Assembly (NCBI GenBank): GCA_030654695.1
Contig: JAURWY010000034.1
Coordinates: 1 to 64,000, forward strand
Direction of reading: 5' to 3'
Length of the DNA: 64,000 nucleotides
Source of the DNA: Polaromonas sp.
GTDB lineage: Bacteria > Pseudomonadota > Gammaproteobacteria > Burkholderiales > Burkholderiaceae_C
The position numbers and the translations under genes were made by a program. The notes under the pieces are model-generated. The model was given only the letters and a program-made list of their open reading frames with translations, searched no databases and was not told where the DNA came from. Each line of letters opens with the position of its first letter. The first letter of the stretch is position 1. Shown piece after piece: positions 1 to 64,000 of this stretch.

Positions 1-141
1 GTCAGAAATCTTCGATTACATCGAGGGTTTCTACAATCGCGTTCGGCGCCACAAGCATCTCGATCAACTCAGCCCCCATGAGTTCGAGCGGCAGCGTCAA
101 ACTGCGCTATGAAAAATGTCTAGTGAATTGGGGGAATGCCA
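1..141 (+). mobile_element. Right end of an IS3-family insertion sequence (partial)
   Basis: The segment holds the last codons of an IS3-type transposase followed by a short tail ending in a TGCCA-like terminus near 141. The boundary is placed where the reverse-strand DksA/TraR-like reading frame stops matching its family. The left end, and so the full element and its target duplication, lie outside the window. The tail after the transposase stop (a TGTCTAG-type start and a G-run) resembles IS3-family terminal repeats, but this is from memory of the family. The exact end is uncertain by a few bases. Confidence 0.65.
2..112 (+). CDS. IS3-family transposase OrfB, C-terminal end (partial)
   Basis: Thirty-six residues of an open frame enter from the left edge and stop at 110-112. 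The sequence contains FDYIEGFYNRVRRH followed by LSPHEFE, the classic C-terminal signature of the DDE integrase-type transposases (OrfB) of the IS3 family. It would catalyse cut-and-paste or copy-out transposition together with OrfA. The catalytic DDE residues are upstream of the window, so activity cannot be judged. Its stop lies about 30 bases before the inferred IS end, as usual for this family. Confidence 0.8.
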   Translation, partial: SEIFDYIEGFYNRVRRHKHLDQLSPHEFERQRQTAL

Positions 142-309
142 TGTTTCCTCTATGGCAACATCTTTGAAGTCTAGGACCTCGTGTCCAGTGAGGTCCTCTA
201 CAACACTTGGAATGTTGTCTAGGTTGCGTAACTCGGACCGTATTTCTTGTTCGCGCTGGCCCAGCAGCAAACCGATGCGCGAGGCGTCCTTGGTGTCATA
301 AGTGTCCAT
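142..309 (-). pseudogene. DksA/TraR-family regulator, truncated by IS insertion
   Basis: On the minus strand a frame starts at ATG 309 and reads 56 residues that resemble the N-terminus of TraR/DksA-family proteins: an N-terminal helix with repeated Arg/Glu/Leu (LLLGQREQEIRSEL), then EVLDFKDVAIEET, close to the DFKDVA segment these proteins carry before the zinc-finger half. From 141 downward the reading continues into IS sequence and soon stops, so the C-terminal zinc finger is missing. Family members bind RNA polymerase and modulate transcription under stress. The remainder may survive on the far side of the IS, outside the window. The family call rests on a short segment. Confidence 0.6.
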
Positions 310-384
310 GTCGAACTCTCCCGTCGGATCGGTTGTGTTTGTGTTTTCCGACTGTTCATTCTGAACGTCATAACCGTTTGGATA

Positions 385-398
385 TTGATCTGGCGCAA
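385..398 (+). promoter_or_regulatory. Candidate FNR/Anr-type box
   Basis: The bases TTGATCTGGCGCAA lie 65 bp before the acyl-CoA synthetase start. The left half-site TTGAT is perfect for the FNR/Anr consensus (TTGAT-N4-ATCAA) and the right half keeps CAA with two mismatches. The same 150 bp gap also serves the divergent DksA/TraR-like remnant. Low-oxygen control of a universal stress protein operon would fit what is known of Pseudomonas and Burkholderia, but the site is degenerate. Confidence 0.4.
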
Positions 399-462
399 AC
401 GCTTACGACGTTCTCACGCTAAGCTGACATCCATTACACGCTGAACAAAGCACAGCCACGCC

Positions 463-3165
463 ATGACCGTTCGCCACCTCGAAGCCATGTTTCAGCCAAC
501 CTCGGTTGCCCTTATCGGAGCCTCTGACCGTGAGGGCAGCTTGGGTTCGGTGGTTTTGCACAACCTCAAGCTGGGCGGTTTCAAGGGGCCGATCTGGCCT
601 GTCAACACACAGCATGCAGAGATCGATGGCGGGCCCGCTTGGCCCGATGTGGCCTCTTTGCCATTTGCCCCAGATTTAGCGGTCATTTGCACGCCTGCCA
701 GCACGGTGCCCGAGCTGGTGGCGGCCTTAGGCCGCAAGGGCACGCGCGCGGTGATTGTGTTGAGCGCTGGCCTGAAAGCCAAGAGCGCCAGTGGCGTCAG
801 CCTTGAACAAAGCATGCTGGACGCCGCCCGCCCGCATTTGCTGCGCGTCTTGGGTCCCAACTGCATCGGTGCGCTGGTTCCTGGGGTGGCGCTGAATGCG
901 AGTTTTTCTCCCGGCAATGCATTGCCTGGCAAGCTTGCCTTTGTCACGCAATCAGGCGCGTTGGCGACCGCTATGCTGGACTGGGCGAACAGCCGCGGCA
1001 TCGGCTTTTCTCACTTTGTCTCACTTGGCGACAGTGCCGATGTGGACTTCGGCGACATGCTGGATTACTTGGGCAGTGACCCAGGCACACGGGCGATTTT
1101 GATGTACGTTGAGTCGGTCAAAACAGCGCGTAAATTCATGTCGGCCGCGCGTGCTGCCGCGCGCAATAAACCGGTGATTTTGGTCAAGGCCGGGCGGGCG
1201 CCTGAGGGCGCCAAAGCGGCGGCTTCGCACACGGGCGCACTGGCAGGCTCAGACGTGGTCTTTGACGCAGCGGTTCAGCGCGCGGGCATGTTGCGCGTGA
1301 ACACCCTGGAAGCCTTGTTTGACGCCGCTGAAACGCTTTCCAACATGCAACACACGTGGCCGTTGCGGGGCGAGCGGCTGGCCTTGGTGACGAATGGCGG
1401 TGGCGCTGGCGTGTTAGCGGCCGATTCGCTGTCGCTGGACGGCGGCACACTCGCCGAATTGAGTCCTGCCACGCTGGCCGCATTGGATGCGTGTTTGCCT
1501 GCCACTTGGTCCAAAGGCAATCCGGTGGACATCATCGGCGACGCACCCGTCAGTCGTTATCAGGCGGCGCTGCGGGTCTTGTTGGCGGCGCCCGAGGTCG
1601 ATGGCGTGCTCTTCATGCACGCACCCACAGCGATTGTGTCGGCCACGCAGATCGCCTCGGCTTGCTTGCCCTTGATGCAGTCGGCGAATAAACCGGTGCT
1701 GGCCTGCTGGCTCGGCGGTGCGGTGGTGGCAGCCGCACGGCAAGCAACAGCAGCGGCCGGTATTGCCAACTACAACACACCCGAACGCGCCACCGCGGCG
1801 TGGATGCAATTGGTTCATTTCAATCGCAACCAGCAAGCGCTGCAACAGCTCACCACGGCGTCTGTCCCTGACCTGCAACCCGACCGCGCGACAGCACAGC
1901 ATTTGGTTCAGCAAGCTTTGCAAGAGGGCCGCGAATGGCTTGGCGATGCGGACTCTCAAGCCTTGTTAGCGGCCTATGGCATCCCAGTGGTTGAGACCCG
2001 AAAAACGCGCGATGCGCAAAACGCCGTGTCGGCTGCTGACGCCATGGGTTATCCGGTAGCGCTGAAAATTATGTCGCCGCAGATCATCCACAAGTCCGAT
2101 GTCGGCGGCGTGGCGCTCGGCTTGAACTCGGCGGCCGAAGTCCGGGCTGCCGCTGAACGGATGCAGGCGCAGGTGAGCAAGCTGCGGCCGGATGCCGTGC
2201 TGCAAGGCTTCACGGTGCAGGCGATGGCGCACCGACCGGGCGCGCACGAACTGATCGTTGGCCTCAGCACCGATCCGCTGTTTGGCCCGGTGATGCTCTT
2301 GGGTGAAGGTGGAACCGCCGTTGAATTGCACGCTAACCATGCCGTCGCTTTGCCGCCGCTCAACACCCGCTTGGCGCAAGATTTGGTGCAGCGCAGCCAG
2401 CTGGCCAAGCTGCTCGGTGGCTACCGCGGCAAAGCGGCGGCCAACCAAGCAGCTTTGTCAGATGCCTTGTTGCGGGTCTCCTTGCTGGCTTGTGATTTGG
2501 CGCAAGTGGCTGAGCTTGACATCAATCCCTTGCTGATTGACGCCGATGGCGTGCTGGCTGTGGACTCGCGCGTGCGCATCAAAGCCAGCAGCGCACGCGA
2601 GGGCGCACACCTAGCCATTCGGCCTTACCCAGCCGCGCTTGAAGAGCAAATCCATTTGGCTGGAGAAGGTCTGCTGTTGCGTCCCATTCGACCTGAAGAC
2701 GGTGGCCGACTGCAGGCTTTTTACGCTGACGCCACGCTGGCCGACATGCGCTTGCGGTTCTTCATGGTGAGACGCGAGGTGCCGCACTCTGAACTGGCCC
2801 GTTACAGCCAAATTGACTACGACCGTGAGATGACTTTCGTGGCCTTGGGCGACTCAAGCCTTGCTGAACCGCGTATGTTGGGCGAGGTCCGCGCCGTCTG
2901 CGACCCTGACAACACCCGAGCCGAATTCGCGATACAGGTGGCCACTGACTGGCAGGGCAGGGGCCTTGGTCGCTTGCTGCTGGACAAGCTGCTGCGTTAC
3001 TTGCGAGCGCGCGGCACCACCGAAGTGGTCGGCGAATGTTTGCTCGAAAACTTGAGTCTTGCGGCTCTCGCGCGTCATGCGGATTTTAGCATTGAGGCCG
3101 GCAGTTCGCCTGATCTGTCGACTTTGCGCTTGGCTCTCAACCCACCAAAGATGACAAAAACATGA
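463..3165 (+). CDS. ADP-forming acyl-CoA synthetase with C-terminal GNAT domain (PatZ/Pka type)
   Basis: The 900-residue product has an N-terminal CoA-binding Rossmann domain (about 1-130, beginning with SVALIGAS), a succinyl-CoA-ligase-like middle with the likely phospho-histidine H256 in ASHTGALAGSD, an ATP-grasp domain (about 480-700) and a GNAT acetyltransferase domain at the end (WQGRGLGRLLLDKLL near 825-840). This order and length match PatZ/Pka of enterobacteria (about 886 residues), a protein lysine acetyltransferase that regulates acetyl-CoA synthetase. Because the synthetase half keeps its histidine here, it may also be an active acyl-CoA ligase, unlike PatZ itself. The stop overlaps the next start by 4 bp, so it is probably cotranscribed with the universal stress protein. 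Confidence 0.88.
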   Translation: MTVRHLEAMFQPTSVALIGASDREGSLGSVVLHNLKLGGFKGPIWPVNTQHAEIDGGPAWPDVASLPFAPDLAVICTPASTVPELVAALGRKGTRAVIVLSAGLKAKSASGVSLEQSMLDAARPHLLRVLGPNCIGALVPGVALNASFSPGNALPGKLAFVTQSGALATAMLDWANSRGIGFSHFVSLGDSADVDFGDMLDYLGSDPGTRAILMYVESVKTARKFMSAARAAARNKPVILVKAGRAPEGAKAAASHTGALAGSDVVFDAAVQRAGMLRVNTLEALFDAAETLSNMQHTWPLRGERLALVTNGGGAGVLAADSLSLDGGTLAELSPATLAALDACLPATWSKGNPVDIIGDAPVSRYQAALRVLLAAPEVDGVLFMHAPTAIVSATQIASACLPLMQSANKPVLACWLGGAVVAAARQATAAAGIANYNTPERATAAWMQLVHFNRNQQALQQLTTASVPDLQPDRATAQHLVQQALQEGREWLGDADSQALLAAYGIPVVETRKTRDAQNAVSAADAMGYPVALKIMSPQIIHKSDVGGVALGLNSAAEVRAAAERMQAQVSKLRPDAVLQGFTVQAMAHRPGAHELIVGLSTDPLFGPVMLLGEGGTAVELHANHAVALPPLNTRLAQDLVQRSQLAKLLGGYRGKAAANQAALSDALLRVSLLACDLAQVAELDINPLLIDADGVLAVDSRVRIKASSAREGAHLAIRPYPAALEEQIHLAGEGLLLRPIRPEDGGRLQAFYADATLADMRLRFFMVRREVPHSELARYSQIDYDREMTFVALGDSSLAEPRMLGEVRAVCDPDNTRAEFAIQVATDWQGRGLGRLLLDKLLRYLRARGTTEVVGECLLENLSLAALARHADFSIEAGSSPDLSTLRLALNPPKMTKT

Positions 3166-3638
3166 CCCGTTTTCGCCATATTTTGGTGCCCGTCGATGGC
3201 AGCCCAACGTCTGACAAGGCGCTTGACGAAGCCATCCGACTGGCCGCGTTCAGTGACGCCAAAATCAGCCTGCTGCATGTGATTGACGAGCTCAGTCACA
3301 ACACTTTTTTTGAGCCTGCCATCGACTACATCCAGCAGATGGTTCCGCGCTTGCGCGCCGCGGGTGAAGATCTGCTCGCCAAAAAAGGTGAAAAAGTCTT
3401 AGCCAGCGGTCTGCAAGTTGAATGCGTGCTGATTGCCGAAGGCCCTGGCCGCGTCTGCGAGCATGTGGCGGAACAAGCTCGCATCAGCCACGCCGACTTG
3501 ATTGTGCTGGGTTCGCACGGGCGTCGTGGCCTCGGTCGGGTGCTCCTTGGCAGCGATGCCGAGCAAATTATTCGCCATTCCCCGGTGCCCGTGTTGGTGG
3601 TGCGCGGCCAAGATGCAGTTGAGAAAATCTCAAATTGA
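3162..3638 (+). CDS. Universal stress protein, UspA family
   Basis: The 158-residue single-domain protein begins RFRHILVPVDGS, the usual first strand and ATP-facing loop, and ends with GSHGRRGLGRVLLGS, which fits the G-x2-G-x9-G-S nucleotide-binding signature of the ATP-binding Usp class. These cytoplasmic proteins support survival under stress or oxygen limitation by mechanisms that vary. The start overlaps the preceding stop (ATGA), giving translational coupling. The 3' end overlaps the convergent GntR gene by 9 bp. Confidence 0.93.
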   Translation: MTRFRHILVPVDGSPTSDKALDEAIRLAAFSDAKISLLHVIDELSHNTFFEPAIDYIQQMVPRLRAAGEDLLAKKGEKVLASGLQVECVLIAEGPGRVCEHVAEQARISHADLIVLGSHGRRGLGRVLLGSDAEQIIRHSPVPVLVVRGQDAVEKISN

Positions 3639-4355
3639 GCCTGCGATGATTTCTTGCCGGACGTGTTGCACATGGGCCGCCCCGGCGGCTTCGGCTGCGT
3701 CTGGGTCGCCAGCGCGAACAGCCGTCGCAATTTTCCCGTAGTCGCGTAAACGCAGCTGTTGCAGCGCAGGCAGCCGGTATTGCGCATAGACGATCGGCAT
3801 TTGAATCGTCGGAAACAGGCGTTGGAGTTCGCGGTTACCGCCCATGTCCAGCAAGCAGCGGTAAAACCGCCGACGGGCCTTGGTGAAGGTCGCCGCATCG
3901 TTGGCGGCATCCGCCGTCTTCAAGGCCCTCAGGCTGTCGAGCAAGATTTTTTTCAAGCCTGAGCTGGCAGCACCTCGGGCGGCAGCACGCGCCAACAAGC
4001 CCGTCATGCGTTCGGCCACATCCAAAACGTCCAGCGTTTCCTGCATCGACAGCGATCGAATAGCCGCCCCTTTGTGGCGATGCAAGTCCACAATGCCTTC
4101 AGCGGCCAAGCGCTGCAAGGCTTCACGCACCGAATTACGGCCGACCCCAAATTGCGCCGCCAAGTCGGCTTCTACCAAGCGTTGCGCCGGCACATACTTT
4201 TGCAACTCCAAGCCGTTCACAATGCCAAAGAAGACCAATTCGGAGGCACTGACCGGGTATTGAGCCGCGGCAATGGTTGGTGATTCTGGGCTGCTCAGGG
4301 GTTGAGCCTTGGCTTTGAGGGTTGTGCGTGAAGATCTCATTAGCTTGATTGTCAA
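3630..4355 (-). CDS. GntR-family transcriptional regulator, FadR/FCD subfamily
   Basis: The 241-residue protein has an N-terminal winged helix-turn-helix (about 50-115, with LAAQFGVGRNSVREALQRL and the wing LHRHKGAAIRSL) and an all-helical C-terminal FCD ligand domain (about 120-235). FCD regulators usually sense carboxylic acids or acyl-CoA-type effectors and repress neighbouring catabolic genes. It is divergent from the SDR/acyl-CoA dehydrogenase/kinase operon, with only 50 bp between them and a matching palindrome in the gap, so it is the probable local repressor. The ATG at 4355 is accepted, though the first 40 residues are poorly conserved in character and a later start is possible. Confidence 0.9.
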   Translation of the reverse strand: MTIKLMRSSRTTLKAKAQPLSSPESPTIAAAQYPVSASELVFFGIVNGLELQKYVPAQRLVEADLAAQFGVGRNSVREALQRLAAEGIVDLHRHKGAAIRSLSMQETLDVLDVAERMTGLLARAAARGAASSGLKKILLDSLRALKTADAANDAATFTKARRRFYRCLLDMGGNRELQRLFPTIQMPIVYAQYRLPALQQLRLRDYGKIATAVRAGDPDAAEAAGAAHVQHVRQEIIAGSI

Positions 4356-4385
4356 CCCATCTGACCCCCTGTCATTGTTGATTAA

Positions 4386-4398
4386 ATTGTCCTACAAT
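4386..4398. promoter_or_regulatory. Candidate GntR/FCD operator
   Basis: ATTGTCCTACAAT is a perfect inverted repeat with 5 bp arms and a 3 bp centre. It fits the TNGTNNNACNA form bound by many FadR-subfamily GntR proteins. It lies 7 bp upstream of the SDR start and 30 bp upstream of the GntR gene, where a bound repressor would block the SDR promoter or translation start and could also autoregulate. Confidence 0.6.
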
Positions 4399-4405
4399 AA
4401 TTTTT

Positions 4406-5161
4406 ATGAAGATTCCAATATCTCCTTTGCTAGGCAAACGCGCGCTGGTCACCGGCGCTTCCAGTGGTCTGGGTGCGCATTTCGCTCAATTGCTGGCCAG
4501 CCAAGGGGCTGACGTGGTGCTGGTGGCCAGGCGGGTTGAGGCCTTAGACGCCGTGGCGGACAAAGTCCGGCGCCACGGGCATGCAGTCGTCACTATCGCC
4601 CTAGATGTCACCGACAGTGCCTCACGCGAGCGCCTGGCGGATGCCGCTGGCCCGGTCGACATTCTCATCAACAACGCGGGTGTTGTGCGGCAAAGCGCCG
4701 CTCTGACGCACACTGAGAACGACTGGGACACGGTGCTGGACACCAACCTCAAGGCCATGTTTTTTGTGGCGCAGGCTTTGGCAACGGGTATGCGGGAGCG
4801 GGGCGGCGGTTGCATGGTGAACGTGGCCTCGATTTTGGGACTCAGGCAAGCGGGTGGGGTGGTTTCTTATGCGGTGTCCAAAGCCGGTGTGATTCAGCTG
4901 ACCCAGTCGCTGGCGCTGGAATGGGCGCGCCACGGCATTCGCGTCAACGCGATTGCCCCCGGCTATGTCGAGACCGAACTGAATCAAGAATTTTGGGCCA
5001 CGGAAGCCGGCAAAGCCTTGATCAAACGCATTCCACAACGCCGCCTTGGGCAGCTGTCTGACCTCGACGGCCCGATGCTGTTACTGGCCTCCGAAGCCTC
5101 TCGCTACATGACCGGCGCGGTGCTGGCAGTAGACGGCGGCCATCTGGTCAGCAGTCTGTGA
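4406..5161 (+). CDS. SDR-family oxidoreductase (LvaD/FabG-like)
   Basis: The 251-residue classical short-chain dehydrogenase has a cofactor motif TGASSGLG (17-24), NNAG (89-92) and a catalytic triad S142, Y155, K159 (YAVSK), followed by the usual PGYVETELN segment. It should act in the cytoplasm on a hydroxy/keto group using NAD(P)H. It is the first gene of a rightward set with an acyl-CoA dehydrogenase and an APH-type kinase. The same trio occurs in levulinate (lva) operons of Pseudomonas, where the SDR interconverts 4-oxo- and 4-hydroxyacyl-CoA; that role here is inference. There is no good Shine-Dalgarno before ATG 4406, but the Rossmann motif begins within 20 residues, so the start cannot be much later. 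Confidence 0.9.
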   Translation: MKIPISPLLGKRALVTGASSGLGAHFAQLLASQGADVVLVARRVEALDAVADKVRRHGHAVVTIALDVTDSASRERLADAAGPVDILINNAGVVRQSAALTHTENDWDTVLDTNLKAMFFVAQALATGMRERGGGCMVNVASILGLRQAGGVVSYAVSKAGVIQLTQSLALEWARHGIRVNAIAPGYVETELNQEFWATEAGKALIKRIPQRRLGQLSDLDGPMLLLASEASRYMTGAVLAVDGGHLVSSL

Positions 5162-5206
5162 CTTTGACCAAAAGCGCTTCATATTCTGACAAAACAAGGA
5201 CACTCC

Positions 5207-6397
5207 ATGCACACACCCAGCCCTACTGAACGCAGCCGAATTTTGGCAGACCGTGTTGAAGCCTTTGTGCGCGACACCGTCATCCCTTATGAGCGTGACG
5301 CCCGTTGCACGCCACACGGCCCCAGCGAAGAGTTGGTCTTGGAGTTGCGCAGCAAAGCCCGCGCCGCCGGCTTGATGACCCCACACATCTTGCCCGATGG
5401 GCAACACCTGACGCAGCTCGAAACCGCGGCGGTGCTGAAGCGTTCAGGCTTGTCCCCACTCGGACCCGTGGCGGTCAACACCATGGCGCCAGACGAGGGC
5501 AATATGTTCTTGCTCGGCAAAATTGCCACGGCGCAGCAGAAGCAACATTTTCTGGAACCCTTGATTCGCGGCGAAGCGCGCTCGGCTTTTTTCATGACCG
5601 AGCCAGCGTCCGAGGGCGGGGCCGGCTCAGACCCGTCCATGCTGCAAACCACCGCCGTGCAAGACGGAAATGATTGGCTCATCAACGGTCGCAAGATGTT
5701 CATCACCGGTGTCGATGGTGCGTCGGTTGGCATTGTCATGGCGCGCACCGGCAGTGGCGAGAGGGCGCAAGCCACGATGTTTTTGATTGACTTGCCGAAT
5801 CCGGCTGTGCGCATTGAACGGATCTTAGACACCCTAGACAGCTCCATGCCGGGCGGTCATGCCCAGGTTGTTTTTGACCAGCTTCGCGTGCCCGACAGCC
5901 ACGTGCTGGGTGCCGCAGACGAAGGCTTTCGCTACGCCCAAATACGACTCTCTCCCGCACGTTTGTCGCACTGCATGCGCTGGCACGGTGCGGCCACGCG
6001 CGCGTACGAAATCGCCGTGCAATACGCAACAACCCGCAAGGCCTTTGGCAAATTATTGGTCGACCACGAAGGCGTCGGCTTCATGCTGGCCGACAACTTG
6101 ATTGACTTGCAGCAATCCGCCTTGATGATCGACTGGTGTGCCGGTGTTTTAGACGGTGGATCGCAAGCCACCACTGAAAGCTCGATGGCCAAAGTGGCGG
6201 TTTCAGATGCCTTGTTTCGAGTTGCAGACCGCTGTGTCCAAGTGATGGGCGGTAGCGGTGTTTTACGCGACAGCATCGTCGAACAGGTCTTCCGTGAAAT
6301 TCGCGCTTTTCGCATTTACGACGGCCCGACCGAAGTTCACAAATGGTCATTGGCCAAGAAAATCAAGCGCGAGGCTTTGCCAAAGGTCGCCGCATGA
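5207..6397 (+). CDS. Acyl-CoA dehydrogenase, ACAD10/11-like
   Basis: The 396-residue protein has the acyl-CoA dehydrogenase fold: N-terminal helices, a middle beta domain with FFMTEPASEGGAGSDPS (FAD/substrate binding) and a C-terminal helical domain ending in RIYDGPTEVHKWSLAKKI. The DGPTEVH segment, carrying the catalytic-region glutamate, is characteristic of the ACAD10/ACAD11 branch rather than short-chain dehydrogenases. It is an FAD enzyme oxidising an acyl-CoA and passing electrons to ETF. Its stop overlaps the kinase start (ATGA), and together the two proteins correspond to the two domains that are fused in mammalian ACAD11. Confidence 0.92.
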   Translation: MHTPSPTERSRILADRVEAFVRDTVIPYERDARCTPHGPSEELVLELRSKARAAGLMTPHILPDGQHLTQLETAAVLKRSGLSPLGPVAVNTMAPDEGNMFLLGKIATAQQKQHFLEPLIRGEARSAFFMTEPASEGGAGSDPSMLQTTAVQDGNDWLINGRKMFITGVDGASVGIVMARTGSGERAQATMFLIDLPNPAVRIERILDTLDSSMPGGHAQVVFDQLRVPDSHVLGAADEGFRYAQIRLSPARLSHCMRWHGAATRAYEIAVQYATTRKAFGKLLVDHEGVGFMLADNLIDLQQSALMIDWCAGVLDGGSQATTESSMAKVAVSDALFRVADRCVQVMGGSGVLRDSIVEQVFREIRAFRIYDGPTEVHKWSLAKKIKREALPKVAA

Positions 6398-7470
6398 GCT
6401 CCCCGATTGATTCTGCCGACACCATCCCAGTTCGTGAGCAACACCGGATTGATGAGACCGCGCTGACCCTATGGATGCTGGGGAACGTTGCTGGTTTTCA
6501 GGGACCGTTGCTGATTGACCAGTTCAAGGGCGGTCAGTCGAATCCGACTTATCGGCTGCGCACACCGCAGCGTTCTTACGTCTTGCGCCGCAAACCGCCG
6601 GGCGTTTTGCTCAAAGGCGCACACGCCGTGGAGCGCGAGGCGAGGGTGATGGCCGCTCTTGGAACGGTTGACTTTCCGGTGCCCAAAATTCATGGCTTGT
6701 GCACGGATGACGCAGTCATTGGCAGCTGGTTTTTCGTGATGGACATGGTCGAAGGCCGGATATTTTGGGACGCCAGTTTTGCTGACGTTCCGCAGCCCCA
6801 GCGGGCAGATTATTTGGATGCGATGAATGCCACGCTGGCTCAACTGCACGGTATATCAGCGCAGGCGATTGGCCTTGCTGACTACGGTCGCAGTGGTGGT
6901 TATGTGTCAAGGCAAATTGCGCGTTGGTCGCAACAGTACCTCGACGACGAACTCGCGGGCCGACATCCGGCGATGGACAAGCTGGTGGCGTGGTTGCCGG
7001 CGCATATTCCGCAGACTGACGAAACTGCCATCACACACGGTGATTTTCGCGCTGACAACATGATTTTTCATCCGACAGAGCCACGTGTCTTGGCCGTTCT
7101 CGACTGGGAGTTGTCTACGCTGGGTCATCCCTTGGCTGACTTTGCCTACAACGCCATGATGTACCGCATGCCGCCGGACATTTTGGGCGGCATCGGTGGT
7201 CTTGATCTGCAAGCGCAAGGTTTGCAAGCCGAAGCTGACTACGTTGTCGCGTATTGCCGCCGCACGGGTCGCGCGGGCATGCCGGATTTAGATTTTTATA
7301 TTGCCTTCAACATGTTTCGTTTCGCCGCGATCCTGCACGGCATTCAGGGTCGAGTGAAACGCGGTACGGCGGCAAGCGCTGATGCGCAAGCCATGGGTGA
7401 GCGCTACAAGCGGGTGGCAGACATTGCCTGGACGCAGGTTGAACTGATCCAGTCGCGCAACGGGGCGTGA
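6394..7470 (+). CDS. APH-family kinase (ACAD10/11 N-domain / LvaA-like)
   Basis: The 358-residue phosphotransferase of the aminoglycoside-phosphotransferase/choline-kinase fold has a nucleotide-binding lysine region (YVLRRKPPG), the catalytic loop HGDFRADNMIFHP and the metal-binding LDWELSTLGHPLADFAY. These loops match the APH domain of ACAD10/11, which phosphorylates the 4-hydroxyl of 4-hydroxyacyl-CoA before elimination by the dehydrogenase domain. It is therefore not expected to be an antibiotic-resistance kinase. The ATG at 6394, overlapping the previous stop, is preferred over the upstream in-frame ATG at 6343, which would give an 18-residue tail overlapping the dehydrogenase. A small LvaB-like partner gene was not found nearby. 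Confidence 0.9.
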   Translation: MSSPIDSADTIPVREQHRIDETALTLWMLGNVAGFQGPLLIDQFKGGQSNPTYRLRTPQRSYVLRRKPPGVLLKGAHAVEREARVMAALGTVDFPVPKIHGLCTDDAVIGSWFFVMDMVEGRIFWDASFADVPQPQRADYLDAMNATLAQLHGISAQAIGLADYGRSGGYVSRQIARWSQQYLDDELAGRHPAMDKLVAWLPAHIPQTDETAITHGDFRADNMIFHPTEPRVLAVLDWELSTLGHPLADFAYNAMMYRMPPDILGGIGGLDLQAQGLQAEADYVVAYCRRTGRAGMPDLDFYIAFNMFRFAAILHGIQGRVKRGTAASADAQAMGERYKRVADIAWTQVELIQSRNGA

Positions 7471-7560
7471 ATTTAACTGGCTTCAGCTCTGTTCGCTTCC
7501 ATCCCAACGTCACTTAACATAATATACATCGTGGAATATATAAAATGGGGAGTGGCAATG

Positions 7561-8262
7561 TCACCAACGTCCCGCGGGCTGCTGCTTTGGTATGGCTGGG
7601 CTCGCTGGGCTGACAGGCCCGGCCAAGCTTGGTGTGCTTAATAGCCTGATGGCGTCCGGCCGGCTGGCGCGCTGAGCAAAATCGAGTGCAGTCAAACCTT
7701 GCTGGTTTTTTTGAGTTGCTTGAGCGCCTTCGTCCAACAGCAACTTCACCGCAGCGCCCGTGCCGTATTGGGCTGCCATCATCAGCGGCGTGGTGCCGTT
7801 GGGCGATTCAGCGTCGACAAAGGCGTTGTGCTCAAGCAGCAAACGCATGATATCGACATGGCCTTTGGTGGCAGCGTAATGCAAGGGCGTCCAACCGGTT
7901 TTGTTGACGTCAGCCTCTTTGTTGATGAGCTTTTTAGCCAGCGCCAAATGGCCGTTCAAGGCGGCGTACATCAGCGGGCTTTCATCTTGCGCGTTCAGAA
8001 AATTAACGTCGATGCCGGGCGCGGCCAGCAAGGCCTCAGCGGCGTTCACGGCAGACTCAGCCAGTGCCATGGTCAAGCCGTGGCGAGCTTGCGGGTCGAT
8101 GGTGTTGGGGTCAAAGCCACGCTGAACCAAGGCCTGAATGGCCCGACCATTGTCACGTTGAATGGCCGTGAAAAAATCGTCGTAAGAGCCGGCACGGGCA
8201 GTAGAAAGCCCAATAAAAACAAGGCTAAAAAAAGCTAACTTAAAGTATTTTATGAAGTTCAT
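7561..8262 (-). CDS. Exported ankyrin-repeat protein
   Basis: The 233-residue product has an N-terminal signal peptide (hydrophobic [17 protein letters not shown], cleavage near residue 25) followed by about four or five ankyrin repeats (about 35-205), recognisable by the [21 protein letters not shown] and [20 protein letters not shown] units. The tail is Pro/Ala-rich. Ankyrin repeats mediate protein-protein contacts; the partner is unknown. It lies just downstream of tatD and ends the leftward mltG-tmk-holB-tatD series. Confidence 0.88.
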
Positions 8263-8283
8263 AAAAACGCGATACGGCCTGTT

Positions 8284-9081
8284 TTAAGCAGCCATGACGC
8301 CAGTGAAAAGGCGTTCAAAGTTGCGGCTGGTGGTCTCGCCAACCAGTTCAACGGGCAAGCCACGAACTTGCGCAATTTGCTGCGCGACCAAGGGCACATA
8401 CGACGGATTGTTGGTTTTGCCGCGGTACGGCATGGGTGCCAAATAAGGGCTGTCGGTCTCAATCAGTATCCGGTCCATCGGCACAAAAGCCGCCACATCA
8501 CGCAGGTCGGCCGCGGACTTGAAGGTCAAAATGCCTGAAAAAGAGATGTAAAAACCCAAGTCAAGCGCGGCCCTGGCCACCGCTTGGCTTTCTGTGAAGC
8601 AATGAAACACGCCACCAGCGCTGCCCGCGCCGGCGTCTTCGCCCTCTTCTTCCAAAATCGCCAGCGTGTCCTCAGAAGCATTTCGGGTGTGAATGATGAG
8701 CGGCTTGCCGGTTTGGCGGGCAGCCCGGATATGCACCCTAAAACGGTCACGCTGCCAGGCCATGTCCGCCACGCTGCGCTCACCCAAGCGGAAATAGTCC
8801 AGCCCGGTTTCACCGATACCGACGACTTTGGGCCGTGCGGAACGCAGCAACAGATCATCCAAACTAGGCTCGGTGACACCTTCGTTGTCGGGGTGAACGC
8901 CGACGCTGCACCAAAAATTATCGTACTCAACGGCCAAAGAATGCACGTCGTCAAACTCTTCCAAGGTGGTGCAAATCACCAGCGCCCGATCGACTTGAGC
9001 GGCTTGCATGGCCTCCCGAATTTGCGGCAACTGGGACTTGAGTTCTGGAAAAACGAGGTGGCAATGGGAGTCGGTGAACAT
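8284..9081 (-). CDS. TatD-family metal-dependent hydrolase
   Basis: The 265-residue TIM-barrel hydrolase starts MFTDSHCH, giving the N-terminal HxH metal pair. Further ligands appear in order: E in GIGETGLDY, H in IIHTRNA, H in FHCFT and D in IETDSPYLAP. TatD enzymes are cytoplasmic 3'-5' DNA exonucleases or deoxyribonucleases implicated in repair and D-aminoacyl-tRNA or DNA processing; the exact substrate varies. ATG 9081 is preferred to an in-frame TTG at 9090 because family members begin directly at this motif. It is part of the tmk-holB-tatD operon common in proteobacteria. Confidence 0.92.
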   Translation of the reverse strand: MFTDSHCHLVFPELKSQLPQIREAMQAAQVDRALVICTTLEEFDDVHSLAVEYDNFWCSVGVHPDNEGVTEPSLDDLLLRSARPKVVGIGETGLDYFRLGERSVADMAWQRDRFRVHIRAARQTGKPLIIHTRNASEDTLAILEEEGEDAGAGSAGGVFHCFTESQAVARAALDLGFYISFSGILTFKSAADLRDVAAFVPMDRILIETDSPYLAPMPYRGKTNNPSYVPLVAQQIAQVRGLPVELVGETTSRNFERLFTGVMAA

Positions 9082-9128
9082 GGCGATCAAATCTAAAAAA
9101 GGGGAAAGCAGCCTTCAACAGCGCGCAC

Positions 9129-10208
9129 TCAGCGCACACTCAGCGCCTGTTTGGCCCGGCTGACCAAGGCTTCGAGCATGAGTCCGGGGTTGTAGGGATG
9201 CTCCACCGTTCTGGCGGTAGTGGCCAGCTCTTTGGACCAAGCCGCCAGCGCGAATATGCTCGCCGGACTGCCAAGGCTTGATAAAGGCAAAGGCAAATCA
9301 GCCAGACTGAAAAAGCGCGGTTGCGCCCCTACTTTCACGGCCCAGACGTCGTGGCAAATCTTTTGCAGCGCGTCCACCACCAGCGCTGGCGCCCAGCCCG
9401 TCAAAGCCGCCACGTCACCGCGGGCCATGGCTTTGGGCAGCGCTTGCCAGTCACGCGCCGCTGCATCAGAGGCGCCGCCTTGCAGCCAAGCCAGCGCATC
9501 CGCCGGCCGGCCCCCCGCAGCTGCCAGTAAAACACGCAAGTCATCTAGCTTTGGTGCTGGTGTTTTGGCGCCCTCTTGGGCAGCACTTTGGCTTTGCAAC
9601 CAAGCCAGACTTTCATCAAACTCAGGCCAGCGCATGCTGTGGCTCTGGCAGCGGCTGCGAATGGTCGGCAGCAATTGCTGCGCCGCCTCAGTGGCCAGAA
9701 TGAACTTGACCTCGCCCGGCGGCTCTTCCAGCGTTTTCAGCAAGGTGTTCGCGGTGATGCCATTCATCCGTTCGGCCGGAAAGACCAGCACCACTTTGGT
9801 ATGGCCACGCGACCGAGTCAGTTGCGAGAAGGACACCACCTCACGGGCTGCGTCGACCTTGATCTCTTTGCTGGGCTTGCGTTTTTTACTGTCCAGATCT
9901 TCTTGGGTTTTCTGGTCGAGCGGCCAGCCGAGGCTCAGAAAAAGCGTCTCTGGAATCAACATGCGCAAATCAGCGTGAGTGTGCACGTTCACCGCATGGC
10001 AACTGCTGCAATGGCCGCAAGCTCCCTGCGGGCTTGGGGCTTCACACAGCCACGCCTTGGCCAGCGCCAGCGCCAAGTCAAATTGACCCAGTCCGGAAGG
10101 GCCACTCAACAGCCAAGCGTGACCGCGTTGGCTCAACAGGTTTTCAAGCTGCACTTGCAGCCAAGGGGCGAGCTGGCCGCGCTCCGACAAGGTGGGGGTC
10201 TCGCTCAT
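9129..10208 (-). CDS. holB: DNA polymerase III subunit delta'
   Basis: The 359-residue clamp-loader subunit has an AAA+ N-terminal half: a P-loop-like GPSGLGQ that lacks the Walker lysine, as usual for the ATPase-inactive delta' subunit, a zinc module [17 protein letters not shown], and the sensor/arginine region [11 protein letters not shown]. An Ala/Leu-rich C-terminal collar domain follows. It loads the beta clamp at the replication fork. The ATG at 10208 overlaps the tmk stop by 3 bp; an upstream in-frame start at 10253 would intrude into tmk and was not used. Confidence 0.93.
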
Positions 10209-10861
10209 GACAGCCAGCCTTTGGCGACAAAAACGGCATGCACATCTTGCCAAACAGCCGACTGCGTTTGCCCGCCGTTGATGCGCGCAAAACGACCCGG
10301 CTCACCGGCCAGTCGGCGGGCATAACCGTCAGCCACACGGCGGAAAAACTCAACTGGTTGAGATTCGAACTTGTCAGGCACACGGGCACCCGCGAGACGC
10401 TTCGCCGCTACTTCCGGGGCGAGGTCAAACCAGACCGTGAGTTCTGGCTGAATCAGCTTGAACTCACCGGCCTCTGCCCTGCCCTGCACCATGTTTTCAA
10501 GCTGCGTCAGCACCGCTTCGTCAAAGCCCCGACCGCCGCCTTGGTAGGCAAAGGTGGCGTCGGTGAAGCGGTCGCACAAGACCACCTCGCCGCGGGCCAA
10601 GGCCGGCAGAATGACACAAGTCAAATGGTCACGGCGCGCGGCAAACATCAGCAAGGCTTCGGTCAGCGGGTCCATCGCGTCATTCAGCACCAGCGTGCGC
10701 AAGGTTTCGGCCAAGGGTGTGCCGCCCGGTTCGCGGGTCAGTGTGACGGCCCGGCCCAGCGCCTTGAAGGCTGCCGCCAGAGCGCCAATATGGGTTGATT
10801 TTCCGGCCCCATCAATGCCTTCAAAGCTGATGAAAAGTCCAGATAAAGGTGCAGTGGTCAA
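10205..10861 (-). CDS. tmk: Thymidylate kinase
   Basis: The 218-residue dTMP kinase has the P-loop [11 protein letters not shown] (about 13-23), the DR(Y/F) motif [17 protein letters not shown] with the glycine-rich lid, and the family length. It phosphorylates dTMP to dTDP in the cytoplasm. It sits between mltG (3 bp gap upstream) and holB (overlap downstream), the standard order in gamma- and betaproteobacteria. Confidence 0.96.
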
Positions 10862-10864
10862 GCG

Positions 10865-11872
10865 TCAGCGCCCCCGAATGTATTGGTTGACCGCACGGTT
10901 GTGCTCGTCCAGCGTGGCGCTGAACTGGCTGCTGCCGTCGCCGCGTGAGACGAAATACAGCGCGTCGGTTTTGGCCGGTTGCACCGCAGCCAACAGCGCA
11001 GCACGGCCGGGCATGGCAATCGGCGTTGGCGGCAAGCCACCACGGGTGTAGGTGTTGTAAGGCGTGTCGGTGCGCAAGTCGCTGCGGCGCAGATTGCCGT
11101 CAAACTGGGCGCCCATGCCGTAGATCACGGTCGGGTCGGTCTGCAGCAACATGCGGATGCGCAAGCGATTCGTGAAGACCCCGCTGATGGTGGCGCGGTC
11201 TGATGGCTTGCCGGTTTCTTTTTCGATGATGCTCGCCAGAATCAGTGCGTCTTCGGGGCTTTTCAAGGGCGTGCCGGGCTGGCGCAGCGCCCAGGCGTCG
11301 TCCAGCCGTTTGTCCATGGCGCGGGCGGCGCGCTTCAGCACGGCCAAGTCACTGCTGCCCTTGGCGTAGGTGTAGGTGTCTGGGAAAAAGCGGCCTTCGG
11401 GATGCACGCCCGGCTTGCCGATCAATGCCATGACGGCCTCACCGGTCAAACCTTGGGTGTCGGCGCGAAGCTGCTCCGCTGTCTGCAGCGCCGACATGAC
11501 TTGGTTGAAGGTCCAACCTTCAGGCAGTGTCACACTTTTCAGGGCTTCTTCACCCCGAACCAGCATCCGCAACAGTTGACGCGGTGTGGTGCCCGCGCTG
11601 ATCTCGTAGCTGCCCGCACGGATCTGGCGCGACTCCCCTGACAGGCGAAACCACAGATAAAGCCAGCTCGCTTGGGTTTTGGCGCCGCTCGCCACCGTTG
11701 CAGCAGCGACGCCTTTGGCGGACATACGGGGTTCGATTTCAAGGTCCAGCACGCTGCTGCCAGGCTGCGTTTGCAGGGTCAAGGGTGCGTGCAGCCACCA
11801 CAGGGCAAGCCCCGACACCAGCAAGCTACCGGTGAAAAGCAGCGTTAACAGACTTGAAAAGACACGACGCAC
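10865..11872 (-). CDS. mltG: Endolytic peptidoglycan transglycosylase MltG
   Basis: The product is 335 residues from a GTG start at 11872, which has a good Shine-Dalgarno (AAGGTGG, 7 bases before it) and gives the typical MRRVFSSLLTLLF inner-membrane anchor. An upstream TTG frame start at 11911 would add 13 residues and lacks such a site. The YceG/MltG periplasmic domain includes the LysM-like beginning and the catalytic glutamate in LASIIEKETGKPSDR; the C-terminus has GGLPPTPIAMPG and YFVSRGDGSSQFS. It cleaves nascent glycan strands and ends their elongation. Confidence 0.94.
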   Translation of the reverse strand: MRRVFSSLLTLLFTGSLLVSGLALWWLHAPLTLQTQPGSSVLDLEIEPRMSAKGVAAATVASGAKTQASWLYLWFRLSGESRQIRAGSYEISAGTTPRQLLRMLVRGEEALKSVTLPEGWTFNQVMSALQTAEQLRADTQGLTGEAVMALIGKPGVHPEGRFFPDTYTYAKGSSDLAVLKRAARAMDKRLDDAWALRQPGTPLKSPEDALILASIIEKETGKPSDRATISGVFTNRLRIRMLLQTDPTVIYGMGAQFDGNLRRSDLRTDTPYNTYTRGGLPPTPIAMPGRAALLAAVQPAKTDALYFVSRGDGSSQFSATLDEHNRAVNQYIRGR

Positions 11873-11930
11873 GAGTAGACCACCTTGAGCAAAGCCATCA
11901 TTAAAACCCAAGGGCTATGATAATTCAGCG

Positions 11931-12878
11931 ATGCATACTTTGACTCCTCCCAGCGCTTCGGCGACACCCTCCGGCCAGGTCGCGCTCGCCCACATGGGCG
12001 TGATCCGCGTCGTCGGCGACGATGCCGCCAGCTTTTTGCAAGGCCAGCTGACACAAGATGTCTCATCGCTCGGCCTGTCTGAGGCACGCTTAGCCGCCTT
12101 TTGCAATGCCAAGGGCCGCATGCAGGCCAGCTTTATAGTCTTCAAACGCGGGCAGGATGAGATTCTGATGGTCTGCAGCCGGGACATTTTGGCTGCCACC
12201 CTGAAGCGCTTGTCGATGTTTGTGATGCGCGCCAAAGCCAAACTGAGCGATGCGAGCGAAGATTTCAGGCTGCACGGCTTGGTTGGTGACGCGGTGACCC
12301 GCCAAGGCGGCGATACCCCTCGCGCCTGGTCGAAGACAGATACAGATTCAACGGGTGCCAGCATCGTGGTCTTGCCGTCGGTCGACGGTATCGCCCGTGC
12401 GCTCTGGTGCGCACCTGCTGGCACGCCACCCCCAGCATTACCCGCCATTGAGCTCAGCCAATGGCAATGGCTGAGCGTGCGTTCTGGCATCGCCATGATC
12501 ACCCAGCCGATCTTCGAAGCGTTCGTGCCGCAAATGCTGAATTACGAATCTGTCGGCGGCGTTAGTTTCAAAAAAGGCTGCTATCCAGGCCAAGAAGTCG
12601 TGGCGCGCAGCCAGTTTCGCGGCACTCTCAAGCGCCGCGCTTACGTCGTTCATGCCAGCGCGCCGCTCAGCGTGGGTCAAGAGGTTTTTCACAGTGCTGA
12701 TGCTGAACAGCCTTGCGGCCTGGTGGCGTCTGCCGCAGCGGCACCTCAAGGCGGATTTGACGCCATCGTGTCGATCCAAACGGCTGCAGCCAGCTATGGC
12801 GGCCTGACGGCGGTGTCCGCAAGCGGCCCGGCCCTCGAGCTGTTGCCTTTGCCCTACCCGCTGCTCGAAGACCTCTGA
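11931..12878 (+). CDS. ygfZ: Folate-binding protein YgfZ, Fe-S cluster repair
   Basis: The 315-residue tetrahydrofolate-binding protein of the GcvT-like family contains the diagnostic KGCYPGQE motif in FKKGCYPGQEVVARSQFRG (about 215-233), with the redox cysteine needed for assembly or repair of certain iron-sulfur enzymes. The N-terminal half has the expected FLQGQLTQDV segment. It is divergent from mltG with a 58 bp gap, the usual arrangement in Burkholderiales, and is followed one base later by the NRDE protein. Confidence 0.94.
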   Translation: MHTLTPPSASATPSGQVALAHMGVIRVVGDDAASFLQGQLTQDVSSLGLSEARLAAFCNAKGRMQASFIVFKRGQDEILMVCSRDILAATLKRLSMFVMRAKAKLSDASEDFRLHGLVGDAVTRQGGDTPRAWSKTDTDSTGASIVVLPSVDGIARALWCAPAGTPPPALPAIELSQWQWLSVRSGIAMITQPIFEAFVPQMLNYESVGGVSFKKGCYPGQEVVARSQFRGTLKRRAYVVHASAPLSVGQEVFHSADAEQPCGLVASAAAAPQGGFDAIVSIQTAAASYGGLTAVSASGPALELLPLPYPLLEDL

Positions 12879-12879
12879 C

Positions 12880-13749
12880 ATGTGTCTGCTGGCCATCGCC
12901 ATGGGTGTCTCAGATCGCTGGCCGTTGGTGATCGCGTCCAATCGCGATGAATACCGCGACAGACCGACACTGCCGTTGGCCGTCTGGAGCACACCGGGCG
13001 AGGTCACCGTTGTGTCAGGCCGCGACTTGCTCGCTGGCGGCACTTGGATGGGCAGCACAACCGGTGGCCGTATCGCGCTGCTGACCAACGTGCGAGAGCC
13101 CGATGCAACTGCTGCCGCCTTGTCGCGCGGTGATTTGCCCTTACGCTGGCTGGAAGGACAGATGAACGCGGCGCAATTTTTGGCCGATACCAATCCCACG
13201 TCATATGGCGGTTGCAATCTGCTGATGGGTGATTTTTTGCGCGGTGAATGGACTTGGGCCAGCAACCGCGCGAACGTTGGAGCTGTGCCACTGAACAGCC
13301 AACAGACAACGTCAGGTTGGCAAACGATGGCGCTCTCCCCCGGTATTTATGGCCTGTCGAATGCTTTACTGGACACGCCTTGGCCTAAAACGCAGGCCCT
13401 GAAAGCGGCCATGGCAGGCGCTTTGGCCAAGGCTGATGCCGATGGCGATACCGCCGTGTTGGCCAATATTTTGTGGCCGGCTTTGGGCAATACAGAGCGT
13501 GCGGCCTTGCATGATTTACCGACGACTGGCGTGGCCACAGCCCTGGAGCAGGCTCTGTCGAGCGCGTTAATCGACATGCCTGAGCGCGGTTATGGCACGC
13601 GGTGCAGTACCCTGATGTGGATAGCGGCAGAGCCCAACTCGAACAGTTTCAGTGCAACGATTTGCGAAAAATCCATGACCGCAGAGTCGCCAAAACCTAG
13701 CGCATCAGACGCGCAGATGGTGCGATTGACTTGGTCGATGCCGGTCTGA
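12880..13749 (+). CDS. NRDE-family (TANGO2-like) protein
   Basis: The 289-residue protein begins MCLLAIAMG with a conserved Cys2 and carries the family-defining ASNRDEYRDRP (about 19-29) and the later GGTWMGSTTGGRIALLTNVREP. The fold is Ntn-hydrolase-like. The eukaryotic homologue TANGO2 affects lipid and haem handling, but the bacterial function is not settled. It starts one base after ygfZ, so the two are cotranscribed. Confidence 0.9.
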   Translation: MCLLAIAMGVSDRWPLVIASNRDEYRDRPTLPLAVWSTPGEVTVVSGRDLLAGGTWMGSTTGGRIALLTNVREPDATAAALSRGDLPLRWLEGQMNAAQFLADTNPTSYGGCNLLMGDFLRGEWTWASNRANVGAVPLNSQQTTSGWQTMALSPGIYGLSNALLDTPWPKTQALKAAMAGALAKADADGDTAVLANILWPALGNTERAALHDLPTTGVATALEQALSSALIDMPERGYGTRCSTLMWIAAEPNSNSFSATICEKSMTAESPKPSASDAQMVRLTWSMPV

Positions 13750-13769
13750 TGTAGGCGCTTTCGTTGCGC

Positions 13770-14651
13770 TCACAGCTCGAGAAACATCTCAATGTGCGAC
13801 AAGCCGACCTCGTCAAACACATCGCCGCGTGCCTTGAAACCAAGTCGCTCATAAAAACCTTGGGCACTGGTTTGCGCGTGCAGCGCCAGCTCTTTGTCAC
13901 CGCGCCGGGTCGCCTCGGCTTGCAAGCTTGCTAAAACTGCGGCGCCCTGTCCCGAACCTCTGAGCACCCGCTTGACCGCCATGCGGCCAATTCGTCCCTG
14001 GCCCTGCTGGCCTTTGAGCAAGCGACCCGTCGCGACCACTTGACCAATGCCGTTGTAGGCCACAGCATGAAAGGCCGCATCATCGTCATCATCGTTCTCC
14101 AATTCCAAGGGAATCAGTTGCTCATCGACAAAAACTTCAATGCGGATTTCCATCGCATCCCAACCCAGATCGACCCAGTGACCTGTTTTAAGCGTCAGGA
14201 CGGCTTGGCCATCTTCAAAATTTAGAAGTATTTGCCGCAGGACCTCGGGCACTGGGCGGGTGCGCTGAGTGATCGGATCGGCGAACACATACAACAACTC
14301 ACTGGTCACAAGCAGTTCGTCCCCGTGAAAAATAGCACCACGAAAGACGATTGAAGACGGACCCATTGCCTGACATTGCAAAGCCACATCAAGCAGGTCA
14401 TCAAAGCGGGCCGACGCATGATGCTCCAGGCTCGATTTTTTCATGTGCAGCTCGCCACCCAATGCCTGCATGGTTTCTTCGTAAGGCAGGGCCAAGGTTC
14501 TCCAGTAGTCGGCGATGGCGGTATCGAAGTACGTCAGGTAGTGGGCATTGAAGACTATTTTTTGCATGTCAACCTCAGCCCAGCGGACGCGCAGTCGCTG
14601 CGAAAAACGAAAATTCTCCAGCTGTGGTTTAAGTGCGATGAGATCAGTCAT
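13770..14651 (-). CDS. Hotdog thioesterase fused to GNAT acetyltransferase
   Basis: The 293-residue two-domain protein has an N-terminal YbgC/FadM-type 4-hydroxybenzoyl-CoA thioesterase hotdog (about 15-145, with WAEVDMQKIVFNAHYLTYFD carrying the catalytic-region Asp). A GNAT domain follows (about 155-293) with the acetyl-CoA loop RVLRGSGQGAAVL and the terminal GFYERLGFKARGDVFDE. The linker region includes a run of five aspartates. ATG 14651 is chosen because the frame upstream of it is out of family character. The thioesterase half would hydrolyse acyl-CoA; the acceptor of the GNAT half is unknown. Confidence 0.88.
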   Translation of the reverse strand: MTDLIALKPQLENFRFSQRLRVRWAEVDMQKIVFNAHYLTYFDTAIADYWRTLALPYEETMQALGGELHMKKSSLEHHASARFDDLLDVALQCQAMGPSSIVFRGAIFHGDELLVTSELLYVFADPITQRTRPVPEVLRQILLNFEDGQAVLTLKTGHWVDLGWDAMEIRIEVFVDEQLIPLELENDDDDDAAFHAVAYNGIGQVVATGRLLKGQQGQGRIGRMAVKRVLRGSGQGAAVLASLQAEATRRGDKELALHAQTSAQGFYERLGFKARGDVFDEVGLSHIEMFLEL

Positions 14652-14703
14652 GACGTTTGATTTCCATTTGTCGTCTTTTAGATTTGACCGTGAGGATCCT
14701 GCA

Positions 14704-15705
14704 TCAAAGTTTGGCGTGGGCAAGGTCAATGCACACATCGACGTGGAAGGCTTGGCGCAGAGCCAGTGCGGCATCTGCTTGTGCTTGTAAAGCCTCAGGT
14801 ATGGCTCGCCCCATCTTGATGAACTCGTGTGTCACGCCGCGGTAAATTTCAAGATCTACCGCGACGCCTGCGGCTCGTAATTTATCGGCGTAAAGCAATC
14901 CTTCGTCGAGCAACGGATCACATTCAGCCAGTCCCAGCCAAGCCGGGGCGACGCCGTCGACATCGGCCGCATTCAGCGGTGCAAAGCGCCAGTCATCGCG
15001 GTCCGCCGGGGTGCGGATGTATTGGTTGAAAAACCAAGTGATACTGGGTTCGTCCAAGATAAAACCGTGTCCAAAAGTACGGTGTGAACGGGTGTCTTGG
15101 TGCGCTGCGCAGCCGGGATAAATCAGCAGTTGGAGTACCAGTGGCAAGCCCGCGTCGCGCGCCAGCACAGCGCAGACTGCGGCCAAAGTGCCGCCGGCAC
15201 TGTCACCGCCTACCGCTAATCGGCTGGCATCGAGGCCTAAGCTGTCAGCGATCTTGACAAGCCCTTGAAGTGCGTCCCAAGCATCGTCGGCAGCGGTTGG
15301 GAATTTATGCTCTGGCGCCAGTCGATAGTCCACTGAGACCACCGCACAGTCGGCAGCATGGCTCAGTTCACGGCACAACACATCGTGTGTGGCAATACTG
15401 CCAATAGTGAAACCGCCGCCATGAAAATAAAGCAATGTTGGCCAAGGCCGCTCGCCCACAACAGCTGCGCGCGGCACGTAAAGTCGGGTCTGCAAAGCCG
15501 CACCATCGCGCGCCGTCAGTGTGAAGTCTTGTACTAGCGCCAATGCTCTGACGGGCAATTCAAGCACACCGGCGCCAAGTTCGTAGCTTGCCCTGGCTTG
15601 ATCCGGCGTCAAGCTGTAAAACGGCGGGCGACCAGCGCGGGCAATGGCAGAGGCAACGCTGCGCATGGCGGGAGTCAGCAACTGTTCAGGCTCTGGGCGC
15701 TTCAT
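14704..15705 (-). CDS. Alpha/beta hydrolase, hormone-sensitive-lipase (GDXG) family
   Basis: The 333-residue esterase has the oxyanion motif FHGGGFTIGS, the nucleophile elbow GDSAGGTLAA, the catalytic acid in AECDPLLDEG and the catalytic histidine in GVTHEFI. No signal peptide is seen, so it is cytoplasmic and probably acts on short acyl esters. It is upstream of and in the same direction as the thioesterase-GNAT gene (52 bp gap), suggesting cotranscription. A strong hairpin lies 11 bp before its start. Confidence 0.91.
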   Translation of the reverse strand: MKRPEPEQLLTPAMRSVASAIARAGRPPFYSLTPDQARASYELGAGVLELPVRALALVQDFTLTARDGAALQTRLYVPRAAVVGERPWPTLLYFHGGGFTIGSIATHDVLCRELSHAADCAVVSVDYRLAPEHKFPTAADDAWDALQGLVKIADSLGLDASRLAVGGDSAGGTLAAVCAVLARDAGLPLVLQLLIYPGCAAHQDTRSHRTFGHGFILDEPSITWFFNQYIRTPADRDDWRFAPLNAADVDGVAPAWLGLAECDPLLDEGLLYADKLRAAGVAVDLEIYRGVTHEFIKMGRAIPEALQAQADAALALRQAFHVDVCIDLAHAKL

Positions 15706-15715
15706 GGAGTCAAGT

Positions 15716-15736
15716 CCCAGCGTCCATGACGCTGGG
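15716..15736. promoter_or_regulatory. Perfect hairpin in the hydrolase leader
   Basis: CCCAGCGTC and GACGCTGGG form a perfect 9 bp stem around a 3-base loop, ending 10 bases before the esterase start codon on the minus strand. In the transcript the GGGA at the edge of the stem is the only Shine-Dalgarno-like sequence, so the hairpin could mask the ribosome site. On the plus strand it is followed by a short T run, but no plus-strand gene lies upstream. Confidence 0.5.
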
Positions 15737-15899
15737 TACTTCCGATTTTTAAGGTCTTGTTTAAATTAACGAGACTCCAATGGTACTACCGGGTTATAAA
15801 TTGAACGAGTCAGTTTTTAAATTGATGCGACAAATACAACAAGCGAAACAAGTTGGCAGGATGAACGGCATAAGCCACGTCACCCCACGAGACAAACGC

Positions 15900-16493
15900 T
15901 TAGAAGCGCCAGCCTAAGCCGACGCCGACCAACAGTGGATCGACCTTGAAAGTGCCCAAGTTCGTTGTTCCAGAAAACACATCGGTACGAATGAGCACCT
16001 TTTTCAGGTCAACGTTGAAATACATATTTCCGCTGAGGGGAATGTCGACGCCGACTTGCAGCGCTGGCCCCCAGCTGTCTTTTTCAAGCGTTGCTCCGCC
16101 GTCGATGTTGACACTGGAGAATCGCGTGTAGTTGATACCGGCGCCAACATAGGGCTTGTAGCCAGCGAGGTCAAAATGGTATTGGGCCATCAACGTAGGT
16201 GGCAAATGTTTCAGCGTTCCAATCGCAGTCGAATTGCTGGACAGCGTGTGCTTTTGCGGCACGGTCAGAACCAATTCCAATGCCATATTTTTGTTGAAGA
16301 AGTAGCTGACATCGACTTCAGGAATCCACTTGTTGTTGACCCCCAAGCCCAAGCCAGTGGTGTCGCCATTGGCACTGTCCAGATGAACAGCACGGGCGCG
16401 TACCATCCAAGGACCCTCTTTGACTGGCTGAGCCATTGCGGCACCTGCCACCAAGGTACATAAAACGGCCGTGGCGATGATTCTTTTTTTCAT
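15900..16493 (-). CDS. ompW: OmpW-family outer membrane protein
   Basis: The 197-residue protein starts MKKRIIATAVLCTLVAGAAMAQ, a clear signal peptide cleaved after residue 22. It is followed by the OmpW pattern of eight amphipathic strands: MVRARAVHL, the NKWIPEVDVSYFFNKNMALEL segment, LPPTLMAQYHF, YKPYVGAGINYT, and a terminal phenylalanine in GLGWRF as needed for BamA-dependent insertion. OmpW forms a small barrel channel for hydrophobic or cationic compounds. ATG 16493 is chosen because it begins the signal peptide. A 200 bp divergent gap separates it from the alcohol dehydrogenase. Confidence 0.93.
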   Translation of the reverse strand: MKKRIIATAVLCTLVAGAAMAQPVKEGPWMVRARAVHLDSANGDTTGLGLGVNNKWIPEVDVSYFFNKNMALELVLTVPQKHTLSSNSTAIGTLKHLPPTLMAQYHFDLAGYKPYVGAGINYTRFSSVNIDGGATLEKDSWGPALQVGVDIPLSGNMYFNVDLKKVLIRTDVFSGTTNLGTFKVDPLLVGVGLGWRF

Positions 16494-16697
16494 TTTCGAC
16501 TTAGTTGAAGCTGGGAACATTCCCAAATCCGATTGAACAGCGCAGTCACAAGGCCAACTTTGACTTGCATCAAGTCGGCGGTTGGCCATTGCAAGGGAAT
16601 GGAAGATGCTTGCGCTAGGTCAAACTCTGGGCAGGCTCGGGAATTAGTGCAAGATACAGCTTCAGTCCAAAAATTAACACCACAGCAAAGACAATCC

Positions 16698-17834
16698 ATG
16701 GCCTTCATACGCTACGTTACCCAAATCCAGTTTGAATTTGGTGCCATCAAGTTGCTGCGTCAAGAGTGCGAGCGCATCGGCATTCAGCGTCCGCTCATCG
16801 TCACAGATGCTGGTGTGAAGGCCGTTGGCGTATTGCAAAAAGCGCTTGATGCACTGGGCGATTTGCCGGTCAGCATCTTTGACCAAACACCCTCAAACCC
16901 GACCGAAGCGGCTGTTCGCGCTGCCGTAGCGCTTTACGCAACAGGTCAGTGCGACGGCCTGATTGCCGTCGGCGGCGGCAGCGCCATCGACTGCGCCAAA
17001 GGCGTGGCGATTGCAGCAACGCATCCAGGGCCCCTCAAAAATTACGCCACGATTGAAGGCGGTTCCGCCAAAATCACCGAGCGGGTCGTTCCCATCATTG
17101 CTGTGCCAACCACCAGCGGCACCGGCAGCGAAGTCGCTCGGGGCGCGATTCTCATCGTCGACGACCACCGCAAGCTGGGCTTTCATTCTTGGTCACTGGT
17201 TCCTCAGGCCGCCATTTGCGATCCTGAACTGACGCTGGGTCTACCGCCACAACTCACGGCTGCCACCGGCATGGACGCTATCGCGCACTGCATGGAAACC
17301 TTCATGGCACCGGCCTTCAATCCGCCGGCTGACGGCATCGGACTTGACGGCTTGGAGCGTGGTTGGGCCCACATTGCGCAAGCCACTCAAAATGGCCAAG
17401 ACCGTGACGCACGACTCAACATGATGAGCGCCGCCATGCAAGGCGCGATGGCTTTTCAAAAGGGACTCGGCTGCGTCCACTCGCTCAGTCACAGTCTCGG
17501 CGGTGTGGACCCACGGCTGCACCATGGCACGCTGAACGCCATGTTTTTGCCCGCCGTGGTGCGCTTCAATGCAGTGGCAGCGACCATGCAAAAAGACCGA
17601 CGACTTGAGCGCATGGCGCGGGCCATGAATCTGTCCTCCGGCACTGATATTCCGGACGCCATTCAAGACATGAGCGCCCGCCTCGGCCTACCCAGTGGCT
17701 TGGCCGCTATGGGTGTCACGCCAGCGCTATTCGACGAAGTGATCAAAGGTGCAATGGCCGACCACTGTCATTTGACGAATCCGCGCATCGCAACAGCGCA
17801 AGACTACCGGGAGATGCTGGAAGCGTCCATGTAG
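16698..17834 (+). CDS. Iron-containing alcohol dehydrogenase
   Basis: The 378-residue group III dehydrogenase has the nucleotide-binding GGGSAIDCAKG, the PTTSGTGSEVA segment and the metal-binding positions in MDAIAHCMETF, the VHSLSHSLGG segment and HHGTLNAMF. It catalyses NAD(P)-linked oxidation of an alcohol or reduction of an aldehyde in the cytoplasm; the substrate cannot be read from sequence. The ATG at 16698 begins MAFIRYVTQIQFEFG, a typical start for the family; the longer frame from 16533 runs into the divergent ompW leader and was rejected. Confidence 0.92.
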   Translation: MAFIRYVTQIQFEFGAIKLLRQECERIGIQRPLIVTDAGVKAVGVLQKALDALGDLPVSIFDQTPSNPTEAAVRAAVALYATGQCDGLIAVGGGSAIDCAKGVAIAATHPGPLKNYATIEGGSAKITERVVPIIAVPTTSGTGSEVARGAILIVDDHRKLGFHSWSLVPQAAICDPELTLGLPPQLTAATGMDAIAHCMETFMAPAFNPPADGIGLDGLERGWAHIAQATQNGQDRDARLNMMSAAMQGAMAFQKGLGCVHSLSHSLGGVDPRLHHGTLNAMFLPAVVRFNAVAATMQKDRRLERMARAMNLSSGTDIPDAIQDMSARLGLPSGLAAMGVTPALFDEVIKGAMADHCHLTNPRIATAQDYREMLEASM

Positions 17835-17841
17835 GCGGTGC

Positions 17842-18138
17842 TCAAACCACTGTCATCACGACAAACCACACGCTGGCTCCTAGTCGCAGTGCGGGTGCTG
17901 CCGCAGAAAAACGCCAGATCGAAGCAAGGAGAAAGGCGTTGTAAGGCAGCGGCAAAAAATGCAGCACCAGGCCCCAGGTTGACTCTTGACTGAGAGCCAT
18001 GACCATCAGTGCTGCAAAACTGGCGAACAGGTTGATGAGCGTGGCGACAGCCCACATGTCAAACCAGAACAGCCGCCGCAGATTAACTTTGGCGTGCCAC
18101 CGATCTGAAAAAAACTGAACCATCTGCACGGCACTCAT
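17842..18138 (-). CDS. Small inner-membrane protein of unknown function
   Basis: The 98-residue product has three hydrophobic stretches, at about 28-50 (WAVATLINLFASFAALMVMA), 55-73 and 82-98, and a basic N-terminal region that would lie in the cytoplasm. I do not recognise a family. It is convergent with the alcohol dehydrogenase (7 bp gap) and lies downstream of terC in the same direction. The hydrophobic pattern and clean spacing support a real gene. Confidence 0.65.
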   Translation of the reverse strand: MSAVQMVQFFSDRWHAKVNLRRLFWFDMWAVATLINLFASFAALMVMALSQESTWGLVLHFLPLPYNAFLLASIWRFSAAAPALRLGASVWFVVMTVV

Positions 18139-18174
18139 GGCGGCCCATCATCCGACATCGATGCCATCAGAACT

Positions 18175-18939
18175 TCAAGGCTTAGCGCTGGTTTTGGTCG
18201 TTTTCAACAGACGTTTGGCGCGAGCGCGAATGTTCAGTGCCTCAACCGCCAGAGAGAAAGCCATGGCGGCATAGATATAGCCTTTAGGAACATGTTGCTC
18301 AAACGCTTCAGCGGTCAGCGCCATGCCGACCATGATCAAAAAGGCCAGCGCGAGAACTTTCACGGAGGGGTGGCTGTCAACGAAGTCACCAATGGGCTTG
18401 GCCGCCACGAGCATTACCGCGACCGACGCAACAACCGCCGCAACCATGATGCTGATTTCGTCGACCATGCCAACGGCTGTGATCACCGAGTCGAGCGAGA
18501 AGACGATGTCGATGATGGCAATCTGCCCGATGATGCTCCAAAAGAGCTTCTGTCCTGTTGCCTTGAGGAGTACCGCATCGGTTTCTGGTGGCGCATGTTG
18601 TTCGCGGGCTTCGACCTCAACAAAAATTTCATGCGAGGCTTTGTAGAGCAAGAAGACACCGCCGAATAACAACACCAAGTCACGCCCGCTAATGCCCTGG
18701 CCCAGTGCATTGAACAGATCGGCCGTGAGTCCCATGACCCAACTCAGCGTGAACAACAGCAGCAAGCGCGAGATCATCGCAAAGCCAAGACCCAGTCGCC
18801 TGGCCTTGTCGCGCATGTGCGGTGGCAGTCGGCCCACCAAGATAGAGATAAAGATAATGTTGTCGATGCCCAAAACGATTTCAAGGGCGGCCAGCATGGC
18901 AAAGGCGATCCATACATTTGGGTCGAGTAGAAGTTCCAT
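18175..18939 (-). CDS. TerC-family integral membrane protein
   Basis: The 254-residue protein has about seven membrane segments and the family signature LEIVLGIDNIIFISIL (about 17-32), a second SLDSVITAVGM and conserved acidic residues inside the membrane. TerC/Alx-type proteins are implicated in metal (manganese, calcium) export and metalation of secreted proteins, and originally in tellurite resistance. ATG 18939 gives the classic MELLLDPNVWIAF start; the longer frame to 19056 overlaps the upstream lipoprotein gene. A 58 bp gap separates it from the preceding gene; no manganese riboswitch is recognisable there. Confidence 0.91.
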   Translation of the reverse strand: MELLLDPNVWIAFAMLAALEIVLGIDNIIFISILVGRLPPHMRDKARRLGLGFAMISRLLLLFTLSWVMGLTADLFNALGQGISGRDLVLLFGGVFLLYKASHEIFVEVEAREQHAPPETDAVLLKATGQKLFWSIIGQIAIIDIVFSLDSVITAVGMVDEISIMVAAVVASVAVMLVAAKPIGDFVDSHPSVKVLALAFLIMVGMALTAEAFEQHVPKGYIYAAMAFSLAVEALNIRARAKRLLKTTKTSAKP

Positions 18940-18997
18940 GGGAATGAGGTCTCGCTGTAATAAAAAAAAATTCGGGATGAGTCGCGGACGCTGCCGA

Positions 18998-19516
18998 TTA
19001 TGGCGCTGACTGCCATGGAAAGACCGCGCGTTGTGAAACTGTCTTGCCGACGGCATCCGTGCAACCGCGTTGAAGTACCCTCAGTAACAAGTGCGCACGG
19101 CTGGCCAATACCCAATTGTCGCTTTCCAGAACAGACGCTGCAGCTTGGGTGTTGTCTCCCTGCTTTGCGACTGCAACGTTGAAGGTGTTGTCAGTCCGAT
19201 CTTTTTCGATCTCGATCACCGAGCCTATCAGCGCCACCTTGAACGCAGGGTGCGACCCCTGCTCGCCATCGACATCAATGCGCAACACGCAGCCCGGCAA
19301 GAGGGTGTAGTTCCAGCTGCGTTGTGCGTGGGCGTCGTCACCGATGGCGTTCATCGCCACCAAACGCTGTGTCTGAGTCATGTTGAACGGGCTCAGGATG
19401 AGCGCGTCTTCGGTGGGATAGCCGTCTGTGCAGGCGGCCCCCATGCTCAGAGCACAACACGCGAAACCCAGCCGCCAACCGCGACCAAGTGACGAGCGCT
19501 GAGCCAGCGGCCTCAT
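18998..19516 (-). CDS. Putative exported lipoprotein of unknown function
   Basis: The 172-residue protein has a basic N-terminus, a hydrophobic core (LGFACCALSMGAAC) and a plausible lipobox MGAAC near residue 29, predicting lipidation. The mature part shows no family I recognise; it has conserved-looking segments NMTQTQRLVAMNAIGDD and WNYTLLPGCVLRIDVDG. Its start overlaps the tex stop by 4 bp, so it is cotranscribed with tex. Confidence 0.68.
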   Translation of the reverse strand: MRPLAQRSSLGRGWRLGFACCALSMGAACTDGYPTEDALILSPFNMTQTQRLVAMNAIGDDAHAQRSWNYTLLPGCVLRIDVDGEQGSHPAFKVALIGSVIEIEKDRTDNTFNVAVAKQGDNTQAAASVLESDNWVLASRAHLLLRVLQRGCTDAVGKTVSQRAVFPWQSAP

Positions 19517-21915
19517 TTTTTCAAGCTTTGCAGCTTGGCAAAAGCCGACGCCATCGCACTGCCCTGCCCTGCCGGTTCGTTCCGGCTGGCGAAGTTTTGA
19601 CCCTGGGGCACGCGCATGCCACGGGCGGCGCCTTCAAACTTGTTGTCGCGTGGGGCGTCACGGCGCGCAGGCGCAGCGTCAAGCTTCATGGTCAAGCCGA
19701 TGCGTTTGCGGGCCACGTCAACTTCAGTCACGCGAACCTTGACGATGTCGCCTGTCTTGACGACTTCACGCGCGTCGGTGACGAACTTGTTGGCGAGCTG
19801 GCTCACATGCACCAGACCGTCCTGATGCACACCAATGTCGACAAAGGCGCCGAAGGCCGCCACATTGCTCACGGTGCCTTCCAGCGTCATGCCTTCTACC
19901 AAGTCTTTGATGTCTTCGACACCTTCGTTGAATCGTGCCACTTTGAAGTCAGGACGCGGATCGCGGCCCGGCTTTTCGAGCTCGGCCAAAATGTCCTTGA
20001 CCGTGATGACGCCGAATTTCTCATTGGCAAACAGCTCAGGCCGCAGCGTCTTGAGCATCTCAGCACGGCCCATGAGTTCAGCCACCGGCTTGCCGGTGTG
20101 GGCGATGATTTTTTCGACCACCGGGTAAGTTTCGGGGTGGACGCCGGTCATGTCCAGTGGATTGCTGCTGGCGTGCAGGCGCAAAAATCCGGCGCTTTGC
20201 TCGAAGGTCTTGGCGCCCAAGCCGGTGACCTTCAAGAGGTCAGCGCGGCTGGTGAAAGCGCCGTTGGCATCACGCCAGCGCACCACCGACTTGGCCACGG
20301 TTTGGCTCAAGCCTGAGACGCGTGCCAACAAGGGCACGCTGGCGGTGTTCAGGTCAACGCCCACGCTGTTGACGCAGTCTTCGACCACGGTGTCCAAGCT
20401 GCGTGCCAGCTCGCTTTGGTTGACGTCGTGCTGGTACTGACCCACACCGATGGATTTCGGGTCGATCTTGACCAACTCGGCCAGGGGGTCTTGCAAGCGC
20501 CGCGCAATGCTGGCTGCACCGCGCAAGCTGACATCGACGTTGGGCATTTCTTGGGAGGCAAATTCACTGGCCGAATAAACCGACGCACCCGCTTCGCTGA
20601 CCACGACTTTGTCAATCGGCCATGCAGTTCCGGTTGACTCCGCGTGTTGGGTGATGCGCTTGATCAGGTCGGCGGCCAGTTTGTCTGTTTCGCGGCTGGC
20701 CGTGCCGTTGCCGATGGCGATCAAATTGACGCCGTACTTTTCGCTGAGCTTGGCCAGCGTGTGCAGCGAGCCCTCCCAGTCTTTGCGAGGCTCGTGGGGA
20801 AACACCGTGGCGGTTTCCACCAGTTTGCCGGTGGCGTCGACCACCGCCACTTTGACGCCGGTGCGAATACCCGGGTCCAAGCCCATCACCACGCGCGGGC
20901 CAGCCGGTGCGGCCAGCAGCAGGTCTCGCAGGTTGTCGGCAAAGACCTTGATCGCAACTTTTTCGGCGTCTTCGCGCAGCCGCGTGAAGAGGTCACGCTC
21001 AATCGACAAGCTGAGTTTGACGCGCCACGTCCAAGTCACGCATTTGCGCAGCAAGTCATCTGCCGGGCGAGCTTTGTGACTCCAGCCCAAGTGCAGCGCA
21101 ATCTTGCCTTCAGCCACCGACACCGTCGGTGCAGCTTTGGCACCCACTGGGGTGACGCTCACCGGTGGCTCGGGCAAGACCAGCTTGGCATCCAGAATCT
21201 CAAGACCGCGGCCGCGAAACACGGCCAGTGCCCGGTGCGACGGCACGCGGCCAATCGGCTCGTCGTAGGCAAAGTAATCGCGAAACTTGGCGTTGTCCGG
21301 GTGGTTTTCGTCTTTGCCGGCCACCAGCTTGGAGGCAAACAGCCCTTCGCTCCACAACCAAGCCCGAAGCGATTGCACCAGCGGCGCGTCTTCGGCCCAG
21401 CGCTCGCTCAAGATGTCGCGCACGCCGTCCAGCACCGCTTGGACGGTGGTGAAATCATCACCGCTCTCGTTCTTTTGCGCTTTGACATAGGGCAAGGCAG
21501 CGTCTTGCGGCACCAGCATCGGGTCGGCAAACAGCGCATCGGCCAACGGCTCAATACCTGACTCGCGGGCAATTTGGCCCTTGGTGCGACGCCTTGGTTT
21601 GTAGGGCAAGTACAAGTCTTCCAAGTCTTGCTTGGTGCCGGCGGCTTCAATCGCGCGGCGCAGCTCTGGCGTTAATTTGCCCTGCTCTTCAATGCTTTTG
21701 AGCACCGTTTCACGGCGCTCTTCAAGCTCTCTCAAATACCCCAGCCGGGCTTCCAGTTCACGCAACTGAATGTCGTCGAGTCCACCGGTGACTTCTTTGC
21801 GGTAGCGGGCAATAAAGGGCACGGTCGCACCGCCGTCTAGCAGTTCAACCGCAACACGGATTTGTTGCTCTTGAACTCGGATTTCTGCGGCAATTTGCCG
21901 GATTATTTTCTGCAT
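19513..21915 (-). CDS. tex: Tex-family RNA-binding transcription accessory protein
   Basis: The 800-residue protein is of the usual Tex length. It starts MQKIIRQIAAEI, then has the Tex N-terminal helical domain, the central YqgF-like RNase H fold (VMGLDPGIRTGVKVAVVD near 330-350), helix-hairpin-helix elements (the VDLNTASVPLL segment and VTGLGAKTFEQ) and a C-terminal S1 RNA-binding domain (GMTLEGTVSNVAAFGAFVDI, about 650-720). Tex/Spt6-like proteins act at transcribing RNA polymerase. ATG 21915 is used; the frame to 21954 adds residues not seen in the family. Confidence 0.95.
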   Translation of the reverse strand: MQKIIRQIAAEIRVQEQQIRVAVELLDGGATVPFIARYRKEVTGGLDDIQLRELEARLGYLRELEERRETVLKSIEEQGKLTPELRRAIEAAGTKQDLEDLYLPYKPRRRTKGQIARESGIEPLADALFADPMLVPQDAALPYVKAQKNESGDDFTTVQAVLDGVRDILSERWAEDAPLVQSLRAWLWSEGLFASKLVAGKDENHPDNAKFRDYFAYDEPIGRVPSHRALAVFRGRGLEILDAKLVLPEPPVSVTPVGAKAAPTVSVAEGKIALHLGWSHKARPADDLLRKCVTWTWRVKLSLSIERDLFTRLREDAEKVAIKVFADNLRDLLLAAPAGPRVVMGLDPGIRTGVKVAVVDATGKLVETATVFPHEPRKDWEGSLHTLAKLSEKYGVNLIAIGNGTASRETDKLAADLIKRITQHAESTGTAWPIDKVVVSEAGASVYSASEFASQEMPNVDVSLRGAASIARRLQDPLAELVKIDPKSIGVGQYQHDVNQSELARSLDTVVEDCVNSVGVDLNTASVPLLARVSGLSQTVAKSVVRWRDANGAFTSRADLLKVTGLGAKTFEQSAGFLRLHASSNPLDMTGVHPETYPVVEKIIAHTGKPVAELMGRAEMLKTLRPELFANEKFGVITVKDILAELEKPGRDPRPDFKVARFNEGVEDIKDLVEGMTLEGTVSNVAAFGAFVDIGVHQDGLVHVSQLANKFVTDAREVVKTGDIVKVRVTEVDVARKRIGLTMKLDAAPARRDAPRDNKFEGAARGMRVPQGQNFASRNEPAGQGSAMASAFAKLQSLKK

Positions 21916-22010
21916 GTGGGAGGGTTGGGTGGCTAGAGAACAAGGACGCGTCATTCTCCCACAGCCCCTTTGCTGAGCACTGCGTATGATGCAGGTTTAA
22001 GGGAGTTACG

Positions 22011-22523
22011 ATGCGCATACGGTCCATTTTGCTGATGTTGGGCATCGTCTTGACGACAGCCTTCGTGGCCTTGAACCTCGAAGAGTTCAATCGGCTCAGC
22101 CTTCTCAGTTTGGGTTTTACCAGCGTCCAAGCGCCTTTGGCGATGGTCATGCTGGTCGGTTTGGTGGCGTCTCTGGTGGTCTTTCTGCTCTTTGGCGCGT
22201 ATGCCAAAAGCGCCTATCTATTCGAGAACCAGCGCACCGCGCGTGAACTCAAAGCCCAACGCGCGTTGGCTGACAAAGCCGAAACCTCGCGCTTCACTGA
22301 GTTGCAGCAGTACCTCGCCGCTGAGAGCCATGCGATAACTGAACGCGAAGCGCAAAACAGTGTGCGGCTTGACGAGCGCCTGGCCCGCTTGCAAGCTGAT
22401 CTGGAGTCACGCATTGAGCAATCGGGCAACACGCTGGCAGCTTACATCGGTGAGCTCGAAGACCGCCTAGAGCGCGTAGCCGGAAAGCCGGTCGTTGATG
22501 TCGAAAGCCATCGCCTGCGCTGA
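22011..22523 (+). CDS. LapA-like inner-membrane protein with coiled coil
   Basis: The 170-residue protein has two N-terminal membrane segments (about 4-24 and 40-65), a LapA/DUF1049-like layout, followed by a cytoplasmic, charged helical tail (about 75-160) likely to form a coiled coil. LapA-domain proteins in enterobacteria take part in LPS assembly control; the resemblance here is by architecture. It is divergent from tex, with a 95 bp shared promoter region. Confidence 0.75.
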   Translation: MRIRSILLMLGIVLTTAFVALNLEEFNRLSLLSLGFTSVQAPLAMVMLVGLVASLVVFLLFGAYAKSAYLFENQRTARELKAQRALADKAETSRFTELQQYLAAESHAITEREAQNSVRLDERLARLQADLESRIEQSGNTLAAYIGELEDRLERVAGKPVVDVESHRLR

Positions 22524-22538
22524 GCTTGTTCTTGGAAT

Positions 22539-23555
22539 TTAAATCAGCTTGACGAGTTGCTTGCCGAAGTTCTTGCCTTTCAGCAAACCCAAAAAAGCTT
22601 CCGGCGCAGCCGCTAACCCTTGCGCCACGCTTTCGCGGGGCCGCAGCTTGCCGCTGGCCACCAACTCGCCAAGTTCTTGCAAGGCTTTCGGCCAGACGTC
22701 TAGGTGTTCAGTGACGATGAAACCCTGAATCCTCAAGCGACTCCTGAGAATAAGTGCCGGGTAATTCATGGGCATTGGATTGCCATCGTAGCCAGCAATC
22801 ATCCCGCACAGAGCGATACGGCCAAAGTCATTCATCCGCAGCATCACGGCATCCAGCACCATGCCGCCGACATTTTCAAAATAACCGTCGACACCGTCGG
22901 GGCAAGCTTCCTTCAGTGCGCCTGACAGTGAGGCCGCATCGGCGTGAAGTTTGTAATCGATGCACGCATCAAAGCCCAGCTCACGGGTGGCGTATTGGCA
23001 TTTGGCGGGTCCTCCGGCGATCCCCACCACCCGACAGCTGCGTGTTTTGGCGAGTGCTGCAAAAGCGCTTCCGACTGCGCCCGTCGCGGCACTCACCACC
23101 ACGGTTTGACCCGGCAGGGCTTCGATGATGTTGCGCAAGCCATACCAAGCCGTGACGCCTGGCATGCCGACCGCGCCCAAGTAGTAAGACAGCGGAACGT
23201 GGGTGGTGTCGACGGTGCGCAAGGCTCCGGGTGCGGTGGCGTCGACCACGCTGAACGTCTGCCAGCCGCCCATGCCAACGACCTTGTCACCGGGCACAAA
23301 CAAGGGCGAGCGGCTTTCCACCACCTCACCGACCGTGCCGCCCCCCATGACTTGGCCCAGCGCTTGTGGCGCGGTGTAGCTCTTCGTATCATTCATGCGA
23401 CCGCGCATGTAAGGATCGAGACTCAGGAAGTGGTGGCGCACCAGCACCTGGTCGTCTTGCAAGGCGGGCGTTTCGCACGTCACCAGTTTGAAGTTGCCGA
23501 GCGTTGCTTCAGTTGTCGGGCGGTTGTCGAGAAGAATTTGGAGGTTGGTTGGCAA
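22539..23555 (-). CDS. NADP-dependent MDR-family oxidoreductase (CurA-like)
   Basis: The 338-residue zinc-independent medium-chain reductase has SLDPYMRGRMND, a Rossmann segment SAATGAVGSAFAALAK and GFDACIDYK, the last three being hallmarks of the prostaglandin reductase/CurA/leukotriene B4 12-hydroxydehydrogenase group that reduces enones with NADPH. I choose the TTG at 23555, which gives MPTNLQILLDNRP, the usual start of this family. The long frame from 23663 would overlap the thioesterase gene. It is the last gene of the leftward beta-oxidation operon and may reduce alpha,beta-unsaturated products. Confidence 0.87.
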   Translation of the reverse strand: MPTNLQILLDNRPTTEATLGNFKLVTCETPALQDDQVLVRHHFLSLDPYMRGRMNDTKSYTAPQALGQVMGGGTVGEVVESRSPLFVPGDKVVGMGGWQTFSVVDATAPGALRTVDTTHVPLSYYLGAVGMPGVTAWYGLRNIIEALPGQTVVVSAATGAVGSAFAALAKTRSCRVVGIAGGPAKCQYATRELGFDACIDYKLHADAASLSGALKEACPDGVDGYFENVGGMVLDAVMLRMNDFGRIALCGMIAGYDGNPMPMNYPALILRSRLRIQGFIVTEHLDVWPKALQELGELVASGKLRPRESVAQGLAAAPEAFLGLLKGKNFGKQLVKLI

Positions 23556-23574
23556 GTCTGGGTCCGGTGAAAGC

Positions 23575-24015
23575 TCAGTCGGTGGAAAGTTGATGCGCGG
23601 GTAAGCCCGACAACGCAGTATGGGTGTCGGGCCGCTTGACGTATTTAAAAGTGCCCGTGGCATGGGCGCATAAATTACCCTGACTGTCGTAGAGTTTGGC
23701 CTCGACGAAGGCCATCTTGGCGGTGCGTTGAATCAGGTGACCGCGACCAGTCAAGAGGCTGCCGTCACCGGGAGCGGGTTTCATGAACGTGTTTTTCATC
23801 TCGATCGTGACGATGCCCATCTCAGGCGCCACACTGCGGGCGGCGGTCGCCATGGTGACATCCATCAGCGTCATGATCGCGCCGCCATGAGCGACCCCAA
23901 ATGAATTTCGATGCTCCGGTCTGGGGGTGAACTCAAGCGTGGACTCACCTCCTTCAAAACGGGTGAGTTCAAAACCAAGGTGAGAGACAAAAGGGATTTC
24001 GACGCCGAAATGCAT
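23575..24015 (-). CDS. PaaI-family acyl-CoA thioesterase
   Basis: The 146-residue hotdog protein has the diagnostic FGVAHGGAIMTLMDVTMA (about 45-62) and the downstream MKNTFMKPAPG segment. It should hydrolyse acyl-CoA in the cytoplasm, perhaps releasing CoA from dead-end intermediates of the neighbouring beta-oxidation genes. ATG 24015 gives MHFGVEIPF; longer frame extensions run through the small membrane gene upstream and are out of character. Confidence 0.9.
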   Translation of the reverse strand: MHFGVEIPFVSHLGFELTRFEGGESTLEFTPRPEHRNSFGVAHGGAIMTLMDVTMATAARSVAPEMGIVTIEMKNTFMKPAPGDGSLLTGRGHLIQRTAKMAFVEAKLYDSQGNLCAHATGTFKYVKRPDTHTALSGLPAHQLSTD

Positions 24016-24020
24016 AGCGG

Positions 24021-24221
24021 TCAGTCTGCCTTGAGGCGTGAACGAACATAAATAAGCACAGCACCAAGCAAGGCAACGCCGCCGCCAGCGACGACCATCA
24101 ACCATCCCATCGTCCCATTGGTGCGCTCCACAGAAAGGCCCAACACCAGTGTCAGCAAACCGCCATAGATAAACACCCAGATCAGCTGCTGCAGCCGCTT
24201 CAAGTTGTTGCCAGTTGTCAT
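24021..24221 (-). CDS. Small two-span membrane protein in the fad operon
   Basis: The 66-residue protein has two hydrophobic helices (about 14-30 and 39-59) with a short loop and basic ends (NNLKRL at the start, RSRLK at the end). Its start codon directly abuts the thiolase stop and it ends 5 bp before the thioesterase start, so it is clearly part of the operon. No family is recognised. It could anchor a beta-oxidation complex at the membrane, but this is a guess. Confidence 0.72.
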   Translation of the reverse strand: MTTGNNLKRLQQLIWVFIYGGLLTLVLGLSVERTNGTMGWLMVVAGGGVALLGAVLIYVRSRLKAD

Positions 24222-25397
24222 TCAAAGAACCTCGAAAATACCAGCAGCACCCATGCCGCCGCCAATGCACATGGTGACACAAACCAGCTTGACACCACGC
24301 CGCTTGCCCTCGATCAGCGCATGGCCAGTCAGTCGTTGGCCTGTCACGCCGTAAGGGTGGCCGACCGCACTCGCACCGCCGTTGACATTCAGTCGGTCCA
24401 TCGGAATGCCCAGAGTGTCAGCGCAGTAAAGCACCTGCACGGCAAAGGCTTCGTTGAGTTCCCACAGGTCAATGTCGCTCACTTGGAGTCCGAGCTTGGC
24501 CAACACTTTGGGAACCGCCAAGACGGGGCCGATGCCCATTTCTTCCGGCTCGCAGCCGGCCACCGCAAAGCCAAGAAAGCGACCCAGCGGTTTCAGCCCT
24601 TTGCGCTCAGCCACACGTTCGTGCATCACCACGACAGCCCCTGCACCGTCTGAGAACTGGCTGGCATTGCCGGCACTCACCAGACCACCGGGCTGGGCCG
24701 ACTTGAGCCCACTGATGCCTTCGGGTGTGGTGCCCTCACGGATGCCTTCGTCGCGACTGACAGTGACTTTTTTCGTCACCAAACCCATGACGGGATCGAG
24801 CACACCAGCGACCACCGTGATCGGCGCAATCTCGGCTTCAAACAAGCCAGCGGCTTGCGCGGTGGCGGCGCGTTGCTGGCTGCGGGCGCCGTACTCGTCC
24901 ATGCGCTCACGCGAGATGCCGTAGCGTTTAGCCACCAGCTCAGCGGTTTGCAGCATGTTCCAGTAAATCTCGGGTTTGTTCTTGGCGAGCAAGCTGTCTT
25001 GCAGCATGTGCGTGTTCATTTCTTGCTGCACGCAGGAAATGCTCTCGACCCCACCGGCTACAAAAATATCGGCTTCCCCTGCGATCACGCGCTGCGCGGC
25101 CAAGGCAATCGACTGCAGGCCCGAAGAACAAAAGCGGTTCACCGTCATGCCTGACACGCTGACCGGGTAACCGGCCCGCAACGCGATCTGCCGCGCGATG
25201 TTGGCCCCCGTGGCACCTTCGGGCGCAGCGCAACCGATGATCACGTCCTCGACTTCAGCCGGCTCGATACCGGCGCGCTGCAAGGCATGCTCAACGGCAT
25301 GGCCACCCAGCGTGGCGCCGTGCGTCATGTTGAAAGAGCCCTTCCAGCTTTTGGCCAGAGGGGTGCGGGCAGTGGAAACAATCACAGCTGATGTCAT
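24222..25397 (-). CDS. Acetyl-CoA C-acyltransferase (thiolase)
   Basis: The 391-residue thiolase II-type enzyme has the acyl-enzyme cysteine in [12 protein letters not shown] (about 86-97), the GGVESIS segment, the histidine motif NEAFAVQVL and the C-terminal active cysteine in [17 protein letters not shown]. It cleaves 3-ketoacyl-CoA with CoA in the last step of beta-oxidation. ATG 25397 begins [17 protein letters not shown], the standard start. It follows the FadB-like gene by 28 bp. Confidence 0.95.
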
Positions 25398-25425
25398 GGA
25401 ATTCTCCGGATTCGATGGATGGGGT

Positions 25426-27525
25426 TCAGTTGAAGGTCTTGCCTTCAGCGACGAGCCGGACCAGCAGCGGCGCAGGCTGCCAAAAGGCAGCGTCACCCAG
25501 CGGGTTCAAGGCAAAACGCTGCATGCTTTGTACAACGTTGAACAGCCCGACTTGATCTGCGTAGAGCATGGGGCCACCGCGGTGCGCCGGAAAGCCGTAG
25601 CCAAACACATAGGCAATGTCGATGTCGCTGGCTTTGGCGGCAATGCCCTCCTCCAAAATATGCGCGGCTTCGTTGACCAAGCTGAAGACCAGCCGCTGCA
25701 CAATTTCTTCGTCTGCGATCTTTCGTGGCGTGATGCCCAGCGACTGCCGGTGCGCGGCCACCATGGCGACCACGTCCGCGTTCGGAATCGCGTCGCGTTT
25801 GCCCGGCAGGTAGTCGTACCAGCCAGCGCCGGTTTTCTGGCCAAAACGGCCTTTTTCACAGAGTAAATCTGCCGTCTTGCTGTACTTCATCTCAGGCTTT
25901 TCGCTATACCGGCGCTTGCGAATGGCCCAGCTGATGTCGTTGCCGGCCAAGTCGCTCATGCGAAATGGCCCCATCGCAAAACCAAACTTTTCGACCGCCT
26001 TGTCGATCTGCGCCGGGGTGCACCCTTCGTCCAGTAAAAAACCAGCTTGGCGGCCGTATTGCTCGATCATCCGGTTGCCGATGAAGCCATCGCAAACACC
26101 GGACACCACCGCCGTTTTGCGGATTTTTTTAGCGACAGCCATGACGGTGGCCATGACGTCTTTGGCGGTCTTCTCCGCACGCACCACTTCCAACAACTTC
26201 ATCACATTGGCTGGGCTGAAAAAGTGCAGCCCGACCACGTCTTGCGGGCGCTGAGTGAAGCTGGCGATTTTGTTGACGTCCAGCGTCGAGGTGTTGGTCG
26301 CCAAGATCGCGCCCGGCTTCATCACCCGGTCAAGTTCTTTGAAGACGGTTTCTTTCACACCCATCTCTTCAAAAACCGCTTCGATGACCATGTCAGCAGC
26401 ACTCACATCATCGTAGCTCAGGGTGGTCGTCAGCAGGCTCATGCGCTGCTCATACTTGTCTTGTTTAAGCTTGCCTTTTTTGACCTGCGCCTCATAGTTT
26501 TTGCGGATGGTGGCGATGCCGCGGTCTAGCGCGTCTTGCTTCATTTCCAGCAATTTGACGGGAATGCCTGCGTTGAGAAAGTTCATGGCAATGCCGCCGC
26601 CCATGGTGCCGGCGCCAATCACGGCCACAGACTTGATCTCGCGCAGCAGCGTACTGGCAGGCACATCGGCGATCTTCGACGCGGCGCGCTCCGCCATGAA
26701 CAGATGCCGCAGCGCCCGGCTTTCGGGCGACAGCATCAAATTGACGAAGAGTTCGCGCTCGACCAACACACCGTCCTCAAAACGTGTCTGCGTCGCCGCC
26801 TGCACCGCATCAACACATTTCAGCGGCGCTGGAAAATGCGGTGCCTTGGCCTTGACCATGTTGCGGACAAACTGAAAATAACCGTCGCCTTGCGGGTGTT
26901 TGCAGGGCAAGTTGCGCACCAGCGGCAAGGGTCGTACATCAGCCATGTCTTGGGCCAAAGCCAAGGCCTCGGCCGCCAGCGAATCCGCAGACTCGCTGAG
27001 TTTGTCAAACAGCTTTTGACCCGGCAACATGGCCAGCATCTCGCTCTTGATGGCCTCGCCGCTGAAGATCATGTTCAGCGCGGGCTCCACCCCCAAGGCC
27101 CGCGGCAGACGCTGCGTGCCGCCCGCACCGGGCAACAAACCGAGCTTGACTTCAGGCAAGGCCACGCTGCAACCAGGCGCTGCAATGCGGTAATGGCAAC
27201 CCAGTGCCAGCTCCAGACCACCGCCCATGCAGACCGAATGAATCGCGGCCACCACCGGCTTGCTGGCGTTTTCAACCGCCAAAATCACGCTGCGCAAATT
27301 GGGTTCGACCAAGGCCTTGTCCGTGCCGAATTCCTTGATGTCCGCACCGCCCGAAAATGCCTTGCCAGCGCCGGTGATGACGATCGCCTTGATGGCACGG
27401 TCCGCTTGCGCACGCTGCAAGCCGTCGGTGATGGCTCGCCGCGTGAGCATGCCCAAACCATTGACGGGTGGGTTGTCGAGCGTGATGACCGCCACGTTGC
27501 CGTGAACTGTGTAGTGCGCTGTCAT
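25426..27525 (-). CDS. Multifunctional enoyl-CoA hydratase / 3-hydroxyacyl-CoA dehydrogenase
   Basis: The 699-residue FadB/FadJ-type alpha subunit has an N-terminal crotonase domain (about 1-190, with oxyanion loops [16 protein letters not shown] and [17 protein letters not shown]), then an NAD-binding domain ([18 protein letters not shown], about 300-320) and C-terminal 3-hydroxyacyl-CoA dehydrogenase domains ([15 protein letters not shown]). It carries out steps two and three of beta-oxidation and would pair with the adjacent thiolase. The length is near the usual 700-715. The start at 27525 gives [20 protein letters not shown]. Confidence 0.95.
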
Positions 27526-27561
27526 GGGGATTCTTTCAGGAAGAGGGCTGGAAAAGTTCGG

Positions 27562-27586
27562 GCGTTCTTTTTTATTGTAAGAACGC
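27562..27586. promoter_or_regulatory. Inverted repeat before the fadB-like gene, possible operator
   Basis: GCGTTCTT and AAGAACGC form perfect 8 bp arms around a 9-base spacer, about 37-61 bp upstream of the FadB-like start. Neither strand shows a T run straight after the stem, so it is not a typical terminator for the upstream ligase gene. Spacing and symmetry fit a TetR- or GntR-type operator for the beta-oxidation genes; the regulator is not in the window. Confidence 0.45.
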
Positions 27587-27615
27587 ACTGTCATGTAACG
27601 TGACAAGAGGCCATC

Positions 27616-29241
27616 TCAAGTTGGCAGTGTGTAGTCCTTCAGCATGTCACGCAGCCGGGTTTTGAGCATCTTGCCGGTGGCACCGATCGGGATCGCATCG
27701 ACAAACACCACATCGTCGGGGATCTGCCATTTGGCAGTCTTGCCTTCGTAAAAGCTCAGCAGTTCTTCGCGAGTGACCTCGGCCCCCGATTTTTTGACCA
27801 CCGCAATGATCGGCCGCTCGTCCCATTTAGGATGCGCCACACCAATGCAAGCAGCCATGGCAACGGCCGGGTGTGCCACCGCAATGTTTTCGATGTCGAT
27901 GGAACTGATCCATTCGCCGCCGGACTTGATCACGTCCTTGCTGCGATCGGTGATTTGCATATAGCCATCGGCGTCAATGGTGGCAACGTCGCCAGTCGGG
28001 AACCACCCGTCCACTAGCGGTGACGCGCCCTCGCCTTTGTAATAGTCCCGCACGATCCACGGTCCTTTGACCAGTAAGTCGCCGTAGGTTTTGCCATCCC
28101 ATGGCAACTCAGCGCCACTGGCGGCCACAATTTTCATGTCAACGCCGAAAATCGCCCGCCCCTGCTTCAGGCGAATTTTCATTTTGTCTTCCGGCGGCAA
28201 GCCTTGGTGTTTGTTCTTTAACGTGCACAGCGTGCCCAGCGGGCTCATCTCCGTCATGCCCCAAGCGTGCAGAACTTCAACGCCGTAATCGTCGTTGAAG
28301 GCATTGATCATGGCCGGCGGGCAGGCTGAACCGCCAATCACCGTGCGCTTGAGGCTAGAAAACTGAAGACCTGCCGGCTTCATGTGGGTCAGCAACATTT
28401 GCCAAACGGTCGGCACACCGGCCGCGTAGGTCACCTGCTCTGCTTCAATCAACTCGTAAATAGACTTGCCGTCCAGCGCCGGCCCGGGAAACACCAACTT
28501 GGCACCGGTGAGCGAGGCAGCATACGGAATCCCCCAAGCGTTGACGTGGAACATCGGCACCACCGGCAACACAGCGTCTCGTGCCGACAAAGCCATGACG
28601 TCTGGCAAGGCGGCGGCGTAGGCGTGCAAAGTGGTCGAACGGTGGCTGTACAGGGCGGCTTTGGGGTGGCCGGTGGTGCCGCTGGTGTAGCACATGCTGG
28701 AGGCTGAGTTTTCGTCAAACTGCGGCCAGGTGTAGCTTGTCGGTTGCGGGGCAATCCAAGCCTCGTAGCTGATGAGTCCGGGAATGCCGCTGTCCGCCGG
28801 CAGTTTGTCGGCGTCACACAGCGCGACGAATTGGCGAATGGTTTTGCACTGGCCATGGACGGCTTGCACCAGCGGCAAAAAGCTCATGTCAAAGCACAGC
28901 ACTTGGTCTTCAGCGTGGTTGGCAATCCAAGCGATTTGATCCGGGTGCAAGCGCGGGTTGATGGTGTGCAGCACGCGGCCCGAACCGCTGACGCCGTAAT
29001 ACAGCTCGAAGTGTCGATAACCATTCCAAGCCAGCGTGGCGACACGGTCGCTGAACTGCAGCGTCATGGCGTCCAGCGCATGCGCCACCTGACGCGAGCG
29101 TTGCGCGGCATCTTTGTAAGTGTAGCGGTGAATATCACCCTCTACCCGGCGCGAGACGATTTCAACGTCGGCGTGATGGCGCTCTGCGAAATCAATCAAG
29201 TTTGAAATCAGCAGCGGTTGGTCTTGCATTAAGCCGAGCAT
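27616..29241 (-). CDS. Long-chain acyl-CoA ligase, AMP-forming
   Basis: The 541-residue ANL-family ligase has the AMP-binding P-loop CYTSGTTGHPKAALYSHRS (about 175-193), the adenine motif HAWGMTEMSPLG, the DGWFPTGDVATID hinge region and the catalytic-lysine end GATGKMLKTRLRD. It activates fatty acids with ATP and CoA at the start of beta-oxidation. ATG 29241 is used, giving MLGLMQDQPLLISNLI. It is divergent from selO and heads the leftward fad operon. Confidence 0.93.
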   Translation of the reverse strand: MLGLMQDQPLLISNLIDFAERHHADVEIVSRRVEGDIHRYTYKDAAQRSRQVAHALDAMTLQFSDRVATLAWNGYRHFELYYGVSGSGRVLHTINPRLHPDQIAWIANHAEDQVLCFDMSFLPLVQAVHGQCKTIRQFVALCDADKLPADSGIPGLISYEAWIAPQPTSYTWPQFDENSASSMCYTSGTTGHPKAALYSHRSTTLHAYAAALPDVMALSARDAVLPVVPMFHVNAWGIPYAASLTGAKLVFPGPALDGKSIYELIEAEQVTYAAGVPTVWQMLLTHMKPAGLQFSSLKRTVIGGSACPPAMINAFNDDYGVEVLHAWGMTEMSPLGTLCTLKNKHQGLPPEDKMKIRLKQGRAIFGVDMKIVAASGAELPWDGKTYGDLLVKGPWIVRDYYKGEGASPLVDGWFPTGDVATIDADGYMQITDRSKDVIKSGGEWISSIDIENIAVAHPAVAMAACIGVAHPKWDERPIIAVVKKSGAEVTREELLSFYEGKTAKWQIPDDVVFVDAIPIGATGKMLKTRLRDMLKDYTLPT

Positions 29242-29382
29242 CTGGAGTCGTCCTTCTGTCTTTTTTGCGAATGATCGCGTTCTCTCCTTGTACCACTGCG
29301 TCCGTCCGCCACTGACCCGCAGGGTGAAGCGGGAATGCCCGCGCGCTGAATGATTTTTTACCAAGTCAGGGACAATCTAGCC

Positions 29383-30864
29383 ATGACCTTGAACCTGTCT
29401 TCATCCACGCCGCTGACTTGGCAAAACCGCTTCGCCCGGCTGGGCAGCGATTTTTCAACGCCGCAACCGCTGCGCCCACTCAGCGCCCCGTACTGGGTCA
29501 GCCGCAACGCGGCGCTGGCACGCGAACTCGGCCTCGATGCGTCATGGTTGGCCTCGCAAGAGGCGCTGGAAACCTTCACCGGCAACCGCGCGTTGGCTGG
29601 CACCGAGCCGCTGGCCAGCGTTTACAGCGGCCACCAGTTTGGCCAATGGGCCGGACAACTGGGCGACGGCCGGGCCACGCTGCTGGGTGATTTGCAAACG
29701 CCGAATGGCGGCTTTGAGTTGCAGCTCAAGGGCGCGGGTCTGACGCCCTACTCCCGCGGTGGCGATGGCCGTGCCGTGCTGCGCAGCTCTATCCGCGAAT
29801 ACCTTTGCTCAGAAGCCATGCACGGCTTGGGCATTCCGACCACCCGCGCACTCTGCATCACCGGCTCTGACGACCGCGTGCGCCGCGAAGAAGTTGAAAC
29901 GGCGGCGGTGGTTACCCGCAGTTCACCAAGCTTCATTCGCTTCGGGCATTTCGAACATTTCAGCCACGCCAACCAACACGCTGAACTCAAGACGCTGGCC
30001 GACTTTGTCATCCAGCACCATTACCCCGCTTGCCGCGATGCCGCCCAGCCCTATGCCGCGCTGCTGCAAGCCGTCAGCGAGCGCACGGCAGAGCTGATGG
30101 CTGCGTGGCAAGCGGTGGGCTTTTGCCATGGCGTGATGAACACCGACAACATGAGCATCCTCGGGCTGACGATCGACTACGGCCCGTTCCAGTTTTTAGA
30201 CACCTTTGACCCCGGCCATATTTGCAACCATTCGGACAACCAAGGACGCTACGCTTACAACAAGCAACCAAACATCGCCTACTGGAATCTCTTTTGTCTG
30301 GGTCAGGCGCTGCTGCCTTTGATTGAGAACCAAGAGCACGCCTTGGCGGCGCTGGAGTCGTACAAAACCGTCTTCCCCAAAGCCTTGGAAAACCACATGC
30401 GCGCCAAGCTCGGCTTCAGCGACGATGCCGCTCAACACGACGACAAAGCCTTGATTGAAAGCACGTTGAAGTTGCTGGCGGCCCATCAGATTGACCACAC
30501 CATTTTTTGGCGTCGGCTGTGTAGTTTCGCAAGGCCAGCAGGCCGCGAGTCCGTGCGTGACCTCTTTCTGGATCGCCCGGCTTTTGAGGCTTGGGCGACA
30601 AGCTACGCGGCTCGCCTTGCGCAGCAAGACCCGCACGCCAGCCAGGCACTGATGTACCGCAGCAACCCCAAGTACGTTTTACGCAACCACCTTGGCGAGC
30701 AGGCCATTCGCGCCGCTGGCGTTCACGACTATTCAGAAGTTGAAAAACTATTGCAGGTGCTGCAATCGCCGTTTGACGAGCATGAAGACATCGCAGGCCA
30801 CCAAGCCTTGGCCGACTTTCCACCCGACTGGGCGGCTGGTATTGAGATCAGCTGCAGTTCATAA
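29383..30864 (+). CDS. selO: Protein adenylyltransferase SelO
   Basis: The 493-residue YdiU/SelO pseudokinase has [21 protein letters not shown]-type nucleotide-binding sequence (about 115-135), [21 protein letters not shown] in the catalytic loop (about 245-265) and a C-terminal SCSS, where the selenocysteine of animal homologues is a cysteine. SelO transfers AMP to protein hydroxyls in redox control. ATG 29383 is used because the family starts shortly before the [11 protein letters not shown] segment. It is upstream of msrB, another redox enzyme. Confidence 0.94.
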
Positions 30865-30887
30865 ATGACGTTCACAGAGGAATCCGC

Positions 30888-31298
30888 ATGACCTACAAAA
30901 TTGAAAAAACCGAAGCCGAATGGAAAGCCCTGCTGGCCGAAAAAGGCGCTGAACCCAGCGCCTTTGACATCACCCGACATGAATCCACCGAGCGCGCTTT
31001 CACCGGCAAATACGAAGGCAACAAGGCCGCTGGTATCTACGCTTGCATTTGCTGCGGCAAGCCTTTGTTTGACGCTGCCACCAAATACGAGTCTGGCTCC
31101 GGCTGGCCCAGCTACTTTGCGCCGCTGGCCAACGATGCTGTTGAAACCAAAGTCGACCGCTCGCTGTTTGGCCAGCGGGTTGAAGCGCACTGCCCTGATT
31201 GCGGCGCCCACCTCGGCCACGTGTTCGAAGACGGTCCGGCACCCACCGGCCTGCGTTACTGCATGAACTCTGCTTCGCTGGATTTCAAACCTGAATAA
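30888..31298 (+). CDS. msrB: Peptide-methionine (R)-S-oxide reductase
   Basis: The 136-residue MsrB domain has both zinc CxxC pairs (CICCGKPLF and [12 protein letters not shown]), the GSGWPSYF substrate loop and the catalytic cysteine in RYCMNSASL. It repairs oxidised methionine with thioredoxin. No signal peptide, so it is cytoplasmic. A good Shine-Dalgarno (AGAGGA) precedes ATG 30888; it lies 23 bp after selO. Confidence 0.97.
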
Positions 31299-31342
31299 GC
31301 ATTCAATGCAGAGCCCTGCGCTCGTCACGCCATAATCACACC

Positions 31343-31969
31343 ATGAAAATTTTGTTCGACTTTTTGCCGATTGCACTGTTCTTCGGCATGTTCAAGTACG
31401 CCGAGGGCAACCGTGACTGGGCCGCCGGCATGGCAACTGACTGGCTCGGCTTCATGGTCGCCGGTGGCATGGTCGGGCCTGCCGAGGCACCGGTGCTGCT
31501 GGCCACGGTGGTGGTCATTGTGGCCACCATGGCGCAGATCCTCTGGCTCAAAGTAGCCGGCAAAAAAATTGACACCATGCTCTGGGTCAGTTTGGGTCTG
31601 GTGACCTTGCTGGGCGGCGCGACGATTTACTTCCACAGCGAAAGCTTCATCAAATGGAAGCCAACCGTGCTGTATTGGGTCATGGGCGGGGCCTTGCTGA
31701 TCGGCCAGCTGGTCTTTAAAAAGAACGGCATCAAAAGCCTGATGGGCGCACAAATGAGCCTGCCCGATGCCATTTGGCAGCGTGTCAATCTCAGCTGGGT
31801 CGGCTTTTTCGCACTGATGGGCGTGCTCAACCTGTGGGTGGCTTTCAATTTTTCCACCAGTGCCTGGGTTAACTTCAAGCTGTTCGGGGGCATTGGTCTG
31901 ATGTTTGCCTTTGTGGCGGTGCAGGCGGTGTACTTGAACAAATACATCAAACCGGACTCAAGCTCATGA
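31343..31969 (+). CDS. yciB: Inner membrane-spanning protein YciB / septation protein A
   Basis: The 208-residue polytopic protein starts MKILFDFLPIALFFGMFKYAEG, the standard YciB N-terminus, and has about five membrane helices with the conserved WLKVAGKKID and LMGAQMSLPDAIWQRVNLSW segments. It affects envelope synthesis and septation by an incompletely known route. It overlaps bolA by 4 bp, the usual Burkholderiales pairing. Confidence 0.95.
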   Translation: MKILFDFLPIALFFGMFKYAEGNRDWAAGMATDWLGFMVAGGMVGPAEAPVLLATVVVIVATMAQILWLKVAGKKIDTMLWVSLGLVTLLGGATIYFHSESFIKWKPTVLYWVMGGALLIGQLVFKKNGIKSLMGAQMSLPDAIWQRVNLSWVGFFALMGVLNLWVAFNFSTSAWVNFKLFGGIGLMFAFVAVQAVYLNKYIKPDSSS

Positions 31970-32250
31970 ATGCCAGCCCGTTACTGCCTACCGTCGCCGC
32001 TATTGAAGCTCAGCTGCGGGCTGATTTGCAGCCGTCCGAGTTGCACGTTATCGACGAAAGCGCCGACCATGCAGGCCACACTGGCGCCAATGCTGAGGGC
32101 TACGGCACGCATTTCCGTGTGCGCATTGCCAGTGGCCTTTTTGCGGGCAAGAACCGAGTCACCCGGCACCGGCTTGTGTATGATTCGATGCAAAATTTCA
32201 TAGACCAAGGACTACACGCTCTGGCCATAGAGATCATCGACGAAACTTAA
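31966..32250 (+). CDS. bolA: BolA-family protein
   Basis: The 94-residue protein has the BolA fold: the ELHVIDESADHAGHTGAN loop with a conserved histidine, THFRVRIASGLFAGKNRVTRHRLVYD and a C-terminal helix ending HALAIEIIDE. BolA proteins cooperate with monothiol glutaredoxins in iron-sulfur trafficking and affect morphology under stress. The start overlaps the yciB stop (ATGA). Confidence 0.93.
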   Translation: MNASPLLPTVAAIEAQLRADLQPSELHVIDESADHAGHTGANAEGYGTHFRVRIASGLFAGKNRVTRHRLVYDSMQNFIDQGLHALAIEIIDET

Positions 32251-32260
32251 TACCTGAAAG

Positions 32261-32283
32261 CAAACTTGCGTTTTTCAAGTTTG
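32261..32283. other. Hairpin downstream of bolA
   Basis: CAAACTTG and CAAGTTTG form a perfect 8 bp stem with a 7-base T-rich loop 11 bp after the bolA stop. No T tract follows the stem, so it is not a standard intrinsic terminator. It may protect the transcript end or simply be chance. Confidence 0.4.
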
Positions 32284-32361
32284 TCACTATCTGGTCTTCA
32301 GTCTTTCTAGCTTCATTTCCTTTTTCTCTCACATCATCTTTCACGATCGCAAGGATTCCGC

Positions 32362-33147
32362 ATGAAAAAAAATCTTCTCCTGGCTACCACCTTCACCTGC
32401 TTAATGACGCTGGGCGCCACGGCGGCAATGGCGCAAAACATTGCGATCGTTAACGGTAAAGCGGTGCCAAAGGCGCGTCTCGATTCTTTGGCTCAGCAAA
32501 TTGAAAGCAGCGGCCGTCCGATCACGCCCGAGATGCAGGGCCAATTGCGTGAAGAAGTGATTGCCCGCGAAGTCTTTATGCAAGAAGCTGACAAGCTAGG
32601 CTTATCGGCCACCGAAGACTTCAAGGTTCAGATGGAACTGGCTCGCCAGACCATTTTGATTCGTCAACTGTTCGCTGACTTCCAAAAGAAAAACCCGATC
32701 ACCGACGCTGACCTGAAAGCCGAATACGATAAATTTGCAGCAGCCAACGGCGGCAAAGAATACAAGGCTCGCCACATTTTGGTCGAAAAAGAAACTGATG
32801 CTAAGTCCATCATCGCAAGCCTGAAAAAAGGCGGGAAATTTGAAGACATCGCGAAGAAACAGTCCAAAGACACCGGCTCCGGTGCCAACGGTGGTGATCT
32901 TGATTGGGCCAACCCCAGCAGCTACGTGCCTGAGTTCAGCGCAGCTCTGCTCAAGCTGAACAAAGGTCAATTGACCCAGGAACCCATCAAGACCCAGTTT
33001 GGTTTCCACGTCATCCGCGTTGATGATGTGCGTGACGTGAAGCTGCCAGCCTTCGAAGAAGTCAAGCCGCAAATTTCTCAGCAGATGCAGCAAGAAAAAC
33101 TTGGTGCTTTCCAGCAAAACCTGCGCGCTAAAGCCAAAGTCGAGTGA
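32362..33147 (+). CDS. Periplasmic parvulin-type peptidyl-prolyl isomerase
   Basis: The 261-residue protein has a signal peptide (MKKNLLLATTFTCLMTLGATAAMAQ, cleaved near 25, starting at ATG 32362), an N-terminal SurA-like chaperone helix region, and a PpiC/parvulin domain (about 133-228) with YKARHILVEKE and GDLDWANPSSYVPEFSAAL and FGFHVIRVDD. It should assist folding of envelope proteins. A bidirectional terminator follows it. The order msrB-yciB-bolA-ppi is typical of Comamonadaceae. Confidence 0.94.
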   Translation: MKKNLLLATTFTCLMTLGATAAMAQNIAIVNGKAVPKARLDSLAQQIESSGRPITPEMQGQLREEVIAREVFMQEADKLGLSATEDFKVQMELARQTILIRQLFADFQKKNPITDADLKAEYDKFAAANGGKEYKARHILVEKETDAKSIIASLKKGGKFEDIAKKQSKDTGSGANGGDLDWANPSSYVPEFSAALLKLNKGQLTQEPIKTQFGFHVIRVDDVRDVKLPAFEEVKPQISQQMQQEKLGAFQQNLRAKAKVE

Positions 33148-33223
33148 GTCGCTTGATTTAGACACCGCAAAACACCGCGTTCGGTCAAGTCCGAGCCGGT
33201 GGCGTTCACCGCAGCGTCGACAT

Positions 33224-33251
33224 AAAAAAACGGGCCAAGGCCCGTTTTTTT
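33224..33251. terminator. Bidirectional intrinsic terminator
   Basis: CGGGCC-AA-GGCCCG forms a GC stem flanked by seven A on the left and seven T on the right, so it can end transcription from both the isomerase gene (plus) and the small exported protein gene (minus). It is the cleanest terminator in the window. Confidence 0.93.
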
Positions 33252-33264
33252 ATGGTTCAAACGA

Positions 33265-33459
33265 TTATTTTTTAGCGTCTGGCTTTTTCTCTTCCATCTT
33301 CATACAGGCAGCTTTGGTTTTGTCGTCCATTTTGGCTGGATCCATCTTGCAATCCGCCTTGGGCGTATCCTTCATCGCACCGCCATGGGATGCTGCCAAC
33401 GCACTAAACGAAACACTGGCAAATGAAGCCACCACCAAGATCGATAGAAATTTATTCAT
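33265..33459 (-). CDS. Small exported Lys/Met/Asp-rich protein
   Basis: The 64-residue protein has a signal peptide (MNKFLSILVVASFASVSFSALAA, cleaved near 23) and a short mature part of about 40 residues rich in Lys, Met, Asp and with two cysteines (ADCKMDPAKMDDKTKAACMK). Similar tiny periplasmic proteins are common in Comamonadaceae, without known function. Met/Cys/Asp richness could allow metal binding. ATG 33459 is chosen as the signal start. It ends just before the shared terminator. Confidence 0.72.
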   Translation of the reverse strand: MNKFLSILVVASFASVSFSALAASHGGAMKDTPKADCKMDPAKMDDKTKAACMKMEEKKPDAKK

Positions 33460-33545
33460 GTTTAAACTCGCAGAGTTAAAGTTAGCAGAAGTGTTCAATA
33501 TGGAACACCACTGATTACTTTACTTGAAATCGGAAGCCCCGTCTT

Positions 33546-34748
33546 TTGTTACAAACGTCATACTGCCGCTTGGTCCGTTTTTGTATTTTTACGATAGTCG
33601 GTCTTAGCCCGTTAATCGTGCTACCGCAGCCGCGTGTGCCGACCGATGCCGCAGAAGTTCTCGAGCGATTGCCGATGCGACCGACCGATACATCGGCCCG
33701 GACCTTGGCGGTTTTGCGTGCGGATGTCCTGTTGGCAGCCAAAGATACCCCTGCAAATCCATCGGCCGCGACACGTTTGGCAGAACACTACTTTGACTTA
33801 GCGATGGCCTTGGGCGATCCACGCTACGTAGGCTACGCTGATACCGTCCTCAAACCTTTTGGCCAAGCCCCATCAGCAGGCTTGCTGGGTGTGCGTGGTC
33901 AGCTGCAGCAATACCGGCACCATTTTCAAGCGGCCTTGGACGACTTTGATGCAGCGCTCAAGATTGACCCGCAATTTGCATCAGCCCACGCCTGGCGAGG
34001 CGCCATATTTTTAGTCCAAGCGAAATACCCTGAGGCTCAAAATGAATGCGCCGCACTGCGGAATCTGGGTCGCGCTACGCTCTATGGAGGCTGCCAAGGT
34101 TTGGCCCTGGCCTACGGCGGTCAAATGGGGGCTGCTTTGACCCTGCTCAAAAATACCCTGAACGCGACCCAAGTTAAGAGCAACCGGCTCTGGCTGTTGA
34201 CACGCTTGGCCGAAGTCGCGGCATGGCGCGGCCAGACGCAACAAGCTGAAAAATACTACCGAGAAGCCTTGGCCCTGAACCTAGACGACGGCTATCTGCT
34301 GGCCGCCTGGGCTGATTTTTTGCTCGATCAACAACGACCCGCCGAGGTGGTGACCTGGCTGAGCAAGTGGGTGGCGTCAGACGGCTTGCTGCTGCGTCTC
34401 GCCATCGCCGAAAGCCAGCTGTCACTGCCAACGGCCGCCGCCCATGTGCAAGCACTGGCCGACCGCTTTGCCGCCGCCAAACTTCGCGGCGACACCACTC
34501 ACTTGGCAGAGGAAGCGCGCTTTCAGCTGCAACTGCGCGGCAATGCCGCCGTGGCCACACGCCTGGCCGCCAGCAACTACGCGGTACAACGCGAGCCGCG
34601 TGACGCGCGCGTGCTGCTAGAAGCAGCCTTGGCCGCAGGCGACAGTGCGGCGGCACAACCGGCACGCGACTGGCTCAAATCCAGCCGCTTCGAGGCCGCC
34701 ACTTGGCGTCAGCTCGGCCAAGCCACTGCGGAGTTGCCACCGCGATGA
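33546..34748 (+). CDS. Exported TPR-repeat protein
   Basis: The product is up to 400 residues, with a hydrophobic N-terminal segment acting as a signal (FCIFTIVGLSPLIVLPQP) and several tetratricopeptide-like helical pairs (for example the segments around FQAALDDFDAALKIDPQFASAH and QAEKYYREALALN). The start is a TTG, either at 33546 or at 33570; no strong ribosome site distinguishes them. Its last codons overlap the HupE-like gene by 4 bp, implying that the two work together. TPRs bind partner proteins; the partner is unknown. Confidence 0.8.
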   Translation: MLQTSYCRLVRFCIFTIVGLSPLIVLPQPRVPTDAAEVLERLPMRPTDTSARTLAVLRADVLLAAKDTPANPSAATRLAEHYFDLAMALGDPRYVGYADTVLKPFGQAPSAGLLGVRGQLQQYRHHFQAALDDFDAALKIDPQFASAHAWRGAIFLVQAKYPEAQNECAALRNLGRATLYGGCQGLALAYGGQMGAALTLLKNTLNATQVKSNRLWLLTRLAEVAAWRGQTQQAEKYYREALALNLDDGYLLAAWADFLLDQQRPAEVVTWLSKWVASDGLLLRLAIAESQLSLPTAAAHVQALADRFAAAKLRGDTTHLAEEARFQLQLRGNAAVATRLAASNYAVQREPRDARVLLEAALAAGDSAAAQPARDWLKSSRFEAATWRQLGQATAELPPR

Positions 34749-35872
34749 AAAAACTTCAGCAGATTATTCTTGTCTTGCTGGCGCTGTGCGCCCTGCCCGC
34801 CCTTGCCCACAAAGCCAGCGACAGCTACCTGCAGCTCAAGGTCAACGGTGCGGAGGTGTCCGGCCAATGGGACATTGCCCTGCGCGACATTGACTTCGCG
34901 ATCGGTCTGGACGCCAACGGCGACGGCAACATCACTTGGGGCGAGGTCAGCGCCAAGCATGCAGACATCGGTGCTTGGGCGCTGGGCCGACTCAGTCTGC
35001 AGCGCGGTGGCAGTTGCAGCTTGCAGGTCAGCGAGCACTTGATCGACACACACACCGACGGTGCTTATGCGGTGCTTCGACTGGACGGAACCTGTCCTGA
35101 AGCCAGCGAGGCATTGAGGCTGCACTACCGGCTGCTGTTCGAGCAAGACGACTTGCACCGCGGCTTGTTGAAGCTCAACCTGGATAGCGTGACGCACGCG
35201 GCGGTGCTGTCGCCCGACCAACCCGAGATCACCTACCAGTCTGGTGAAACCTCTCGGCTGAAACAGTTTGGGCAGTATGTGGTTGAAGGCGTCTGGCACA
35301 TCTGGATTGGCTTTGATCACATCTTGTTCTTGCTGGCTTTGCTGCTGCCCGCGGTGCTGGTGTACCAAGCCCATCGCTGGCAAGGCGCTGCCACCTTTGG
35401 CGTGGCCTTGCGGCAAGTGGTGGCGGTGGTCACCGCCTTCACATTAGCCCATTCGATCACGCTGACGCTGGCGTCGCTGGAGCTCGTCTCGCTGCCATCG
35501 CGCTGGGTCGAGTCGGCCATTGCCGCCTCGGTGGTGCTGGCGGCTGCGAACAATCTGTGGCCGCTGGTGGAGCGTCGGCACTGGCGGGTGGCTTTCGTCT
35601 TCGGGCTGATTCACGGTTTCGGCTTCGCCAGCGTGCTGACCGAATTAGGCTTGCCCAAAGACGCGCTGGTCTTGTCTTTGCTGGGCTTTAACCTGGGCGT
35701 TGAAATAGGTCAGCTGGCGATTGTGGCGGCATTTCTGCCGGCCGCTTACTGGCTGAGGAACACCGGCTTTTACCGCAGAGGCATCTTCAAAAGTGGCTCC
35801 ATCATCACGGCTGTGGTGGCCTTGTTTTGGTTTGTCGAGCGAGCCTTCAATTGGCGCTTGATCAGTTTTTGA
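34745..35872 (+). CDS. HupE/UreJ-family membrane protein with exported N-domain
   Basis: The 375-residue protein has a signal peptide (MKKLQQIILVLLALCALPALA), a periplasmic domain of about 170 residues and a C-terminal six- to seven-helix HupE/UreJ_2 domain with WHIWIGFDHILFLLALLLP and the HSITLTLA and GLIHGFGFASVL motifs, whose histidines and aspartate suggest a metal permease. The N-domain carries DANGDGNITWGE, a near-canonical EF-hand calcium loop. HupE-type proteins move nickel or cobalt, but the substrate here is undetermined. ATG 34745 overlaps the TPR stop. Confidence 0.88.
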   Translation: MKKLQQIILVLLALCALPALAHKASDSYLQLKVNGAEVSGQWDIALRDIDFAIGLDANGDGNITWGEVSAKHADIGAWALGRLSLQRGGSCSLQVSEHLIDTHTDGAYAVLRLDGTCPEASEALRLHYRLLFEQDDLHRGLLKLNLDSVTHAAVLSPDQPEITYQSGETSRLKQFGQYVVEGVWHIWIGFDHILFLLALLLPAVLVYQAHRWQGAATFGVALRQVVAVVTAFTLAHSITLTLASLELVSLPSRWVESAIAASVVLAAANNLWPLVERRHWRVAFVFGLIHGFGFASVLTELGLPKDALVLSLLGFNLGVEIGQLAIVAAFLPAAYWLRNTGFYRRGIFKSGSIITAVVALFWFVERAFNWRLISF

Positions 35873-35977
35873 CCCGGCGCCAGCGCTGCCCCGCTAAGAT
35901 AGCCGCCCATGAGCTGCAACCAAGTCCGATTCAATGAGAAGACCGCTCGCCCGGCGCCGATTGGGTCTGGCGGCTGC

Positions 35978-36211
35978 CTAAAAATAACACCAAAAGCCGC
36001 TGCAATAGCCGGTGACGGCCTGAATCAACAGGTCGACCAAGGTGCCCAACAGCAACACGGGCAAAGCCAAATACAGCACCACCCAGCACGCCGCCAGCCA
36101 AGTCAGGCGCGGCTCTTGAATCCGCAGGCCCATCACGCGCTCGACTCTTGGGCGTCTAGAAAGCCGTTGAAAAATGCGTTGAAAGATGTTTTGACGCGGC
36201 GGAGTTGTCAT
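35978..36211 (-). CDS. Small membrane protein of unknown function
   Basis: The 77-residue product has a very basic first 30 residues and one long or two short hydrophobic helices (TWLAACWVVLYLALPVLLLG onward). No family is recognised. It is divergent from the FemAB-like gene, with the two starts only 35 bp apart. The membrane pattern and positive-inside arrangement favour a real gene. Confidence 0.6.
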   Translation of the reverse strand: MTTPPRQNIFQRIFQRLSRRPRVERVMGLRIQEPRLTWLAACWVVLYLALPVLLLGTLVDLLIQAVTGYCSGFWCYF

Positions 36212-36246
36212 GGTGCTTGGATTCTAGTGACCTGCAGGCTCTTGCC

Positions 36247-37167
36247 ATGAAAGTGCTCTGGGACGGTCACGACATGGCCGCATGGGATAGCGCGCACGCG
36301 CTTGCCGCGGCACCCTTGCAGCAAGACTGGGCTTACGGTTCCAGCATGCAAATGATCGGCGTGCCGGTGTTGCGGGCTCGGGTTGAGGTGGATGGCGTTC
36401 CGGTGGCGCTGGCGCAGTTCATCGTGCGGCGTTGGGGCACGCTGCTCAGCGTCGGCTTGTGTTCGCGCGGCCCGATATGGCTGGTAGCCATGACGGCCCA
36501 AGACAAAGCGCGAATCTATGCCGAGATGCGCCGCTCGGTGCCCTTGACCGGCTTGCGCTGGCTGCTCATCACGCCCGAAGAAGTGCGCAGCGACAGCTTG
36601 GGACTCTCTAAATGGCGGCGCGTCATGACCGGCTATGCCACGGTGTTGCTGGACATCAGTCAAAGCCGCGATGTGCTGCGCGCAGCCTTGGATGCCAAGT
36701 GGCGCAACCGCTTAGTGGCGGCGGAATCCTCGGCGCTGGCCGTGCACCGCGTGGGCAGCAACCCGGGCCAATACCGCTGGTTGCTCGACCATGAAGAAAC
36801 CCAGCGCGAACAGCGCGGCTTTGCCGGTTTGCCGCGGCCCTTTTATGACATCTACATTCAGTCGCGCCAGCAACCGGCCCAAACCCTGTTGACCCTGCGC
36901 GCAGACCTCGGCCGTGAGCGCGTTGCCGGCATGATGTTTTTGATTCACGGCGAAGCCGCGACCTACCAAGTGGGCTGGTCTAACGAGCAAGGTCGCCAAC
37001 TCAATGCGCACAATCTTTTACTCTGGAACGCTATCGAGGCTTTGCAGCAACGCGGTGTTCGGTGTTTAGATCTTGGCGGCGTGAACACTGCGCGGAGTGC
37101 TGGGATTGCCCGTTTCAAAATCGGCACGGGTGGCGACGTGCGCATCCTCGCCGGAACGTATTTTTAA
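36247..37167 (+). CDS. FemAB-like GNAT-fold transferase
   Basis: The 306-residue protein has two GNAT-like halves as in the FemX/FemA peptidoglycan bridge family, with the C-terminal signature LDLGGVNTARSAGIARFKIGTGG and the GYATVLLDISQS and KWRNRLVAAE segments near the middle. Gram-negative members may attach amino acids to lipids or peptides; the acceptor is unknown. ATG 36247 is used; the frame upstream lies in the divergent leader. Confidence 0.8.
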   Translation: MKVLWDGHDMAAWDSAHALAAAPLQQDWAYGSSMQMIGVPVLRARVEVDGVPVALAQFIVRRWGTLLSVGLCSRGPIWLVAMTAQDKARIYAEMRRSVPLTGLRWLLITPEEVRSDSLGLSKWRRVMTGYATVLLDISQSRDVLRAALDAKWRNRLVAAESSALAVHRVGSNPGQYRWLLDHEETQREQRGFAGLPRPFYDIYIQSRQQPAQTLLTLRADLGRERVAGMMFLIHGEAATYQVGWSNEQGRQLNAHNLLLWNAIEALQQRGVRCLDLGGVNTARSAGIARFKIGTGGDVRILAGTYF

Positions 37168-37253
37168 ATGCGCCAGCTTTGGGCATGGACTGGGCCTGTT
37201 AATTGCATATGTCGGACTGGCCTTGGTTTTATTATTTTGATAGAAAGCAACCC

Positions 37254-38264
37254 ATGACACGCTTGCACCGTCAGCATCACAACCCTTCACGCCTGACCGC
37301 TTTGCGTCTGGCTTTGTCCGGCATGGTCATGGCCGCAGCGGCTATCGCCAGCCCCGCTTATGCCGAGTACCCGGAACGCAGCATTCAACTGGTTTTGTCC
37401 TTTCCCCCGGCTGGCGCCACGGACATACTGGCCCGCGCAGTTGGCCAAAAAATATCCGAGGCGCTGGGGCAAACGGTGGTCATAGAGAACCGGCCCGGTG
37501 CCGGCGGCAACATCGGCCTGGCCTACGCAGGCAAGGCGGCGCCAGACGGCTACACCATTTACATGGCAGCGGTCACCAACGCGGCCATTGCCGCCGCCGC
37601 TTATTCGCCTAAGCCGGTGCATTTGATCAAAGACTTCGTGGCCGTCGCCGGGGTGGCCAGCGTGCCGCACATGTTGGTCGTGCCGGCCTCCCTGCCAGTC
37701 CAAAACGTTGGCCAGTTGATCAGTTATTTCAAGGCTGCGCCGGGCAAACACAACTATGCCTCGCAAGGCGCGGGCACACTGTCGCACCTGGAGTCAGAGG
37801 TCGTCGTGGCAAGCGCTGGCCTCGACTTGGTCCACGTGCCTTACAAAGGCAGTTCACAAGCCTTGCCTGACTTGATGGCTGGCAGCTCGAGCATGATGTT
37901 CGACAGCATTCCGGCGTCCATGCCGCATGTGAAGTCCGGCAAGTTGCGCGTGTTGGCGGTGGCGTCGAGCAAGCGCGTGAGCATGTTGCCTAACGTGCCG
38001 ACCGTCGATGAAAGCGGTGTCAAAGGCTTCGAGGCGAACAACCTGTTTGGTATTTCAGCCCCCAAAGGCACGCCAGCACCGGTGTTGGCCAAGCTGGCTA
38101 AAGCGATTCAGATAGCACTGAATTCGCCCGATCTCAAGCAGCGCATGCAGGCCCAAGGCGTCGAGTTGAAGTACACGCCGGCTGAAGAATTCGCCACCTT
38201 GATCGAACAAGAATTCAAGACTTGGGGCAAAGCTGTCGAGATGGCGAAGGTCAAGCTAGACTAA
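37254..38264 (+). CDS. Bug/TctC-family periplasmic solute-binding protein
   Basis: The 336-residue protein has a long signal peptide (basic start, then LRLALSGMVMAAAAIASPAYA, cleavage near 40) and the Bug fold: YPERSIQLVLSFPPAGATDILAR (ligand loop one), VVIENRPGAGGNIG and VPTVDESGVKGFEA near the C-terminus. Bug proteins bind carboxylates such as citrate, glutamate or nicotinate analogues in the periplasm and usually feed a tripartite tricarboxylate transporter; no TctAB genes are nearby. It stands 39 bp upstream of the gamma-glutamyltransferase homologue. Confidence 0.92.
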   Translation: MTRLHRQHHNPSRLTALRLALSGMVMAAAAIASPAYAEYPERSIQLVLSFPPAGATDILARAVGQKISEALGQTVVIENRPGAGGNIGLAYAGKAAPDGYTIYMAAVTNAAIAAAAYSPKPVHLIKDFVAVAGVASVPHMLVVPASLPVQNVGQLISYFKAAPGKHNYASQGAGTLSHLESEVVVASAGLDLVHVPYKGSSQALPDLMAGSSSMMFDSIPASMPHVKSGKLRVLAVASSKRVSMLPNVPTVDESGVKGFEANNLFGISAPKGTPAPVLAKLAKAIQIALNSPDLKQRMQAQGVELKYTPAEEFATLIEQEFKTWGKAVEMAKVKLD

Positions 38265-38303
38265 GAGACAACGCCTTCATTTTTCACCTCAAGAACCTCA
38301 CGC

Positions 38304-39908
38304 ATGACCCCAGATTCATCCGCTTTTTGGCAGTTTCCGTACACCTCGCAACGCATGCCGCTGTTGGCGCGCAATGTGGTCAGCACCTCGCAACCCTTGG
38401 CCTCCGCCGCTGGCTTGTTGATGTTGGCGCGCGGCGGCAACGCGGTTGACGCGGCACTGGCCACCGCCATCACGCTGACGGTGGTTGAGCCGTGCATGAA
38501 CGGCATTGGCGGTGACGCTTTCGCCATCATCTGGGACGGCCAACGCATGCACGGGCTGAACGCCTCCGGTCGCGCGCCAAAGCGCTGGACGCCTGAGCAC
38601 TTTTCAAAATACGACGCCGTGCCGCTGCGGGGTTGGGACTCGGTCACGGTGCCCGGTACGGTGTCGGCTTGGCGCGCTTTGTCGGATCGTTTTGGCAAGC
38701 TGCCTTTCGCTGATTTGTTCGAGCCCGCCCTGCGCCATGCGCGGGATGGTTTCATGGTTTCGCACACGGTGCACCGGCAGTGGCAAGCCCAAGTCGAGGA
38801 ATTGCTGCCGCAACCCGGCTACCGCGAAGCCTTCGCGCCGCAAGGCCGCGCGCCTCTGCAAGGCGAGTTGTTCCGCTGCCCGGGCCAGGCCAACACGCTG
38901 GCGCGCATTGCCGCCACCAAGGGCGACGATTTTTACCACGGCGAACTGGCCAAAGCCATTGCCGACCACGCCCGCAACACAGGCGGCTTGATCGACGAGG
39001 CGGACTTGGCGGCGCACCAAGCCGACTGGGTTGACCCGATTTCGGTGCGTTACCGGGACGTCGAACTGCACGAAATCGGGCCCAGTGGTCAAGGCATCGG
39101 TGCGCTCATGGCGCTCGGCATGCTGGAACACTTTGACCTGAAAGCCGCCGGTCTAGATTCAGCGCTGACGCAGCATCTGCAAATCGAAGCCATGAAGCTG
39201 GCCTTTGCTGACCTGCATGAATACGTTGCAGACCCGGACGCCATGCGTGATGTGACTGCTGCCGACTTGCTCAAACCGGCGTACCTGAAGCAGCGCGCCA
39301 GCTTGATTGACCCGCAACGCGCAGCGCCTGCGCGGCCTGGTTCGCCACACAACGGCGGCACGGTTTACCTGACGGCCGCTGACGAAAACGGCATGATGAT
39401 CTCCTTCATTCAGTCCAACTTCAAAGGCTTTGGCTCGGGTGTGGTCGTGCCAGGCACGGGGATCGCGCTGCACAACCGCGGTTCTGGCTTCAGCCTCAAA
39501 CCCGGCCACCCCAATCAGGTCGCACCGGGCAAACGGCCATTTCACACCATCATCCCAGGCTTCTTAACGCAGGGCGGTGCGCCGCTCATGAGCTTTGGCG
39601 TGATGGGTGGTTCGATGCAGGCACAAGGCCATTTGCAGGTGACCGCACGTGTGGCTGATCACGGACAAAATCCGCAAGCCGCCAGCGATGCACCGCGCTG
39701 GCGCATCATGGACGACAACGTGACGATTGCCGTTGAATGGAACTTCCCACAAGAAGCCATTGATGGCCTCGTCGCGCGCGGCCATGAGGTCAAAGTGGCC
39801 GAGCGTTTCAACACTGAATTCGGCTGCGCCCAGATGGCCATGAAGGTCGAACACGGCTACATCGCCGCCTCAGACCACCGCAAAGATGGCTACCCGGTCG
39901 GGATGTAA
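38304..39908 (+). CDS. Gamma-glutamyltransferase-family Ntn hydrolase
   Basis: The 534-residue GGT homologue has ARGGNAVDAALATAITLTVVEP near the start, GIGGDAF, and the autoprocessing/catalytic threonine T353 in HNGGTVYLTA that would begin the small subunit. FHTIIPGFLTQGG and the GVMGGSMQAQGHLQ segment match family loops. No signal peptide, so it may be cytoplasmic, as are the oxamate amidohydrolase (HpxW) and cephalosporin acylase-like branches. It is cotranscribed with a Bug protein; together they might take up and cleave a gamma-glutamyl or amide compound. Confidence 0.9.
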   Translation: MTPDSSAFWQFPYTSQRMPLLARNVVSTSQPLASAAGLLMLARGGNAVDAALATAITLTVVEPCMNGIGGDAFAIIWDGQRMHGLNASGRAPKRWTPEHFSKYDAVPLRGWDSVTVPGTVSAWRALSDRFGKLPFADLFEPALRHARDGFMVSHTVHRQWQAQVEELLPQPGYREAFAPQGRAPLQGELFRCPGQANTLARIAATKGDDFYHGELAKAIADHARNTGGLIDEADLAAHQADWVDPISVRYRDVELHEIGPSGQGIGALMALGMLEHFDLKAAGLDSALTQHLQIEAMKLAFADLHEYVADPDAMRDVTAADLLKPAYLKQRASLIDPQRAAPARPGSPHNGGTVYLTAADENGMMISFIQSNFKGFGSGVVVPGTGIALHNRGSGFSLKPGHPNQVAPGKRPFHTIIPGFLTQGGAPLMSFGVMGGSMQAQGHLQVTARVADHGQNPQAASDAPRWRIMDDNVTIAVEWNFPQEAIDGLVARGHEVKVAERFNTEFGCAQMAMKVEHGYIAASDHRKDGYPVGM

Positions 39909-39955
39909 AAAGACTCAGTTGACGACGAGCTTGCGGTCGCGAGACAGATCCGTGA

Positions 39956-42900
39956 TCAACCCACCCATTTTCTGGCGTTGTGCCATAGCTGCATCCAAGG
40001 GCTGTAGCCATTAACGTCAGCATCCGTCCAGCTCATCTGCACATTGCGGAAAACGCGTTCGGGGTGCGGCATCATCGCGGTGAAACGGCCGTCGGCCGTG
40101 GTCACTGCCGTGAGGCCGCCGGGGCTGCCGTTCGGGTTTGCTGGATAAGCTTCAGTGGGCTGGCCGAGGTGGTCGGTGAATCGCATCGCGGCGATGGCTT
40201 TGGCCGCATTGCCGCGACGCGAAAAATTAGCAAAACCTTCGCCGTGAGCCACTGCAATCGGCAGCCGCACACCCGCCATGCCTTGCAAGAAAAGGCTTGG
40301 CGAATCGAGCACTTCAACTAGGCCCAAACGGGCTTCAAAGCGCTCGCTGAGGTTGGTGGTGAAACGCGGCCAAGCGTCGGCACCGGGAATGATGCTGGCC
40401 AGTTCAGCAAACATCTGGCAGCCGTTGCAAACACCAAGACCGAAGGTGTCAGGGCGTGTAAAGAAGGCTTTGAATTCCTCTGCCAATACCGCGTTGAACA
40501 GGATCGAGCGGGCCCAGCCGATGCCGGCGCCCAGCGTGTCTCCGTAGCTGAAACCACCGCAAGCCACCACGCCTTGAAAGTCTTTCAACTTGGCGCGGCC
40601 GCTTTGCAAATCAGTCATGTGAACGTCGCAAGCTTCAAAGCCGGCAAGCGTGAAAGCGTAGGCCATTTCAACGTGTGAGTTGACACCTTGCTCGCGCAAG
40701 ATCGCCACACGCGGACGCGACAAGTTCAACGCTGGAGCGCTGACGGTTGCCTTAAATGTTTCAGGCAGATACACATGCAAGCCGGCGTTTTGCGGGTCGC
40801 CAACAGACTCATGTTCAGCATCGGCACCCGCCGGGTTGTCGCGCTGCTGGCAAATCTTCCAGCTGACAGCATCCCAGACCTGATGCAAGTCTTGCAGCTT
40901 GGCGTTGAAGAAGAGCTTGGTGTCGCGCCAGACTTGGATCTGACCTTTGCCAACATCAAGCGCAGCATGTTGCGGTCGGGTCTTGCCAACGAAGTGACTG
41001 AACTTCGACAAGCCGTGTTGACGCAGTACCTGCATCACTTCGTTGCGGGCCGCTGTGCGGACCTGAATCACCACGCCCAGCTCTTCGTTGAAGAGGGCTT
41101 TGAGCGTGAGTTCGTCGCGACGCGCGCTGACCTGTGTGGCCCAGTTTTTACTGTCGCCTGTGTCCATCCGGCTGTCTGAAATACCGTCGCCTTCGACCAG
41201 CAACATGTCGATGTTCAGTGAGACGCCTACTTGCCCGGCAAAAGCCATTTCGCAAACAGCTGCCAACAGGCCGCCGTCGCTGCGGTCGTGGTACGCCAAG
41301 ATGTCGCCTTGCGCACGCAAGGCATTAATGGCGTTGACCAGATTGACCAAGTCTTGTGCATCGTCGAGGTCCGGCACAGCGCCCTCGCCGCGCTCCAGCG
41401 TTTGCGCCAGGATCGAAGCGCCCATGCGGTTTTGGCCTTTGCCAAGGTCAATCAAGATCAGTGTGGTGTCAGCTTCTTCGGTGTTCAGCTGCGGCGTCAG
41501 CGTGCCGCGCACATCGGCCAGCGTAGCAAAAGCGGTGACGATGAGCGAGACCGGCGAGGTGACTTTTTTGTCGTCCCAAACCGTGCGCATCGACAGTGAA
41601 TCTTTGCCGACTGGGATGGATACGCCCAGCGCCGGACACAGTTCCATGCCAACGGCTTTGACGGTCTCAAACAGCGCGGCGTCTTGGCCGGGCTCACCAC
41701 AAGCGGCCATCCAGTTCGCCGACAACTTGACGCGCGGCAACTCAATCGGGGCGGCCAACAAGTTGGTGATGGCTTCAGCCACCGCCATGCGGCCCGAGGC
41801 TGCGGCGTCAGTGGTGGCCAGCGGCGTGCGCTCGCCCATGCTCATGGCCTCGCCGGTAAAGCCTTGGTAGTCGGCCAAGGTCACGGCGCAGTCGGCCACC
41901 GGCACTTGCCACGGACCGACCATTTGGTCGCGGTGCGTGAGGCCGCCCACAGTGCGGTCGCCAATGGTGATGAGGAAACGCTTGGAGGCCACAGTCGGGT
42001 GGCTCAGCACATCGATCACGCTTTTTTGCAGATCGACGCCGGTCAGGTCCAGCGGCGTCACGGCAATCGGCAGACGCTTCACATCGCGGTGCATCTTCGG
42101 CGGTTTGCCGAGCAGCACATTCATCGGCATCTGAACAGGTGTTATGGCCCCCACGCTTGTCGCTTCGCGTACTGCGCTGCCCCCCGAGGGGGCTTCGCTT
42201 GCTTGGGGCGGCCCGGCGCGGCGCGCGGCCTCTTCGTTATCAAACAGGACCAGGTCTTTTTCTTCAGTCGCCACACCGACCACCGAGAACGGGCAACGCT
42301 CGCGTTCACAAAAAGCTTGGAATTGCGGCAGTGACTCTGGCGCAATCGCCATCACGTAGCGCTCCTGGCTTTCGTTGCTCCAGATTTCTTTAGGGCTCAA
42401 ACCGCTTTCTTCCAACGGTACGGCACGCAGATCAAAGCGTGCGCCGCGACCGGCGTCGTTCACGAGTTCCGGAAATGCGTTCGACAATCCGCCCGCACCG
42501 ACGTCATGAATCGCCAAAATCGGATTCGCTACGCCGAGTTGCGCGCACTGGTTGATGACTTCTTGCGCACGCCGTTCAATTTCAGGGTTGCCACGTTGCA
42601 CGGAGTCAAAATCCAGTGCGGCAGCGTTGGTGCCGGTGGCCATCGAGCTGGCCGCGCTGCCGCCCATGCCGATGCGCATGCCGGGGCCGCCGAGCTGAAT
42701 CAGCAGCGTGCCGGCCGGGAACAAAATTTTCTTGGTCAGGCCCGCGTCGATCGTGCCGAGGCCGCCGGCAATCATGATCGGCTTGTGATAGCCCCAACGC
42801 TGACCGTTGACGGTTTGCTCGTATTCACGAAAGTAACCGGCCAAGTTGGGCCGGCCAAATTCGTTGTTAAAGGCCGCACCACCGAGCGGGCCTTCGGTCA

Positions 42901-44050
42901 TGATTTGCAAGGCGCTGGCGATGTGGTCTGGCTTGCCAAAGGCTGTGTCGAACAGCCGCGACACCGTGAAACCCGTCAAGCCTGCTTTGGGTTTGGAGCC
43001 ACGGCCGGTAGCGCCTTCGTCACGGATCTCGCCGCCGGCACCTGTTGAAGCACCGGGGAACGGTGAAATCGCGGTCGGGTGGTTGTGCGTTTCGACTTTC
43101 ATCAGCACATGCGTCAAGACGTCTTCGTGCGCGGCGTAGGGCTGCAGCGTCGAGGCAGGCGCAGCATTGGGTGAGGCTGCTTGCGCATAAAAGCGCTGAA
43201 CCTTGCCACCCTCCATCACCGACGCGTTGTCCGAGTAAGCCACCACCGTGTGCTGTGGGTTCAGCTGCTCGGTGTTGCGGATCATGCCAAACAAGCTCTT
43301 GTCTTGCGGCACGCCGTCAATGGTGAACTCAGCGTTGAAAATTTTGTGGCGGCAGTGCTCGCTGTTGGCCTGCGCGAACATCATCAATTCGACGTCCGTC
43401 GGGTTGCGTTGGAGTTGGGTGAAAGCCTGCACCAAGTACTCGATTTCGTCACCGGCCAAGGCCAGGCCAAACTCGATGTTGGCCGCCTCCAGCGCGGCCT
43501 TGCCGCCACCCAGCACGTCAATCGATTGCAGCGGTGCGGCCTGCAACTCCGCAAACAGCGACGCGGCCTGCGCCCGATCGGTCATGACGCTTTCAGTCAT
43601 CCGGTCGTGCAGCAAGGCGATGATGGCCTCGCGTTGGGGCAGGCTCAAATAGGTTTTACCCAGCAGACCGGACTTGATCGATACGCAGTATTCAGTGATG
43701 CGTTCAATGCGCTTGACCGCCAAGCCGCAGCTGTGGGCGATGTCTGTGGCCTTGGAGGCCCAAGGCGAAACCGTGCCAAAGCGGGGCGAGACGATGAAAA
43801 ACGATGCGCCCGTCGTGTTAGCCGGCCACGTGCGGCAAGGCTCACCGTAGCTCAGCAGCGCCTCAAGTTGGGTTTCCATAGCCTCGGTGGGCGGTACATC
43901 CGTGGCCACCAGATGCACAAACCGGGCGCTGATGCCGGTGATTTTGTCGTTGATAGCTTGCAGGCGGGGAAGCAGTTGCTGGGCGCGGAAGTCGCTCAGG
44001 GCATTGATCCCGCGGGATTCGCCCTCGAAAGTCGTCAGATGCAGGGTCAC
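39956..44050 (-). CDS. purL: Phosphoribosylformylglycinamidine synthase
   Basis: The 1364-residue large PurL catalyses conversion of FGAR to FGAM in purine synthesis. It has an N-terminal PurS-like part, two AIRS-type ATP domains ([18 protein letters not shown]-like catalytic histidine region, [24 protein letters not shown]) and a C-terminal glutaminase with the nucleophile in LGVCNGCQM and HGEG. I choose GTG 44050, which gives [12 protein letters not shown], the family start; the frame runs open to 44389 but that part overlaps map. About 29 extra residues (about 607-635) come from a dispersed DNA repeat inserted in frame (42146-42232). Confidence 0.95.
42146..42232. repeat. GC-rich dispersed repeat inserted inside purL
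   Basis: The segment reads like a known intergenic element of Comamonadaceae: a CGCTTGTCGCTTCGCGTACT stretch, a perfect hairpin GCCCCC-CGA-GGGGGC, then GCTTGCTTGGGGCGGCCCGGC. Its length is a multiple of three (29 codons) and it contains no stop in the purL frame, where it encodes low-complexity Ala/Pro/Gly/Ser residues between the two AIRS domains. No second copy is seen in this window. That it is dispersed elsewhere is from memory of related genomes. Confidence 0.75.
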
Positions 44051-44200
44051 GGTGGCAACGGCCTTGTGGTTGTCGGGGTCGGCGTGTGCCTGGTCCGGAG
44101 GAAAGTAGCGGATGATTTTATCAGTGCTCAGCCGGCATCGATGTGCTTCGGTGAAGCCCTGCCAGGACACGGTCTCAAAGCTGGTGGGATAATCAGTGAC

Positions 44201-45055
44201 ATGAGTATTACGTACAAAGACGCCGCCGGAATTGAAGGCATGCGAGTGGCTGGCAAGCTCGCTTCTGAGTTGTTGGACTACCTGACGCCCTTCGTCAAAC
44301 CTGGCATCACCACCAACGAAATCGATCATTTGGCCCATGTTTATATGACGGAGGTGCAAAACACCATTCCGGCTACCTTGGGTTATCAACCCCCTGGCTA
44401 CGGTGCTTATCCGAAGTCACTTTGCACCTCGGTCAACCATCAGGTTTGCCACGGCATCCCAAACGACAAGCCTCTGAAAAAAGGCGACATCGTCAATATA
44501 GATGTGACCGTGATCAAAGACACTTGGCACGGTGATTCGAGCCGCATGTTCCTGGTTGGTGAAACATCGATCGCGGCCAAGCGGCTGTGCCAAATCACGT
44601 ACGACGCCATGTGGCAAGGGATCATGCGCGTCAAGCCGGGCATTCGCTTGGGTGATATCGGCCACGCCATCCAGACCTTTGCCGAAAAGCAGGGCTTTTC
44701 AATCGTCCGTGAGTTTTGCGGCCATGGCATTGGTCAGCGCTTTCACGAAGACCCGCAAGTGTTGCATTACGGCAGGCCCGGAACGCTCGATGTCCTCAAG
44801 CCCGGTATGACTTTCACCATTGAGCCGATGATCAACATCGGCAAGCGCGACATCAAAGACGGCCCTGAAAAAGACGGCTGGAGCATCGTCACACGTGACC
44901 ACTCTTTGTCGGCGCAATGGGAGCACACTATTTTGGTGACCGAGACCGGCTACGAGGTGTTGACCTTGTCAGCTGGCACGCCGGCAACACCTGATTTTGT
45001 GGCTGTCTATCATGCGGCCGAAAGCACGGTCGCCGGCATTCCCGTCAGTGCCTGA
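44201..45055 (+). CDS. map: Methionine aminopeptidase, type I
   Basis: The 284-residue enzyme has all five metal ligands: two aspartates in [18 protein letters not shown], the histidine in [14 protein letters not shown], and glutamates in TIEPMIN and WEHTIL. It removes initiator methionine from nascent proteins. The frame is open far upstream (to 43181) antisense to purL; ATG 44201 gives [18 protein letters not shown], the family start. It is 27 bp upstream of glnD and divergent from purL. Confidence 0.96.
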
Positions 45056-45082
45056 GCCGGTCCCCTCACATCTCGTTTCCGG

Positions 45083-47746
45083 ATGAATACGCTGAGTCCT
45101 GTCGCCTTAAGGTCTGTGGCGGACGCCCCTGGCGAAATGGCGCAACTGCGGGAAAATTACCGAACCGGTAAAACCGCCTTGCTCTCCTCGCTGGCGCAAA
45201 GCGGTCCGTCCAGCCGTGGCATCCGCAGCCTGCTACAAAAGTTGGCCCGCCACGCAGACGCAACGCTGCATCAACTTTGGCAGCGCGCTGGTTTTCCTGC
45301 TGATTGCACGCTAGTCGCAGTGGGGGGTTATGGCCGCGGTGAGCTCTTTCCAAACTCCGATGTCGATGTATTGTTGCTGTTGCCAAACGGCACCCAGATC
45401 GACGCCGACTCAGCCGGCAAAAAACCAACTGATGGCCAGACCCTGAAAACCCGCATTGAAAATTTCATTGGCAGTTGCTGGGACGGCGGACTGGAGATTG
45501 GTTCTAGTGTGCGAACCTTGGCTGAGTGCCTTGAAGAGTCGGCGAAAGACGTCACCGTACAAACCTCGCTCCTTGAAGCGCGCTGGTTGGCCGGTTCAAA
45601 AGACAACTTCGTCGCCTTGCGCGAGCAACTTCATGCGGCGCTTGACCCCAAAGCATTTTTTGTCGCGAAGACGCTTGAGCTGCGCCAGCGCCACAACAAG
45701 TTTGAAGACACACCCTACGCACTCGAACCGAATTGCAAAGAATCCCCTGGTGGCCTGCGCGACTTGCAGGTGGTTCTGTGGGTGGCCAGGGCTGCGGGCT
45801 TGGGCAAGTCATGGGATGAGCTTGCGCGCAATGGTTTAGCCACCGCTTTTGAAGTTCGGCAAATCAAAAGCAACGAGTCCTTGCTCAGTTTGATACGGGC
45901 GCGGCTGCATGTGCTGGCTGGTCGGCGCGAAGACCGTTTGGTTTTCGATTTGCAGACGGTCGTTGCGGAGTCTTTTGGCTATTTGAGCCAAGCGCCTGAC
46001 GGCACCAGACTGCCGCGGCGCGCCAGCGAATCTCTGATGCGCCGCTATTACTGGGCGGCCAAGGCCGTGACGCAGCTGAACCAGATTTTGCTGCTGAATA
46101 TTGAAGAGCGGCTGAACCCCAACACCCAACCCCTGCGACCGTTGAACGAGCGCTTTTTTGAAAAAGCCGGCCGCATTGAAGTCGCCAGTGATGACTTGTA
46201 TGTGCGTGAACCGCACGCCATTCTTGAAACCTTTTTGATTTTTCAGACCACGCCAGGCGTCAACGGTCTGTCGGCCCGTACACTGCGAGCGCTGTACAAC
46301 GCCCGCGGTGTGATGGACGCGAAGTTCCGCAGTGACCCCGTCAATCGACAGCGGTTCCTGCAAATATTGCTGCAGAACCAAGGCATCACGCACGCCATGC
46401 GGCTGATGAACCAAACCTCAGTGCTGGGTCGTTACCTGTGGGTTTTCCGAAAAATCGTCGGCCAGATGCAGCACGACCTGTTTCATGTCTACACCGTTGA
46501 CCAACACATCTTGATGGTGCTGCGCAATGTGCGGCGGTTTTTCATGGCCGAGCATTCGCATGAATACCCGATGTGCTCACAGCTGGCGGCGGGCTGGGAT
46601 CGGCCTTGGATTCTCTACGTTGCCGCGCTGTTTCATGACATTGCCAAAGGTCGTGGCGGCGACCATTCTGAGTTGGGCTGTGAAGACGTCCGGGCGTTTT
46701 GCCGCCAGCATGGCATCGCCACTGAAGACGCTCAACTCATCGAGTTTCTGGTGCGCGAGCATTTGAGCATGAGCCGCATCGCGCAAAAAGAAGACCTGAG
46801 CAACCCGGAAGTGATCGCCGCCTTCGCCAAGCGCGTGGGCAACGAGCGTTATCTCACCGCTCTTTATCTATTGACCGTGGCAGACATTCGCGGCACCAGC
46901 CCCAAAGTATGGAATGCCTGGAAAGGCAAACTTCTGGAAGACCTTTACCGCTACACCTTGCGCGTGCTCGGGGGCGGTGCGCCCGACCCGCGTGCTGAAG
47001 TCGAGTCGCGTAAGCGCGAAGCCCTGACCATGTTGGCCTTGCATGCCGAGCCTTTTGAGTCCCACAAAGCGCTCTGGTCGACGTTGGACGTGAGCTACTT
47101 CATGCGCCACGATGCCGCCGACATCGCCTGGCACGCGAGGCAGCTGTCACGTCATGTTGGAGCCGGCAAGTCGGTGGTCCGTGCACGACGCTCTTCTGCC
47201 GGTGAAGGCATGCAAGTGTTGGTCTACACCCCCGACGCTCCTGATTTATTTGCCCGCATTTGTGGCTATTTCGAAGAAGCGGGCTTGAGCATTTTGGACG
47301 CCAAAATTCATACGGCCAACAACGGTTACGCGCTAGACACATTTCAGGTCATCAGCCCGATATTGACGGAGCACTACCGCGAACTGGTGGCCATGGTTGA
47401 AGCTGAACTGGTGCGTGCGATTGCGGTTTTAGGCCCGCTGCTGCCAGCGGGTAAAGGTCGGGTTTCAAGGCGTGTCAAAAGCTTCCCTATTGCACCGCGT
47501 GTCGATCTGCGTCCCGACGAAAAAGGCCAGCGTTGGCTGCTCACCGTCTCCGCCAGCGACCGGGTTGGCCTGCTTTACTCCATCGCCCGTGTGCTTTCAC
47601 ATCACCGCATCAACCTTCAACTCGCCAAAGTCACGACGCTGGGCGAACGCGTTGAAGACACGTTCTTGATCGAAGGGCCAGAACTGCAGCAAAACAGGGC
47701 GCAAATAGCGATTGAGACTGAGTTGCTTGAGGCCTTGAAAACCTGA
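45083..47746 (+). CDS. glnD: Bifunctional [protein-PII] uridylyltransferase/uridylyl-removing enzyme
   Basis: The 887-residue nitrogen sensor has an N-terminal nucleotidyltransferase domain with [20 protein letters not shown] (about 82-101), a central linker, an HD domain with [18 protein letters not shown] and [16 protein letters not shown] (about 470-540) for UMP removal, and two C-terminal ACT domains (about 710-887) that sense glutamine. It modifies PII proteins according to nitrogen state. All domains are present and in order. Confidence 0.97.
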
Positions 47747-47751
47747 CGTCG

Positions 47752-49047
47752 TCACATCAAATTCATGCGTTTTGCCGCCAGCGTCAATTCAGCACGGAAA
47801 TCAGGGTGAGCAATGGCAATCAACTCCCCCGCGCGTTGCTTGGCTGATTTGCCACGCAACTGCGCCACACCAAACTCCGACACGACATAGCTGATGTCGT
47901 TCTTGCTGGTGCTCACGTGGGTGCCAGGGATGAGCGTTGGCACAATCCGGCTGATGGTGTCGTTTTTAGCGGTGGCCGGCAAAACAATGAAAGACTTTCC
48001 ACCCTTTGATCGGTTGGCGGCGCGGACAAAATCAGATTGACCACCGGTGCCGGAATAAGGCAGATGCGCCAGACTTTCTGAACCACACTGGCCTAGCAAA
48101 TCTATTTGCAGAGAGGCATTGATGGTGACCAGATTGTCGTTTTGTGCGGCAAGATAAGGGTCGTTGGTGAAGTCGACCGGGTGCATTTCAAGACCCGGAT
48201 TACGGTCCATGTAGCTGTAAAGTTTTTGCGAGCCAAGCGCAAAGGTGGCAATCGTTTTACCTGTTTGATAGTTTTTTCTGCGGTTGGTCACAGCACCGCT
48301 TTCAATCAAGGTCAAGATGCCGTCACCGATCATTTCAGTGTGAATGCCCAAGTCGTGCTTGGCAGTCAACTGCATCACCACGGCATCGGGAATGCCGCCG
48401 TAACCAATCTGTAGCGTAGAGCCATCCTCGATCATGTCAGCTACATATTTACCAATAGCCTCTTGCACCGGGCCGATCTTTGGCAGCCCCACTTCCATGA
48501 TCGCGTCACTGCTCTCAATCAAGGCGGTCACCTGCGAAATATGCACATGGCAATTGCCCATGGCATAAGGCACATGGGGATTGACTTCCAACACCACAGC
48601 ACGCGCCTTCTTGATGGCCGCCATGGTGTAGTCCGTCCCCAGACTGAGCGAAAAATAGCCATGGTTGTCCATCGGCGAAGCCATCGCCATCACCACATCA
48701 GCCGCCATCTGACCGCGGTCGATCAAGCTGGGCATTTCAGAAAAATAGCTGGGAATGAAATCAACCCATCCCCCCACACCACCGGCGCGCGAAGCGGCAC
48801 CAAAGAAAAAAGCGACATGCCGAACGTGATCTGCAGTTTCTGCGTCAAAGTAGGCAAACTTGCGCACCGCTAGGATCTGGCCAACTTTGATGTCGTGAAA
48901 GCGTCGTCGCTGTTCAGACAACTCGGTCAGCAACGTTGGCGGCTCTCCGACGCCAGTGGGAACGATGATGAAGTCGCCATCATGAAGGAGCTCTAAAGCA
49001 TCGGCCGCGCTGCAACGTTTGCTTCGGTATAAATCTTGTACGGACAT
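47752..49047 (-). CDS. Acetyl-CoA hydrolase/CoA-transferase family protein
   Basis: The 431-residue family I CoA-transferase resembles the 4-hydroxybutyrate CoA-transferase/Cat1 group: an N-terminal half with GDFIIVPTGVGEPPTLLTEL, then GYGGIPDAV (CoA-binding glycine loop) and the catalytic-glutamate region HTEMIGDGILTLIESG. The C-terminal part has VSEFGVAQLRGKSAKQRA, where the last arginine region closes the family signature. It would transfer CoA from acetyl- or succinyl-CoA to a carboxylic acid. It is the last gene of the leftward arm of the catabolic island, convergent with glnD (5 bp gap). Confidence 0.9.
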   Translation of the reverse strand: MSVQDLYRSKRCSAADALELLHDGDFIIVPTGVGEPPTLLTELSEQRRRFHDIKVGQILAVRKFAYFDAETADHVRHVAFFFGAASRAGGVGGWVDFIPSYFSEMPSLIDRGQMAADVVMAMASPMDNHGYFSLSLGTDYTMAAIKKARAVVLEVNPHVPYAMGNCHVHISQVTALIESSDAIMEVGLPKIGPVQEAIGKYVADMIEDGSTLQIGYGGIPDAVVMQLTAKHDLGIHTEMIGDGILTLIESGAVTNRRKNYQTGKTIATFALGSQKLYSYMDRNPGLEMHPVDFTNDPYLAAQNDNLVTINASLQIDLLGQCGSESLAHLPYSGTGGQSDFVRAANRSKGGKSFIVLPATAKNDTISRIVPTLIPGTHVSTSKNDISYVVSEFGVAQLRGKSAKQRAGELIAIAHPDFRAELTLAAKRMNLM

Positions 49048-49154
49048 AGTGGGCTAAGTTGGTTCGGGTCAATTCTGTTCAACCCATCGTACAGGGCCAC
49101 AACAACGCTTTATACCAAGACTTACCCGCATTCCAGGGCCTTTTTGAGCCCACC

Positions 49155-49991
49155 TCAGGCCCGCGGGAAATGCCCCGGCGCGCTGGCCGTTGCAGCACCT
49201 TGCCCCGGTGGCAAGGTTTCATCCCAGAGCCGCGCGATATACCGACCGCCGCTGTGTCCATTGGACGCATCCGAACACAACCAGGCAATGCCACGTCGCA
49301 TGATGGCCGCCGGCAACAAGTTACCGTCAGCACCTCGCTTGTTGGCGCTGGGCGGCAGCAAATCTGTGTCGGCAGCGCCGCCCGGCAAGTAGACGTTGAT
49401 ATCGACACCGCGCCCCTCAAGTTCTTGAGCCCAGACACGCGACATGGCCTCCAAGGCTGCCTTAGACGGGCCGTAGGGTGAATAACCGCGCCGCACCATC
49501 GTCGGGTCGCTGGTTGACACATTGATAATTTTGCCAAAGCCTTGGGTCAGCATATGCGGCACACAGGCGCGGGTCATGTTGAACACGCCATTGACATTGG
49601 TGTCGATGATTCGGCGCCAATGATCGGGGTCAATGTCCCAGAAATTAACCGGCACGGTGTTGAAGGTTTCACTGATCAACCGCATGCCGATACCGGCGTT
49701 GTTGACAAGCGCGTGTAATGCGCCATAGCGCACCAGAGTCGCGTTGACCAGAGACTGGCAGCTGTTGAAATCGCTGACGTCGGCGGCCATGCCCATCATG
49801 CAGTCCTTGCCGGCAATGGCTTCTGCCATGGCGATGGTTTCGGCCATAGCCGCTGATTCAGACGAACCCGTCACAACGACCTTGGCACCCTGCTCTACAA
49901 GCGCCAGCGCCATTTCCCGGCCAAGGCCCCGAACACCTCCGGTGACCACAATCACACGGTCAACCAGAGACGCATCTTTGATTTCAGACAT
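49155..49991 (-). CDS. SDR-family oxidoreductase of the island
   Basis: The 278-residue classical SDR has a cofactor site TGGVRGLG, NNAGIG, a serine in NVSTSD and the catalytic YGPSK. The C-terminal region (GGAADTDLLPPSANKRG, then LWDETLPPGQGAA) is longer than in FabG-type enzymes. The substrate is unknown; it presumably oxidises or reduces a hydroxyl in the pathway of the neighbouring genes. It lies 54 bp after a TctC gene and 107 bp before the CoA-transferase gene on the same strand. Confidence 0.88.
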   Translation of the reverse strand: MSEIKDASLVDRVIVVTGGVRGLGREMALALVEQGAKVVVTGSSESAAMAETIAMAEAIAGKDCMMGMAADVSDFNSCQSLVNATLVRYGALHALVNNAGIGMRLISETFNTVPVNFWDIDPDHWRRIIDTNVNGVFNMTRACVPHMLTQGFGKIINVSTSDPTMVRRGYSPYGPSKAALEAMSRVWAQELEGRGVDINVYLPGGAADTDLLPPSANKRGADGNLLPAAIMRRGIAWLCSDASNGHSGGRYIARLWDETLPPGQGAATASAPGHFPRA

Positions 49992-50045
49992 TTTAGAATT
50001 CCATTTTTTTTGAATGAACTGAGCGGTACAACGGCGGATTGATAG

Positions 50046-51020
50046 CTAGTTGATGGAAGCCCCCGACAAACGAATAACTTTTGTCAAACGCTCAGTATCC
50101 TTTTTGAGTTGCGCGTCAAACTGTGCCGTGCTGCCCCCCACCACGTCCCCGCCGGCCAATTTGATGATTTCAATCAGCGCCGGATCCCTGAGTGCGCGAC
50201 TGGTTTCTTCCTGCAGTCTGGCCACAATCTCGGGCGGCGTGCGAGCTGGGGCCAAGAGTCCAAACCAACCGGTCAACTCATAGTCAGGAATGCCCAGGGC
50301 CTCAGCGACAGTCGGCACGTCAGGCAACAGCAGCGAGCGTTTAGCCGAGGTCACTGCCAACGGTTTGAGGCGGCCGTTTTTGACAAACTGCAAGGCCACG
50401 GGAAGGTTGACAAAGCCGACCTGCAAGGAACCACCAAGATGGTCGGTGGTGGCTTGTGCATTGCCTTGGTAGGCAATATGCGTGAACTTGGCGCCCGTTT
50501 TGACGGCCAGAAGCTCTGCGGCCAGGTAGCTGGAACTACCGGCCCCCGGACTGCCATAGTTCAATTTTCCGGGCTCTTTTTTGGCAAGCTCAACAAGATC
50601 CTTGAGAGAGTTCACGCCAAGCGCTGGGTTCACGGTGATCACGTTGAGCATCTGGGCCACCTCAATGATCGGCGTCAAGTCCTTTGACGGACTGAAAGGC
50701 ATGTTGGCGAAAAGTACAGGGTTCACAGCCAGCGGCAAACCATTGATCAGGATGGTGTGTCCATCCGGTGCCGACTTCGCCACAAAGTCACTGCCAATGT
50801 TCGTCGCTGCACCGGGTTTGTATTCCACAAGCACCGGTTTTCCCAGTGTGTCCTGTAGCCTTAAAGCGATAGCCCGCGCAAAAATATCGGCAGTGCCCCC
50901 GGGGGTTGCTGCAACAATAATTTTTATTGGCTTGCTCGGGTACTGTTGCGCAAAGCCGATATTAGGCAAGCTACTGGTTAGCAAAATGGAGACGATTGAA
51001 AACAGGAAATAGCGACGCAT
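50046..51020 (-). CDS. Bug/TctC solute-binding protein, copy 2
   Basis: The 324-residue protein has a signal peptide (MRRYFLFSIVSILLTSSLPNIGFA) and Bug motifs: YPSKPIKIIVAATPGGTADIF (first carboxylate loop), VEYKPGAATNIGSDFVAK and LLPDVPTVAEALGIPDYEL. It aligns without gaps with the TctC protein encoded at 51171-52145, including identical blocks such as HIAYQGNAQATTDH. It probably delivers a carboxylate to a transporter encoded elsewhere, or acts in signalling. Confidence 0.93.
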   Translation of the reverse strand: MRRYFLFSIVSILLTSSLPNIGFAQQYPSKPIKIIVAATPGGTADIFARAIALRLQDTLGKPVLVEYKPGAATNIGSDFVAKSAPDGHTILINGLPLAVNPVLFANMPFSPSKDLTPIIEVAQMLNVITVNPALGVNSLKDLVELAKKEPGKLNYGSPGAGSSSYLAAELLAVKTGAKFTHIAYQGNAQATTDHLGGSLQVGFVNLPVALQFVKNGRLKPLAVTSAKRSLLLPDVPTVAEALGIPDYELTGWFGLLAPARTPPEIVARLQEETSRALRDPALIEIIKLAGGDVVGGSTAQFDAQLKKDTERLTKVIRLSGASIN

Positions 51021-51120
51021 AAATACTCCCAGTCGGTGAAAAAAGTTTGAGAATAATGCAAACAGGCCGTCAGCACCAGATCGGCGCCTTATTAGGTTGG
51101 CCAGAAACGCTACGAACAGG

Positions 51121-51146
51121 CCTCACCGAGAGGGCTCGGCTCCTAC
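51121..51146 (-). repeat. REP-like palindrome between the two tctC copies
   Basis: On the minus strand the sequence is GTAGGAG, then the hairpin CCGAG-CCCT-CTCGG, then TGAGG. A GTAG/GTGG tetranucleotide followed by a short hairpin is the pattern of REP elements mobilised by RAYT transposases. Only one clear unit is seen in the 150 bp gap, so this is tentative. Confidence 0.35.
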
Positions 51147-51170
51147 AAACACAATCCGCACGCCCCTCGG

Positions 51171-52145
51171 CTACTTCGCAGTGGAGCCTGCAAGCTGAAT
51201 GACTTCGGTGAGACGATCCGTGTCTTTTTTGATGCGTGCATCGAACTGCGCACTGGTGCCACCAACCACGTCACCTCCAGCCGCTTTGATGAGCTCTATC
51301 AGTGCTGGATCCTTCAAAGCCTTGCTGACTTCTTCCTGCAAGCGAGCAACGATCTCTGGCGGGGTTTTTGCCGGGGCCATCAGGCCGAACCAGCCATTCA
51401 TCACATAGTCTGAAATGCCCAAAGCTTCCGCGACCGTTGGCACATCAGGCAACAAAGGCGATCTTTTCGCCGAAGTGACGGCCAGCGCCTTGAGTTTGCC
51501 GCCTTTGACGAATTGCAATGCTACCGGCAGATTGACAAACCCAACTTGCAATGTGCCGCCAATGTGATCCGTGGTGGCCTGTGCGTTGCCTTGGTACGCA
51601 ATGTGGGTGATTTTGGCTCCGGTTTTAATCGCCAACAGTTCGGCGGAAAAGTAACCTGAACTTCCCACACCCGTTGTGCCGTAATTGAATTTGCCCGGGT
51701 CCTTTTTGATCAACTGCACCAGCTCTTTCATTGAGTTCACAGGAACGCTCGGATGAACCGTCACGACATTCAACATCTCGGCGACTTCGATGATGGGTGT
51801 TAAGTCTTTGGAGGGGTTGAAAGGCAGGTTGGCGAAAAGCAGAGGATTGACAGACAGCGTGATGCCATTGATCAGCAAGGTGTAGCCGTCTGCCGCAGAC
51901 TTGGCCACATAGTTGGTTCCTATATTGGTGCTCGCGCCTGGTTTGTAGTCGATGATGACCGGTTTGCCCAAGGCATCCTGCAACTTGAGGGCAATGGCAC
52001 GTGCAAAGATATCAGAGGTGCCACCCGGTGTTGCCGGCACGACGATGCGGACGGGTTTGACGGGGTATGACTGCGCGACGGCAAACTGTGAAAAAAGCGA
52101 AGCCATACACAGGGGGACAAAAGCAAACAATAAACGACGACGCAT
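51171..52145 (-). CDS. Bug/TctC solute-binding protein, copy 1
   Basis: The 324-residue protein starts at ATG 52145 with a signal peptide (MRRRLLFAFVPLCMASLFSQFAVA) and shows Bug motifs YPVKPVRIVVPATPGGTSDIF, IDYKPGASTNIGTNYVAK and LLPDVPTVAEALGISDYVM. It is the first gene of the leftward arm, divergent from the LysR gene by 226 bp, and so is the most likely direct target of that regulator. The frame upstream to 52181 was not used because the signal peptide begins at 52145. Close similarity to the next gene indicates a tandem duplication. Confidence 0.93.
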   Translation of the reverse strand: MRRRLLFAFVPLCMASLFSQFAVAQSYPVKPVRIVVPATPGGTSDIFARAIALKLQDALGKPVIIDYKPGASTNIGTNYVAKSAADGYTLLINGITLSVNPLLFANLPFNPSKDLTPIIEVAEMLNVVTVHPSVPVNSMKELVQLIKKDPGKFNYGTTGVGSSGYFSAELLAIKTGAKITHIAYQGNAQATTDHIGGTLQVGFVNLPVALQFVKGGKLKALAVTSAKRSPLLPDVPTVAEALGISDYVMNGWFGLMAPAKTPPEIVARLQEEVSKALKDPALIELIKAAGGDVVGGTSAQFDARIKKDTDRLTEVIQLAGSTAK

Positions 52146-52371
52146 GAAGACTCCAGTGAAACAAAAATGAATGTTTCCCACTAAGCACTTAACGTGCCCG
52201 ATGAGCCCAAGGGCGCTGCTTCACAGCGCGAATAAATGAACCCTCCAGGGGCAATACGCTGTGGGCGTGTTTGACTGAAAGGTATTCGAAAAAGCCAGCT
52301 TTTAAGATATCCGCAGTATTTCCTTTGTATGATATTATTTTCTCATTCCATAACTTGCAGGACATATCAAA
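52146..52371. promoter_or_regulatory. Divergent control region of the catabolic island
   Basis: The 226 bp gap between the tctC arm and lysR is AT-rich near lysR. It contains a perfect hairpin GCGCTG-CTTCA-CAGCGC at 52213-52229 and an inverted repeat ATGA-N10-TCAT at 52329-52346, about 26 bp before the lysR start, which could be part of a LysR site (the T-N11-A type is not exact). No coding frame in it is convincing. Confidence 0.45.
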
Positions 52372-53283
52372 ATGGAGTGGACACAACGTCTGCGTATGCG
52401 TCAGCTGTACTTGCTGGTTGCACTTTACGAGACTCGTAATATCAGCCACACGGCGACGCAAATGGGTGTGACCCAGCCTGGCCTGTCAAAATTTTTAGGC
52501 GAGCTCGAAGAAGACCTGAACGTCAAACTATTTAAGCGCAACTCGCGCGGACTCACACCCACTGAATTTTGTACCGCACTGGTAACGCATGCAAAAGCCA
52601 TCATTGGAGAACTGGATCGCACGCAGGCAACCATCAGTTTGATGTCAATTGGAGCGTCGGGCAATTTGGTGGTGGGCACCACTCCAACTGTCGCCACACA
52701 ATTGTTGCCGCTCGCTATCGGGTATTTCAGGAAAAAATTTCCGGATGCTTATCTCAACATCATTGAAAATCGGCTGGATACTTTGCTTCCGCAACTGGAA
52801 GAAGGACGGGTGGATCTGGTGATCACCCGCACCGACCAGGCCCGGCTGGATGCCGGTGTCCGCTGCGACATCCTTTACCCTGAGCAGATCCGCATCGTGG
52901 TCGGTGCCAATCACCCCTTGGCCAAAAAACGAAAAGTAGACTGGCCCGATGTCCTTCGCTACCCTTGGATCATTCCGCCCAAAGTGAGTCCGCTCAGGCG
53001 GGAGCTAGAGCACGAATTAGCCCTCGCCGGCCAACCTCCACCACGTTATCGTGTCGAGACTGGCTCGACCCTCCTCATCGTGACCATGCTTCAGGACGGC
53101 GATCTTGTCGCGCCCATGTCTGCTCGGCTGATGCACTATTTTCAGGGGCTCAAACAGGTGGTTCCGCTACCACTGCCTTACTTGCGGGAAGGCAGCGTTG
53201 GCGTTATTCGTCGTCGCGAAGCAACCGAGTCTCCCCTGTTAAAAGCATTTATGGAAGGCTTGCGTCGGCATGCTGGGGCTTGA
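52372..53283 (+). CDS. LysR-family transcriptional regulator
   Basis: The 303-residue regulator has an N-terminal winged helix-turn-helix (about 8-66, with ISHTATQMGVTQPGLSKFL and LFKRNSRGLTPTEF) and a two-lobed effector domain (about 95-300). LysR proteins usually respond to a pathway metabolite and control divergent genes. Its position between the tctC arm and the monooxygenase arm makes it the likely regulator of the whole island. The effector is unknown, presumably a carboxylate of the pathway. Confidence 0.94.
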   Translation: MEWTQRLRMRQLYLLVALYETRNISHTATQMGVTQPGLSKFLGELEEDLNVKLFKRNSRGLTPTEFCTALVTHAKAIIGELDRTQATISLMSIGASGNLVVGTTPTVATQLLPLAIGYFRKKFPDAYLNIIENRLDTLLPQLEEGRVDLVITRTDQARLDAGVRCDILYPEQIRIVVGANHPLAKKRKVDWPDVLRYPWIIPPKVSPLRRELEHELALAGQPPPRYRVETGSTLLIVTMLQDGDLVAPMSARLMHYFQGLKQVVPLPLPYLREGSVGVIRRREATESPLLKAFMEGLRRHAGA

Positions 53284-53631
53284 TAATTTTCATAAGCCAG
53301 TCCACGCCTTGAAAGTGGCTTTGGGTTGAATGCGACTGATCGCAGTTGCTCTCGCGTTTCGCACCATAGACGAACTTTTTAGACCACATCGCACTGATGT
53401 TGTGCTACCGCGGGTTTTCCCCAGATCGCCATTCAGTGAGGCGGATCAAAGGCGCACCAATGTGCAGTCGTTTCATCGTCCCGTCCCCCGCTTTCAATGC
53501 AAAATCAACTTGTAGTCATTCTCTAATTTGTATGAACCCATTAACTTTTGATATGGCTTAACTATTTACCGCTTGTACAAAACTAGGTTGTGGCCGATCA
53601 TCCGCCCCTTATTCACTTGCACAGATTCCCT
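53284..53631. promoter_or_regulatory. Non-coding leader before the monooxygenase operon
   Basis: This 348 bp stretch holds no convincing gene; a 61-codon frame at 53330-53515 has no family features. It becomes AT-rich towards the right and includes a perfect 8 bp palindrome TTGTACAA at 53573-53580, 51 bp before the monooxygenase start, and a TTGATA-like element near 53548 that could be a promoter -35. It is the likely promoter and operator region of the rightward arm. Confidence 0.4.
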
Positions 53632-54828
53632 ATGACTCCCTCTCATGTATTGATTGCCGGGGCAGGCCCGGTTGGTCTGGTCAGCGCACTGAACCTGGCC
53701 ACGGCCGGCATTTCCGTCACAGTTTTTGAACGCCACACATCGTCCCAAGAAGACCTTCGTGCCTCTACCTTTCACCCGCCAACACTGGACCTGCTGGCTC
53801 GATTTGGGCTGGCGAAGGAACTTGTATCTCAAGGCTTGGTTGCCCGCTACACCCAACAGCGCGATCGCAAAGAAGGTCTCATTGCAGAATTCGACATGGC
53901 CTTGTTAGAAGGCGAAACACAGCACCCATTTCGCTTGCAGTGTGAACAATGGAAACTCAACACCTTGTTGCTAGACCGATTGGCCCTGCTGCCACACGTC
54001 ACCATCATGCTGGGGGCAGAACTGCAGTCTGTTGAGCAGGATGTCGACAGCGTGACTGCGAAAGTCAAAATAGACGGAAAAATCGAAACATTCACCGGTA
54101 ATTACCTCATAGGCGCAGATGGCGCATCGAGCGCTGTCCGTCAGTCACTCGGCATTGAGTTTGAAGGATTTACTTACCCTGAGCGTTTTCTATCGGTGTC
54201 GACTGACTTTGAATACGCAGACCATTTACCGAAGTTGTCGTATGTCAATTACGTCTCAGATCCTGAAGAATGGTGTGTTCTGTTGCGAGTTCCGACCTTG
54301 TGGCGGGTTCTTTTCCCCACTCGTTTGGAAGAGACAGACGAAGAAGTCATGACCGATGCGTCGATTCAGGGGCGACTGCAAAATCTCCTGCCCAAAGACA
54401 GCCCTTACAACGTCGTGCACCGCACGCTCTACAAAGTTCATCAGCGTGTTGCCAAAGAGTTCCGTCGGGGCCGTGTGGCACTTGCCGGCGATGCAGCGCA
54501 CATCAACAATCCGATCGGTGGCATGGGCATGAACGGCGGCGTGCAAGACGCCTTCAATCTGTCGGACAAACTGGTTGAAATTCTGACGTCTGGTGCATCA
54601 CCAGATCTACTCGACCGTTATCAGCGTCAGCGGCGTGCAGTGGCCATTGAGTACATTAATGCCAATACGGCACGCAACAAAAAGAACATCGAAGAGCGCG
54701 ATCCCGTGGCTCGCCAAAAAACCCAGAGCGAACTGCAAGCCATTGCAGCGAGCCCTGCCGCCGCGAAGGATTACCTTCGCAAAACATCCATGATTGATGC
54801 GCTAGAACGCGCGGAGTCCATCGCATGA
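53632..54828 (+). CDS. Class A FAD-dependent monooxygenase
   Basis: The 398-residue flavoprotein of the PHBH/UbiH type has GxGxxG in VLIAGAGPVGLVSAL (about 5-19), the DG motif in LIGADGASSAVRQSLG and the GD motif in VALAGDAAHINNPIGGMGMN (about 280-300). It would hydroxylate an activated ring or similar substrate using NAD(P)H and oxygen. ATG 53632 gives MTPSHVLIAGAGP; an upstream in-frame GTG at 53590 adds residues without support. It opens the rightward arm and overlaps the lyase gene by 4 bp. NicC-like (6-hydroxynicotinate) chemistry is one possibility, but the substrate is not readable. Confidence 0.9.
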   Translation: MTPSHVLIAGAGPVGLVSALNLATAGISVTVFERHTSSQEDLRASTFHPPTLDLLARFGLAKELVSQGLVARYTQQRDRKEGLIAEFDMALLEGETQHPFRLQCEQWKLNTLLLDRLALLPHVTIMLGAELQSVEQDVDSVTAKVKIDGKIETFTGNYLIGADGASSAVRQSLGIEFEGFTYPERFLSVSTDFEYADHLPKLSYVNYVSDPEEWCVLLRVPTLWRVLFPTRLEETDEEVMTDASIQGRLQNLLPKDSPYNVVHRTLYKVHQRVAKEFRRGRVALAGDAAHINNPIGGMGMNGGVQDAFNLSDKLVEILTSGASPDLLDRYQRQRRAVAIEYINANTARNKKNIEERDPVARQKTQSELQAIAASPAAAKDYLRKTSMIDALERAESIA

Positions 54829-55733
54829 AACAAGGTCTCAGCACCAAAACTGGCGCTCAAAAACGCGCAGAACTCAAAGCCCATTTCACCAAGGGACACC
54901 TCGTCGTCGCACCGGGCGTTTTCGAGATGGTCTCGGCCAAGATCGCTGACCAGATGGGCTTTGAAGCCTTGTACATGACGGGCTACGGCACCGTTGCGTC
55001 CTACTTGGGCTTGCCCGACGCGGGTCTGGCCAGCTACACCGACATGGTCAACCGTGTCAGCCAATTTGTCAGCATCACCGACACGCCTCTGATTTGCGAT
55101 GGCGACACGGGTTACGGTGGCTTGCTCAATGTCATGCACACCGTGCGCGGCTATGAAACGGCCGGGGCCTGCGCGATCCAACTTGAAGACCAAGAGTTCC
55201 CGAAAAAATGCGGTCACATGCTGGGCCGCCGGGTGGTGCCCATGCAAGACATGGTCGCCAAGATCAAGGTGGCGGCAGAAACCCGCACCGACAAGAACTT
55301 CCAGATCATCGCCCGCACGGATGCGCGCACGGTTCATGGTCTGGACGAAGCCCTGCGCCGCATGGAGCAATACGCCCGAGCCGGTGCTGACATCCTCTTT
55401 GTCGAAAGTCCGGAGTCGATTGAAGAAATGGAAATCATCGGCAAGGCCTTTGACCTGCCACTGGTCGCCAACATGGTTGAAACGGGACGCACCCCGGTGC
55501 TGACAAAAGAAGAATTGCAGCGCATCGGTTTTGGCCTTGTCATCTTTCCGTCGGCGGCATTCTTGTCGGCGGGCGCCGCCTTTAAAAACGTTTACAGCCA
55601 CATCAAGGCGACGGGTTCAAGTGCCAACTTGGATCAGCCATTGCATGACTTCCAGGACTTCTCCAAGCTGATGGGTTTTGACTGGGTTTCAGATTTTGAC
55701 AAGTCGCATGCTGCTGAGGCGGTGAAACCTTGA
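54825..55733 (+). CDS. Isocitrate lyase/PEP mutase superfamily lyase (2-alkylmalate lyase-like)
   Basis: The 302-residue TIM-barrel enzyme has the metal site DGDTGYGG (about 92-99) and the flexible lyase loop EDQEFPKKCGHMLGRRVVP (about 122-140). The KKCGH motif with its catalytic cysteine marks carbon-carbon lyases (isocitrate, 2-methylisocitrate and 2,3-dimethylmalate lyases) rather than PEP mutases. The products would be pyruvate or a glyoxylate-like fragment plus a dicarboxylate or short acid. With a LeuCD-type hydratase downstream, a (substituted) malate is the expected substrate; this is inference. The start overlaps the monooxygenase stop by 4 bp. Confidence 0.9.
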   Translation: MKQGLSTKTGAQKRAELKAHFTKGHLVVAPGVFEMVSAKIADQMGFEALYMTGYGTVASYLGLPDAGLASYTDMVNRVSQFVSITDTPLICDGDTGYGGLLNVMHTVRGYETAGACAIQLEDQEFPKKCGHMLGRRVVPMQDMVAKIKVAAETRTDKNFQIIARTDARTVHGLDEALRRMEQYARAGADILFVESPESIEEMEIIGKAFDLPLVANMVETGRTPVLTKEELQRIGFGLVIFPSAAFLSAGAAFKNVYSHIKATGSSANLDQPLHDFQDFSKLMGFDWVSDFDKSHAAEAVKP

Positions 55734-56350
55734 GCAAGGAAGACATTTACCGCAAGCAGAACATGGGCAATGCCTCAGGCATTGGCTCACGTTGCGGTCT
55801 GATCCTGGTGGACTTCGTCAATGGATTTGTGGACGAGACGCAGTTTGGTGGTCCTCACATCGTTGAGGCGGTCAAGGCGACAGTGCCCTTGCTGGCAGCT
55901 TTTCGAAAAGCTCAGCTTCCGGTGGTTCACACACGCGTGGTTTTTGCAGATGATGACGCCAATCAAAACGTTTTTTGTCTGAAGGTCCCACCACTGCTGG
56001 AATTAACGGAACACGCGCACGCCTCGCAAATCGTTCCTGAATTGACGCCGATCAAAGGCGAATGGGTCCTGCGCAAGACGTCAGCCTCTGCGTTCTTTTC
56101 GACAGGGCTGTCTGAGTGGCTGCGTCTGCGGGGTGTTGACACCGCCGTGGTTGTGGGCTGCACCACCAGTGGCTGTATTCGTGCGACCGTCGTTGACGCC
56201 ATGCAGTTCAACTTTCGCACCGTCGTGATTGAGGACTGTGTTGGCGACCGGGCCATCGAACCCCACGACGCCAATCTGTTCGACATGCGGCAGAAATATG
56301 CCGATGTCATGCCCCGCGATACGTTTCTTCAATTACTTATGAAAGTTTAA
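55730..56350 (+). CDS. Isochorismatase-family amidohydrolase (maleamate amidase/N-carbamoylsarcosine amidase-like)
   Basis: The 206-residue cysteine hydrolase has a triad D28 (LILVDFVNGF), K116 (VLRKTSASAFFSTGL) and C149 (VVGCTTSGCIRATVVDA). The GCTTSGC form is typical of N-carbamoylsarcosine amidase and NicF-type maleamate amidohydrolase rather than isochorismatase proper. It would release ammonia from an amide. The start is a TTG at 55730 overlapping the previous stop, with a GAGG site 10 bases before it; ATG 55763 is the alternative. It is followed 2 bp later by a maleate-isomerase-like gene, as nicF and nicE work in sequence in nicotinate degradation. Confidence 0.87.
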   Translation: MSKEDIYRKQNMGNASGIGSRCGLILVDFVNGFVDETQFGGPHIVEAVKATVPLLAAFRKAQLPVVHTRVVFADDDANQNVFCLKVPPLLELTEHAHASQIVPELTPIKGEWVLRKTSASAFFSTGLSEWLRLRGVDTAVVVGCTTSGCIRATVVDAMQFNFRTVVIEDCVGDRAIEPHDANLFDMRQKYADVMPRDTFLQLLMKV

Positions 56351-56352
56351 TC

Positions 56353-57093
56353 ATGGATCATCTTGGTTACCGTATGAAATTTGGGGTGCTGGGCCCTTCC
56401 ACGAACACCATTGTTCAACCGGACTTTGATGACATGCGTCCAGTGGGCGTGACCAACCACTACAGCCGGATCGTCATTCCCAATGATCCTGTCAGCAACA
56501 ACGAAGAATTCCTGAAGTTGGTCAAGAGCATTCAGGGCAACACCCTGCAGGCAGCCGATGTTCTCAAAAGTTGCGAGATGCAGTACCTGGTGATGGGCAT
56601 GTCCGCAGCGACATTCTGGGATGGCCGCAAAGGCGCTGAAAGCTTCCTCACCATGATGCGGGAACGCGCCGGGGTCGACGTTTCCTGCGGTTCCTTCGCC
56701 ACCGAAGCCGCACTCAATGCCTACAAAGTGAAACGGATTGCCTTCCTGTCGCCCTACTTCCCTGTGGCCAACGAACAAGTCCGCCGTTTCTATGAGGACT
56801 GCGGGTTCACCGTCGTCCGTGATCTTTGTTTGCAGCGGCCAGGTCCGGTGCAGATTGCCCACACCACCGACGAAATGTGCCGTGACGCGCTGAGACAACT
56901 CGATGGCGACGACGTCGACGCCATCGTGCAGGTTGGCACCAATCTGTCCATGGTTCGGTTTGCCGCCGCTGCCGAGCTGTACTTGGGAAAACCCGTCATC
57001 GCCATCAACACGGCGACCTACTGGCACGCCTTGCGTGCCGTCGGCATCACGGACAAAGTCCAAGGCTTGGGCAAGCTGTTGTCCCACTATTGA
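56353..57093 (+). CDS. Maleate isomerase-like protein, Asp/Glu racemase superfamily
   Basis: The 246-residue protein has the family start RMKFGVLGPSTNTIVQPDF (about 7-25) and the AINTATYWHALRAVGI ending of maleate isomerase/arylmalonate decarboxylase relatives. Known maleate isomerases use two cysteines on facing loops; here the corresponding positions seem to read MGMSAATFW (about 81-89) and VGTNLSMVRF (about 194-203), with no cysteine in either. The remaining cysteine of interest is C112 in DVSCGSF. It may be a divergent isomerase or a related enzyme with different chemistry. Placement of the two loops was done by eye. Confidence 0.8.
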   Translation: MDHLGYRMKFGVLGPSTNTIVQPDFDDMRPVGVTNHYSRIVIPNDPVSNNEEFLKLVKSIQGNTLQAADVLKSCEMQYLVMGMSAATFWDGRKGAESFLTMMRERAGVDVSCGSFATEAALNAYKVKRIAFLSPYFPVANEQVRRFYEDCGFTVVRDLCLQRPGPVQIAHTTDEMCRDALRQLDGDDVDAIVQVGTNLSMVRFAAAAELYLGKPVIAINTATYWHALRAVGITDKVQGLGKLLSHY

Positions 57094-57109
57094 TGAGGTT
57101 TTATCTTCA

Positions 57110-58534
57110 GTGACCACCTTGTTTGACAAAATCTGGCGAACCCATGTGGTGGCCAGCAATGAAGACGGCGAAGACCTTGTCTATATTGACCGGCATCTTG
57201 TGCAAGAAGTCTCCAGCCCGCAGGCCTTTGCCGGGCTGGCCTTGTCGGGGCGTGTTGTGCGCTCGAGTGAACGCCACATAGCGATCCAGGACCACAACGT
57301 CCCGACAACGCCAGACCGCAACACGCACATCCCCAATGCTGAGAGTGCCGCGCAGATTGACACCTTGCGTGCCAATGCAAAACGCACCGGCATGCGCCTG
57401 ATTGACCTCGACGACAAGCGGCAAGGGATTGTTCATGTGGTCGGGCCAGAACAGGGTTACATCTTGCCGGGTGCGACGGTCGTTTGCGGTGATTCTCACA
57501 CCGCCACGTTGGGTGCGCTGGGGGCTCTGGCTTGGGGCATCGGGACGTCAGAAGCCGAACATGTCATGAGCACGCAAAGCCTGTGGGTGCGCAAACTCGC
57601 CACGCTTGGGGTGCAGGTTGACGGCCAGCTCGGTCGAGGTGTTTACGCCAAAGACTTGGCGCTCGCCATCATCCGCCAGTTGGGGACCAGTGGCGGTGTT
57701 GGATTCGCCATCGAATATTTTGGTCCGACTGTCAGTGCACTGTCCATGGAAGCCCGGATGACGCTCTGCAACATGACCATCGAAGCGGGTTCACGTTTTG
57801 GTTTGGTGGCGCCCGATGAAACAACCGTGGCGTATCTGCGACCGCGTGTCTCTGGCCTGGCCAAGACGCACTTTGATCAAGCGTTGACCGCATGGCGCAG
57901 CCTTCAGACCGACAACCACGGCGTGAATGGAATCAAAGCTGACTTTGACAGGCTCGAGTCGGTGGATGCCAGTCGCATTCAGCCCATGGTGACCTGGGGT
58001 ACGACGCCTGCAGACAGCGCCGGCTTTGATCAAACCGTTCCATCTTCGTTTGGGTCTGACGACAGCATCGCCGAACAACATCGGTTTGAGGCTGCGCTGA
58101 CATACATGGGTCTGCGCGCCGGACAAGCTGTTGCCAGCATTCCCATTGACGTGGCCTTTATCGGTTCCTGTACCAACGCCCGCATTGAAGACCTGCGCGC
58201 AGCAGCCAGCGTGACCCAAGGCAAGCGTATCGCCAAGGGTGTGCGCGCTCTGGTGGTACCTGGGTCGACCATGGTCAAGCGTCAGGCTGAGGCTGAAGGT
58301 TTGGCGCAGATCTTTGTCGACGCTGGATTTGAATGGCGTGAGTCTGGCTGCTCCATGTGCGTCGGCATGAATGGCGACAATTTGACGGCTGGGCAGCGCA
58401 GTGCGTCAACCTCCAACCGTAATTTTGAAAATCGACAGGGACAAGGTGGGCGGACCCATTTGATGAGCCCTGCCGCTGTGGCGGCTTCGGCCCTGCGCGG
58501 TGCTCTCACTGATCCGCGGGAGTTTCTGTCATGA
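57110..58534 (+). CDS. Aconitase-family hydratase, large subunit (LeuC-like)
   Basis: The 474-residue protein has all three iron-sulfur cysteines, C354 in IGSCTNAR and C414/C417 in SGCSMCVGMN, plus VVCGDSHTATLGALGALAWGIGTSE. The start is a GTG at 57110 (MTTLFDKIWRTHVV), with GAGG upstream; the long frame from 56903 overlaps the isomerase gene. With the LeuD-like subunit it should hydrate a maleate-type double bond. Because it sits in a catabolic operon with a KKCGH lyase and without leuA or leuB, it is probably not the leucine-synthesis enzyme. Dimethylmaleate hydratase (DmdAB) and citraconate hydratase belong to the same family. Confidence 0.9.
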   Translation: MTTLFDKIWRTHVVASNEDGEDLVYIDRHLVQEVSSPQAFAGLALSGRVVRSSERHIAIQDHNVPTTPDRNTHIPNAESAAQIDTLRANAKRTGMRLIDLDDKRQGIVHVVGPEQGYILPGATVVCGDSHTATLGALGALAWGIGTSEAEHVMSTQSLWVRKLATLGVQVDGQLGRGVYAKDLALAIIRQLGTSGGVGFAIEYFGPTVSALSMEARMTLCNMTIEAGSRFGLVAPDETTVAYLRPRVSGLAKTHFDQALTAWRSLQTDNHGVNGIKADFDRLESVDASRIQPMVTWGTTPADSAGFDQTVPSSFGSDDSIAEQHRFEAALTYMGLRAGQAVASIPIDVAFIGSCTNARIEDLRAAASVTQGKRIAKGVRALVVPGSTMVKRQAEAEGLAQIFVDAGFEWRESGCSMCVGMNGDNLTAGQRSASTSNRNFENRQGQGGRTHLMSPAAVAASALRGALTDPREFLS

Positions 58535-59133
58535 GACAAGCCATCACACGCGTGCAAGGCCCCGTCGCCATACTGCAGCGCGACGACATTGACACCGACG
58601 CCCTCTTCCCTGCTCAGTACCTCAAGACCACGGTTCGCCAGGGGATGGGGGTTCACTTATTTGCCGACTGGGTGGCTGCGAAGAACCCAGATGCCTCCTT
58701 TGTCACGGCAGGCAGCGCAACCCGCATCCTGATTGCCGGGCGCAATTTTGGCTGCGGTTCGTCAAGGGAACACGCAGTATGGGCACTGGCGGACTACGGC
58801 ATTCAGGCGATTGTGGCGCTGTCTTTTGGGGACATTTTCCGCAATAACACGGTTAAAAACGGCATCGTCACGGCAACGGTGTCAGCTGCAGACCACCTTG
58901 CGCTGACCGAAAGCTTGAAGGGCGATGGCGCCGTGCTCGACATGGAGATTGCCAACTGTGTGGCGCTAGCGCCTGATGGTTTGAAGATCAAGTTTGAGCT
59001 GGCGCGCGGCCACTTGGCGCAACTGCTGTCTGGCGAGGATGACATCACCCGCACACTTCGCTACGCTGATGCCCTCACCGCCCATGAGCAAAAAGTGGCG
59101 CTGGAAACACCTTGGCTGCAGCGAATCGACTAA
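58531..59133 (+). CDS. Aconitase-family hydratase, small subunit (LeuD-like)
   Basis: The 200-residue swivel domain contains RDDIDTDALFPAQYLKT and GRNFGCGSSREHAVWAL (about 70-86), which form the substrate-recognition part of the LeuCD active site. It overlaps the large-subunit stop by 4 bp, implying coupled translation of a heterodimer. It is the last gene of the rightward arm, and the convergent def gene ends 18 bp later. Substrate choice depends on the loop after the DIDTD motif and cannot be predicted here. Confidence 0.9.
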   Translation: MRQAITRVQGPVAILQRDDIDTDALFPAQYLKTTVRQGMGVHLFADWVAAKNPDASFVTAGSATRILIAGRNFGCGSSREHAVWALADYGIQAIVALSFGDIFRNNTVKNGIVTATVSAADHLALTESLKGDGAVLDMEIANCVALAPDGLKIKFELARGHLAQLLSGEDDITRTLRYADALTAHEQKVALETPWLQRID

Positions 59134-59151
59134 GCTGCTCAACCAAGAGAG

Positions 59152-61801
<2,650 letters not shown>

Positions 61802-62854
61802 TCAAGAAAAAAGGCGCCTGGCCAGCAGCGAGCCAGCCGACAGTTCACGTGTATCCAGCGTGTCGTAAAGTTTTTCGAGATCCGCGTGAATGATCTCCAT
61901 GGCTTCAGCCCGAATGCGGCTGCCGTTGTCATCCATGATGACGCCATCCATCGCGGACGACAGTGCCAGCGCGGCTTCGCACATACGGGCAAAAGGTTGC
62001 TCGCTGCGAGCGACTTGCGGCACGTCCAGTGACAGCGTGACCTCTCGCAGCGCGGTCTGCTCAGGGTCTTCGGCCATGGCGGCTTGTGAGTCAAACGACA
62101 AACCCAAAATAGGCGACTGCGCCTGCGCACCGGGCAGCACCATGCGGCCTGGAATGGCGCCGGCCACAAAGCCGAGACGAGCCGCGTTTTGCTGCACATA
62201 GCCGGGGCTCCAGGCGATGCTGGCGGCCCGCAGCGTAAAACCTAACTGGGCATCGTGTTGACTGGCGAACTGGTCCAACTCGCGGGCGCGCGCTACTTCG
62301 TCGTGCATCTCCGGAAACTCGGGTTCTCCGCTCACAGCATCGGCAAAGGCTTGCGCCTTCATCACAAATTCGGAGTATTCAATTTGGTTCAGTGCGCCTG
62401 TCCGGTTGGCCAGTTGCACGCCTGCTTGAAAAGCGCTGTAGCGCTGGCCAGTCGTGGGCGATTCCCATTCACCGGTGTCAATGCTCAAGCCCTCAACGGC
62501 AAAAGGCTTGCTGCCTGCGCGGCGGGTCGCGGGCATCGCCGCCAGTGCCGCCTCGCCTGAGACTTGGGTGTCGACAGTGATGGGCGCAATCACGTCAATC
62601 AACGCGTCGAGACCGACTTTTTTCTCAGGCAAGGTGAGCGTGGCCAGCGCTTCGAGGCTGCCGTCGAAGGCCGGCTCTTGGCGTGCAAGCGGGTCACCAC
62701 TGGCGGACTTTTCATCGGCATGACCGACCACGGTGTTGGCCTCATGACTGGCTTGCTTAGGCAGATTTTTACGTGATGTCCAGGCACCGTGCACCAGCAC
62801 AATGACCAACAACAGCGCACCGACAACGGCCAAACTGATTTGAAGCGTACTCAT
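61802..62854 (-). CDS. zipA: Cell division protein ZipA
   Basis: The 350-residue protein has an N-terminal membrane anchor ([20 protein letters not shown]), a charged linker and a C-terminal FtsZ-binding domain (about 205-350) with the HotDog-like strand pattern. ZipA tethers FtsZ to the membrane at the septum. The linker is shorter than in enterobacteria, as usual in Burkholderiales. Its start overlaps the smc stop by 4 bp and ligA follows 12 bp downstream. Confidence 0.88.
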
Positions 62855-64000
62855 GCAGAGAATGTTTCTGTGAAGCCCAAAGCCGCCTCCATGTCGACCG
62901 CCACAATGCGCGAAACGCCCTGCTCTTGCATCGTCACACCGATCAATTGCTCGGCCATTTCCATGGCGATTTTGTTGTGGCTGATGAACAGGAATTGAGT
63001 CGACTTGCTCATGCTGGCGACCAGCCTGGCATAGCGTTCAGTGTTGGCGTCGTCAAGGGGTGCGTCGACCTCGTCGAGCAAGCAAAACGGGGCTGGGTTG
63101 AGTTGAAAGATAGCGAACACCAGAGCGATCGCCGTCAAGGCTTTTTCACCGCCGGAGAGCAAATGAATGGTTTGATTTTTCTTGCCCGGTGGCTGCGCCA
63201 TGACCTGCACGCCGGCGTCCAAAATTTCCTCACCGGTCATGACCAGCCGCGCATTGCCGCCGCCAAACAGTTCAGGGAACATCTTGCCGAAGTGGTCGTT
63301 CACAGCGTCAAAGGTGCTGGACAAAAGCTCACGCGTTTCAACGTCGATCTTCTTGATGGCATCTTCCAGCGTCGTCATGGCCTCGTTCAGGTCGGCCATT
63401 TGCGAGTCTAAAAATCCCTTGCGTTCGCGGGCTGCGCTGAGTTCATCCAGCGCCGCCAGATTGACAGCGCCCAGCGATTGGATCTCACGGTTGATGCGGT
63501 CAATCTCACCTTGCAAGCCAGTCAGCCGCACGTTGCCGGTTTCTATCGACAGCTGCACTGCGGCCAAATCAGCCTGCGCATCGGTCAACAGTTGCGCATA
63601 TTGCTCAAAGCCCAAACGTGCCGCTTGTTCCTTGAGCTGGAACTCCGTGATGCGCTGGCGCAGCGGGTCTAGCTCGCGTTCAAGCTGCAAGCGGCGTTCG
63701 TCGCTGGCGCGCAGCTTGGCGCTGAGGTCGTCGTACTGGCTGCGCTTGGCGCCGAGGTCGGCTTCCCGTTCCAGCTTAACGCTCAGCGCGTTTTGCAAAC
63801 CGGCTTGCGCGGCGGCATCGGTCAAACGCGACAGTTCTTCATTGGCGCGTTGCTCTTCGTCGGCCAAAGATGCCGCTTGCTGCGCGGCGATCTGAATCGA
63901 GCGCGCCAATTCGTCACGACGAGACGCCAAGCTGCGCAGGGCAAATTGCGCCTCTTGCGCTTGCCGCTCCAGCGTGCGTTGTTGTTCGCGCGATTCATTC
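62851..64000 (-). CDS. smc: Chromosome segregation protein SMC, C-terminal part (partial)
   Basis: The last 383 residues of SMC enter from the right edge; the frame is open to base 64000. The first 180 or so residues here are coiled coil ([20 protein letters not shown]). Then comes the ATPase head with the ABC signature [19 protein letters not shown] and Walker [21 protein letters not shown]. The SMC-ScpAB complex organises and segregates the chromosome. The N-terminal ATPase part lies beyond the window. Confidence 0.95.

Follow-up and report, generated by a model that had tools for sequence, protein, structure and literature searches.

A BRE-type dispersed repeat read in frame within PurL of Polaromonas and in other proteins of the genus

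Results

The purL locus and the repeat within it

The window, that is, the whole 64,000-nucleotide stretch of Polaromonas sp. DNA that we analyzed, carries a purL gene whose reading frame passes through a dispersed repeat. The ORF covers positions 5-1290 of the 1290 positions of the FGAM synthase equivalog model NF003672 (NCBIfam, 1960 bits), and a 294-residue query around the insert site had one match in the window's own genome (G000). Since the match to the family model sets in at residue 126 of the listed ORF, the true start is internal to the ORF. The features are as follows.

39956..44389, minus strand: purL ORF (phosphoribosylformylglycinamidine synthase), from the ORF listing, the NCBIfam NF003672/TIGR01735 match and the single genome match
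42146..42226, plus strand: BRE-type repeat of about 81 bp, its far end placed to within a few bases, from genome matches, copy alignment and arm covariation
42159..42172, plus strand: first small hairpin, approximate, read by eye in an alignment of 48 copies
42179..42193, plus strand: GCCCCCCGAGGGGGC hairpin, the one named in an earlier note on this DNA, nearly invariant among the 48 copies
42194..42226, plus strand: third hairpin with variable outer arms and the core GGGGCGGCCC, from arm covariation
42227..42232, minus strand: probable host linker bases outside the repeat

The strand of the repeat that starts with GGCCCCCACGCT is the plus strand, and the minus-strand reading supplies 27 residues of PurL. 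The earlier note had described an 87-bp GC-rich hairpin element (42146-42232) lying in frame in purL. The in-frame reading held: the 87 bp translate as 30 residues in the PurL frame without a stop, and the ORF, identified as purL by NF003672, is open through the stretch. The GCCCCC/GGGGGC hairpin and the G+C content of 79% stood as well, but the length probably did not. GAGGCC on the coding strand (GGCCTC on the plus strand) also occurs at the empty site of a relative (L093), and the last 6 bp or so are therefore probably host linker; this comparison puts the probable end of the repeat itself near 42226.

Across 400 codons of the PurL flanks, we counted 81-107 synonymous and 4-8 nonsynonymous codon differences in comparisons with four of the eight nearest relatives. 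This codon pattern indicates strong purifying selection on the flanks and, very probably, a working enzyme. In the alignment with the solved PurL chain 6jt9_A, the alignment breaks after chain residue 602 and resumes at residue 607; an AlphaFold2 model of the linker had a mean pLDDT of 42.8 and was set aside. The linker between the PurL domains is presumably flexible. An Rfam scan of 41000-43600 gave two weak matches far below the gathering score, neither of them on the repeat.

Dispersal and likeness to BRE

The repeat had 12 BLAST matches (E<=0.001) at 10 separate loci in G000 (3.45 Mb) and is thus dispersed, as the earlier note had supposed, and not unique in its genome. At the same threshold it was matched in 36 of the 37 genomes of the genus, including its own, compared with 1 of 24 genomes from other genera of the same order. 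At least 56 matches were present in G021 and at least 44 in G012, where 40 of 147 and 40 of 136 candidates, respectively, were scored. Two or three full copies lay close together at 14 loci, and shorter matches of 24-51 bp occurred beside copies of about 81 bp. Our main sample consisted of 81 distinct full-length copies from 93 loci, taken from related genomes as the best matches to two queries; their mean G+C content was 75.2% (range, 60.6-82.7%).

These properties recall the Beta-proteobacterial Repeat Element (BRE), which was described from Bordetella (Hot et al. 2011, PMC3110155). The available sections of that source give a size of approximately 75-91 bp, with partial copies of approximately 40-60 bp, and a G+C content of approximately 69% (63.7-78.9% in Bordetella). 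They describe numerous copies, usually intergenic and in part arranged in tandem at a spacing of few bases, and they place BREs in Comamonadaceae, with Polaromonas JS666 having the top count in the table (29 copies). The size class, the tandem arrays and the taxonomic range are shared with our repeat, whose G+C content is likewise high but somewhat richer. The purL repeat thus fits the published description of BRE. A search for BRE on plasmids gave 2 matches among 72,556 records, with no annotated feature beneath a match.

Structure of the repeat

The structure of the repeat is supported by covariation among copies and not by energy. In the alignment of 48 copies (chosen from 80), the core was nearly invariant, and CGC/GCG of the first hairpin was replaced in other copies by CAC/GTG, with both sides changing together (read by eye). 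The arms of the third hairpin paired with a mean of -9.21 kcal/mol in their own combinations compared with -6.16 kcal/mol when swapped (sd 0.26, 200 shuffles); of the 81 copies, 72 fitted the arm pattern and gave 70 distinct pairs, the other 9 having been dropped. Fold stability was rejected as evidence of structure, with z values of -1.13 to 0.01 in four foldings of three copies; on neither strand did the folding energy of the window copy exceed that of dinucleotide shuffles (z -1.13 and -0.53).

Separately, the BRE at one G000 locus (L005, C3:150416-150484) belongs to a second subtype, the left part of which contains another hairpin, CCGGCTTCGCCGG. This subtype is also present, as judged by eye, in PurL of many relatives.

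Copies in other genes

The earlier note had called the element normally intergenic, which proved too strong. In G000 only 4 of the 10 loci are intergenic, and a codon-based caller placed the other 6 in genes. The hosts are PurL, a FemAB-like protein (with tandem copies), MetX, AmgK, a 3-oxo-tetronate kinase (at the N-terminus) and KsgA (a 24-bp remnant). Within the sample of 81 copies, 43 were intergenic, 3 overlapped a gene end and 35 lay in genes; adding 8 further loci (L083-L090) brought the sample to 91 copies, with 49 intergenic, a bare majority, 5 overlapping a gene end and 37 in genes. Fifteen of the 30 best copies in G021 and 9 of the 30 best in G012 were also in genes. Family models identified MoeA, CobQ, PEP carboxylase, PriA, UvrA, FtsY, a biotin carboxylase and glycine dehydrogenase among the hosts. 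When 20 host proteins were compared with NCBIfam, and 10 of them with Pfam, all except the FemAB-like protein had an NCBIfam match at 1e-10.

Two host genes could be followed across genomes. MetX was read in 12 genomes, including the window's own, of which 10 had a filled site and 2 a short remnant. AmgK was matched in 82 of 87 genomes, and we read the 30 best-scoring loci by eye, a selection that leans towards filled sites: 16 had the repeat in one orientation, 10 in the opposite orientation, and 4 had remnants or other sequence. All AmgK repeats sit behind HRDFMPRN. The occurrence of both orientations at one site indicates separate insertions. We also observed that CobQ of G021 (L231/L233) holds at least two in-frame tandem BRE copies near its N-terminus.

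Restriction to two reading frames

The 35 in-gene copies occupied two of the six frames, 22 of them in frame -0 and 13 in frame +0. The four frames lacking in-gene copies were nevertheless open in many copies: +1 in 80 of 81, -1 in 76, -2 in 52 and +2 in 48. The 37 in-gene copies of the larger sample were divided into 24 and 13, and in G000, G021 and G012 alone, 26 of 56 copies lay in genes, 13 in each of the two frames. Counted once per locus, the frames held 19 and 11 of 30 copies; the chance of this under even use of open frames is about 3e-13, a value that is indicative only, the copies coming from related genomes, including shared insertions and not being independent.

The gene caller was ruled out as the cause of this two-frame rule by a placement control. 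With repeats set into 25 host loci in all six registers, the caller accepted 71-93% of the open placements per register. The net charge of the consensus peptide is +1 in both used frames compared with +3 to +7 in the other four. We infer that selection acts on the encoded peptide.

The PurL linker across relatives

We read the PurL linker in 78 of 81 purL loci of the genus, dropping 3 without a complete linker, and in 80 named loci. A motif rule sorted the 78 linkers into 44 bare, 16 with BRE, 7 with partial BRE, 7 with a second repeat (R2) and 4 others. Bare linkers have 20-21 residues and also occur in many of the named loci. The comparison of PurL among relatives that the earlier note had proposed therefore found the residues missing from 44 of 78 linkers and reduced to a remnant in the eight nearest relatives. 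Dispersed copies and bare relatives together ruled out that the PurL residues are unique or ancestral.

The linker of the window has 48 residues compared with 23 or 25 in the eight nearest relatives, and the difference can be traced to one segment:

42163..42231: 69 bp between the CTTCG copies at 42163 and 42232 (CGAAG on the coding strand), absent from six of the eight nearest relatives

The other two (L056 and L091) are two codons shorter still, so that the eight show an in-frame loss of 69-75 bp with a scar kept. A quick DNA tree of purL with the linker removed was built from 61 of the 78 rows, leaving out 17 distant or long-branched rows, and was grouped by hand into 18 BRE, 8 remnant, 6 R2 and 29 empty rows. 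In this tree, the remnant rows form one group that is sister to the window (SH-aLRT 92). BRE plus remnants require 11 changes, and R2, present in 6 rows, requires 6 changes, each of them forced by starred branches. In a protein tree of the 78 rows, the window was nested among the remnant rows, a placement with weak support; we preferred the DNA tree for the placement of the window, and the conflict between the trees stands.

All BREs read in PurL have one orientation, which could partly reflect shared ancestry. Two named records (L153 and L182) hold BRE twice in tandem in PurL. As side observations, L054 (1135-2766) has a 74-residue PurL linker that looks like BRE plus part of a second copy, in frame, and L141, one of the three partial loci, has a BRE-like stretch.

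Other repeat families at the same linker

R2, which is unrelated to BRE, occupies the same place of PurL in seven rows. R2 matches numbered 69 in G060, 61 in G014, 73 in G054, 85 in G006 and 15 each in G071 and G012, where some palindromic copies were counted on both strands and two further R2 genomes (G039 and G043) were left out; there was no R2 match in G000 or G024. The codon-based caller placed all 8 of the best R2 loci that we read in genes, namely, three PurL linkers, two second copies in PurL, two in a gene common to G006 and G012, which we take to be uvrA, and one other. One Hydrogenophaga PurL linker holds a further repeat with 60 matches in its own genome, and one Limnohabitans PurL linker holds another with 24, both counts including both strands and the query itself. 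Taken together, BRE, R2 and the Hydrogenophaga and Limnohabitans repeats make at least four unrelated dispersed repeats in one linker.

We further observed that PurL of G014 and G060 (L285 and L289) has a second R2 in frame, in the linker preceding the glutaminase domain, giving two captured repeats per enzyme. The 85-residue PurL linker of L138 (G043) seems to consist of R2 pieces and another repeat (RPFDKAQDRQAQDRP), and that of an Ottowia (L175) contains a further hairpin-like repeat (PLPPLGEGGDGG...).

Candidate traces of mobility

A GTTAT direct repeat flanks the element at 42141-42145 and 42236-42240. Its reading as a target-site duplication was not supported, because duplication plus element would amount to 95 bp, compared with a net gain of 84 bp over a 20-residue linker, and because the first copy is absent from 7 of the 8 nearest relatives, L091 having it. 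A search of G000 for a transposase gave one Y1_Tnp match (L222, C26:35552-35878). A link to RAYT was rejected, since contig C26, which carries this sole Y1_Tnp match, had no BRE match.

Discussion

Overall, after analyzing the copies, frames and relatives, we consider it highly likely that a BRE-type repeat was inserted into purL and kept in phase as a near-neutral peptide, and that surviving copies are in general frame-limited, lie in tolerant loops and later shrink. In the proposed course of events, a small, non-autonomous, structured repeat would have entered purL, presumably by transposition, in an ancestor that this species shares with its eight nearest relatives. The copy would have been retained because it was in phase, lay in a flexible inter-domain linker and encoded a near-neutral Ala/Pro/Gly/Ser-rich peptide. 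Genus-wide, BREs and other dispersed repeats may enter genes in either orientation, and selection would purge frame-shifting copies and those whose peptides are basic or rich in Cys/aromatic residues. The surviving copies would thus be confined to two of six frames and to tolerant protein loops, where captured repeats may then erode by in-frame deletions. Two suggestions of the earlier note are borne out by these data: that the repeat can move agrees with its presence and absence among relatives, both AmgK orientations and the many host genes, and that the linker tolerates insertion agrees with the purifying selection on the PurL flanks and the unrelated repeats in the same linker.

The insert appears to have no function of its own. 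The opposite reading, in which it is adaptive, either as a useful linker peptide or as a hairpin in the mRNA that sets the pace of translation from one PurL domain to the next, draws on the recurrence at the same linker, the second R2 before the glutaminase domain in two genomes and the covarying hairpin arms. We consider it unlikely: 44 of 78 relatives do without the insert, its larger part has been deleted in the nearest eight, repeats unrelated to it occupy the same place with different peptides, and everything fits mere tolerance.

Somewhat less probable still is one ancient insertion of BRE into purL, inherited vertically and followed by many precise losses. The PurL BREs share their orientation and a nearly identical right-hand junction, and the window clade fits one insertion and one deletion. 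Parsimony on the purL tree does not separate gain from loss and leaves the changes unpolarized. However, the losses near the window leave scars of 23-25 residues, whereas the bare linkers, in the genus and in many of the named loci, are scar-free at 20-21 residues, which favors changes that are mostly gains. In addition, by eye, two BRE subtypes occur at the PurL site, R2 is there in six separated lineages, and AmgK carries both orientations.

We give a similarly low probability to a spread in which purL segments recombined or the repeat was converted, instead of new insertions being made. The insert of G056 is 98% identical to that of the window, although purL of G056 lies elsewhere in the tree. 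Nevertheless, in ungapped comparisons of 150-bp flank windows with the window, G056 (0.77-0.88) is no nearer than the empty row L093 (0.79-0.87), which argues against a simple exchange of whole purL segments. Conversion of the repeat alone would fit these data, but neither form explains the opposite AmgK orientations. An assembly error, a mis-binned contig or a pseudogene is hardly credible; many relatives are metagenome assemblies and five genomes (G029, G038, G039, G042 and G083) have two purL regions, a hint of mixed bins, but similar inserts occur in separate assemblies, the window purL is full length, has a single match and is under purifying selection, and binning does not affect gene trees.

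Insertion of BRE-type repeats into tolerant loops, as we propose, has its closest precedent in the Rickettsia palindromic elements (RPE). According to the available text, RPE (Ogata 2000, 2002) is a dispersed palindromic repeat of approximately 150 bp found in frame in many unrelated genes (PMC10969869), and the title of the 2002 paper describes in-frame palindromic repeats in proteins as unique to Rickettsia. The likeness, as far as this text goes, is one of working and not of sequence kinship: both lie in frame in many unrelated protein genes and yield a peptide within the protein. Measured against the same text, our repeat differs in its size (about 81 bp), its Burkholderiales host, the several unrelated families at one protein site and the two frames on opposite strands. 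Burkholderiales are mostly free-living.

Other mobile repeats are more distant. Miniature elements (MITEs) are marked by target-site duplication and terminal inverted repeats; in purL a target-site duplication is unsupported, and no transposase was found. REPs are mainly extragenic, with copies beside a RAYT (Y1_Tnp) gene, whereas the contig of the sole Y1_Tnp gene found in G000 had no BRE match. The excerpts available state that MITEs, such as ERIC and others, form in-frame fusions (PMC10969869; Coxiella MITEs, PMC5896051) and describe REP/BIME with RAYT transposases as short hairpin repeats in many copies (PMC3733652). Going by these excerpts, our repeat is like MITEs in being short, non-autonomous and sometimes translated, and like REP/BIME in being a short hairpin repeat in many copies.

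The way of working of RPE and the occurrence of BREs within coding sequences are already known, the latter from one sentence in section 14 of Hot et al., in the sections available, that mentions some BREs entirely within coding sequences (PMC3110155). Relative to those sections, the analysis of frame, host gene and site is new here. Among the matches listed in the open-licence literature, there was no earlier report of frame-restricted BREs or of repeats in the PurL linker, nor of in-gene Polaromonas BREs beyond Hot et al. As far as the matches listed there show, three findings are new: a single PurL linker has been used repeatedly by four repeat families, in-gene copies keep to two frames, and one loop holds the repeat in either orientation.

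In-frame repeat capture in Polaromonas affects numerous genes, and the genus, one of the Burkholderiales, has many sequenced species, so that insertion, orientation, frame choice and decay can be read from comparisons of present and absent sites. Since unrelated repeat families have come repeatedly to lie in one PurL loop, repeat DNA appears to be turned into protein segments, and both repeat DNA as a supply of new protein segments and the insertion-tolerant loops of essential enzymes become testable subjects. More tentatively, and with less than even confidence, we speculate that loops such as the PurL linker, with its at least four families, and those of AmgK and MetX may be docking sites for in-frame repeats, and that BRE may have been shaped to read as a harmless peptide on either strand. 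If this is true, a selfish repeat would have a usable habitat in coding genes outside Rickettsiales.
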